A stretch of 35,464 nt of DNA, taken from a virus. Location: positions 1 through 35,464 of IMG/VR virus record IMGVR_UViG_3300005068_000173; one strand, given 5' to 3'. Under the pieces are notes generated by a model. The model worked only from the letters and a program-made list of their open reading frames with translations, was not told the origin of the DNA and ran no database searches. The position numbers and the translations under genes are program-made. Position 1 is the stretch's first letter; each line of letters begins with the position of its first letter. Below, in pieces: positions 1-35,464 of the stretch.

Positions 1-696
1 AACGCCGCCCGGCTGGCACGTTATAATGTGCGTACGGCGTTGGACCTGGTGCGTCGTCCGAGGGATTGGGTTCGCCGTCAACTGAGCATCACGGGGTTGC
101 ATACTGCTTTGGAGCTTCAAGGGATTCCAGCCATTGCCTTTCAGGAGCACCCACCAGCCGCCAAAAGCGTGACCTGTTCGCGCTCCTTTGGCGTTCGTAT
201 CGGCGAGGCTGCCGCGCTGGAGGAGGCTCTTTGCGCCTATGTGCAGCGGGCAGCGGAAAAATTACGAGGCCGAAGGCTGGAGGCGGGTGTTGTACAGGTA
301 TTTCTGGCCACCAACCGGTTTGTGGAAGAACCTCAATACTCGGGCAGCGCAGTCTTTTCGTTGCCCACGCCCACGGCCTACACACCGCTGCTGCAACGAG
401 CCGCTTTGGATTTGTTGCGGAAGATTTACCGCAAGGGTTACTTGTATCAAAAGGTGGGGGTGCTGTTTTTGGAGTTGATCCCGCGGGGGCAACGTCAGCG
501 AAGCTTTGACGAGTACGGGCATGCCTCCGAAGTCTGCCGACAAGAAGAACTGATGCGTGTGTTGGACGGAGTCAACGGACGCTTTGGCCGGGGAGCGTTG
601 CGCTTTGCCGGAGACGGTCTGGGGCCCAAAGCGTGGCACATGCGGCAGGAGCATCTTTCCCGTCGGTATACTACCCGCTGGGCGGAGCTACTGTAG
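1..696 (+). CDS. umuC: DNA polymerase V catalytic subunit UmuC, C-terminal part (5' end outside window)
   Basis: The frame is open from base 1, so this is the 3' part of a longer gene; the GTG at 28 is internal. The 231 visible residues cover the end of the polymerase core (RPRDWVRRQLSITGLHTALE, where Y-family enzymes contact the primer end), the little-finger domain, and the short UmuC-specific tail with WHMRQEHLSRRYTTRW. UmuC is the Y-family polymerase that copies past DNA damage together with processed UmuD during the SOS response. It is a chromosomal gene, not part of the phage. The protein ends WAELL followed by TAG, a few residues earlier than I expect for the family. The stop codon lies in the predicted phage left end (see attL), so the prophage appears to have inserted into the last codons and may have replaced only a dispensable tail. 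Confidence 0.93.
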   Translation, partial: NAARLARYNVRTALDLVRRPRDWVRRQLSITGLHTALELQGIPAIAFQEHPPAAKSVTCSRSFGVRIGEAAALEEALCAYVQRAAEKLRGRRLEAGVVQVFLATNRFVEEPQYSGSAVFSLPTPTAYTPLLQRAALDLLRKIYRKGYLYQKVGVLFLELIPRGQRQRSFDEYGHASEVCRQEELMRVLDGVNGRFGRGALRFAGDGLGPKAWHMRQEHLSRRYTTRWAELL

Positions 697-868
697 GGGG
701 GCAGATGACTTGAGAAACGGCCAGGCACCCCGATAACATGAGACGAAAGTGGAACGAACGTAGGACAGACGCGGGATTCGTCGTTATTGCGAAAGCGGGA
801 AAGGGCGAAAAATCAAGATGAGAAAGATACCTCAAAAATAGGCTCTTGTTTGCAAGCAATTTGAGAAA
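692..868. other. Predicted prophage left end (attL) with three transposase-binding-site-like repeats
   Basis: TGTAG begins at 692, matching the TGTA that opens Mu-like genomes. TTGAGAAA occurs at 710-717, ATGAGAAA at 818-825 and TTGAGAAA at 861-868, which are bases 19-26, 127-134 and 170-177 counted from 692. In Mu the L1, L2 and L3 MuA sites end near bases 27, 132 and 172, each finishing in a CGAAA-like core, so the spacing agrees well. Weaker copies with GAAAG lie at 738-749 and 788-795. No gene fits between 697 and 886. The exact first base is inferred. The expected 5-bp target duplication would be GCTAC (687-691), repeated after the right end outside this window. Confidence 0.65.
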
Positions 869-886
869 AGGCGCCCGGCCAACGGG

Positions 887-1225
887 TTACTCCTCGGGCA
901 TGTACAACTTGGCCATGTAATCCGGCAGCCGCTCCAAATCGTATTTACCTCTGTACTCGCGGGCTGACGCCCATGCTTGCCGGCCAGTCGTGGTTGAAAG
1001 AATGAGCCAGCGGCTCCCATCCTCGCGCTCGGCCACGTAGTGACGGGGAAGTTCCGGGGCCATGTAGAGCTTGATTGGCAGGGTCGCGCGCTGCTGGGTC
1101 ATGCTGTCGATTTCCCGACGCAACAACTCCTCTACTGAGTTGTATGGGATACCCTGCTCCCTGGCCAGGCGCTTAAGAGCCTTGACCGTGCGTTCGCCGA
1201 TGTTTCGGATTGTTATGGTCGGCAT
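887..1225 (-). CDS. Ribbon-helix-helix protein with extra C-terminal domain
   Basis: This 112-residue protein begins MPTITIRNIGERTVKALKRL, the pattern of the FitA/VapB-type ribbon-helix-helix (RHH) DNA-binding domain, covering about residues 1-45. Residues 50-112 form a second, unrecognised part rich in aromatic and charged residues (RHYVAEREDGSRWLILSTTT). The ATG at 1225 has AAGGAGA upstream and is the obvious start. It is the last gene of a leftward three-gene cluster and the one nearest the phage end. RHH proteins usually act as dimers on short operator repeats, often repressing their own operon. No PIN-type or other toxin gene is adjacent, so an antitoxin role is not supported. A regulator of this small operon is the more likely reading. 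Confidence 0.75.
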   Translation of the reverse strand: MPTITIRNIGERTVKALKRLAREQGIPYNSVEELLRREIDSMTQQRATLPIKLYMAPELPRHYVAEREDGSRWLILSTTTGRQAWASAREYRGKYDLERLPDYMAKLYMPEE

Positions 1226-1255
1226 CAGTTAAGTTTCTCCTTCGTCTTTCGCTTT

Positions 1256-1711
1256 TTAGAGGTAATCAGCCTTGATTACCATGTTGCTCCCCAGCTCGTT
1301 GAGCAGGTCCGCGTCCTGGCGCAGGACGGGGGTGCAGCTCTCCGGGTCATGGGCGATCATGACCCTATACCCGGGCAAGCCTGCTGCGCTGTCGTCAATA
1401 CCGACCACCAATGTCAGCAAGATATCCTCGCGCTGCGTCGCATAGCCTTGGCCTGCGCCAAAGAGGGGGGCGTCATCCGACGGGGTGCGCACGGTCAGGA
1501 CTGCGCCAAACGTTGCGCAGTCATCTCTCAGGTTGACGTCACTGATCTGGTACTCGGCCGGGCCGTCGTACTCGGTGCCGTCCGGCAGGGGCTGACCTGC
1601 GATAGGCCGCCACTCCGGCCAACTCCCCAGCTCGTGGCGCATGGCCGCGGTCAAGAGTTGCCGCTCGGGGGTGTTGTCCGCGATGATTGGTGCATTGGGC
1701 TTGGTCTGCAT
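1256..1711 (-). CDS. Unrecognised strongly acidic protein
   Basis: The gene encodes 151 residues from an ATG preceded by AAGGAGAG, a strong ribosome site. I do not recognise a family. By my count it has about 23 Asp/Glu against about 10 Lys/Arg, so it is markedly acidic. There is no signal peptide or membrane segment. Tryptophans and prolines cluster at residues 30-45 (GSWPEWRPIAGQPLPDGTEY). It is the middle gene of the leftward cluster, 30 bases from the RHH gene and 24 bases from the upstream gene, so all three are probably cotranscribed. Placement between attL and the repressor, on the strand that a lysogen would transcribe, suggests an accessory function expressed in the lysogen. Small acidic phage proteins are sometimes DNA mimics that block host defence; for this one that is only a possibility. 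Confidence 0.72.
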   Translation of the reverse strand: MQTKPNAPIIADNTPERQLLTAAMRHELGSWPEWRPIAGQPLPDGTEYDGPAEYQISDVNLRDDCATFGAVLTVRTPSDDAPLFGAGQGYATQREDILLTLVVGIDDSAAGLPGYRVMIAHDPESCTPVLRQDADLLNELGSNMVIKADYL

Positions 1712-1735
1712 AGTGTCTCTCCTTGGCTGTTGCGG

Positions 1736-2083
1736 TTAGATGTTGCGGCTTGCGGTCAACACGGCGGCGGCAAACGTCCTGGCAATCAGGTTGGCCAGCT
1801 CGTTGTCGTCCAGGTGCCCATCGGCCACGCGGTAGACAACATTGGCCACCGTGTCCACCAGCTTAACGTTGTCCATCGTCCCCACGGCTGCCCGAAAATT
1901 ATCGCAATCTGGCGAGTCAATGGCGCTGATGGCATCGATAGCAGCCTGAGCGTAGACCTCGCGGCGGGCATTGGCCCCACGCTCCATGTCATTGTAACGC
2001 CTAAGTGCGCGGGCGGCCAGCTCGCTGGTAGGCACATTGGGGGCGTAGTCATTGGCGTTGATGGTTGCGTAGTCGGTGGTCAT
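1736..2083 (-). CDS. Unrecognised small protein, first gene of leftward accessory operon
   Basis: The gene encodes 115 residues. I start it at the ATG at 2083 because AGGAGA lies eight bases upstream; an open frame continues to 2164 but has no ribosome site and crosses the likely promoter. The protein looks helical, alanine-rich and mildly acidic, with no cysteine cluster, signal peptide or membrane segment (SELAARALRRYNDMERGANA near residues 20-40). I recognise no family. It would be the first gene read from the leftward promoter region at 2136-2164 and is followed after 24 bases by the acidic 151-residue gene. Function unknown. Confidence 0.7.
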   Translation of the reverse strand: MTTDYATINANDYAPNVPTSELAARALRRYNDMERGANARREVYAQAAIDAISAIDSPDCDNFRAAVGTMDNVKLVDTVANVVYRVADGHLDDNELANLIARTFAAAVLTASRNI

Positions 2084-2450
2084 GGCGTGGTCTCCTGTTG
2101 ATTGTCGTTGGGGCCTATCCCCCGCTCGCAGATACAGTATGCAAGATGTTGTCACAAAATGCAAGCATTTTTTAAAAAATTATTTTAAATAATTTGAAAC
2201 AGTTAGAAAAAAGTTTCTAATAGATATGCGAAACAATGGGTAAATATCTTCTCCATAAGAAGAACCCCCTATTCACAAAAATGAACAGGGGGTTACGTTT
2301 GATTTCAGGCGTTTTCGTCAACATGCATGGAAAACGTCTTGGGATACCGGCCGCCTTTTTGTTTTCGCCAATCCGTTAAAGTCTTGATTGCATACATATA
2401 TAGATATGTTAACGGCGAACTTTGTTAACCTTTCGGTCCTCTCCCTCTGA
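2084..2450. promoter_or_regulatory. Non-coding control region between repressor and accessory operon
   Basis: No gene fits in this 367-base, AT-rich stretch. Reading leftward, TTGCAT (complement of 2159-2164), a 17-base spacer and CATACT (complement of 2136-2141) make a weak promoter candidate for the operon starting at 2083. ATGCAAG occurs twice in the same orientation at 2139-2145 and 2159-2165, exactly 20 bases apart, overlapping both promoter boxes. TTAGAAA/TTTCTAA form an inverted repeat at 2203-2220, and CGTTTTC/GAAAACG another at 2310-2336. The repeats are directly visible. Their roles as operators are inferred. Confidence 0.45.
2263..2294 (-). terminator. Terminator-like hairpin downstream of the repressor gene
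   Basis: AACCCCCT at 2263-2270 pairs with AGGGGGTT at 2287-2294, and TTCA/TGAA extend the stem inward past one mismatch. Read leftward, the stem is followed by CTTCTTAT, a broken T-rich run. It sits downstream of the leftward repressor gene and upstream of the accessory operon, so it could end the repressor transcript. The T tract is imperfect, so strength is uncertain. Confidence 0.5.
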
Positions 2451-2897
2451 TCAAGCGCAATTTTGGGCGTCTTCAGGCGTCGCAGGTGGTGCGGCGCGGG
2501 CCTTGGCTCGCTCCAGTTCTACACGCAGATCTCCATTCTCTTTCCATAGCTGCCGGTTCTCGACTATCAGTTCGCGGTTCAGATCGCGTTCCTTGACCAG
2601 CTCGCCCTCCAGCTTTTCGCATCGAGGACACGCTGTTGCTCTAGTGTCGCCCACAAGCTCTCGCGTACCGTCTCGTTTCATTGGGCCGACACCATAACAA
2701 AGCCAGTCCAGACTAACGGAAAAATCTTTAGACGCCCGGATCAACCACTTGGGTGGCACTGCCCCCTTTGTCTTCGCACCGGACAAAGAGCCTTGCGTTA
2801 TGCCGAGACATTCCGCAAGGGCACTATCTGTTTGTGTACCCGTAGCCGTTTTTAGGCGCTCTACTGTTTTTCCAAAACTAAACAGTTCGTCTTCCAT
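2451..2897 (-). CDS. CI-type helix-turn-helix phage repressor with coiled-coil tail
   Basis: The protein has 148 residues from the ATG at 2897, which has GGGTGA upstream; a GTG at 2906 would add three residues. Residues 5-70 form an HTH of the phage CI repressor type (TDSALAECLGITQGSLSGAK, then DWLCYGVGP). After a CPRC motif, residues 95-140 are heptad-like and highly charged (LEGELVKERDLNRELIVENR), a probable coiled coil for oligomerisation. There is no LexA/S24 peptidase domain, so RecA-driven self-cleavage is not expected. Divergent placement beside the early regulators identifies it as the lysogeny repressor, equivalent to Mu c though not similar to it. CTAAACAG half-sites at and upstream of its start suggest autoregulation. 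Confidence 0.85.
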   Translation of the reverse strand: MEDELFSFGKTVERLKTATGTQTDSALAECLGITQGSLSGAKTKGAVPPKWLIRASKDFSVSLDWLCYGVGPMKRDGTRELVGDTRATACPRCEKLEGELVKERDLNRELIVENRQLWKENGDLRVELERAKARAAPPATPEDAQNCA

Positions 2898-3027
2898 ACT
2901 GTTCACCCAACTGTTTAGCCAACAGCAATAGATATTGGTATTGATTTCGACCAGATAGAATTAGTTTGGAAAAATCAATTCTGTTTAGGAAAAACCGTTG
3001 ACAATAATTGTCTAAACCAATAATCAT
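2878..3027. promoter_or_regulatory. Divergent operator-promoter region (lysogeny/lytic switch)
   Basis: CTAAACAGTT (2878-2887) and AACTGTTTAG (2909-2918) are exact 10-base inverted repeats either side of the repressor start. CTGTTTAG recurs at 2981-2988 and a related TCTAAACC at 3011-3018. A rightward promoter has a perfect TTGACA at 2998-3003 and AATCAT at 3022-3027, spacer 18, with the 3011-3018 site between the two boxes. Repressor or Ner-like protein bound here would shut off the early genes. No confident leftward promoter box could be picked. Confidence 0.65.
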
Positions 3028-3140
3028 ATTGCCGTGGGCGGCAATAAAAACAATCACACACAAACCCAATTTAGCACCCGCTCACGCAAACGGTCAATGC
3101 GGCAAATTGGACGGTAACGAGCAGACCAGCGGACGGTGAC

Positions 3141-3584
3141 GTGAAGCAGCTCTCTCTCTTCCACGAATGCGATGATGACGCGGCAATTGCCGCGCTCGCC
3201 AGCCTGCTGCCCATCATAAGGGCGGCCATGGCTCGTGTGGCGGCCGAGCACCCCACGTTGTCCCGCGACCTGATCGCCGATCGCATGACCGAAATATCCC
3301 GATCCGCCGGGGTCAAGTTGAGCCGCGGGAACGCCAAGAGCGTCAAGACGGCCACGCTGGACAAGTGGCTTGCTCCGGCGGATCGGGACCATCCACCCTC
3401 TCTCCCCGCCCTCATGGTCTTCTGCCTGGCGACCAGGGACATCCGTCCTTTGGAACCCATGCTGAAGGCCATGGGGTGCGAGGTGATGACCGCTGAGGAC
3501 CGGAAAATGCGCGACTACGGAAAAGCAATCCTGGCGGAGCGTGAGGCCAAGAAACTAAAACGTAAACTGGAGGCTGATCTTTAA
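3141..3584 (+). CDS. Early phage protein, probable regulator (unrecognised family)
   Basis: This is the first gene read from the rightward early promoter and encodes 147 residues starting with GTG at 3141; the ribosome site is weak. Residues 1-10 (MKQLSLFHEC) are followed by a helical part. The middle, SVKTATLDKWLAPADRDHPP at about residues 67-86, and the following SLPALMVFCLATRD resemble the architecture of small phage DNA-binding early proteins. The C-terminus is a basic helix (AEREAKKLKRKLEADL). I have the impression that similar proteins occupy this place in other Mu-like phages but cannot name a family. It overlaps the next gene by one base (TAATG), so the two are translationally coupled. 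Confidence 0.75.
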   Translation: MKQLSLFHECDDDAAIAALASLLPIIRAAMARVAAEHPTLSRDLIADRMTEISRSAGVKLSRGNAKSVKTATLDKWLAPADRDHPPSLPALMVFCLATRDIRPLEPMLKAMGCEVMTAEDRKMRDYGKAILAEREAKKLKRKLEADL

Positions 3585-3871
3585 TGAGCGTGAGCGTGAA
3601 CGTGAACAAGTGCGCGGCCGCGGCCACAGGGCGTGCTCGGCGCCCGTGGCGCATCAAGGAATGGCTGGATGAGCGGGGACTGACCTACGCGAACGTTGCT
3701 GAACGGGCAGGCCTGCGCGCCCACTCTATTGTGAGCCGGACCGTACGGGGGCAAGTGAACAACCGACGGGTACTGAAGACATTGCTGGAGCTAGGATGTC
3801 CGGCCGGATACCTCGGGTTGCCGAATGACCTTATTGACCTGCCGGAACAGGATAAAAAGCAGGTGGCGTAA
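3584..3871 (+). CDS. Small helix-turn-helix regulator (Ner-position)
   Basis: The protein has 95 residues. Residues 22-75 form an HTH: WRIKEWLDERGLTYANVAER, then AGLRAHSIVSRTVRG as turn and recognition helix, then VLKTLLELGCPAGYLGLP. In Mu the gene following the divergent promoter is ner, a small HTH protein that binds the switch region and limits early transcription and repressor synthesis. Position and fold fit that job, but sequence similarity to Ner itself is not evident. The start overlaps the preceding stop codon by one base, and the next gene starts the same way. Confidence 0.75.
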   Translation: MSVSVNVNKCAAAATGRARRPWRIKEWLDERGLTYANVAERAGLRAHSIVSRTVRGQVNNRRVLKTLLELGCPAGYLGLPNDLIDLPEQDKKQVA

Positions 3872-4116
3872 TGACGACCATGGGACTCAAACGTCCTGCC
3901 AAGACAGGAATAAAAGCCGGGTGCCGGTACCTGCTCTGGTGCAAGATTGGCGGGGAAATGCAGCTCACGAGCGTGATGTGCAAGGGCGCTCCGTACGCGG
4001 TGCGGCTCGGGAATGGCGGTACGGCCACCTATGTGGATGTGTACGGCTACGGGGTTCGTCAGAGCGTGAACGTCAAAAAGCTGCGGGAGTTGCCCGCAAA
4101 AGGGAGAAAGCAATGA
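3871..4116 (+). CDS. Unrecognised small early protein
   Basis: The gene encodes 81 residues, starting at an ATG that overlaps the previous stop (TAATG) and ending in an overlap with the next ATG (ATGA). The protein is basic with a beta-rich look (GCRYLLWCKIGGEMQLTSVM, YAVRLGNGGTATYVDVYGYG). No motif is recognised and there is no membrane segment. Tight coupling on both sides is the main evidence that it is real. Confidence 0.65.
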   Translation: MTTMGLKRPAKTGIKAGCRYLLWCKIGGEMQLTSVMCKGAPYAVRLGNGGTATYVDVYGYGVRQSVNVKKLRELPAKGRKQ

Positions 4117-4403
4117 AATCTCAATTTGATCCTGAGTCCCTTGATGAGCATCTCGACGTCTTGGAATCCTTGCGGGAAGCAGCACGGCCCGTGGTCGAAA
4201 TGACTGCCGACCAACGGGCCGTTGCTGGGATCGTTGCCATTCTCATGAGTGCCGATAATCCGGGACAGGTTCTCACCGTAGCACGCTGCTACCACAAGAT
4301 TCTTAAAGGTGTCTTAGTATTGTCTCCGGAAGGGACTGACCATCAAAGCAGTGACCACATTTCCGGTAGCCGCGCGACTCGTGCCTCTTCAAAGCATGAG
4401 TAA
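4113..4403 (+). CDS. Unrecognised small early protein
   Basis: The gene encodes 96 residues from the ATG at 4113, with GGGAGAAAG upstream and an ATGA overlap with the preceding gene. The N-terminal 70 residues are helical and acidic (DEHLDVLESLREAARPVVEM). The last 30 residues are low-complexity, Ser/His-rich, and are read through DNA that also codes for a leftward ORF (4303-4551). Base composition becomes AT-richer from about 4300, so the original C-terminus may have been replaced by inserted DNA. Function unknown. Confidence 0.65.
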   Translation: MKSQFDPESLDEHLDVLESLREAARPVVEMTADQRAVAGIVAILMSADNPGQVLTVARCYHKILKGVLVLSPEGTDHQSSDHISGSRATRASSKHE

Positions 4404-4551
4404 GATCATTATTACTTTCAACAACATACAGCTTGTGAGCGTCAGATTCCATCTTGCAGAGATTACAACTCCCGCTAATGCCTGACCCTAAATGAATGGT
4501 TTTGGAATCTTCGTTAACAATAACAAGATCATGGATGTTTGAATTCTTCAT
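4303..4551 (-). CDS. Possible leftward small zinc-binding protein
   Basis: This 82-residue frame on the minus strand has AAGGGG upstream of its ATG. It carries two CxxC pairs, CNLC near residue 30 and CGHC near residue 66, with His residues between (DAHKLYVVESNNDLTHALKR), the arrangement of a small zinc-binding fold. It faces against the early operon, overlaps the end of the previous gene by about 100 bases, and its DNA is AT-richer than its neighbours, which points to acquired DNA. The CxxC pairs and ribosome site argue for a real gene. The overlap and lack of a recognised family argue for caution. Confidence 0.5.
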   Translation of the reverse strand: MKNSNIHDLVIVNEDSKTIHLGSGISGSCNLCKMESDAHKLYVVESNNDLTHALKRHESRGYRKCGHCFDGQSLPETILRHL

Positions 4552-4556
4552 TTTCT

Positions 4557-4616
4557 CGGCCCCTTTTGTTTGAAGTTGGATACGTGAAAACAGAAAACCG
4601 ATAGCAGAAGGGGCCG
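4557..4616. repeat. Inverted repeat upstream of the transposase gene
   Basis: CGGCCCCTT at 4557-4565 is matched exactly in inverse orientation by AAGGGGCCG at 4608-4616, separated by 42 AT-rich bases. The left arm contains the ribosome site of the leftward 82-residue ORF and the right arm ends 26 bases before the transposase ATG. It could be a regulatory stem, or the edge of the inserted AT-rich piece. Confidence 0.5.
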
Positions 4617-4641
4617 GAGCCTACAACCGAGTTACACCGAT

Positions 4642-6744
4642 ATGAAAGACGCATACACCACAAAGCAAATCGTAAAAGCCCTGGGGGTCGCCAAGGCTAC
4701 ACTGCTTAGCCGTGCAAGGCGCGAGGACTGGCCCTCGCGGTCCCGGTCCGGGCGTGGGGGCGGATATGAGTGGTTGGCGTCGGGGTTGCCGGGGGATGTC
4801 AAAACGGCTCTGGCTGTCCGTGAGGCGAAGCAGGAATCCAAAAGTGTTCCACCCGCGCTCCCTGGCGTGGTGATCCCTGATTGGGCGCACCGCATCGGCA
4901 TGGCCCGGTATCGGCTGGTGTTGGAGTGGCGCGCCTTTACGGCAAAAGGAGCCGCCCAGGGGAAGGGGGCTGCCACAAAGGCATTTTTAGCCGCGTATCA
5001 TTCTGGGCAACTGCTGCCCACGCCATTTGAAGTCCTGGGGACTATTTCGGATAAGACGCTGTATCGCTGGGACAAGAAACTGCGAGACCATGCGGACGAT
5101 TACACCGTGCTTTGCGACGGACGCGGCAAGTGGAAACGCGGCGGGAAGAAAGGCTGCGGCCAGATCGGGCGGGAAGCGGAGCAAATTTTTCTCACCACAT
5201 GGCTCACGCCCAACAAGCCGTCCATTCAACTCGCCTATAAAGCGACCGAGGCGGTGCTGCTCAAACGCGGCTTGCCCGTGCCGAGCTATGCTTCGTTTCG
5301 CCGGTTCGCCCAGCGGTTTGACACGACGCACCATGACCTCGTGGTGCTCAAGCGTGAGGGGGAAAAAGCCCTTAAGGACAGCGTGGGTCCGTACATCGCA
5401 CGGAATACGGATTTGCTTTCCGTGGGCGACGTGCTTTTCTGCGACGGTCATGTGCTGAACTTCAATTGTCTGCATCCCACCACGGGCAAACCGGCGCGTA
5501 TGACGCTGATCTGCTGGTTTGACTGGCGCAGCCACATGCCGGTCGGGTGGGAGATCATGCCCTCGGAAAATACGCAGGCCATCAGTGCCGCTCTGAAAAT
5601 GGCTATCCAGAATCTTGGCCAATATCCACGCTGCGTCTACATCGACAACGGCAAGGCGTTTCGTTCGAAATATTTCACAAAAACAGATGCCGATTTTGGA
5701 GAGTTCAATGGCCTGTATGCGCGTCTGGGCATTGCCGTGCAATTCTCCCGCCCCTACGAGGCGCGTACCAAGATCGTGGAACGCTTTTTTCGCACCTTCA
5801 ATGAACAGTGCGCCCGGCTGATCAATAGTTACAGCGGCGCATCCATCGCGGACAAACCCGCCTGGACCAAGCGAAATGAGAAATGGCACCAGGCGCGTCA
5901 TTCGGATTGGACACCGCGCATAGAGGACGCAGCGGCGATTTTCCGCGCCTTTGTGGGCTGGTACGGACAGCAGCGCCACCGGGGCATGGGGGGCCAGCGG
6001 CCGCTGGAAGTGCTCAGCGCCGGACGCGGTGATGGTGTTCCCTTGGAAGACCTGAACCGCCATTTCCTGATGTCCAAACTGGTCAAGCGCCCGGACCGTT
6101 GCGGATTCACCATCGCGGGCATCCGCTACGAATCCGACGCACTCTATGGCCTGAACAAGCCGTTCCAGGCCAAATACAGCTGGGCTGACCTGTCCGAAGT
6201 GCATCTGTATGACGAAGAGGGACGCAAGATCGGCACGGCGCGTCCCACTGAAGCCATCCACCCGCTTGCCCGGCAATTCGGCGACGAATTGGACCTGCTC
6301 AAGGTGCAGGAGGAGAACAAGCGGCAAAAATCGCTCAAGCAATCCACCTTGCGCCTAGCCGATGCCCTGGACGGCGCTCCGTGCAACGCCCTGGAACAAC
6401 TGCCCTGGATGCAGCGGGAAAAAGCGCCGATCAAAGCGGTACCCAAGCCGAAGCAAGCGCCCCGGTCTGAGCTGACCAAAGCGGACCGCCAGCGTTTGGA
6501 AAATGTGCGGCAGAAAGCCTTGGAATCTGTCGGCAACCAGGTGCGCCGGCCAGCTTTCTTCTCCAGCCCGTATGACCGGTATGAGTGGTGTTTTTTTACC
6601 TCGGTGCGTGACGGTCAGCCCATTTCGGAAACGGACCGGATCTTCATGCGGGAATACGAAACCTCGGACGAATATCGCGAACACACAGGCGAACGCTTCC
6701 GGCAACTTCGGGTGCTGTACGGCGTAAACGCCTGTGCCAACTAA
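4642..6744 (+). CDS. muA: Mu-type DDE transposase (MuA homologue)
   Basis: The protein has 700 residues (Mu A has 663) and catalyses strand cleavage and transfer for integration and replicative transposition. Residues 1-60 are the Mu-type winged HTH (TTKQIVKALGVAKATLLSRA). A second DNA-binding region follows to about 250. The RNase H-fold core carries D268 (VLFCDGHVLNF), D335 (VYIDNGKAF) and E380 (KIVERFFRTF), close to D269, D336 and E392 of MuA. A beta-barrel domain follows (GFTIAGIRYESDALYGLNKP, about 490-510). The C-terminal 130 residues are basic and would interact with the MuB-like ATPase and ClpX. The ATG at 4642 is the only usable start in this frame, but no good ribosome site precedes it. 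The muB-like gene starts 16 bases after the stop. Confidence 0.97.
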   Translation: MKDAYTTKQIVKALGVAKATLLSRARREDWPSRSRSGRGGGYEWLASGLPGDVKTALAVREAKQESKSVPPALPGVVIPDWAHRIGMARYRLVLEWRAFTAKGAAQGKGAATKAFLAAYHSGQLLPTPFEVLGTISDKTLYRWDKKLRDHADDYTVLCDGRGKWKRGGKKGCGQIGREAEQIFLTTWLTPNKPSIQLAYKATEAVLLKRGLPVPSYASFRRFAQRFDTTHHDLVVLKREGEKALKDSVGPYIARNTDLLSVGDVLFCDGHVLNFNCLHPTTGKPARMTLICWFDWRSHMPVGWEIMPSENTQAISAALKMAIQNLGQYPRCVYIDNGKAFRSKYFTKTDADFGEFNGLYARLGIAVQFSRPYEARTKIVERFFRTFNEQCARLINSYSGASIADKPAWTKRNEKWHQARHSDWTPRIEDAAAIFRAFVGWYGQQRHRGMGGQRPLEVLSAGRGDGVPLEDLNRHFLMSKLVKRPDRCGFTIAGIRYESDALYGLNKPFQAKYSWADLSEVHLYDEEGRKIGTARPTEAIHPLARQFGDELDLLKVQEENKRQKSLKQSTLRLADALDGAPCNALEQLPWMQREKAPIKAVPKPKQAPRSELTKADRQRLENVRQKALESVGNQVRRPAFFSSPYDRYEWCFFTSVRDGQPISETDRIFMREYETSDEYREHTGERFRQLRVLYGVNACAN

Positions 6745-6760
6745 AGGAGGAAGGATAGCC

Positions 6761-7456
6761 ATGCGGCGGGACGTATTCATTGAGACACATAACGTCGGGG
6801 CGTTGCGCCGGGCCATGTCGGTGTTGACCGACACCGAGCGCGGGCAACCGGGCATCGGCGTTGTGCAGGGCGAGGCGGGACGCGGCAAAACCATGGCCGC
6901 GACGGAATGGCATGCCGTAAACGGCGGCGTATTCCTCCGTGCCATGGAAGGCTGGACCCAACATGCCTTCATGCAATCCCTGACCTGGGAGCTGACCGGG
7001 GACCGGCCCACGGGCGTGGAACGTTGCAGGCAACGCCTGATGCGTCAGCTTGGCGACACTCCCCAGGTGATCATTGTTGACGAAGCGGACCGCCTGCAAA
7101 TCGGTCGCATCGAAGACTTGCGGGACATTCATGACATGACCGGCTGCCCGGTGCTGCTGATCGGGGAAGAGGGACTTTATCCCCGGCTCCATGCCCGGCG
7201 GCGTATCTATTCACGCGTGACGCAGGTGGTGGATTTCCAGTCGGTCAGCGCCGAGGACTGCCTGCTCTTTGCCCACCAGGCTGCGGCCCTGCACCTGACT
7301 CCGGAAGCGGCGCACCGCCTCGCGCAGATCGCGGGCGGATCGTTTCGCATGGTCTTTGGCTTTCTGCTCAGGCTGGAAGATTATGCCAAAGCCCAGCAGT
7401 GCGATGACGTAGACGTTAAAACGCTTGAAACCGCTGGAATCCGGGGGCGGGCATGA
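6761..7456 (+). CDS. muB: MuB-like AAA+ ATPase, transposition target activator
   Basis: The protein has 231 residues from the ATG at 6761, chosen because AAAGGAGG lies ten bases upstream; a GTG nine codons earlier lies inside the transposase gene. Walker A is GEAGRGKT at 37-44 and Walker B is VIIVDEAD with D107/E108. DRLQIGRIEDLRDIHDM and the following VLLIGEEGLYPRL fit the sensor region, and a helical lid follows. MuB coats DNA, delivers target DNA to the transposase and gives target immunity. Mu B has 312 residues with an N-terminal HTH that is absent here. The stop overlaps the next start (ATGA). Confidence 0.92.
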   Translation: MRRDVFIETHNVGALRRAMSVLTDTERGQPGIGVVQGEAGRGKTMAATEWHAVNGGVFLRAMEGWTQHAFMQSLTWELTGDRPTGVERCRQRLMRQLGDTPQVIIVDEADRLQIGRIEDLRDIHDMTGCPVLLIGEEGLYPRLHARRRIYSRVTQVVDFQSVSAEDCLLFAHQAAALHLTPEAAHRLAQIAGGSFRMVFGFLLRLEDYAKAQQCDDVDVKTLETAGIRGRA

Positions 7457-8097
7457 AGTCCACGCAAATGGACCACCTCCGCGCCGTGGTGCAGGGGCTG
7501 TCCCGCAACGGCGAATTGGCGTTGAGCAATGCCCTGGTTTACCGCGCACTGGACGTGGAGTGCGACGCCGAACGCGCCGTGGTCCGGCGGCAGCTCAATG
7601 AAATGGTCCGGCGGCACGAGCTGGAACGCACGGGACGCGGGGAATATCGGTACAATTCCAAGGCCCGTCCCGGCCGCTCCGCCCCAGGGTATCAACGGAT
7701 GTGGCGCGCGATTCGGGCCAGCAAGGGGACATTTTCGTATTCCGAAATCGCGGCGGTATCGCACGTGGAAATCAGTTTTGTGAACCGTTACTGCCGGTTT
7801 TTGCTGACGGAAAACTGCATTCGCAAAAACGGCAAGGACGGTACGCGGCTGCTTTTCTCTCTGACGGCGAAGGGGCGGGAAACGCGCAGCACGCCATACC
7901 CGCCCAGGCGCATTGCCCCGCCGTTCGAAGCGGAGCGCAAGGCCATGAGCCGCATGGCCCGCGTGTTTTTTGAGGACGATCTCTATGGTGCCAAAGCCCG
8001 GAAAGTGATCGCAAAAGAGTGCCGGACCATCCTGGCCCGGTTTGGCGGTGAAATCGAAGGAGGCGACAATGGACGGAATGAGTCGAAAGACGGGTAA
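7453..8097 (+). CDS. Protein with two winged-helix-like domains
   Basis: The protein has 214 residues. Residues 5-70 (MDHLRAVVQGLSRNGELALS to ERTGRGEYRYN) and 80-150 (WRAIRASKGTFSYSEIAAVS to DGTRLLFSLTAKG) each read as a winged helix: helix, HTH, and a beta wing with an aromatic. A basic linker (TPYPPRRIAPPFEAERKAMS) and a helical tail follow. No catalytic motif is visible. It is coupled to muB by an ATGA overlap, so it could help the transposition machinery recognise DNA or regulate early genes. I cannot name a family. Confidence 0.75.
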   Translation: MKSTQMDHLRAVVQGLSRNGELALSNALVYRALDVECDAERAVVRRQLNEMVRRHELERTGRGEYRYNSKARPGRSAPGYQRMWRAIRASKGTFSYSEIAAVSHVEISFVNRYCRFLLTENCIRKNGKDGTRLLFSLTAKGRETRSTPYPPRRIAPPFEAERKAMSRMARVFFEDDLYGAKARKVIAKECRTILARFGGEIEGGDNGRNESKDG

Positions 8098-8329
8098 CGG
8101 CTCCTGGCGCGCGCCGGTCGGGCCGATCAGCCGGAACATCAGCAGCGCGGCCCTGGAGCTGAAGGCGCTGATACAGCGCGGCATGAGCAGCGAGGACATG
8201 GCCCAGGCCACGCAACATTGCAACACGATTCTTTGCGAGAGCGAACGCGTGGCCGAATTGGAAACCTCCGCCCCTGTGGTGCTGCTTTGCGCGAGCATAC
8301 GCGGCGGCGGGAAGAAAACCGTGCAATAG
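8069..8329 (+). CDS. Unrecognised small early protein
   Basis: The gene encodes 86 residues from the ATG at 8069, which has GAAGGAGG six bases upstream, inside the end of the previous gene (29-base overlap). It looks helical with a short basic start (MDGMSRKTGNGSWRAPVGP) and a middle stretch ALELKALIQRGMSSEDMAQA. No motif is recognised. The next gene, gam, follows after nine bases with AGGAGG. Confidence 0.7.
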   Translation: MDGMSRKTGNGSWRAPVGPISRNISSAALELKALIQRGMSSEDMAQATQHCNTILCESERVAELETSAPVVLLCASIRGGGKKTVQ

Positions 8330-8338
8330 GAGGATGTT

Positions 8339-8851
8339 GTGGCGAGGTTGAAACCCAGAACCCGGATCATTGCGGACGTCAAGCAGGCCGAGGCGGCCAT
8401 GCATGAATTGGCGTCGTTGAGCCGGGAGGTTGCGGCCATTGATCTGGACGCCCAGGAGGCCATGGACCAGATCAAGAAAAATGCACGGGCAGAAATGGAG
8501 CCGCTCCAGGCCCGGCGCAAGGAGCTGGAAGGCGCGCTGTGCACGTTCGGCGAGCTGAACAAGGGCGAGTTGTTCAGCCGCAAGCGCAGTGTGGAAACCC
8601 CGTTCGGGGCGTATGGATTCCGTAAGTCCACCAAGCTCTTGACCGCTGCCAAGGTGACGCTCGGCATGGTCCTGGAGCGGCTCAAAGAACTGAATATCAA
8701 GGATGCGGTCCGCGTCAAGGAAAGCGTGGACAAGGAAGCCCTGCGGGAATGGCCCGAGGAACGGCTCGAGGCCGTGGGCATGCGCCGGGTGGTCAAAGAT
8801 GAATTCTTTATCGAAGTCAACGCGGACGCGCTGGACGAATCCGCACCATAG
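8339..8851 (+). CDS. gam: Gam-like host-nuclease inhibitor
   Basis: The protein has 170 residues, close to Mu Gam (174), starting with GTG behind AGGAGG. A long helical, coiled-coil N-terminal half (VAAIDLDAQEAMDQIKKNAR) is followed by the Gam core with TPFGAYGFRKSTKLL and LKELNIKDAVRVKESVDKEA. Mu Gam binds the ends of double-stranded linear DNA like a Ku protein and protects infecting phage DNA from exonucleases. The place between the transposition genes and GemA is as in Mu. Confidence 0.9.
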   Translation: MARLKPRTRIIADVKQAEAAMHELASLSREVAAIDLDAQEAMDQIKKNARAEMEPLQARRKELEGALCTFGELNKGELFSRKRSVETPFGAYGFRKSTKLLTAAKVTLGMVLERLKELNIKDAVRVKESVDKEALREWPEERLEAVGMRRVVKDEFFIEVNADALDESAP

Positions 8852-8870
8852 GAAATCCGGGAGGATCGAC

Positions 8871-9143
8871 ATGACCAAAAAAGAATTGGTGGCTGCGGTT
8901 GCCCAAAGCACGGTGTGCTTGGAGATGGAGGCTCGGCTCGCGGTGGAAGCGGTGCTGGAGGAGATCACTGCGGAGCTGACCCGGGGCGGGCGCGTGAGCC
9001 TGCATAAGTTCGGCACGTTTGAAACCAAAGAACGCCCGGCCCGCCAGGGCCGCAACCCGCAGACTGGCGAAGCCGTGGACATCCCGGCCGGACGGCGCAT
9101 CCGATTCCGCCCGGCCAGGGCGCTCAAGGAGGCGGTGCAATGA
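8871..9143 (+). CDS. HU-family DNA-binding protein
   Basis: The protein has 90 residues from the ATG at 8871 behind GGGAGGATCG. It begins MTKKELVAAVAQST, and has the family core VSLHKFGTFETKERPARQGR and the DNA-arm region NPQTGEAVDIPA, followed by FRPARALKEAV, so it is full length and intact. HU bends DNA and is required for assembly of the Mu transpososome at the left end. A phage-borne copy would make transposition less dependent on host HU. Its stop overlaps the next start. Confidence 0.96.
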   Translation: MTKKELVAAVAQSTVCLEMEARLAVEAVLEEITAELTRGGRVSLHKFGTFETKERPARQGRNPQTGEAVDIPAGRRIRFRPARALKEAVQ

Positions 9144-9316
9144 CGGAGCTGCGGGTCGATCAAGCGATTAACATCCTGGAGTACCTGGAGAGCAACCACG
9201 CCCAGTTTGTGGCCAGCCTGGAGTCTCTGGGTATCGAAGACGCCGAGGACGAGGCTAGCGAGATTGAGCGGATCCTTTGCGAGATCGGCGGAGCCGCCGA
9301 CTGCGACGAACGATAG
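9140..9316 (+). CDS. Small acidic protein (58 residues)
   Basis: An ATG overlaps the HU stop (ATGA) and has AAGGAGG seven bases upstream, so this short frame is very likely translated. The product is strongly acidic and helical (ESLGIEDAEDEASEIERILC), with two cysteines near the C-terminus. No family is recognised. It ends at TAG just before a GC hairpin at 9321-9338. Confidence 0.65.
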   Translation: MTELRVDQAINILEYLESNHAQFVASLESLGIEDAEDEASEIERILCEIGGAADCDER

Positions 9317-9320
9317 CGAA

Positions 9321-9338
9321 ACCGCCCTGCGGGGCGGT
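9321..9338 (+). terminator. GC hairpin without T tract
   Basis: ACCGCCC at 9321-9327 and GGGCGGT at 9332-9338 form a perfect 7-bp stem with a four-base loop, five bases after the stop of the 58-residue gene. No T run follows, so it may be an RNA-stabilising or pausing structure, not a full terminator. Confidence 0.4.
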
Positions 9339-9386
9339 CGCCGGGGCGTGGCGGCCCTGGCCTGATGAGCAGCCAAGGGGAACAAC

Positions 9387-9620
9387 ATGCCGAATACGAC
9401 GGTATCCGAAATCAGGCAGCGGCTGACCCGTTGCAGCAAAGGCAGCCTAGTCCATTTTGCGGCGACATTGTTGGCAAAAATGAACGATGTGGACACTCTG
9501 GAAAGAGTGTTGCGCCAATTGGAACACAACACCGTCGCGGACAAGCAACGCGCAATCATGAAGCAGGCCGAACGCCTGGGGATGACCAAGGACGGTCGCC
9601 GTGACCGGAGGGAGTCATGA
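9387..9620 (+). CDS. Unrecognised small protein
   Basis: The gene encodes 77 residues from an ATG behind AAGGGGAAC. The protein is helical and basic toward the end (AERLGMTKDGRRDRRES), with VSEIRQRLTRCSKGSLVHFA near the start. No motif is recognised. Its stop overlaps the start of the next gene (ATGA), supporting translation as part of the middle operon. Confidence 0.65.
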   Translation: MPNTTVSEIRQRLTRCSKGSLVHFAATLLAKMNDVDTLERVLRQLEHNTVADKQRAIMKQAERLGMTKDGRRDRRES

Positions 9621-9868
9621 TCTGGCAAGACTACGTGATATCCGCTGTGGGCTGGGCGTTTGCCGTGGCCCTGGTGCCGACGCTGCGGCCCGGCGCGCCC
9701 AAGCCGCCCGCCCTGACATCGTTTTGCAACGCGGCCTTGCTGTGGGTGCTTGGTTTGACCATGTCCACGCTCGGCACGCGCCTGGGGGCGCTGTCCATGC
9801 TTGTCACCTCCGGCTGCTGGGCGGTCATCGGGATCCAGGGCATCCGTATCAGAGGAGAAAAACCATGA
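9617..9868 (+). CDS. Small membrane protein
   Basis: The protein has 83 residues, starting behind GGAGGGAG. Hydrophobic segments at about residues 5-22 (YVISAVGWAFAVALVP) and 40-75 (ALLWVLGLTMSTLGTRLGAL and the stretch after it) suggest two or three membrane passes, with a basic C-terminus (IRIRGEKP). No family is recognised. In size it resembles small phage inner-membrane proteins of the middle operon. It overlaps gemA by four bases. Confidence 0.7.
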   Translation: MIWQDYVISAVGWAFAVALVPTLRPGAPKPPALTSFCNAALLWVLGLTMSTLGTRLGALSMLVTSGCWAVIGIQGIRIRGEKP

Positions 9869-10320
9869 GCAGCCCCGCAGAAAGCCGCCGGTCCCTGCTG
9901 GCCAAGGTCCACATCGCCAAAAAGCAGCTCGGCATGAGCGACGACGATTACCGCCAGATGCTGCTGGACCGCTTTGACGTGGAATCCGCCGGGAAACTGC
10001 CGTTCCTCAAGCTGAACGAGCTGGTGCGGCATTTCGCGGCCCTGGGCGCGGTGTTCACCTCCAGCCGCAAACGCGCGCCAAAGCCCCGGACCAATTTTTA
10101 CGAAGTGCCGGACGGTGTGCATTTCGACCGGCAAAAGCGGCTGATCGCGGCCATGTGGCACGCCCTGGGCTGGCAAATGAGCAGCCTGGACGCCAGGTGC
10201 GCCCGTCAGTTCAAGGTGGACAAGTTCCTGTGGCTCAAGGACCAGGGGCAGCTCCAGACCCTGGCCAAAGACTTGCACAACCGGTGCAAGCAGAAGGGCT
10301 TGAACCCGGAGTGCCTCTAG
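9865..10320 (+). CDS. gemA: GemA / Mu gp16-family regulatory protein
   Basis: The protein has 151 residues from the ATG at 9865 behind AGAGGAGAAA. It carries the DUF1018 (gp16/GemA) pattern: LLAKVHIAKKQLGMSDDDYR at the start, HFDRQKRLIAAMWHALGWQM in the middle, and FLWLKDQGQLQTLAKDLHNR near the end. In Mu, GemA is an early product reported to alter host gene expression and DNA supercoiling; its mechanism is not settled. Position just upstream of the middle/late regulators agrees with Mu. A longer frame from 9601 is a shadow. Confidence 0.9.
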   Translation: MSSPAESRRSLLAKVHIAKKQLGMSDDDYRQMLLDRFDVESAGKLPFLKLNELVRHFAALGAVFTSSRKRAPKPRTNFYEVPDGVHFDRQKRLIAAMWHALGWQMSSLDARCARQFKVDKFLWLKDQGQLQTLAKDLHNRCKQKGLNPECL

Positions 10321-10704
10321 GTGTCTGAGCCGGATATCGCCACGTTGCGGCGGGAAGTGGTGGCCCGGTACGGCACGGTGCACGCCTTCTGCCGCGCGGT
10401 CACGGGCCTCAACCGGGCCACGGTCTACATGGTCCTGGCAGGGCGCTACCCCGGCGATGTGGAGCGGCAGGCCGCGCGCATCCGGGACGCCCTGAACGGA
10501 CAGACGGGACTGGAGGCCAAGGCGTTCCGGGCCATCAAGAGCGTGGCCTGCGCACGATGCGACGAGCAGAGGCCGTGCAGCCGTTGTGACGAGCTGTTCC
10601 GGGATCAGGCGCGGGCCGTGCTGCACATTTCTCAAGTTGATTGTCCAGGAGGTTGTGAAAATGACTGCGCGACACCTGAAAGAATTCGCCGACCTGTACG
10701 GTAA
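10321..10704 (+). CDS. HTH protein with CxxC-x5-CxxC cluster
   Basis: The protein has 127 residues, starting with GTG directly after the gemA stop with GGAGTG upstream. Residues 10-60 look like a Cro/XRE HTH (GTVHAFCRAVTGLNRATVYM then GRYPGDVERQAARIRDAL), which resembles the N-terminal HTH of Mu B, a domain the MuB homologue here lacks. C77, C80, C86 and C89 form a probable zinc site, and C108, C112 and C116 follow. It lies where Mu has genes leading up to mor. A DNA-binding regulator is the best guess. Confidence 0.7.
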   Translation: MSEPDIATLRREVVARYGTVHAFCRAVTGLNRATVYMVLAGRYPGDVERQAARIRDALNGQTGLEAKAFRAIKSVACARCDEQRPCSRCDELFRDQARAVLHISQVDCPGGCENDCATPERIRRPVR

Positions 10705-11095
10705 AGGGTTTCGCCCGTATCAGGGGGAAATCCTGCCCAGTGTGTACAATAAATTGAAATGCAAAGATCCTGGAAAAGCTTACTGGATTTGCAAGTGGCC
10801 TATCTTGTATTGTTTCGGCTGCAATAAGCGATGCACCCCCAAAACCCCGCATGGATTTCAGGTCATGTTGCCTTCAGCTCGTCCTGAATCAACCGGCAAA
10901 TTTGCTATTTCCCCGGCGGAAATGCTGGCGTCCAAGTCGTTCCTCCGGGCGGACGAAGCGGCGTATTGCCTGTCCGTCAGTCCGCGCAAGGTGTACGCGC
11001 TGGCGTACGAGGGAAAACTCATCCGCCATGTGGACAACCCCTTCCGCGTCACAGCGGAATCTGTTATCGATGAAATGAAACGTATTGACTGGTAA
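10661..11095 (+). CDS. Excisionase/MerR-like HTH protein in Mor position
   Basis: The protein has 144 residues from the ATG at 10661, chosen because AGGAGG lies eight bases upstream; it overlaps the previous gene by 44 bases. The N-terminal half has a cysteine pattern (CKWPILYCFGCNKRC). Residues 95-140 are an HTH of the excisionase/MerR-like type: FLRADEAAYCLSVSPRKVYA, then EGKLIRHVDNPFRVTAESVI. In Mu, Mor and C are HTH activators of middle and late transcription encoded in this interval. No Mor/C-family protein is present, so this and the preceding gene are the candidates for that job. The base composition is less GC-rich than the flanks. Confidence 0.7.
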   Translation: MTARHLKEFADLYGKGFRPYQGEILPSVYNKLKCKDPGKAYWICKWPILYCFGCNKRCTPKTPHGFQVMLPSARPESTGKFAISPAEMLASKSFLRADEAAYCLSVSPRKVYALAYEGKLIRHVDNPFRVTAESVIDEMKRIDW

Positions 11096-11106
11096 CGGAG
11101 GCCATC

Positions 11107-11712
11107 ATGCAGAATCTCTTGACCTTGTTCGGTGTACTCTCATTTCTTGCCGCGCTTGTCGGTGCCATCCTGCCCCGATTTGTTTTGCCTTTTTTCCCCA
11201 GGGAAAAACGTACCCGTATCCGGGCGCTCGGCATCTATCTTCCTGCCATGATTATTTTTTTTATTCTGGGAACCGCTTTTGCGCCTAAGGACGAAGCGGA
11301 CGTCTATCTGGACCAACTTAAGGCCGAGGCCGAAATCGCGGACAAGGAATACGCGCCGCGCCGCGCTGAAGCGGCAAAACAGGCACCCGTCATTGTAAAG
11401 CATTCCCCGGAACGCATTGCAGCCAGCCGCGAGGCCGTGCGCGAACTCTATGCCCAGCTCATGGCGTTCAAGGATGATCCCGTTTTTCATCAAAAAGGAT
11501 TCGGGACAGGACTCCCCTATACGCACAGCTGGCTTCAACGGGTGCAGCAGGTCGACGGTGAAATGTCCATTAAAAAAGGGTATTCCTTGAATCTGGCGTC
11601 CTCTGCCGGATATCTCCGGCAGCTCGGCATGGAGTACATGCGCAGTCATGGGCAAGAAAACCAATATACCCGAACTTTTCGTGGTTATGTCGAGGAAGGC
11701 CTCGCCGAATAA
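11107..11712 (+). CDS. Membrane-anchored protein, unrecognised
   Basis: The protein has 201 residues, starting behind GGAGG. Two hydrophobic segments, about residues 5-30 (LFGVLSFLAALVGAILPRFV) and 40-60 (IRALGIYLPAMIIFFILGTA), are followed by a soluble helical part of about 140 residues (DVYLDQLKAEAEIADKEY). No signal cleavage site is clear. It is the last gene before a strong terminator, and AT-richer than the genes around it. It could take part in lysis or superinfection exclusion at the membrane; nothing in the sequence decides this. Confidence 0.7.
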   Translation: MQNLLTLFGVLSFLAALVGAILPRFVLPFFPREKRTRIRALGIYLPAMIIFFILGTAFAPKDEADVYLDQLKAEAEIADKEYAPRRAEAAKQAPVIVKHSPERIAASREAVRELYAQLMAFKDDPVFHQKGFGTGLPYTHSWLQRVQQVDGEMSIKKGYSLNLASSAGYLRQLGMEYMRSHGQENQYTRTFRGYVEEGLAE

Positions 11713-11739
11713 TCCATCCCTCAGCCCAACCCCTTCCAG

Positions 11740-11764
11740 AGCACCCGCCAGCGGGTGCTTTTTT
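11740..11764 (+). terminator. Strong intrinsic terminator
   Basis: AGCACCCGC (11740-11748) pairs perfectly with GCGGGTGCT (11751-11759) and runs directly into six T residues (11759-11764). This is a textbook rho-independent terminator separating the early/middle operon from the late genes. Confidence 0.9.
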
Positions 11765-11815
11765 GTTTGCATGCCGCGCCCCCCCTTCTGAACCCAGCCA
11801 TCATCCCCGCTATTC

Positions 11816-11842
11816 TGCTCCCTGAAAACCAAACAGGGAGCA
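11816..11842 (+). promoter_or_regulatory. Inverted repeat covering the ribosome site of the first late gene
   Basis: TGCTCCCTG (11816-11824) and CAGGGAGCA (11834-11842) are perfect 9-base inverted repeats with a nine-base loop. The right arm contains AGGGAG, the ribosome site for the GTG at 11847. As RNA the stem would hide that site. As DNA it could be the binding site of the late activator, because TATTCT at 11811-11816 is a possible -10 without a -35, as in activator-dependent Mu promoters. Confidence 0.55.
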
Positions 11843-11846
11843 TTTC

Positions 11847-12278
11847 GTGGACGCACTTCCCGCCATTCTCATCCGTGAACCAAGCACGGACCAAGGCACC
11901 GAGGGCCGCCTTGTGGTCCCGGACATCGGCTTCACCTGCTTCACTCTGGAACTGCCCTGGCGTGGCAACGAGCCGTGCGTGTCCTGCATCCCGTGCGGGT
12001 CATACACCTGCGTCGTGGCCCAATCACCGCGCTTCGGGCGCGTGTACCACGTCCAGGCCGTGCCGGGCCGCACACACATCCTGATCCACTCCGGCAACCT
12101 GGCCGGTGACGTTTCCCTCGGCTTCATGAGCAACGTGGAGGGCTGCATCCTGCTCGGCTCCCGGCGCGGCACGCTCCAAGGTCAATGCGCCGTGCTGGTC
12201 TCCCGCGCCACGGTGCGCCGTTTCATGGCCGCCACCAGCGGCATCCCCCTGCAACTGACCATCCAACAAGGAGATTAA
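11847..12278 (+). CDS. DUF5675-family protein, lysis cassette
   Basis: The protein has 143 residues, starting with GTG six bases after AGGGAG. It matches the pattern I know for DUF5675: REPSTDQGTEGRLVVPDIGF, TLELPWRGNEPCVSCIPCGS, then RTHILIHSGNLAGDVSLGFM and GCILLGSRRG. The family is common in phages beside holins and endolysins. The H...GN...GC arrangement recalls the His and Cys of L,D-transpeptidase folds, but identity of active residues is inference. With no recognisable muramidase or amidase elsewhere in the window, it is the best candidate for a cell-wall-acting lysis protein. Confidence 0.8.
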   Translation: MDALPAILIREPSTDQGTEGRLVVPDIGFTCFTLELPWRGNEPCVSCIPCGSYTCVVAQSPRFGRVYHVQAVPGRTHILIHSGNLAGDVSLGFMSNVEGCILLGSRRGTLQGQCAVLVSRATVRRFMAATSGIPLQLTIQQGD

Positions 12279-12279
12279 G

Positions 12280-12906
12280 ATGCTGGACGTCTTGCTTGGC
12301 GGCATCACGGGCCTGATCGGCACGATCTGGTCCGGCTATAACCAGCGCAAGGTCAAGGCGCTGGAAATTGAGGACAAGAAGGCCGCCCGCGCGCACGAGC
12401 TGGCCATGGTCGGGGCGGAAAGCCAGGCCATGCTGGCCGAGGCCGAGGCGAACATCAAGGTGACCACGGCCCAGGTGGAAGGCGTGGTCGCTCTGGAGGA
12501 AGTCAAGGCCTTCACCACCAGCCAGCGCACCGGAAACGCCAACGTGTTCCTGGAGAGCTTCATGGAGCGCATGTTTTCGGCCCAGGGCTGGGTAGCGTAT
12601 CTGGCCCAGCCCGTGGGCGTGCTGATCTGCCTGCTGTTCGGGCTGGTGGACACCCTCAAGGGGCTGGCCCGGCCCGGCATCACGGCCTACCTGCTCGGCG
12701 TGAGCACCTGGGTCACGGTCCAGGCCTGGCGCGTGCTGGACGCCCAGGGCGTGACCCTTTCCCCGGCCCAGGCCGAAACCTTGCTGGCCCAGGTGATCGG
12801 CACGGTGCTGTACCTCACGGTCACGGCCGTGACCTGGTGGTTCGGCGACCGCATGACAGCCAAGGGGTTTGACCGCCTGACCCGTGCGGGCAAGGGGCGC
12901 GACTGA
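12280..12906 (+). CDS. Holin-like membrane protein
   Basis: The protein has 208 residues behind AAGGAGATT. A short hydrophobic start (LLGGITGLIGTIW) is followed by a charged helix to residue 80 (ALEIEDKKAARAHELAMVGA). Membrane segments lie at about residues 105-125 (AQPVGVLICLLFGLVDTL), 133-150 and 170-195 (VIGTVLYLTVTAVTWWFGDR). This layout fits three-transmembrane phage holins that open the inner membrane at lysis. Position between DUF5675 and DUF2730 supports a lysis role. The stop overlaps the next ATG by one base. Confidence 0.7.
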   Translation: MLDVLLGGITGLIGTIWSGYNQRKVKALEIEDKKAARAHELAMVGAESQAMLAEAEANIKVTTAQVEGVVALEEVKAFTTSQRTGNANVFLESFMERMFSAQGWVAYLAQPVGVLICLLFGLVDTLKGLARPGITAYLLGVSTWVTVQAWRVLDAQGVTLSPAQAETLLAQVIGTVLYLTVTAVTWWFGDRMTAKGFDRLTRAGKGRD

Positions 12907-13229
12907 TGGATTTGCCCACCATCGACATCATCCTGCGGATCGTCCAGATCGTGGTGCTGCCCATTGTGGGGTGGCTGATCAAGCTGCTGCACGATCTGCG
13001 GCGGGATTCCGCCGCCCTGGAACAGCGCGTGGGCCAGATTGAAACCTGCCTGGCCAGCGTCCCCAGCGAAAGCGCGCTGCATGAGCTGGCCCTGTCCATC
13101 ACGGGCCTGCGCGGCGACCTCAAGGTGGCGGTGGAGAAAATTGACGGCCTGGGCAAGGTGGTCAGCCGCGTGGAGCAAGTGGTGGGGCGGCATGAGGACT
13201 ATTTGCTCAATGGAGGCGCACACAAATGA
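12906..13229 (+). CDS. DUF2730-family membrane/coiled-coil protein (Mu gp25 position)
   Basis: The protein has 107 residues with one N-terminal membrane segment (IILRIVQIVVLPIVGWLIKL, residues 8-27) and a following coiled coil (LRRDSAALEQRVGQIETCLA and onward to residue 100). This is the DUF2730 layout of Mu-like phages, which sits between lysis and terminase genes. An i-spanin-like role is possible from topology but unproven. Both ends overlap neighbouring genes, indicating coupled translation. Confidence 0.75.
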   Translation: MDLPTIDIILRIVQIVVLPIVGWLIKLLHDLRRDSAALEQRVGQIETCLASVPSESALHELALSITGLRGDLKVAVEKIDGLGKVVSRVEQVVGRHEDYLLNGGAHK

Positions 13230-13543
13230 GCTATGACTACGACCAGCTCGTGGCGGAGCATCAGCGCATCACCATCCTGCGGCTGTTGGCCGAGGACGCG
13301 GACTACGCGCTGAACGACAGCCTGATCCGGGACATGGTCACGAGATACGGCTTTGCGCCCAGCCGCGACCGCGTGCGCACGCAGCTTTCCTGGCTGGCCG
13401 AACAGGGGCTGGTCACGCTTGCGCCCTCGGGCGGCTGTTTGGTGGCCCGCTTGACCGAGCGTGGCGAGGACGTGGCCCGGGGCCGCGCCACGGTGCCGGG
13501 CGTGAAACGTCCGTCCCCGGGCGAACTGGCGGGCGAACTCTGA
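13226..13543 (+). CDS. Mu gp26-like winged-helix protein
   Basis: The protein has 105 residues behind GGAGG. It has a compact winged helix: QRITILRLLAEDADYALNDS, RYGFAPSRDRVRTQLSWLAE, then GLVTLAPSGGCLVARLTERG as the wing. This corresponds to the family annotated as VpaChn25_0724-type phage proteins, found in the gp26 slot of Mu-like genomes. The function is not established; a DNA-packaging or structural accessory is usual speculation. ATGA and TGATG overlaps tie it to gp25 and gp27. Confidence 0.75.
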   Translation: MSYDYDQLVAEHQRITILRLLAEDADYALNDSLIRDMVTRYGFAPSRDRVRTQLSWLAEQGLVTLAPSGGCLVARLTERGEDVARGRATVPGVKRPSPGELAGEL

Positions 13544-14139
13544 TGGCGCGCCAGGGCCGCGAATACCCGCCGGAAACCGTCTGGCAGGCGCAGGAACTGT
13601 ATTGCGTGGCACGCCTGACCTTTGCGCAGGTGGCCACGGAAACCGGCGTATCCGCGTCCACGCTCAAGCGTTGGAGCGAAAAATACGGCTGGCGCGATAA
13701 GCGGGCGGAACTGGCCCAGGCCGAGGCGGACCTCAAGGCCGACACCATCCTGGCCCGGTCCGTGATGCTGAAGAAGCTGATCCAGTCCAAGGATGCGCAA
13801 ACCGGTTTTGCGGTGGCCAGCCTGGAAAGCCTTGCCATGCGGCAGGCCGAGGCGGCCAAGGCCGGACAGCTTTTGGAAACCGCCGCCCAGGGCAAGCTGC
13901 GCGAGATCCGCACCCCTGAAGAGGCGGTGGCCGCGCTGGAAGAAGCCGTGGAACTCAAGCTGAACCGGCTGCTGCAAAGCCTGGAGGACTTGGATTTCCG
14001 GGCTGTGCAGGATGTGGCCAAGGCCATGGAGCTGGTGGCGGGAATGAAGCCGAAAGCGGACGAAAAGAGAGACGGTCCCAAGGGGTCTTCTGCTGAACTG
14101 AATAGAAAAATTGAAGAATTGCTGGGGTATAAAAAGTGA
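13543..14139 (+). CDS. Mu gp27-like, probable small terminase subunit
   Basis: The protein has 198 residues. The N-terminal HTH (LTFAQVATETGVSASTLKRW then SEKYGWRDKRAELAQAEADL) and helical middle are typical of phage small terminase subunits and of the DUF3486 (gp27) proteins that precede the large terminase in Mu. The C-terminal part is basic and helical. It would recognise the packaging site at the left phage end and load the large subunit. The gene overlaps the next start (GTGA). Confidence 0.8.
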   Translation: MARQGREYPPETVWQAQELYCVARLTFAQVATETGVSASTLKRWSEKYGWRDKRAELAQAEADLKADTILARSVMLKKLIQSKDAQTGFAVASLESLAMRQAEAAKAGQLLETAAQGKLREIRTPEEAVAALEEAVELKLNRLLQSLEDLDFRAVQDVAKAMELVAGMKPKADEKRDGPKGSSAELNRKIEELLGYKK

Positions 14140-15629
14140 CGGAACCTATCCTGTTGCCCCACCAGATTGGCTGGAACCAGGAAACCGCGCCGCTCGCGGT
14201 GATGGAAAAGGGACGTCGCACCGGTATCTCCTGGGGCGAAGCGGCAGATGACGCCCTTCTTGCTGCGAAATCCCCCCAAGATGGGGGAATGGATGTCTGG
14301 TACGTTTCCTACAATAAGGAAATGACGGAACAATTCGTCAAGGATACTGCATTTTGGGCTAAAATTTATGACTTAGCTGCCGAGGATGTTGAGGAAAGCG
14401 AAGAAATATTTATGGACGGTGACGAGCGTAAGGCCTGTACCGTGTATCGTATTCGTTTCGATTCTGGCCACCGCGTGACCGGATTGGTCTCCCACCCTCG
14501 CGTTCTACGGTCCAAGCAAGGCAAGGTGGTCATTGACGAGGCCGCCTTTGTGGACAATCTGGGCGAACTGCTCAAAGCGGCCCTGGCCCTGGTCATCTGG
14601 GGCGCGGTTGTGCGTGTCATCAGCACGCACAACGGGGATGACAACGAATTCAACCAACTGATCCAGGACATACGAGCCGGCAAAATACCCGGTGCCGTGG
14701 TTCACCGCGTCACCTTTCGGGACGCGGTGGCGAACGGACTTTTCCGGCGGATATGCCGCAAGCTCGGGCAAGAATGGTCAAGGGAATCTGAAGAGAAATT
14801 CATTGCGGACACGTATGCGCTGTACGGGGATAGCGCCGATGAAGAATTGGACTGCATCCCCTCCAAATCCGGCGGAGCCTATCTCATCCGCACCACCATT
14901 GAAGCCTGCATGGACCCGGCCATTCCCGTGATCCGCTGGACGCCCCCGGCCAAGGACTTTGTGGATTGGCCGGACGAGCAGCGCCACCGGGAGATGCGCG
15001 ACTGGCTGGAGGCGCAGCTACGCCCAATCCTGGCGAACCTGCCGGACAAACCCAGCTGGTTCGGCGAGGATTTTGGCCGCGACGTGGACCTGACCGACAT
15101 CTGGCCGCTCCAGGAAGCGCCGGGCCTGACCTACCGAACGCCGTTTTTGTTGGAATTGCGGGACTGCCCGTTCGCCCAGCAGGAGCAGGCCTTGTTTTAC
15201 GTGGGGGGCCGCCTGCCGCGTCTCTCGGGCGGCGCGCTGGACAAAGGCGGCAACGGTTCCTTCCTGGCCGAGCGCGCCCGGCAGGAGTTCGGCGCGGAGA
15301 TCATCGAACAGGTCCACTTTTCCGATTCCTGGTGCCTGGAGAACTGGCCCCCGGCCAAGGCCGCCTTGGAGGATCGCTCCGTGCTGATCCCGAAAAATGA
15401 CGACGTGCTCGACGATCTACGGGCCGTGAAGAAGATCAAGGGCGTACCCAAGGTACCCCGCGATGCCCGCACCACGGACCGCAAGGACGCGGGCAAGCGC
15501 CACGGCGACTCGGCAATCGCTTATGTGTTGGCGATGTACGCCGCCCGGAAGTTCCCGCCCGGCGTTGGCGAATGGGACGTCTGCACCGGCGGAGCAAGCC
15601 GCACGGCGGGCATCCTGCGCGGCTATTAA
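14136..15629 (+). CDS. Large terminase subunit (Mu gp28 family)
   Basis: The protein has 497 residues, starting with GTG in a GTGA overlap. The N-terminal ATPase domain has a Walker A-like EKGRRTGISWG (about 24-34) and Walker B VVIDEAAF with D134/E135. The C-terminal RNase H-like nuclease has FGEDFGRDVD (309-318; E311, D312 and D316) and KRHGDSAIA near 454-462. The enzyme cuts the transposed phage DNA and drives it into the prohead. It is the typical gp28 length and intact. The 5' 300 bases are less GC-rich than the rest. Confidence 0.92.
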   Translation: MTEPILLPHQIGWNQETAPLAVMEKGRRTGISWGEAADDALLAAKSPQDGGMDVWYVSYNKEMTEQFVKDTAFWAKIYDLAAEDVEESEEIFMDGDERKACTVYRIRFDSGHRVTGLVSHPRVLRSKQGKVVIDEAAFVDNLGELLKAALALVIWGAVVRVISTHNGDDNEFNQLIQDIRAGKIPGAVVHRVTFRDAVANGLFRRICRKLGQEWSRESEEKFIADTYALYGDSADEELDCIPSKSGGAYLIRTTIEACMDPAIPVIRWTPPAKDFVDWPDEQRHREMRDWLEAQLRPILANLPDKPSWFGEDFGRDVDLTDIWPLQEAPGLTYRTPFLLELRDCPFAQQEQALFYVGGRLPRLSGGALDKGGNGSFLAERARQEFGAEIIEQVHFSDSWCLENWPPAKAALEDRSVLIPKNDDVLDDLRAVKKIKGVPKVPRDARTTDRKDAGKRHGDSAIAYVLAMYAARKFPPGVGEWDVCTGGASRTAGILRGY

Positions 15630-15644
15630 CACACGGAGATACTC

Positions 15645-17159
15645 ATGCCCTTGCTTTACGACCACCACGGCCAACCCCTGGATTTTTCCGCGTCCCCGGC
15701 TTCCGCCACGGACCTGACCACCGAGTTCGCCACGCGCCTGACCGCCGGGGCCAATTTCAGCGCGTTCCTGGGCTGGCTGCCCGACCCGGACCCGGTGCTG
15801 CTCAAGCGGGCGGACCCGGCGGACGTGCTCGACGATCTGACCGCTGACGACCAGGTCTGCATGGCCATGCAAAACCGCAAGCTGCGCGTGCTGAACAAGC
15901 AGGACTACGATTTTGCGCCCGGCCAGGCCCAGGGACAGGCCGCCACCTCCGAGTCCGTGCGGCTGCATGACGCCCTGGTGGCCGACCTGGAAGCCATCAA
16001 CCTGCGCAACGTCTTTTCCACCATGCTGGACGCGCCGTTCTATGGCTTTACGCCGCTGGAACTGCTCTGGGAGCCGCGCGGCGGCACGTTCCACCTGCGG
16101 GACATCGTGGCCAAGCCGCGCGAATGGTTCGCGTTCGACAATCTGGGCCGCCCCGTGTTTCGCGGCGAAACCCGGGCCGCATCGCAGCTCCTGCCGCCGG
16201 GCAAGTTCGTGTTCGTGCGTCATTTTCCAACCTACGAGAACCCCTATGGCCTGCGCCTGCTCTCCCGTTGCCTCTGGCCCGTGGCTTTCAAGCGCGGCGG
16301 CATTGAGTTTTTGACGCGCTTCCTGGAAAAATTCGGAATGCCCTGGGTGCTGGCCAAGGCACCGCGCAACGCGGATCGCGCCGAACGGCAAGCCATGGCG
16401 GGCGATCTGGCGGCCATGGTCCAGGACGCGGTGGCTGTCTTGCCCAGCGGGGCCGAGGTGGAGCTGGCCACGGCGTCGGGCAAGGGCGGCGAGCAGCACG
16501 AAACCTATATCCGCCGCTGGGACAAGGCCATTTCCAAGGTGCTCATGGGCCAGACCCTGACGGCGGAAATGGACGGCTCGGGCAGCCGCGCGGCCAGCGA
16601 GACGCATTATTCCGTGTCCGAAGACATGGCCGAGGCGGACCAGTTCCTGGTGGCCAGCGCCATGAACGAGATCGCGCTGACCTACCGCGACGTGAACGCC
16701 GGGCCGGGCGTCCTGGCTCCGGTCTTTGCCTACTCCGAGCCGGAGGACTACGCAGCCCAGGCCGACCTGGACAAGAAGCTCCACAGTGTCGGCGTGCGAT
16801 TCAAAAAGTGTCATTTTTCCCGCCGGTACGGGCTGGACGAGGACGAGTTCGAGCTGGAAGGCGAAACCAACGCCGACGGCCCGGCGGACCATGCCGACTT
16901 TGCCGAGGGCATAGCAGCGCAGGACGTGGTGGACCAGGCCCTGGCCGAGATCATGCCCCAGGCTGTCAAAGCCAACGCCGAGCTGGTCAAGCAAATTGAG
17001 AACGCGGTGCAGCAGGCGGAAACCTGGGAGGACATGCAGCTCCTGCTGGCCGAATTGCTGGGCCAGGACGCGGAGCAGGACGAGCTGGAAGAGCTGCTGG
17101 CCAGAATCATGCTGAACGCGGCGGCATACGGCACTCATGCCGTGGAGGCGGACGCCTGA
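15645..17159 (+). CDS. Portal protein (Mu gp29, DUF935 family)
   Basis: The protein has 504 residues. It matches the DUF935 portal pattern: TAGANFSAFLGWLPDPDPVL, YGFTPLELLWEPRGGTFHLR, REWFAFDNLGRPVFRG, and ENPYGLRLLSRCLWPVAFKR followed by LEKFGMPWVLAKAPRNADRA. The C-terminal third is acidic and helical. The portal forms the dodecameric ring at the head vertex for DNA entry and exit. The ATG is 15 bases after terminase with ACGGAG upstream, and the stop overlaps the next gene by one base. Confidence 0.93.
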   Translation: MPLLYDHHGQPLDFSASPASATDLTTEFATRLTAGANFSAFLGWLPDPDPVLLKRADPADVLDDLTADDQVCMAMQNRKLRVLNKQDYDFAPGQAQGQAATSESVRLHDALVADLEAINLRNVFSTMLDAPFYGFTPLELLWEPRGGTFHLRDIVAKPREWFAFDNLGRPVFRGETRAASQLLPPGKFVFVRHFPTYENPYGLRLLSRCLWPVAFKRGGIEFLTRFLEKFGMPWVLAKAPRNADRAERQAMAGDLAAMVQDAVAVLPSGAEVELATASGKGGEQHETYIRRWDKAISKVLMGQTLTAEMDGSGSRAASETHYSVSEDMAEADQFLVASAMNEIALTYRDVNAGPGVLAPVFAYSEPEDYAAQADLDKKLHSVGVRFKKCHFSRRYGLDEDEFELEGETNADGPADHADFAEGIAAQDVVDQALAEIMPQAVKANAELVKQIENAVQQAETWEDMQLLLAELLGQDAEQDELEELLARIMLNAAAYGTHAVEADA

Positions 17160-18436
17160 TGCCCGTCACTGTCGAACCCCTGGTCTCTGCTGAGGCCGTG
17201 CAATATTGGAAGAGCAAAGCCCCGGTCAGCGCCAAGGAATTGCAAGCCATGGACGCGGCAGCCCGCAGCCGGGCCTTTGCTGTGTCCGGCCTGGCCCGCA
17301 TGGACCAGATCGGCGCGGTGCAGGCCGCCATTGGCAAGGCCATTGAAGACGGCGAGACCCTGCGCGATTTCAAGGCCCGCATTGGCGACGTGATCAAGGA
17401 CCAGGGCTGGACCGGGCAAAAAGCCTGGCGCGTGGAAAACATCTTTCGGACCAACATCCAATCCGCCTACATGACCGGCCGCTACCAGCAGATGCAGCGC
17501 GCGGCCAAGGCGCGGCCGTACTGGCGCTATTCCGCCGTCATGGACCGGCGCACCCGCCCGGGACACCGCGCCCTGCACGGCATGGTCTACCCGCATGATC
17601 ATCCGTTCTGGGATCAGTTCTACCCGCCCAATGGCTTTATGTGCCGCTGCACCGTGACCACGTTTTCGGCCCGGCAGGTCAAGGCGCGTGGCCTGACCGT
17701 GCAGACCGAGATCCCGGACCGGATCAAAGTCACGGACCCGGCCACGGGCATGGAAACGTTCATCACGCCGATGCCGGACAAGGGCTGGAGCACCAACGTG
17801 GGCCAGGATTGGCTGGCGGGCCTCTCTCCAGCGGAGATGGAAGGCATGCGGGACATGCCGGTCCCGACGCTCTGTCGGCGCGGAAATTTCGCTGACGACC
17901 CGTGCAAGCCGCCCATCTCGGCCATCGACCCCAAGCATATCCATGTAGTGAAGGAACGCGACCTGCTGCCCAAGAAGGGACTGGCGACCGAGGACTACGT
18001 CCGCGCCTTCCTCGGCGAATTCGGCATCACCGGCATCAACGGAAGCAAGGTGGTCAATGTGCACGGTTTCCCGGTGACGGTCAGCAAGTGGCTGTTTACC
18101 GAGAAGACGAGCGGCGAGTGGAAAACGACGTGGACGGACAAGCGTCCCTACATGCGGCTGCTGGCGCGGGCCATCCAGGATCCTTACGAGGTCTGGTGGC
18201 GGCCCATGGACCACGACACGACCGGCAAGATGTACTTCACCCTGCGCATGATCCGGCTCTTCCGCATGCCATCGACAAAAGAGGTGTGCGGCTTCAGCTC
18301 GTTTTCGCTGTTCGGGCGGAACTGGACAGGGGCAACGGCCTTCGCCCCCAGGGCGAACCGCAGCCAAAAGGTCATCTATGAGCAGGCTGAAAAAGAAAGG
18401 GCGGGAATACTGATTTATCGTGAATCGCTCAAGTAG
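17159..18436 (+). CDS. Minor head protein (Mu gp30/F) with C-terminal PBECR2-like nuclease domain
   Basis: The protein has 425 residues. The Mu F-like head-morphogenesis domain covers about 90-170 (VENIFRTNIQSAYMTGRYQQ, MDRRTRPGHRALHGMVY, NGFMCRCTVTTFS). From about residue 275 a separate domain begins (LATEDYVRAFLGEFGITGIN, YMRLLARAIQDPYEVWW, HDTTGKMYFTLRMIRLFR), which I assign to the phage Barnase-EndoU-ColicinE5/D-RelE-like group 2 (PBECR2) fold found at the ends of such head proteins. That family is predicted to be RNases delivered into the cell with phage DNA. Domain assignment is from memory of the pattern; catalytic residues are not pinned down. A 117-base gap follows. Confidence 0.88.
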   Translation: MPVTVEPLVSAEAVQYWKSKAPVSAKELQAMDAAARSRAFAVSGLARMDQIGAVQAAIGKAIEDGETLRDFKARIGDVIKDQGWTGQKAWRVENIFRTNIQSAYMTGRYQQMQRAAKARPYWRYSAVMDRRTRPGHRALHGMVYPHDHPFWDQFYPPNGFMCRCTVTTFSARQVKARGLTVQTEIPDRIKVTDPATGMETFITPMPDKGWSTNVGQDWLAGLSPAEMEGMRDMPVPTLCRRGNFADDPCKPPISAIDPKHIHVVKERDLLPKKGLATEDYVRAFLGEFGITGINGSKVVNVHGFPVTVSKWLFTEKTSGEWKTTWTDKRPYMRLLARAIQDPYEVWWRPMDHDTTGKMYFTLRMIRLFRMPSTKEVCGFSSFSLFGRNWTGATAFAPRANRSQKVIYEQAEKERAGILIYRESLK

Positions 18437-18553
18437 TCCGGTCCTTGAGCCAGCTCCGTACAGTTCTGATCCCTAACCCCGGCGGGACTGATACGGACGC
18501 CGACAGTCTTCACGATATGCATAACAATTAAGCCCCTGACGGAGAAAAGTCAA

Positions 18554-19429
18554 ATGAACACCAAATGGATCAATATTTTTCGCATCGGCACCCACACGGA
18601 CAGCGCGGGCCACACCAAGACCTGGACCGACAGCGACCTGGACCGCATCGTCTCCAACTTTGCCCGGCGCACCGAAGACCCGCCCCTGGTCTTTGGGCAT
18701 CCAACGTCCAGCGACCCGGCCCAGGGCTGGTTCGCGGCCCTGCGCAAGCGCGGCGAGTTTTTGCAGGCACAGTTTGCACAGCCTACGGACACGGCGCGTC
18801 GCGCCCTGGATAATGGGGACTACAAATACGGCAGTCTCAGCCTGACCCCTGATCTGCGAATCCGCCATTTTGGCCTGCTTGGAGCAGTCCCCCCGGCGGT
18901 CAAGGGGCTGGGCCGCGTGGAGTTCGTCGAGGCCGACGGCGGGCTGACCGTGGACGTGCAGATCAACCATACGGACCCGGCGCACAGCGCGGAGGAGGAA
19001 CACATGGACCCCAAGGAACTGCAAGCGCAACTGGACGCGCTGAAAACCAAACTGGCCGAGCTGGAAGCACTGGCCAAGGAAGAACGCCAGGCCAAGGAAC
19101 AGGCCCAGGCGGACCTGAAGGCCAAGGAAGCGGAGTTCGCCGAAGCCGAAACCAAACGGCGCACAGCGGAACTGACCGCCCGTGTGGACCAGCTCGTGGC
19201 GGACGGCAAGTTGCTGCCCGCAATGAGACCCCAGGTGCTGGCCTTTTGCGAGGCCATGGACCCGGGCGAGGAGATCAGTTTCAGCGAGGGGGACGGCAAG
19301 CGGCCTTTGCTGGACCACTTTTTGGGATTTTTGGCCCAGGCTCCGACCAACGGCCTGACCCGCGAGTTCAGCGCCCCGGCTGGCGGCATTGACGACGCCA
19401 CCTCCGAAGACCTGACCCAGTACGTGTAA
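18554..19429 (+). CDS. Prohead protease with scaffold tail (Mu gpI)
   Basis: The protein has 291 residues from an ATG behind GGAGAA. Residues 1-145 are the Mu gp32/I protease domain (NIFRIGTHTDSAGHTKTWTD, PPLVFGHPTSSDPAQGWFAA, YKYGSLSLTPDLRI). Residues 150-215 are a charged coiled coil (KTKLAELEALAKEERQAKEQ), and the rest is the scaffold C-terminus. Such proteases mature the prohead and degrade the scaffold. The gene also encodes the scaffold protein from an internal start (see 19004-19429). Confidence 0.9.
   Translation: MNTKWINIFRIGTHTDSAGHTKTWTDSDLDRIVSNFARRTEDPPLVFGHPTSSDPAQGWFAALRKRGEFLQAQFAQPTDTARRALDNGDYKYGSLSLTPDLRIRHFGLLGAVPPAVKGLGRVEFVEADGGLTVDVQINHTDPAHSAEEEHMDPKELQAQLDALKTKLAELEALAKEERQAKEQAQADLKAKEAEFAEAETKRRTAELTARVDQLVADGKLLPAMRPQVLAFCEAMDPGEEISFSEGDGKRPLLDHFLGFLAQAPTNGLTREFSAPAGGIDDATSEDLTQYV
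19004..19429 (+). CDS. Nested scaffold protein (Mu gpZ equivalent), in-frame internal start
   Basis: M151 of the protease (ATG at 19004) is preceded by GGAGGAGGAA at 18991-19000, a stronger ribosome site than that of the full gene. The product of 141 residues is the coiled coil plus C-terminus. In Mu the scaffold gpZ is likewise made from the 3' part of gene I. The excess of short product would supply the many scaffold copies needed for head assembly. Confidence 0.82.
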   Translation: MDPKELQAQLDALKTKLAELEALAKEERQAKEQAQADLKAKEAEFAEAETKRRTAELTARVDQLVADGKLLPAMRPQVLAFCEAMDPGEEISFSEGDGKRPLLDHFLGFLAQAPTNGLTREFSAPAGGIDDATSEDLTQYV

Positions 19430-19441
19430 GGAGCAAGCATC

Positions 19442-19795
19442 ATGACTATTTCCGGCAATCGCGGCAGCGTGAGCGCGGGCGGGGAGCGCGCGCATACCGC
19501 CCACCATCCGCCCATCCTGGGCAACGCCGCTGTCAAAGGCGGCAACGGCGAATACCCCATCGGGCTGATCGTCATGGAGGACGAAAACAGCCTGTTGGTC
19601 CCGTACGTTTCCTCGGAAACCGACACCCCGGCAGGCGTCATTGACGAGCCAGTGGATACGGCCACGGAATCCTCGGCCTTTGTATTGCGGCACGGCACGG
19701 TGCGCGCCGGTCTGCTCAAGGTCGGTCTTGCCGGGGACGCGGCAGCCGACGACGATATCAAAAAACTCGCAACCATCGGCATTTTTGCCATCTAA
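19442..19795 (+). CDS. Head decoration protein-like
   Basis: The protein has 117 residues, starting 12 bases after the protease gene. It is beta-rich with a flexible start (GNRGSVSAGGERAHTAHHPP), then EYPIGLIVMEDENSLLVPYV and a Thr/Gly-rich end, the make-up of lambda gpD-like decoration proteins that clamp expanded capsids. Its place directly before a lambda E-type capsid gene supports this. Exact family is uncertain. Confidence 0.65.
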   Translation: MTISGNRGSVSAGGERAHTAHHPPILGNAAVKGGNGEYPIGLIVMEDENSLLVPYVSSETDTPAGVIDEPVDTATESSAFVLRHGTVRAGLLKVGLAGDAAADDDIKKLATIGIFAI

Positions 19796-19807
19796 GGAGG
19801 GAGCGCC

Positions 19808-20791
19808 GTGTTTACGCAGCTCAAGGGCATTTTTTCGCCCCAGGCCGTGGCCCAGCATCTCAAGGGACTGCCGCCTATCAAAACCAGCATCATGGACGCC
19901 TGTTTTCCCGGCCGCAGCCAGATTCCTTTTGCCCTGGTGGGCATCAGCGACGTGCTCGACATCGTAGGGACCGTACCCGTGATCCGGCGCGGCGGCCTGT
20001 CCACCCCGGTGGGCGCGGGCAGCGCCAAGGTGGATATGATCGAACCCCTGCCGGTCAAGCCCAGCAAGGACATCACCGGTCAGGATCTGAACAACCTGCG
20101 CATGATCCTGGGCCAGAAGGCCAGCCTGGACGCCTGGACGCGCGACGTGATTACGCACCTGCGCGACACCTGCCGGTTCACCACCGAGGCCATCGCGGCC
20201 ACGGCGCTTACCGGCACCATCACGTGGCCCGTGCGGCTCGACGGCGGCGGCTGGGAAAACTACGTCATCGAATTCGGCGCGCCTTTTCGGGCCGACCCGG
20301 CCAAACTGCTCACAGCGGACGGCGTCAAGGTGGCGGACGTGTACACGACGCTGTCGGACATGGAAACCGCGATCCAAGACGGCGGCTACGGCGGCGAGAT
20401 TGCATTCCTGGCAGGCAAGACGGCCTATGCGGCTATCTATGCCCTGGTGGAGGACTTCAAGTCCACGGCCAAGCTGCGCGTGGGCATCCAGGGCAGCGCC
20501 ATCGATGTGGGCGGCTACAAGGTCCGCAAAATGTCCGAGCGGTACCGCGATCCCAAAGACGGCACCATGCACGCCAAGGTGCCGGACGGCGAAATCGTGG
20601 CCTATGCCAAGGACGCGCCCGCCAAGGTTATCTACTGCGCCCTGGACGACGTGGACGCTAGGCTCCAGCCCTATCCGTTCTTCCCCAAACCCACCCAGCT
20701 CCAGGAGGGCAACGGCTACCGCATCATCGGCCAGTCCAAGCCGCTCCCGGCGCGTTCGCCGAAGTCCATCTGCTGGGCCACGGTGGCCTAG
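19808..20791 (+). CDS. Major capsid protein (lambda gpE type)
   Basis: The protein has 327 residues, starting with GTG behind AAGGAGGGA. The pattern FSPQAVAQHLKGLPPIKTSI, then IRRGGLSTPVGAGSAKVDMI, IEPLPVKPSKDITGQDLNNL and AKVIYCALDDVDARL fits the HK97-fold lambda E family, not the Mu gpT capsid. Length is near the lambda value (341). It forms the icosahedral shell after scaffold removal. Two GC hairpins follow the stop. Confidence 0.85.
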   Translation: MFTQLKGIFSPQAVAQHLKGLPPIKTSIMDACFPGRSQIPFALVGISDVLDIVGTVPVIRRGGLSTPVGAGSAKVDMIEPLPVKPSKDITGQDLNNLRMILGQKASLDAWTRDVITHLRDTCRFTTEAIAATALTGTITWPVRLDGGGWENYVIEFGAPFRADPAKLLTADGVKVADVYTTLSDMETAIQDGGYGGEIAFLAGKTAYAAIYALVEDFKSTAKLRVGIQGSAIDVGGYKVRKMSERYRDPKDGTMHAKVPDGEIVAYAKDAPAKVIYCALDDVDARLQPYPFFPKPTQLQEGNGYRIIGQSKPLPARSPKSICWATVA

Positions 20792-20817
20792 CCCGGCAGC
20801 CAGGGCGCAAAACCGTT

Positions 20818-20854
20818 CCTGCCGCTTCAATGGGGGCGGCAGGGGCGATGCCCC
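20818..20854 (+). terminator. Two adjacent GC hairpins after the capsid gene
   Basis: CCTGCCGC (20818-20825) pairs with GCGGCAGG (20836-20843), and GGGGC (20842-20846) with GCCCC (20850-20854). No T tract follows, so partial termination or protection of the abundant capsid mRNA is more likely than a full stop. Confidence 0.45.
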
Positions 20855-20911
20855 GGGCCGGGCCTGTTGAACCAGTTCAAAACCAGTCCAAAACGCGAAT
20901 GCGAGGCACCT

Positions 20912-21334
20912 GTGTACTGCGAAAGAGCCGACCTGACCGATTACGTGCTGGAGGCATACCTGACCGCCGCCGAGGAGCAGACGCCCGGCATCGTCGCCAA
21001 GACCATCCAAAACGTCTCCGGCGAAATCGACGACGCCCTCCGCGCCCGGTTCGAGCTGCCGCTCGCCACCGTGCCCGGCACCCTCAAGCGGATCGCCGCC
21101 GTCATCGTCTCCTACCGCGTGGTCGGCGGCATCACCTCGCTCATGACCAGCGAAGGCGGTTCCAACAACGATTGGATACCGCTCCAGACCCAGTACAAGC
21201 AGGCGGTCAAGGACTTGGAGGCCGTCCGCGCGGCCAATCTCGACATCGGCCTGAAGGAGCTGGGCGAGGAATCCCGGACGGAGGGCATGATTGTCAGGAC
21301 CCGCAAACCGGCCATCGACATGGGGGGCTGGTAA
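20912..21334 (+). CDS. Mu gp36-like protein (DUF1320), head-tail connector
   Basis: I start at the GTG at 20912 (GAGG six bases upstream) because DUF1320 proteins begin close to the YCERADLTDYV motif; a TTG at 20867 would add 15 residues with no ribosome site. The 140-residue protein has the expected helical layout: VSGEIDDALRARFELPL, LKRIAAVIVSYRVVGGI and LQTQYKQAVKDLEAVRAANL. DUF1320 proteins resemble head-completion proteins that sit under the portal. Its stop overlaps the next ATG. Confidence 0.82.
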   Translation: MYCERADLTDYVLEAYLTAAEEQTPGIVAKTIQNVSGEIDDALRARFELPLATVPGTLKRIAAVIVSYRVVGGITSLMTSEGGSNNDWIPLQTQYKQAVKDLEAVRAANLDIGLKELGEESRTEGMIVRTRKPAIDMGGW

Positions 21335-21780
21335 TGGGCGGCACGAGTTTCAAGCTGGACTGGGGCGGCATGGACCGCATGCTCGGCACCGCCGTCACCA
21401 AGTCCCGGCAGGGCAAGGCGGCCATGGAGGAGATCGGCGAGATGCTGACCTCATCCACCGTGGAGCGCTTCGACACGTCCACGGCCCCGGACGGCACCCC
21501 GTGGCCCATTTCCCAGAGGGCCGAGAAGGAAGGCGGCAAGACGCTCGTCGATACCGGACGCCTACGCGGTTCCATCGGCTACGAGGCCAGTCCCGATCAG
21601 GTGGTCGTGGGCAGCAACCTCGTGTACGCCCGCATCCACCAGCTCGGCGGCAAAACCGGACGCGGCCACGCCGTCACGATGCCCGAACGTCCATACCTCG
21701 GCATCTCCGAAGACGACATCAAGGAGGCCCGCGCCATCCTCGCCGACCACCTTGTAGGCATTCTCGGGGGCGGCAAGTGA
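21334..21780 (+). CDS. Phage virion morphogenesis protein (Mu gpG / P2 gpS type)
   Basis: The protein has 148 residues from the ATG overlapping the previous stop. The motifs STVERFDTSTAPDGTPWPIS, LVDTGRLRGSIGYEASPDQV, LVYARIHQLGG and MPERPYLGISEDDI are diagnostic of the tail completion/virion morphogenesis family. It joins or completes the tail tip that meets the head. The stop overlaps a GTG start. Confidence 0.92.
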   Translation: MGGTSFKLDWGGMDRMLGTAVTKSRQGKAAMEEIGEMLTSSTVERFDTSTAPDGTPWPISQRAEKEGGKTLVDTGRLRGSIGYEASPDQVVVGSNLVYARIHQLGGKTGRGHAVTMPERPYLGISEDDIKEARAILADHLVGILGGGK

Positions 21781-22310
21781 GACAGTTCGCCACCGGCATC
21801 ATCAGGGCGGCGGCAACGGCGGCGGGCCTGCCCGAAAGCGCCGTCATGGTCGAACCGGACAAGGACGGCGTCACCCTGCCCAAGAAACGCGTCGAGATTT
21901 CCTATCTGGCCGAGCAGTACGCCCGCACGGGCCGCCCGGTCCGCAAACGGGCCACGGTCGGCAAGGAACGGACCCACCGCACCCTGACCCGCGAAAAGTA
22001 CGCCGTCCGCCTGCCGGTGCGGGCCGCGATCCGCGCCGACGACGAGACGTGGCTCAAGGATTTTTCCCGCCGTTTCGTGGCCGCGCTGCCCAAGCGCGCG
22101 ACCGACGAAAACGGCAACGCCGTCACCGTGGCCGTGGACAAGGCCGAATACGGCGGATTCACCCGGCGCATGGTGGAAGCCTTCACCAAGCGCAGCAAAA
22201 CCTTTCACGTCACGTTCACGGGCATGGCCACGCGGGACAGCGATATCCCGCTCATCCGCGACGTGAACATCAACCCCACCTACAGGGAGGCGAACAATGG
22301 CCAAGAGTAA
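21777..22310 (+). CDS. Head-tail/tail-terminator region protein, unrecognised
   Basis: The protein has 177 residues, starting with GTG at 21777 in a GTGA overlap; the frame is open further upstream but that part shadows other genes. It has FATGIIRAAATAAGLPESAV, VTLPKKRVEISYLAEQY, and ETWLKDFSRRFVAALPKRAT. It lies in the gp37 slot of Mu, where a tail terminator is usual, and the size fits, but I cannot confirm the family. It overlaps the next small gene by 14 bases. Confidence 0.7.
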   Translation: MRQFATGIIRAAATAAGLPESAVMVEPDKDGVTLPKKRVEISYLAEQYARTGRPVRKRATVGKERTHRTLTREKYAVRLPVRAAIRADDETWLKDFSRRFVAALPKRATDENGNAVTVAVDKAEYGGFTRRMVEAFTKRSKTFHVTFTGMATRDSDIPLIRDVNINPTYREANNGQE

Positions 22311-22494
22311 GGACAAACCCCAGGCCCCGGAGATGTACCCCGTGGAAGTGCTGGCAGGCGACCTGCCCGCCTGGGAACTGGCTGCCCTGCGCCAGGCTGC
22401 GGGCTGGGCCGAGGGGAAGCAGGTGTCCGCGCCCGAATTCACTGCGGCCCTGGACCAACTTCGGAACCGTCCTCAGGGCGGCGGACGCCTGTAA
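22297..22494 (+). CDS. Small protein before tail sheath
   Basis: The protein has 65 residues from an ATG behind AGGGAGGCG. It is helical (DLPAWELAALRQAAGWAEGK, APEFTAALDQLRNRPQ) with a basic start. It takes the position of Mu gp38 (DUF2635), but the sequence does not look like that family. The tail sheath gene follows after 12 bases with AAGGAGG. Confidence 0.7.
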   Translation: MAKSKDKPQAPEMYPVEVLAGDLPAWELAALRQAAGWAEGKQVSAPEFTAALDQLRNRPQGGGRL

Positions 22495-22506
22495 GGAGGC
22501 GCGAAC

Positions 22507-24210
22507 ATGAACGATGTCATTGAATATCTGATCGACGGCAGCAGCGGGCTGGCTCCGGGCAGCGTGTCCGGCACGGCCCTGGTGGCCGGGGTCTGCTCCG
22601 CCGGGACCGTGGGCAAGGGCTACCTGCTCGGCAAAAGCAGCGATCTGAACGCGTTGCTCGGCGTCGGTCCCCTGGTGGATCGACTGCGGGATCTCTTTGC
22701 TACGGGCGGCCAGGAACCCATTGTCATTGCCGTGCCCGTACCGGGCCTGCCCGGCGGCTACATCGGCGCGGTCAAGCACACCAGCGCCGGGGCCGAACCC
22801 GGACCGGAGGCCAGCGCCAGCGGCATCGGCGCGGGCAATGCCGACGCCGTGCTGGAGATCGTCACCAGCGGCCAGCTCGGCACCGCCACCTACAAGCTCA
22901 GCCTGGACGGGGGCGCGACCTGGGAAAACGCCACGGCCACCCCGGCCAATGGACAGGTCACCCTGGGCGCGTCCGGCGCCATCCTGACCCTGGCCGAGGG
23001 AGCGCACGCTTCCGGCGACCGCTATGCCGTCATCGTGCGCGGTCCCATTGGTCCGGTATCGCAAGTCGGGTCCGGCCCGGCCATTGACGTGACCGGAACT
23101 GTTCTGGCCGCTGCCGAGGTGGTCCTGCGCATCACGGCGGCGGGCGGGCGCAATGTCGGCACCTATCAGCTCTCCACGGACGGCGGCGACAGCTTCGGCA
23201 TGGTCCGTACCCTGCCCCTGGACGGCGCGATTCCGGTTCCGGGCGCGGGCGTGAGCATCACCGTGCCGGACGAGGACATGAGCCTGGGCACGGAATACAG
23301 CGTCCGGCTGAGCGCTCCGGTCCCGTCCATCACCAGCGTGATGACTGCCCTGGAAACCCCGCTGGCGCTCTACGACGTGGAATTCGTGTACCTTGTCGGA
23401 CCGTCCGACGCGGTGGACTGGGCGGCTTGCGGAGCCAAGGCGGATGAACTGTGGAACGCGCACCGGCCCACATACTTCAAGACCGAATACCGCTTGCCCC
23501 GCGACGGCGAGGACCTGAACGATTGGGCTTCCGCCTGGAAGTCCGAGCGGGCCAGCTACGCGCACCGCTTCGTGCAGAACATCGTGGCCTTTGGCGAGGT
23601 GGCCGAGTCCACGGGCCAAAGCCGCTTGCGCAATTGGGGCGGGCTCCAGGCGGGCCGCGTGCTGTCCGTCCCGGTGCAGCGGGCCACGGGCCGCGTGCGC
23701 GACGGCGGCATCAGCCAGGGCACGCTTCCTGAGGGCTGGAACGAAGGCACCCAGAGCATCCTGGAAACCGCTGGAGCGGTCACGGCCAAGAGCTACGCGG
23801 GCCTGACTTCGCCCTATTGGGGCGACTCCCGCACCATGGCCGAGGACACCAGCGATTTCCGCTACGAAGAGGTCTTGCGGGTGACCTTCAAGGCTGTGCG
23901 CCTGGCGCGCATCGCCGCGCTCAAGGGCATGTACGACGAAGGAGGCGACCCGGCCCGCGAAGGCGGGGCCACGGGCCTGGAAGCCCTGAGTACGGACATT
24001 GAGAACGCCTTGGACACCATGACCAAGGCCAAGCCGAAGGAGCTGGCGGACCGCATCGTCACGATCCCGCCCGGCCAGGATATCGTGAACAACGGCGTGG
24101 GAGTGGAACTGGACCTGATCGGCATCCCGATCATCCGCAAGATCAAGCTCTTCACGCGCTACATCTACGCCGGGTCCAGCTTTGACCCGCGCATTGAGGG
24201 GGTGAGCTGA
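22507..24210 (+). CDS. Contractile tail sheath protein (Mu gpL-like, DUF2586)
   Basis: The protein has 567 residues. The N-terminus (LAPGSVSGTALVAGVCSAGT, SSDLNALLGVGPLVDRLRDL) and the C-terminal half (ETPLALYDVEFVYLVGPSDA, YWGDSRTMAEDTSDFRYEEV, ENALDTMTKAKPKELADRIV, IPIIRKIKLFTRYI) match the DUF2586 sheath family. Between them lie two similar domains of about 75-80 residues, near 113-190 (YKLSLDGGATWENA) and 203-280 (YQLSTDGGDSFG), probably surface-exposed additions. The sheath contracts to drive the tube through the envelope. Confidence 0.9.
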   Translation: MNDVIEYLIDGSSGLAPGSVSGTALVAGVCSAGTVGKGYLLGKSSDLNALLGVGPLVDRLRDLFATGGQEPIVIAVPVPGLPGGYIGAVKHTSAGAEPGPEASASGIGAGNADAVLEIVTSGQLGTATYKLSLDGGATWENATATPANGQVTLGASGAILTLAEGAHASGDRYAVIVRGPIGPVSQVGSGPAIDVTGTVLAAAEVVLRITAAGGRNVGTYQLSTDGGDSFGMVRTLPLDGAIPVPGAGVSITVPDEDMSLGTEYSVRLSAPVPSITSVMTALETPLALYDVEFVYLVGPSDAVDWAACGAKADELWNAHRPTYFKTEYRLPRDGEDLNDWASAWKSERASYAHRFVQNIVAFGEVAESTGQSRLRNWGGLQAGRVLSVPVQRATGRVRDGGISQGTLPEGWNEGTQSILETAGAVTAKSYAGLTSPYWGDSRTMAEDTSDFRYEEVLRVTFKAVRLARIAALKGMYDEGGDPAREGGATGLEALSTDIENALDTMTKAKPKELADRIVTIPPGQDIVNNGVGVELDLIGIPIIRKIKLFTRYIYAGSSFDPRIEGVS

Positions 24211-24638
24211 TGGCTATCAACGGCGTGCTCTACGATTGGGAAAGCGTGACCATCCAGCTGCCCAGCGGCGTGGCCGTGGGCGTGACCAGCATCAACTACA
24301 ACGATGAGCGCGGCATTGAGCCGCGCCACGGCAAAGGCAGCGTGCCGCGCGGCTATGGCCGCAAGAACTACAAGGGTGGCGGCAACATGGAGCTGGACCG
24401 GGACGAATACAAGACGCTCCAGGAATCCCTGGGCGGCTCGGTCTACAAGGGTGCTCCGTTCGTCGTCGTGGTCAGCTACGGCGACGACGACCTGCCCACG
24501 GTCACAGACACGCTCCCTGCCGTGAAGATTACCAAGCAGGACACGGGCGCGAGTCAGGATGACGACAACGCTGGAGGCGTGAAGCTCGACATCACCTGCA
24601 TCGCGCCCATCAAGTGGAACGGCACCCCGGCCCTGTAG
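24210..24638 (+). CDS. Tail tube protein (Mu gpM-like)
   Basis: The protein has 142 residues, starting at an ATG overlapping the sheath stop. It contains YDWESVTIQLPSGVAVGVTS, ERGIEPRHGKGSVPRGYGRK and LDITCIAPIKWNGTP, the pattern of Mu-like tube proteins, and is beta-rich as expected for tube subunits. Order sheath-tube-chaperone is universal in contractile tails. Confidence 0.88.
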   Translation: MAINGVLYDWESVTIQLPSGVAVGVTSINYNDERGIEPRHGKGSVPRGYGRKNYKGGGNMELDRDEYKTLQESLGGSVYKGAPFVVVVSYGDDDLPTVTDTLPAVKITKQDTGASQDDDNAGGVKLDITCIAPIKWNGTPAL

Positions 24639-24698
24639 CGTGCCAGAAGGCATAATCAGGCATTTTCACCCAACTTGAGAAAAAAGGAAGGTAGCGAC

Positions 24699-25013
24699 AT
24701 GAGCGAGAAGAATACGGCCACCACGAATGAAACCGAATACAAGGCCCTCAAACACGACTTTCTGGACCGCTTCAAGGGCCAGGATGTGGAGTTCAGCTTC
24801 CGGTTCAAGCGGCCCACCACGCCCCAATCGAACCGCGTGCAGAAGACCGCGCTGAAGAACGCGGGCCAGGCGTTCAAGAACCTGATCCTGGAGACCGTGC
24901 ACCCGGAAGACAAGGCCGAGCTTCAGGCCGCCCTGGACGAATACCCCGGACTGGCTTCGACGTTCGGCGGGGCGCTCATGGGTTCGTGCGGGTTCGGTGA
25001 CCTGGGAAACTGA
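24699..25013 (+). CDS. Tail assembly chaperone, short form (Mu gp41-like)
   Basis: The protein has 104 residues from the ATG at 24699 behind AAGGAAGG; an earlier frame start at 24675 lacks a ribosome site. It contains ATTNETEYKALKHDFLDRFK, FSFRFKRPTTPQSNRVQKTA and PEDKAELQAALDEYPGLAST, and ends FGDLGN just before TGA. Such proteins coat the tape measure during tail assembly. The slippery heptamer GGGAAAC (25004-25010) immediately precedes the stop codon and leads into the -1 frame. Confidence 0.88.
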   Translation: MSEKNTATTNETEYKALKHDFLDRFKGQDVEFSFRFKRPTTPQSNRVQKTALKNAGQAFKNLILETVHPEDKAELQAALDEYPGLASTFGGALMGSCGFGDLGN

Positions 25014-25180
25014 TCCAGCGCAGCCTGCGGGAACTCGAAGGGGACGGTCTGGGGCAGTATGCGGCGCTTATCCGCCACTGGCTGCATCAGGAACCGTCCC
25101 CTTGCGTTGAGGAGTTTGTAAAGCAGGCTGCGCAGGCGTTGTGGCTGGAGAAGAGGTATCCGCCGATGAGGGTTGCATAA
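25010..25180 (+). CDS. Tail assembly chaperone, -1 frameshift extension (Mu gp42 equivalent)
   Basis: This frame is -1 relative to the short chaperone and has no start of its own near the junction. After slippage on G GGA AAC, reading continues with LIQRSLRELEGDGLGQYAAL for 56 codons to TAA at 25178-25180, giving a fusion of 160 residues. It has the Trp-containing C-terminus usual for such extensions (ALWLEKRYPPMRVA). Frameshifting between the two genes before the tape measure is conserved in long-tailed phages, including Mu. Confidence 0.85.
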   Translation: MIQRSLRELEGDGLGQYAALIRHWLHQEPSPCVEEFVKQAAQALWLEKRYPPMRVA

Positions 25181-25264
25181 TTCACCGCACGGAGCCTCGA
25201 AATATTCCAAGCACCCCTCGCACAGTTTCCCGACAATCCCCTCCCGCGCGGCTAATCTGGCCGC

Positions 25265-27385
25265 ATGGAAGTCTTCAACGTCCTTGCCACCATGTCGCTG
25301 GTGGACATGATCACCGCACCGCTCCGGCGCATCAGCGGGCAGATGGGCGCGACCAGCCAGGCCGCGTCCTCGCTGTCCGGCCGCGCCCTGGGCCTGGCCA
25401 AGTCCCTGGCTCCGGTGGCCCTTGCCGCTGGGGTGTTTTTTGCCTCGCTTGCACCCTGCGTTGGGACGGCAGCGGACTTTGAATCCGCCATGGCCGGTGT
25501 GGGCGCGGTCTCCCGGGCCACCCCCGAAGACATGCGCCGCCTGTCCGATGCGGCCCGCGAGCTGGGATCCACCACGGCCTGGTCCGCCATGCAGGTGGCC
25601 GAAGGCCAGAAGTACCTGGCCATGGCGGGCTTCTCCGTGCAAGAAAACATTGCGGGGCTGCCTGCCGTGCTGAACATGGCCAGTGCCGGAGCCACGGACC
25701 TGGGCCGGGCAGCGGACATTTCCAGCGACATCCTTTCCGCCTTCGACATGCAGGCCAGCCAGATGCCCCAAGTGGCGGACACGCTCACCGCCGCGTTCGC
25801 CTCGTCCAACACCTCCTTGGAACTGCTGGGCGAAACCATGAAATACGTGGCCCCGGTGGCGGAAAAGGCCGGGGTATCCCTGCAAGGAACCGCTGCAATG
25901 GCGGGCCTGCTCGGCAACGTGGGCATCAAGGGCAGCCAGGCGGGCACGGCCCTGCGCGCCATGCTCAACGGCCTGGCCGCGCCGTCCTCCGAAGCGGCCA
26001 AGGCCATGGCAGCCCTGGGCGTGCAAACCCAGGACGCGGCGGGCAACCTGCGCAGCCCCATCACCATCCTGGCGGAAATGGCCAAGGCCACGGAAAACAT
26101 GGGCAGCGCCCAAAAAATGGCCTTCACCAAGACCGTGTTCGGCACGGAGGCCATGAGTTCGGTGCTGGCCCTGTTCGATCAGGCCGGAGCGGGCGGCATC
26201 ACGGAATACGCCCGCCAGCTTGAAGCCGCCGGAGCCGCCGCAGAGATCGCGGGCAGGCAGAACGACAACCTGCGCGGCGACCAGAAGGCCCTGGGCAGCG
26301 CTACGGAATCCCTGTCCATCACCCTGGGCAGTCTGCTGCTGCCCGCCATGCGCGCGGTCACCCAGATGGTCACCGCTGTTGTGCGCGGGCTGGACGCTTT
26401 GGCCGGGCATCCCGTGGGCCGCTTCCTGCTCGGCACGGTGGCCGCGCTCGGAGCCGTGACCGTGGCCATGACCGGGCTATCCCTGGCGGTCTGGGCGGGT
26501 TCGGCGGCCTGGGCCGCGTTCACGTCCATGCGCCTGGTGGTCGTGGCCATGGAGTTCGCCAAGGTGGCTCGTGCCACGAGCCTCTGGACCGCTGCGCAGT
26601 GGCTGCTCAACGCCGCGTTCACGGCCAATCCCGTCGGACTTGTGGTCGTGGCCATTGCCGCCCTCGTGGCGGGCATCGTGGCCCTGTACAACAACTGCGA
26701 ACCCGTGCGCCGCGTCCTGGACTCGGTCTGGGAGAGCATCACCCGGCTCTGGTCCGGCGTGGTCGATTTCTTTTCCATCTTGTCCGGCGTGGGCGTGGTG
26801 GGCGTATTCGCCTACTATTTCAACGATGCATATCAGGCCGTGACCCGCTTCTGGGACGGGCTGAAAAGCCTCTTCGACATCGACCTGGCCGAATCGGGCC
26901 GCAAGCTGATCCAGACGTTCGTGGGCGGCGTCAAGTCCGTGGTCACGGCTCCGTATGAGGCGGTCAAGGCCGGGTTGAACAAGCTGCGCCAGCTGTTGCC
27001 GTTCTCCGACGCCAAGGAAGGCCCGCTTTCCAGCCTGACCCTGTCCGGCTCGCGCATGCTCGAAACCCTGGGCGCGGGCATCAAGGCCGCTGCCCCTGGA
27101 CTGCACGCCGTGGCTGCCGGTGCGCTTTCCGGCGTGGCCCTGGCCGCGAACCTGGCGGTTTCTCCGCCGGACCTGCCCGCGACCGAGCCGCCCGCACCTC
27201 CAGCGGCGCAGGCCCAGGCCCAGCGCCCGCAAGGCAGTGCGCCGGGGCGCAACGTGACCATTCAGAACCTGACAATACACCTGTCCGGCGTGCAGGACGC
27301 GGACGGCTTCCTGGCCGAGCTGCAACGGCTCGTGGCCCAGCATGACGGCTCGGCGGAATCCACTTCCGGCATGGGAGAGGCGTGA
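25265..27385 (+). CDS. Tail tape measure protein
   Basis: The protein has 706 residues. A TP901-type core lies at about 70-340 (FESAMAGVGAVSRATPEDMR, ELGSTTAWSAMQVAEGQKYL, EKAGVSLQGTAAMAGLLGNV), followed by hydrophobic segments near 385-500 (FLLGTVAALGAVTVAMTGLS, PVGLVVVAIAALVAGIVALY) and a Pro/Ala-rich linker near 640. The length sets the tail length; at about 1.5 A per residue it predicts roughly 105 nm. No clear ribosome site precedes the ATG at 25265, so the start is less sure than the gene. Confidence 0.95.
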   Translation: MEVFNVLATMSLVDMITAPLRRISGQMGATSQAASSLSGRALGLAKSLAPVALAAGVFFASLAPCVGTAADFESAMAGVGAVSRATPEDMRRLSDAARELGSTTAWSAMQVAEGQKYLAMAGFSVQENIAGLPAVLNMASAGATDLGRAADISSDILSAFDMQASQMPQVADTLTAAFASSNTSLELLGETMKYVAPVAEKAGVSLQGTAAMAGLLGNVGIKGSQAGTALRAMLNGLAAPSSEAAKAMAALGVQTQDAAGNLRSPITILAEMAKATENMGSAQKMAFTKTVFGTEAMSSVLALFDQAGAGGITEYARQLEAAGAAAEIAGRQNDNLRGDQKALGSATESLSITLGSLLLPAMRAVTQMVTAVVRGLDALAGHPVGRFLLGTVAALGAVTVAMTGLSLAVWAGSAAWAAFTSMRLVVVAMEFAKVARATSLWTAAQWLLNAAFTANPVGLVVVAIAALVAGIVALYNNCEPVRRVLDSVWESITRLWSGVVDFFSILSGVGVVGVFAYYFNDAYQAVTRFWDGLKSLFDIDLAESGRKLIQTFVGGVKSVVTAPYEAVKAGLNKLRQLLPFSDAKEGPLSSLTLSGSRMLETLGAGIKAAAPGLHAVAAGALSGVALAANLAVSPPDLPATEPPAPPAAQAQAQRPQGSAPGRNVTIQNLTIHLSGVQDADGFLAELQRLVAQHDGSAESTSGMGEA

Positions 27386-27897
27386 TGGACGGCCTGTTGA
27401 CCTTTGCGCACGGCGAGGTGCGGCTCGGCTCCCGGACCGTGCCCGGCATCCTGCGCTCCCAGAACATCGGGGGTCGGGTCCGCTTCGACGAATCCGAGCG
27501 GGACGGGCTGTCCGGCAAGGCCAAGACGCCCACGGGCTGGGAGGATTGCGACATTTCCCTGACCGTGGACCTGCTCACGGATGAGGCCGGAACCTGCTAC
27601 GACAAGCTGGCCGAGCTGGACGGACTCTTCCGGGGCCACGACAACAACGCCAATCCCCGCGTGCTCGACGTGGCCAACGCCCACGTGACCGCGCGCGGCA
27701 TAGAGCGCGTGGTCTTCTCCGGCCTGGACTCCGCTGAAACCGACCAGGACGACGTGATCAGCGCGACCCTGCGTTTCACCGAGTACCGCCCGCCCGTGGT
27801 GCGCATGGAACAACGCGTAGGCGCGGTGGTGGACGCGGTGAGCGGCGCGTACAAGGGGCCGGGCCTGGACCCGGCCATTGGGGAGCGCAGCCGATGA
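27385..27897 (+). CDS. Baseplate-region protein after tape measure
   Basis: The protein has 170 residues from the ATG at 27385 with GGAGAGG upstream; a GTG one codon earlier is less likely. It contains LTFAHGEVRLGSRTVPGILR, ERDGLSGKAKTPTGWEDCDI and LTDEAGTCYDKLAELDGLFR, and ends in a beta-rich part (VISATLRFTEYRPP). It takes the place of Mu gpN (about 490 residues) but is much shorter and not obviously related. A baseplate complex protein linking the tube to the hub is likely from position. Confidence 0.7.
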   Translation: MDGLLTFAHGEVRLGSRTVPGILRSQNIGGRVRFDESERDGLSGKAKTPTGWEDCDISLTVDLLTDEAGTCYDKLAELDGLFRGHDNNANPRVLDVANAHVTARGIERVVFSGLDSAETDQDDVISATLRFTEYRPPVVRMEQRVGAVVDAVSGAYKGPGLDPAIGERSR

Positions 27898-28724
27898 GCG
27901 CGAACGCCATTGCCGGAATCCGCCAGCGCGTGCGCGTAGGGAACCTGGAAGTACGGCGCTGCCCGCGCCTGGAGCTGGTCTCCCGGCGACACGCGCCTGT
28001 AAGCAAGGCGGAAATCCACGTGCCCGACCCGGACGGCTCGCTGCAAGCCGCATCCCCGACGGGTGCGGACGTGACCGTGGAATATGGCTACCGGGGCGGG
28101 CAAAGCGCCACCTGGACCGGCACGGTGCAGGGCGTGCGCCGGGTCAACCGGGATCAGCTCTGCCTGCTGGCGGACGGCCCGGACCTGACCCTGGTGCGCA
28201 CCACGGTGCGGGAGTGCTATGCGGACGAATCCGCGCGGGCCATTGCCCGGCACCTGCTCGAGCACACGGGCCTGCCCGTGGCCGCCATGCCGGGCATCAC
28301 CATTCCGGACGAGCCCCTTGCCCGCTTTCCCGTGGCGAACATTCCGGTCTGGCAGGCGGTGCGCCAGCTGTTGCACACCCTGACCCGGGCCTTTGGCCAC
28401 GACATGCGCGCCACTGCCCTCTGGCTGGGCAGCGAGAACGGCGCGCCCGCGCTGTTTTTGGGAGATTACGACGAACCGGGCGACGTGCCTGTGGTGGCCA
28501 CGGGCGAAAACCTGATCCGCCACCTGCCCGCTGCATCGAGCACGGGCTTGGCCAGCTTGGAAACCTTTCTGCTGCCCGGCCTGACGCACTCGCGCGCCGT
28601 GCACCTGGTGGACACCCGCCAAGGCCTGGACGCGCGGATCCGCGCGCTCACGGTCCGGCACGTCATGGAGCCGAACCGCATGCGTACCTTCGTCGGATAC
28701 GGGGAGGAACATGCCTGGTGCTGA
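27894..28724 (+). CDS. Baseplate hub protein (Mu gp44/P, P2 gpD type)
   Basis: The protein has 276 residues from an ATGA overlap. It has the beta-rich gpD/gp44 layout: RCPRLELVSRRHAPVSKAEI, YGYRGGQSATWTGTVQGVRR, YADESARAIARHLLEHTGLP, VWQAVRQLLHTLTRAFGHDM, and ends ALTVRHVMEPNRMRTFVGYG. The trimeric hub connects tail tube and spike. The next gene starts 14 bases before its stop. Confidence 0.85.
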   Translation: MSANAIAGIRQRVRVGNLEVRRCPRLELVSRRHAPVSKAEIHVPDPDGSLQAASPTGADVTVEYGYRGGQSATWTGTVQGVRRVNRDQLCLLADGPDLTLVRTTVRECYADESARAIARHLLEHTGLPVAAMPGITIPDEPLARFPVANIPVWQAVRQLLHTLTRAFGHDMRATALWLGSENGAPALFLGDYDEPGDVPVVATGENLIRHLPAASSTGLASLETFLLPGLTHSRAVHLVDTRQGLDARIRALTVRHVMEPNRMRTFVGYGEEHAWC

Positions 28725-29433
28725 CTTGAAGGCGCTGCTCAAGCGGGCCGTGGAAATCATCATGCCCGACCTGCGGGCCTACTACCGCGTGCTGCGCAAG
28801 GCCCGCGTGGTGGCCACGTATGCGGCGGAAGACGGGCGCTATTGGGCGGACGTGCAGCCGCTCAAGAACGACGAGTCCGTGGACGAGAACGAGCCGGTGA
28901 TTCCCCGCGTGGAAATCCCCGTGCTCTGGGCCGGGCCGAACCGTGGCGTGGTCTGCCCGCCGGAAGTGGGCGCACTCTGCGACCTGGAATACTACGACGG
29001 CGACCCCAACCACCCGCGCATTTCCAATTTCCGCTGGGCCGAGAACGGCGCACCGGCCTGCGAAGTGGGCGCACTGGTCATCCAGCACTCCGACGGCACG
29101 TACATCAAGATCGACGCGGACAAAAATCTCATTGAGGTCACGCCCGCCAACCGCGTGGCCGAGATCGGCGGAAACAAAACCGAAACCATCGGCGGCGTCT
29201 GGACTATCAAGGCCCCCCTGATCATTCAGGAGGGCAATGTCCAGTCCTCCGGCCCGGGCGGGACCATCGGCAGCGTCACCTGCCAAGCGCACACTGCCCA
29301 GCAGGGCAGCTACACCCTGACCGGTCCGATTAAATGCACATCCCTGGAGGTCACGGGCAACGTGACCATCGGCGGCAACCTGGACACTGCCGGGAACAGC
29401 CATGCCGGGAGCCGGAGCGGAGGCGCGATATGA
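28711..29433 (+). CDS. Baseplate spike protein (Mu gp45, gpV type)
   Basis: The protein has 240 residues behind GGGGAGGAAC. An OB-fold N-terminal part (GRYWADVQPLKNDESVDENE, EIPVLWAGPNRGVVCPPEVG, YYDGDPNHPRISNFRWAENG) leads into a repetitive beta-helix (TIKAPLIIQEGNVQSSGPGG, IKCTSLEVTGNVTIGG). Mu and P2 spikes end in an HxH iron-binding tip; here the end is NSHAGSRSGGAI with a single His, so metal binding at the tip may be absent or different. It pierces the outer membrane. Confidence 0.9.
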   Translation: MPGADLKALLKRAVEIIMPDLRAYYRVLRKARVVATYAAEDGRYWADVQPLKNDESVDENEPVIPRVEIPVLWAGPNRGVVCPPEVGALCDLEYYDGDPNHPRISNFRWAENGAPACEVGALVIQHSDGTYIKIDADKNLIEVTPANRVAEIGGNKTETIGGVWTIKAPLIIQEGNVQSSGPGGTIGSVTCQAHTAQQGSYTLTGPIKCTSLEVTGNVTIGGNLDTAGNSHAGSRSGGAI

Positions 29434-29480
29434 ACAACTCTTCCCGCGCGGAGCACCAGAAAAAGATTTTGGAGATTCGT

Positions 29481-29519
29481 AAGAACCTTTTGCCAAAAAG
29501 GTTCTTGCGCCGCCGGAGG
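29481..29519 (+). repeat. REP-like palindrome carrying the next gene's ribosome site
   Basis: AAGAACCTTTT (29481-29491) and AAAAGGTTCTT (29496-29506) form a perfect 11-bp stem, followed by GCGCCGCCGGAGG. The piece interrupts an otherwise overlapping gene chain between spike and wedge genes. It looks like dispersed palindromic repeats I associate with Desulfovibrio-type genomes. Its GGAGG at 29515-29519 lies seven bases before the ATG at 29527. Confidence 0.6.
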
Positions 29520-29526
29520 CCACAGC

Positions 29527-29961
29527 ATGACTGATATCTTCGGTACCGACATCGCCCTGGACGCGTCCCTGACTCCCCGCGTGGCCGCCAACGGCGAGCT
29601 GGTGCTCTGTTCCGGTACTGATACGGGGATACAGGATATCCGGCTGCGTTTGTCAACCTATCTCGGCACCTTGTTCTACGACCAGGGATACGGCTCCACG
29701 CTCCCGAACTGGCTGCACGACGAAAATACCGAGCTGGCCCGCATCGGCTTTGCCGCTGAGGTCAAGCGTCGCATAGGCGAAGACCCGCGCGTGGTGCCGG
29801 GCAGCGTGGCCTGCGCGGTCACGCAGTGGAACGAACTGTCCATGCGCGCTGAAGCTTCCTTCCGATTTATGGACACGGACCACGAACGCAATCTCATCAT
29901 TACGGTTGATACATCCAAAAAGGAAATGGTGATCCAGGATGCCGACCCCGCCGTTATCTAA
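29527..29961 (+). CDS. Baseplate wedge protein (Mu gp46, gpW/gp25-like)
   Basis: The protein has 144 residues. MTDIFGTDIALDASLTPRVA, CSGTDTGIQDIRLRLSTYLG, LFYDQGYGSTLPNWLHDEN and LARIGFAAEVKRRIGEDPRV match the lysozyme-like gp25/gpW wedge family in its Mu gp46 form. It helps trigger sheath assembly at the baseplate. The gene overlaps the next by 23 bases. The ribosome site comes from the palindromic repeat upstream. Confidence 0.88.
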   Translation: MTDIFGTDIALDASLTPRVAANGELVLCSGTDTGIQDIRLRLSTYLGTLFYDQGYGSTLPNWLHDENTELARIGFAAEVKRRIGEDPRVVPGSVACAVTQWNELSMRAEASFRFMDTDHERNLIITVDTSKKEMVIQDADPAVI

Positions 29962-31129
29962 GACTCTCGACGAAATCCGGGGCATGGTCTTTGGTCATGT
30001 GGAGGACGTGCAGGAAGAATACGCGGCCAAGGGCTGGCTCCCGGCCCGCCTGAATCTCAACAAGGGCGTGGTGCGCGGGCTGCTCGAAATCTACTGCTGG
30101 GGTCTGTACCAGCTCTACCAGCTCCTAGCTGCGGTGTTTCAGCAGGCCGCGCCTGCCACGGCCACGGACGAGCAGTGGATGGAGTGGCACGCCGAGCAGG
30201 TGGAAGCCCCGCGCAAGCAGGCCACCAAGGCCGAAGGCCGGGTCCGGTTTGCCAGGGTTGCGGATTCCGGCAATCTGCCCATCAAGGCCGGACGCATCCT
30301 CAAAACCCTGCCGGACGGCAACGGCGAGGTGCAGCGTTTTGTGACCACTGCGGACGCGGTGATCCCAAACGGCAAGAACGAAGTGACCGTTCCCGTGCAG
30401 TCCGAGTCGTACGGAGCCGTAGCCAACGTCACCCCTGGCCAGATCACGGAGCTGGTCACGCCTGTGCCGGGCGTGGACGCGGTGGGCAACGATGCCAATT
30501 GGCTCACGAGCGAGGCTGCGGACCTGGAACCCCTGGAAAAATTGCGCGAGCGGTATTTCCTGCGCTGGCAGGGGCGCAGCGGCATGACCAAGCATGCGTA
30601 CCTGGCCTGGGCGCTGGCCGTACCAGGGTGCGTGGCTGCCACAGTGCTGGACCAGCACCCGCGCGGCCAGGGTACGGTGGACGTGATCGTCAAGGGCGCG
30701 GCAGGCCTGCCCACCGAGACCCTGCTGGATGCGGTGCGTGCGTCCGTGGCCTCGGCCGCCTCGGCGGACGGGGTGGAATCCGGCCCGCCGGTCAATGACG
30801 ACTGGCAGGTGCGCGGTCCCCAGGCCGTGGAGGTCATCATTTCCGGTGAGTTGATCCTCAAGCCCGGCGCACATGCGGCCACGGCCCTGGCTGAAGCGGA
30901 ACAGCGTCTGCGGGCCATGTTCACGGACCCGTCCACCGTGCCGGGTGTGGCCCCCTTGCAAATCGGCGAAGATTTGCCGCTGGACCGGTTGACCGCCGTG
31001 GCCATGGTTGCAAGCGGGGTCAAGCGTGTGGATTGGACCGGACCGGCCCAGGACGTGGCCGTGCCGGAGCATGGGTTAGCCGTGCTCGCGGGCCTGGACC
31101 TGACCGCCTCCGAGGCGGACGAGGCATAG
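29939..31129 (+). CDS. Baseplate J protein (Mu gp47)
   Basis: The protein has 396 residues. It contains MPTPPLSKTLDEIRGMVFGH, RFARVADSGNLPIKAGRILK, VPVQSESYGAVANVTPGQIT and LEKLRERYFLRWQGRSGMTK, diagnostic of the baseplate J/gp47 family. Trimers of this protein with gp46 and gp48 form the wedges around the hub. The start lies inside gp46 and overlaps in another frame, as in Mu. Confidence 0.93.
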   Translation: MPTPPLSKTLDEIRGMVFGHVEDVQEEYAAKGWLPARLNLNKGVVRGLLEIYCWGLYQLYQLLAAVFQQAAPATATDEQWMEWHAEQVEAPRKQATKAEGRVRFARVADSGNLPIKAGRILKTLPDGNGEVQRFVTTADAVIPNGKNEVTVPVQSESYGAVANVTPGQITELVTPVPGVDAVGNDANWLTSEAADLEPLEKLRERYFLRWQGRSGMTKHAYLAWALAVPGCVAATVLDQHPRGQGTVDVIVKGAAGLPTETLLDAVRASVASAASADGVESGPPVNDDWQVRGPQAVEVIISGELILKPGAHAATALAEAEQRLRAMFTDPSTVPGVAPLQIGEDLPLDRLTAVAMVASGVKRVDWTGPAQDVAVPEHGLAVLAGLDLTASEADEA

Positions 31130-31138
31130 GGGCGGGGC

Positions 31139-31780
31139 ATGGGCGTATTCAAGGGTTATTTTTTTCAGACGCTCCGCTGGTCCCTGGCGCACAGGCCCGG
31201 TCCGCTGGCCGTGCTGGTGGAGGGGCTGGCCCGCAGCCTGGACCAGGTGCGCACGGATATTATCCACCTGCGCAACCAGTTCAACCCCGAAACCTGCGAA
31301 ATGGATCTGACCCCAGCCCATGCGGAGAGCCGGGGGCTGACGCGCCACAAGATGGAGACAGACGCGCAATACGCCCGCCGCTGTTTGCGGGCCTATGCCT
31401 GGCATCGGCTGGGCGGGGGGCAGCTCGGCATGCCGCGTATCTTTGCGGCTCTGGGGTATCCGGGCGTGACCATGCACAACCTGCGGCGCGACGACCCGGA
31501 CCGGTGGGCCGAATTCCTGGCGTGCGTGCCGGTTGGCTCGGGCCTGACCGCTGCGGATTACCACCTGCTAAACCAGATGGCGAACGAGACCAAGCCTGCC
31601 CGGTCCCTGCTGGCGGGCATCCGCGCCACAAGCGGCGTGCCAGGTGGCGTCCGCGCGGGCGGCATCATCTATTCCACGGTCCGGGTCCGGCTCATGCCGG
31701 AGCGGGCCACCACGCTGAACATTATCGGCACGGTCTACGGTGGCGGCTACGCCCATACCGTGGCCCGCACCCGCATTTAA
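31139..31780 (+). CDS. Baseplate/tail protein I-like (Mu gp48 position)
   Basis: The protein has 213 residues, starting nine bases after gp47. GPLAVLVEGLARSLDQVRTD, FNPETCEMDLTPAHAESRGL, METDAQYARRCLRAYAWHRL and GMPRIFAALGYPGVTMHNLR match the tail protein I / gp48 pattern of wedge proteins that carry the fibres. The C-terminus is beta-rich and Thr/Gly-rich (TLNIIGTVYGGGYAHTVART), like the fibre-attachment part. Confidence 0.8.
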   Translation: MGVFKGYFFQTLRWSLAHRPGPLAVLVEGLARSLDQVRTDIIHLRNQFNPETCEMDLTPAHAESRGLTRHKMETDAQYARRCLRAYAWHRLGGGQLGMPRIFAALGYPGVTMHNLRRDDPDRWAEFLACVPVGSGLTAADYHLLNQMANETKPARSLLAGIRATSGVPGGVRAGGIIYSTVRVRLMPERATTLNIIGTVYGGGYAHTVARTRI

Positions 31781-31798
31781 GCAGGAAGGAGGAGATTC

Positions 31799-32815
31799 AT
31801 GTCCCTGATTCTGACCCAGGCCGGGCTGGCCGCTTACGCACAAGCCGACGCCACAGGCGTTAAGCTCCAGGCCACGCACATGGCCGCAGGCGACGGCGGC
31901 GGCCAAGCCGTGGCCCATACGCCCGATTCCACCGCGCTGGTGCGCGAAACCTGGCGCGGCGAACTCCAGGAAATCACCGTGGCTGCTTCCGGCGAGGTGG
32001 AATTCGTGGCCCATGTGCCCCTCACCGTGGGCGGCTGGTACATCCGCGAGGTGGCCGTGTACGCGGACGCCGTGCTTTTGGCCGTGGGCTCGCACCCGGA
32101 ACTCTGGAAGCCCGCGCCCGAATCCCCGGACAAGGTCGAACTGATCATCACCGCCCCGGTCAAGTTCGCCAATGCCGCCACCCTGAGCCTGACCGTGGAC
32201 ACCACCAAGGTGCTGGCCAGCCAGGAGCATGTCGCCGTGAAGATCGAGGAGCACGACCAGGACGAGCAGGCCCATGCCTTTTTGCAGGGGCTGATCGCGG
32301 CCCTGGAGGGGCAGATGCCCGGCCCGGCTACGACCACGGCGCAGGGCGTCATCGAGCTGGCCACCAATACCGAGGCCATCACCGGCACGGATGCGCTCCG
32401 AGCCGTGACCCCGGCGGCCCTGGCCGCCCGCATCGCCGCGCTGCTGGCCTCGGCCAATGAGTGGCAGGCCGCCCAGGCGTACACGCCCGTCAACCTGCCC
32501 ATTGCGGTGGACGGCAGCGTGACCTGGGACGTGGCGGCCGCGCCCGTGGCCGTGCTGACCCTGACCGAGGACGTGACCGCCATCACCCTGACAAACGCCC
32601 AGCCCGGCGCAAGCTATGAGCTGACCATCCAGCAAGACGCCACCGGCGGCCGCAGCGTGGCCTGGCCGGGCGCCTGGCGCTGGCCCGGGGGCATCGCCCC
32701 GGACGTATCCAGCGACCCGTACGCCGAGGACCTGCTCCTGCTCAGCGTGCGGGACTCCGGCGGCACCCCGCTCATCCGCGCCTGCGCGGCCCAGGCCTTT
32801 GTGGAGGTGGCGTAA
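31799..32815 (+). CDS. Tail fibre protein (collar-type N-terminus, DUF3751)
   Basis: The protein has 338 residues behind AGGAAGGAGGAG. The N-terminal 150 residues match the tail-collar fibre domain (LILTQAGLAAYAQADATGVK, TWRGELQEITVAASGEVEFV, GWYIREVAVYADAVLLAVGS). A short repeat region follows (TTTAQGVIELATNTEAITGT, with the fibre motif GVIELAT and LRAVTPAAL), and a beta-rich C-terminus with AWPGAWRWPGGIAPDVSS. It attaches to the baseplate and probably positions the glycine-rich protein encoded next, whose ATG overlaps its stop. Confidence 0.85.
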   Translation: MSLILTQAGLAAYAQADATGVKLQATHMAAGDGGGQAVAHTPDSTALVRETWRGELQEITVAASGEVEFVAHVPLTVGGWYIREVAVYADAVLLAVGSHPELWKPAPESPDKVELIITAPVKFANAATLSLTVDTTKVLASQEHVAVKIEEHDQDEQAHAFLQGLIAALEGQMPGPATTTAQGVIELATNTEAITGTDALRAVTPAALAARIAALLASANEWQAAQAYTPVNLPIAVDGSVTWDVAAAPVAVLTLTEDVTAITLTNAQPGASYELTIQQDATGGRSVAWPGAWRWPGGIAPDVSSDPYAEDLLLLSVRDSGGTPLIRACAAQAFVEVA

Positions 32816-33969
32816 TGTACAGCCCGTGGATGTACCCATTGGCCATGGTCAACACCGGCCCGCGCAACTGGTTCGGCGACGGCTCCCTGGGCGACGTGCG
32901 CATCACGTCCGCGTCTGGTGCCGAGGCCAGCCAGGACGGCGGCCAGACGTGGACGGCCATCACGGGCTGGACCCGCGAGGACAACGTGGTCCTGGTCCCG
33001 TCCGTGGAGGACGGGGACATGGTGGTGCTCCACTGCCGCAGCCTGACCATCGAGGCAGGCATGACCCTGACCACCTCGCATCGCTGCCGGGGCCTGCTGG
33101 TCTACACCCAGCGGGACGCCGTGATCAACGGCAGCCTGACCATGACCGCGCGGGGCTGCCATGCCAACCCGGCGGATGCGGCACAGACCGCTGACACGCC
33201 CGTGGCCCCGAGCGACGGGCATGCGGTGCCTGCGGGCGGCATCACGATCCGGCGGCTGGCCAGGGGGGTGGCCGGCACGGACCTGGCCACGGACCTAATG
33301 CACGGCTGCGGCTTGGATGCCGTGACCAGCGAGGCCAATCAGCCTGAGGTGGACGGCCGGGGCATCGTGGTCCGCATCCCGCGTGTAGGCGGGGCGGGCG
33401 CGGCCGGGGTGAGCAGCGGCGGCTACACGCAGCCGGGCAATGTCGGCGGGACCACCCTGGGTGGTACCGGTGGAGGCGGGTCCGGGGCCCACTCATCCAG
33501 CTCACAGTACAGCGGTGACGGTGGCGATGGCACGTGCTGGAGCGGCGGTAGCGGCTCCGGTGGCGGGCACGACGTATCTACGGCAGATGCAGATAATTAT
33601 GGTGGCCCGGGGGGTGACGCGGCCGGAGGGTATACCCCGGGTGGCGGCGCAGGCAACCCGGCCGGGGCCGGAGGGGTCACACCTGCCAATGACGGCACAG
33701 GCGGGCTGCTGATGCTGGTCGTTGGCGGGGACCTGGCCGGGGCGGGCAGACTCAGTGCGGACGGCGTGCGCGGCGGTATCGGTGGCTACTCGTCTGGTGG
33801 CTCGTCCGGTGGCGGTGTGGTCCTGACGATGTTTGCCCGGGACAACGCCTATGCGGGGTCCATGACGGCTAATGGCGGCGAGGCCGCCATAGCTACCGCC
33901 AACTCCAAGCCCGGCGGTGCGGGCGGCGCCGGCGCGGTGATCGGCCCGGTTAAGATTGATCCAAAATGA
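32815..33969 (+). CDS. Glycine-rich tail-tip adhesin-like protein
   Basis: The protein has 384 residues from the ATG overlapping the fibre stop, with GGAGG upstream. Residues 1-180 are beta-rich with EASQDGGQTWTAITGWTRED. From about 190 to the end runs are glycine-dominated (GGTTLGGTGGGGSG, SGGSGSGGGHDVSTADADNY, GGAGNPAGAGG, GGYSSGGSSGGG, GGAGGAGAVIG). This recalls T-even gp38-type adhesins, in which parallel polyglycine helices hold variable receptor-binding loops. Receptor recognition is a reasonable inference; homology is not shown. Confidence 0.75.
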   Translation: MYSPWMYPLAMVNTGPRNWFGDGSLGDVRITSASGAEASQDGGQTWTAITGWTREDNVVLVPSVEDGDMVVLHCRSLTIEAGMTLTTSHRCRGLLVYTQRDAVINGSLTMTARGCHANPADAAQTADTPVAPSDGHAVPAGGITIRRLARGVAGTDLATDLMHGCGLDAVTSEANQPEVDGRGIVVRIPRVGGAGAAGVSSGGYTQPGNVGGTTLGGTGGGGSGAHSSSSQYSGDGGDGTCWSGGSGSGGGHDVSTADADNYGGPGGDAAGGYTPGGGAGNPAGAGGVTPANDGTGGLLMLVVGGDLAGAGRLSADGVRGGIGGYSSGGSSGGGVVLTMFARDNAYAGSMTANGGEAAIATANSKPGGAGGAGAVIGPVKIDPK

Positions 33970-33979
33970 GGAGGCATCA

Positions 33980-34327
33980 ATGGGATATACAATTTTGCAC
34001 AATCGGCAGGATGCGGCGAGCCGCGATTTTGTGGCCTCGCTGCCCGAGGCCGATCATACGATCATTGAGTGGTACACGGACGTGACGGGCGTGGCCGCGT
34101 ATCAGGCCGCGCACCCGGGCCTGCACCCGAGCGCGTTTCCAAGCGTTTTGATCCACGTCCCGGCGTACCGCGAGCCGGAGACCATTGACCCGGCCACGGG
34201 CGAGGCCCTGCCCGCCCGCAACGTGGCCGCGCACTATGAGCTGCTGCGCTGCCCGGCGGACCTGGCCGAGGTGGAGGCGTATGTGGCCATGGTGGGCCAG
34301 CGGGCGATTGAGCAGCCGGTGGAATAA
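33980..34327 (+). CDS. Fibre-associated protein, possible assembly factor
   Basis: The protein has 115 residues from the ATG at 33980 behind GAGGAGG, eleven bases after the adhesin-like gene. It contains MGYTILHNRQDAASRDFVAS, DHTIIEWYTDVTGVAAYQAA, PSAFPSVLIHVPAYREPETI and ends in a helix (EVEAYVAMVGQRAIEQP). I recognise no family. Last genes of phage fibre clusters are often chaperones, and the size fits, but that is positional inference. Confidence 0.7.
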   Translation: MGYTILHNRQDAASRDFVASLPEADHTIIEWYTDVTGVAAYQAAHPGLHPSAFPSVLIHVPAYREPETIDPATGEALPARNVAAHYELLRCPADLAEVEAYVAMVGQRAIEQPVE

Positions 34328-34572
34328 TGAATAACGCTCTTTGACAATCGAATAGGGAAGACTGGGAAGAGAACGAAGCGGCCCCGGCAATCGCCGGGGC
34401 CTTGAGAGAGGAACAGGCGGGGGCGTTCAACCCGCCCCCACTGGCCCGGTGTTCGCGCACCGGACCACGGCCCCACGCGCGGTAGCCGCCGCACGCAGAG
34501 ATAACCCGCTGCTCCATTCCCCTGATCAGGGTGGCCGCAGTGTGGCAGGGGCAATCCGATTGATCAACTAAA
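34328..34572. promoter_or_regulatory. Non-coding region with stacked hairpins and GATC sites before com
   Basis: GGCCCCGGC/GCCGGGGCC form a 9-bp stem at 34380-34401, GGGGGC/GCCCCC a stem at 34419-34439, and CCGGTG/CACCGG a stem at 34446-34463. The first probably ends late transcription. A TTGACA lies at 34341-34346 without a matching -10. CCCTGATCAGGG at 34520-34531 is a 12-base palindrome around a GATC, and a second GATC is at 34562-34565. In Mu, Dam-methylated GATC sites upstream of com-mom control that operon. Confidence 0.55.
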
Positions 34573-34749
34573 ATGAGAAAACACGAAATCCGATGCGGCA
34601 ATTGCAACCGTCTGCTGGCCAAAGGGCAGGCGCATGACCTGGAAATCAAATGCCCCCGCTGCGGGGCCTACAACCACCTGAGTGCCCAGAGCGCCAGTCA
34701 AGCGTTCCGCGAGGACCACAAGGAGCCTTGCATTGATTCAGATAGGTGA
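34573..34749 (+). CDS. com: Com, zinc-finger translational activator
   Basis: The protein has 58 residues. IRCGNCNRLL and IKCPRCGAYN give C8, C11, C27 and C30, the CxxC-x15-CxxC zinc site of Mu Com, whose sequence it closely follows. Mu Com binds the com-mom mRNA and opens a stem so that ribosomes can start mom. The ribosome site here is weak. The gene overlaps the start of a DNA methyltransferase by 17 bases, so the same type of control over this enzyme is expected. Confidence 0.92.
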   Translation: MRKHEIRCGNCNRLLAKGQAHDLEIKCPRCGAYNHLSAQSASQAFREDHKEPCIDSDR

Positions 34750-35464
34750 CGCCCGTATGCATCAGGGCGAAGCTTTGTCCATCCTTCAAAGCATGGAGGA
34801 TAACAGCGTTGACGCGATTTTGACCGATCCGCCGTATTCAAGCGGGGGGCTGACCACCTCGCAGCGGCAACGCAGCCCGTCACAAAAGTATCAAAATTCC
34901 AAGGCCAGAAAATACAGGGAATTCCTGGGCGACAACCGGGACCAGCGGAGCTTCATGTTCTGGGCGACTCTATGGCTGGCCGAGGCCTACCGGGTGACCA
35001 AACCCGGAAGCGTCTGCATGCTGTTCAGCGATTGGCGGCAGCTTCCGACGTTCACGGACGCGCTGCAAGCCGGGGGATGGATTTGGCGGAATGTAATGGT
35101 GTGGGATAAGCCCTCGGCCCGGCCAAGCCGAGGGGAATTCAAGCGGCAATGCGAATTTATCATCCTCGGCACCAAAGGCCAATTTATGCCGACCCATGAG
35201 CGGTGCTTGCCCGGGATATTCCGCCATTCCATTGTCTCCGGCCCCAAACGTCGACATATGACGGAAAAACCAGTGCCGCTACTGCGCGACCTGCTTGAGA
35301 TTACCCCCGAGCAAGGCACGATTCTGGACCCTTTTGCAGGCTCAGCGACAACAGGTCAAGCCTGCATGGAAACCGGTAGAAAGTTCATAGGCATTGAGCT
35401 TTCCGAGTCCTACTTCGACATTGCCGTCCATCGGCTGCAAGAGCTGTTTACATGGTCTTTGTGA
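34733..35464 (+). CDS. DNA methyltransferase (beta-class, N6-adenine/N4-cytosine type)
   Basis: The protein has 243 residues from TTG at 34733, chosen because AAGGAG lies seven bases upstream and the fold begins IQIGDARMHQGEALSILQSM; a GTG at 34682 inside com would add 17 residues without a ribosome site. Motif IV is ILTDPPYSSGG near residue 30 and the SAM-binding motif I is LDPFAGSATTGQACME near the C-terminus; this IV-before-I order is the beta class. A short target-recognition part lies between. No restriction enzyme gene is adjacent. It occupies the mom position and would modify phage DNA against host restriction. The stop is the last base of the window. Confidence 0.92.
   Translation: MIQIGDARMHQGEALSILQSMEDNSVDAILTDPPYSSGGLTTSQRQRSPSQKYQNSKARKYREFLGDNRDQRSFMFWATLWLAEAYRVTKPGSVCMLFSDWRQLPTFTDALQAGGWIWRNVMVWDKPSARPSRGEFKRQCEFIILGTKGQFMPTHERCLPGIFRHSIVSGPKRRHMTEKPVPLLRDLLEITPEQGTILDPFAGSATTGQACMETGRKFIGIELSESYFDIAVHRLQELFTWSL

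Follow-up and report, generated by a model that had tools for sequence, protein, structure and literature searches.

We analysed a complete virus record from IMG/VR, 35,464 bases long (the window hereafter). The record is Mu-like, i.e., its transposase combines Mu DNA-binding, rve and Mu C-terminal domains, an AAA ATPase occupies the MuB position and one baseplate protein is J-like. At its right end we find the following features.

34520-34531, no strand: CCCTGATCAGGG, a perfect palindrome of 12 bp at a conserved position, with its centre about 48 bases upstream of com
34573-34749, plus strand: com (ATG to TGA), a zinc-ribbon translational regulator of 58 aa (PF10122, PHROG 6417)
34720-34725, plus strand: Shine-Dalgarno sequence AAGGAG of the methyltransferase, 7 nt 5' of its TTG
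34733-35464, plus strand: beta-class N6-adenine/N4-cytosine DNA methyltransferase of 243 aa in the mom position (TTG to TGA; PF01555, PHROG 67)

Genes and layout of the right end

The original prediction of a clear Com is confirmed by the matches to Pfam PF10122 (Zn_ribbon_Com; E=9.8e-20, score 70, cut-off 22.9) and to PHROG 6417 ('translational regulator'; E=6.9e-19), and the protein carries the two CxxC pairs of the zinc ribbon. Likewise, the predicted overlap with a TTG-started beta-class methyltransferase holds, since both genes share 17 nt (34733-34749). The downstream enzyme matches PF01555 (E=7.8e-32) and PHROG 67 (E=3.3e-71). Its N-terminal DPPY is followed by a C-terminal DPFAGSATTG, i.e., the motifs stand in beta-class order, while the D12 family yields E=0.13 and the best matches are not from the D12/Dam family. 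The gene behind com encodes a PF01555 methyltransferase and not a Mu-type Mom (PF25680). We consider the TTG start, with AAGGAG at a distance of 7 nt, sound because homologs share this first residue (GTG-IQIG in L002, ATG-KIQIG in L006 and L020). The nearest com-linked relatives of the enzyme are 69-72% identical; among its relatives, none of known specificity is close enough to suggest a methylation target.

The stop codon of the methyltransferase coincides with the end of the record, which makes it the last gene of the record. In L020, a related locus from Pseudodesulfovibrio, a tRNA-Ala is located 240 nt 3' of the methyltransferase, such that the gene lies near the prophage end there as well. 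At the opposite end, positions 1-696 of the window hold the C-terminal portion of an ImpB/MucB/UmuC-type polymerase (PF11799, PF13438), which is open at the left edge and possibly represents flanking host DNA. Upstream of com, the non-coding stretch that follows the last tail gene contains three strong hairpins (34380-34480; z of -2.8 for the 206-nt region). An Rfam search gave nothing above threshold and hence no family for these hairpins.

The arrangement resembles com-mom of phage Mu (NC_000929), i.e., com lies at the right end and overlaps the modification gene behind it, and a Com hairpin AUGC[CUGCGA]GCAU stands just before the start region. In contrast to the window, the Mu operon encodes Mom, which is not a methyltransferase, and has one Com hairpin and a different inhibitory stem. 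In the P2-like phages KS5, AP3, Mana and Smp131, Com adjoins a PF01555-type enzyme (N4/N6 methylase) that is 44-49% identical to that of the window, with one or two Com hairpins, although these phages belong to another family and the genes are not at a Mu-type right end; in KS5, AP3 and Smp131, Com and the adjacent DNA methyltransferase are annotated as such (see PMC3091744). Pseudomonas phage B3 (NC_006548) shows an annotated Com and DNA methyltransferase with a 31-nt overlap and tandem hairpins. It differs from the window in that the enzyme is annotated as similar to DNA adenine methylases, the hairpin spacing is 20 nt and the gene pair lies mid-genome, before the tape measure gene. Furthermore, Hin1523, Hia5 and Nma1821 are reportedly methyltransferases that occupy the place of mom in Mu-like prophages, said by Drozdz et al. 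in 2012 to be nearly non-specific adenine methyltransferases. Given that Com and a methyltransferase occur together already in B3, KS5, AP3 and Smp131, and that methyltransferases reportedly stand in for mom in the latter prophages, the replacement of Mom by a methyltransferase is known and not new in itself.

The palindrome upstream of com

Two GATC sites within 55 bases of com, one of them in CCCTGATCAGGG, had been predicted and are indeed found at positions -49 and -11 from com. Based on these, it had been suggested that the methyltransferase might feed back on its own promoter via GATC, as Dam does in Mu. A GATC-bearing palindrome at a conserved position fits with this idea, i.e., 49/81 loci show a palindrome (half-length of at least 5) at the place of CCCTGATCAGGG, compared to 5.2 expected. 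What is conserved, however, is position and symmetry and not GATC. For the 56 loci listed with a half-length of at least 4, the palindrome core is GATC in 21, CGCG in 13, GTAC in 8 and GCGC in 8 cases, with TCGA, TGCA and GGCC among the others. The core does not follow the enzyme either: loci with 86-90% identical enzymes show GTAC (L006, L020) or GATC (L031), and the cores of Mom loci differ too (GATC in L011, GCGC in L024 and L092). The GATC site at -11 is not shared. In Mu, three GATC sites are located at -109, -91 and -78, i.e., at positions unlike those of the window, such that we do not find a Mu-type upstream GATC cluster governing the promoter. A simple scan for a sigma-70-like promoter returned none. 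Since the core varies, does not follow the enzyme and the positions differ from Mu, we regard GATC feedback as very unlikely.

GATC is not enriched across the window (136 observed, 130 expected). Two GATC sites in 55 nt correspond to a Poisson P of about 0.02, and upstream of com 46 sites are observed across loci versus 34.5 expected, which we attribute to the conservation of the palindrome only, and not of GATC. Given its symmetry and free core, the palindrome may have a structural or dimerising role, and it is often part of a longer hairpin. Among the about 50 loci that have it (e.g., L006, L024, L037, L057), its length is 10-16 bp and its centre lies roughly 35-60 bases upstream of com.

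Tandem Com sites within com

SELEX with the Com of Haemophilus sputorum identified the motif NGAGNNCC(N)2-3GAGNNCCNN, and the protein binds it as a hairpin whose loop carries CC(N)2-3GAG and whose closing pair is always C-G (PMC6483171). We applied this rule to the window, bearing in mind that it derives from the H. sputorum protein and not from the window's own Com. The following sites are observed.

34679-34697, plus strand: the published bipartite SELEX motif of Com, matched exactly; holds H1
34682-34694, plus strand: hairpin H1, GUGC[CCAGA]GCGC, whose position is shared by most com genes
34704-34716, plus strand: hairpin H2, the second Com site, GUUC[CGCGA]GGAC, 22 nt after H1 and in another codon phase

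Both hairpins present CC(N)2-3GAG with the C-G closing pair, both are inside com and they end 16 nt upstream of the methyltransferase start. They are the sole tandem pair when both strands of the window are scanned, and when the window's com is recoded synonymously, two hairpins arise with a probability of 0.003. H1 and H2 are well supported as Com binding sites; we infer that the window's own Com would bind them.

We compared two sets of com loci. Within the first set (about 100 loci, 84 distinct regions), 68/84 com genes show at least one hairpin under a strict definition of four pairs versus 7.1 ± 2.6 in synonymous recodings, and both hairpins are present in 40/84 versus 0.3 ± 0.5, where the recoding null takes loci as independent though they are related. 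The second, independent set, gathered with the Coms of Moraxella, Mu and others (n=68), gives a similar picture, i.e., at least one hairpin in 60/68 (null 3.6) and tandem hairpins in 22/68 (null 0.03).

Four observations do not depend on this assumption of independence. First, H1 and H2 are in different codon phases, and H2 is built from 16 different stems. Second, compensatory changes are found in 6/8 pairs, and pairing drops when partners are slid by 1-3 columns. Third, hairpins are present in 11 of the 13 Com groups obtained at 70% zinc-ribbon identity. Finally, the second hairpin of locus L182 is located downstream of the stop codon of com. The tandem hairpins are conserved and covary across Com genes with unrelated downstream genes. 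Within 1.1 Mb scanned on both strands, 46/47 tandem pairs are within com, and the five Com-less relatives of the enzyme (BPP-1, Sidious, KL3, PFR1, Mendokysei) show no hairpins. Among named phages, two hairpins near the downstream start are found in B3, Smp131, Mana, AP3, UMP151 and JD024, and one in Mu, KS5, Mcat1 and PCAh2. TJ1 has a single hairpin further upstream, and Chuche has none under the strict rule. Com-like zinc ribbons before structural genes (L014-L019) are without a pair at a fixed position.

Some beta loci, e.g., L006 and L020, show interrupted stems. When applied to a mixed alignment, RNAalifold recovers H1 but not H2, which is probably due to the variable spacer and to competition between H2 and the inhibitory helix discussed below. 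In four D12 loci (L068, L069, L078, L079), both Com loops read GCG rather than GAG with intact stems. This suggests that the two sites changed together, and that the Com of these loci may differ in its RNA specificity.

The location of H1 and H2 inside com could also reflect autoregulation, i.e., Com binding to its own coding sequence to limit com translation or mRNA stability, with little downstream effect. We consider this very unlikely, as the sites are found about 15-55 nt before the downstream start, with a near-fixed distance in most loci, and as the single equivalent site of Mu activates mom (PMC6483171). A conserved tandem Com operator inside com that is used before unrelated cargo appears to be new as far as the literature examined is concerned, in which we found no description of tandem Com sites.

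A putative translational switch and its cargo

The original prediction placed AAGGAG inside a small palindrome that Com could open. The sequence AAGGAG (34720-34725) is indeed inside CAAGGAGCCTTG (34719-34730), which has 5-nt arms around a 2-nt centre. However, CAAGGAGCCTTG is not a perfect palindrome and alone cannot form a full 5-bp RNA hairpin, and the Com sites are located just upstream of it. Structure prediction rather points to its use as the 3' arm of a plausible translation-inhibition hairpin, for which the modelling provides weak support.

34709-34731, plus strand: candidate translation-inhibition hairpin, GCGAGG.CC / GG..CCUUGC, present in the MFE and most low-energy structures

The predicted helix pairs the GG of the Shine-Dalgarno sequence and uses the 3' strand of H2, such that helix and H2 are mutually exclusive. 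For the window alone, neither this hairpin (MFE z of -1.5 versus shuffled ribosome binding sites) nor the start region (z of -1.4) is significant, and the overall predicted accessibility of the Shine-Dalgarno sequence is no higher when H1 and H2 are forced (0.70 free, 0.66 forced). Helices of the ribosome binding site that use the H2 strand recur at loci with a beta-methyltransferase or Mom (mean MFE z of -1.1 and -1.9, respectively), with moderate covariation in the relatives. D12 loci have the hairpins and no predicted inhibitory helix (mean MFE z of +0.2); Com may act otherwise there.

From these observations, a translation switch via the 34709-34731 hairpin is plausible. Com, the product of the first gene, would bind H1 and H2 on its own transcript, within the 3' portion of the coding sequence. 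If the 3' strand of H2 is free, it would pair with the ribosome binding site of the methyltransferase and dampen initiation at the TTG, while Com bound to both hairpins would keep H2 folded and thereby expose the Shine-Dalgarno sequence. We propose that the enzyme would consequently be made only after Com has accumulated late in infection, and that it may then methylate the phage DNA against host restriction.

An alternative is simple translational coupling, in which ribosomes ending com would open the inhibitory helix themselves and start again at the TTG such that the Com protein is not needed. The 17-nt overlap of the genes fits with coupling, and overlaps of similar size are found in many relatives. 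Coupling leaves unexplained, however, why the loop letters CC(N)2-3GAG and the C-G closing pair are conserved, why the hairpins are kept against codon choice in two reading phases and why the Com-less relatives of the enzyme are without hairpins. On balance, we consider it unlikely. We favour with good confidence a reading of the locus as the com-modification cassette of a Mu-like phage, with a beta-class methyltransferase replacing Mom and a Com-dependent switch as its plausible mode of control. That Com drives the methyltransferase, as originally predicted, has strong comparative support from the conserved Com-site hairpins, but the 12-base inverted repeat alone would not mediate it.

The same operator precedes beta, D12 and C5 methyltransferases, an SCPPY variant of PF01555 and also Mom; e.g., locus L092 has Mom behind Com. 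We think it probable that Com and the tandem operator in its own coding sequence form a portable translational switch that is used by several phage families with exchangeable downstream genes (methyltransferases of the beta, D12, C5 and further classes, Mom, lectin-like genes of Pseudomonas), where the conserved C-terminal residues of Com would largely be a shadow of the RNA. Com control has been worked out in essentially one operon, i.e., com-mom of Mu. With a sequence rule that detects the RNA operator in many phages, one can test whether late and potentially toxic modification enzymes are generally gated by Com. The rule also predicts new Com-controlled genes other than DNA-modification enzymes and supplies ready mutants, namely of the loop GA and by stem swaps.

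Beyond modification enzymes, two further gene arrangements are observed. In Pseudomonas loci L025, L088 and L101 (also L098 and L103), as well as L082 and L096, com with one or two hairpins is followed by a lectin-like or small unknown protein; the lectin-like gene of L025 shows a weak match to PF01453 (B_lectin, E=3e-7). In six other loci (L004, L005, L009, L034, L041, L042), com is followed by a small ORF and then by an ABC-ATPase protein (375-380 aa where complete), and the Com sites are often degenerate where this protein stands two genes downstream.
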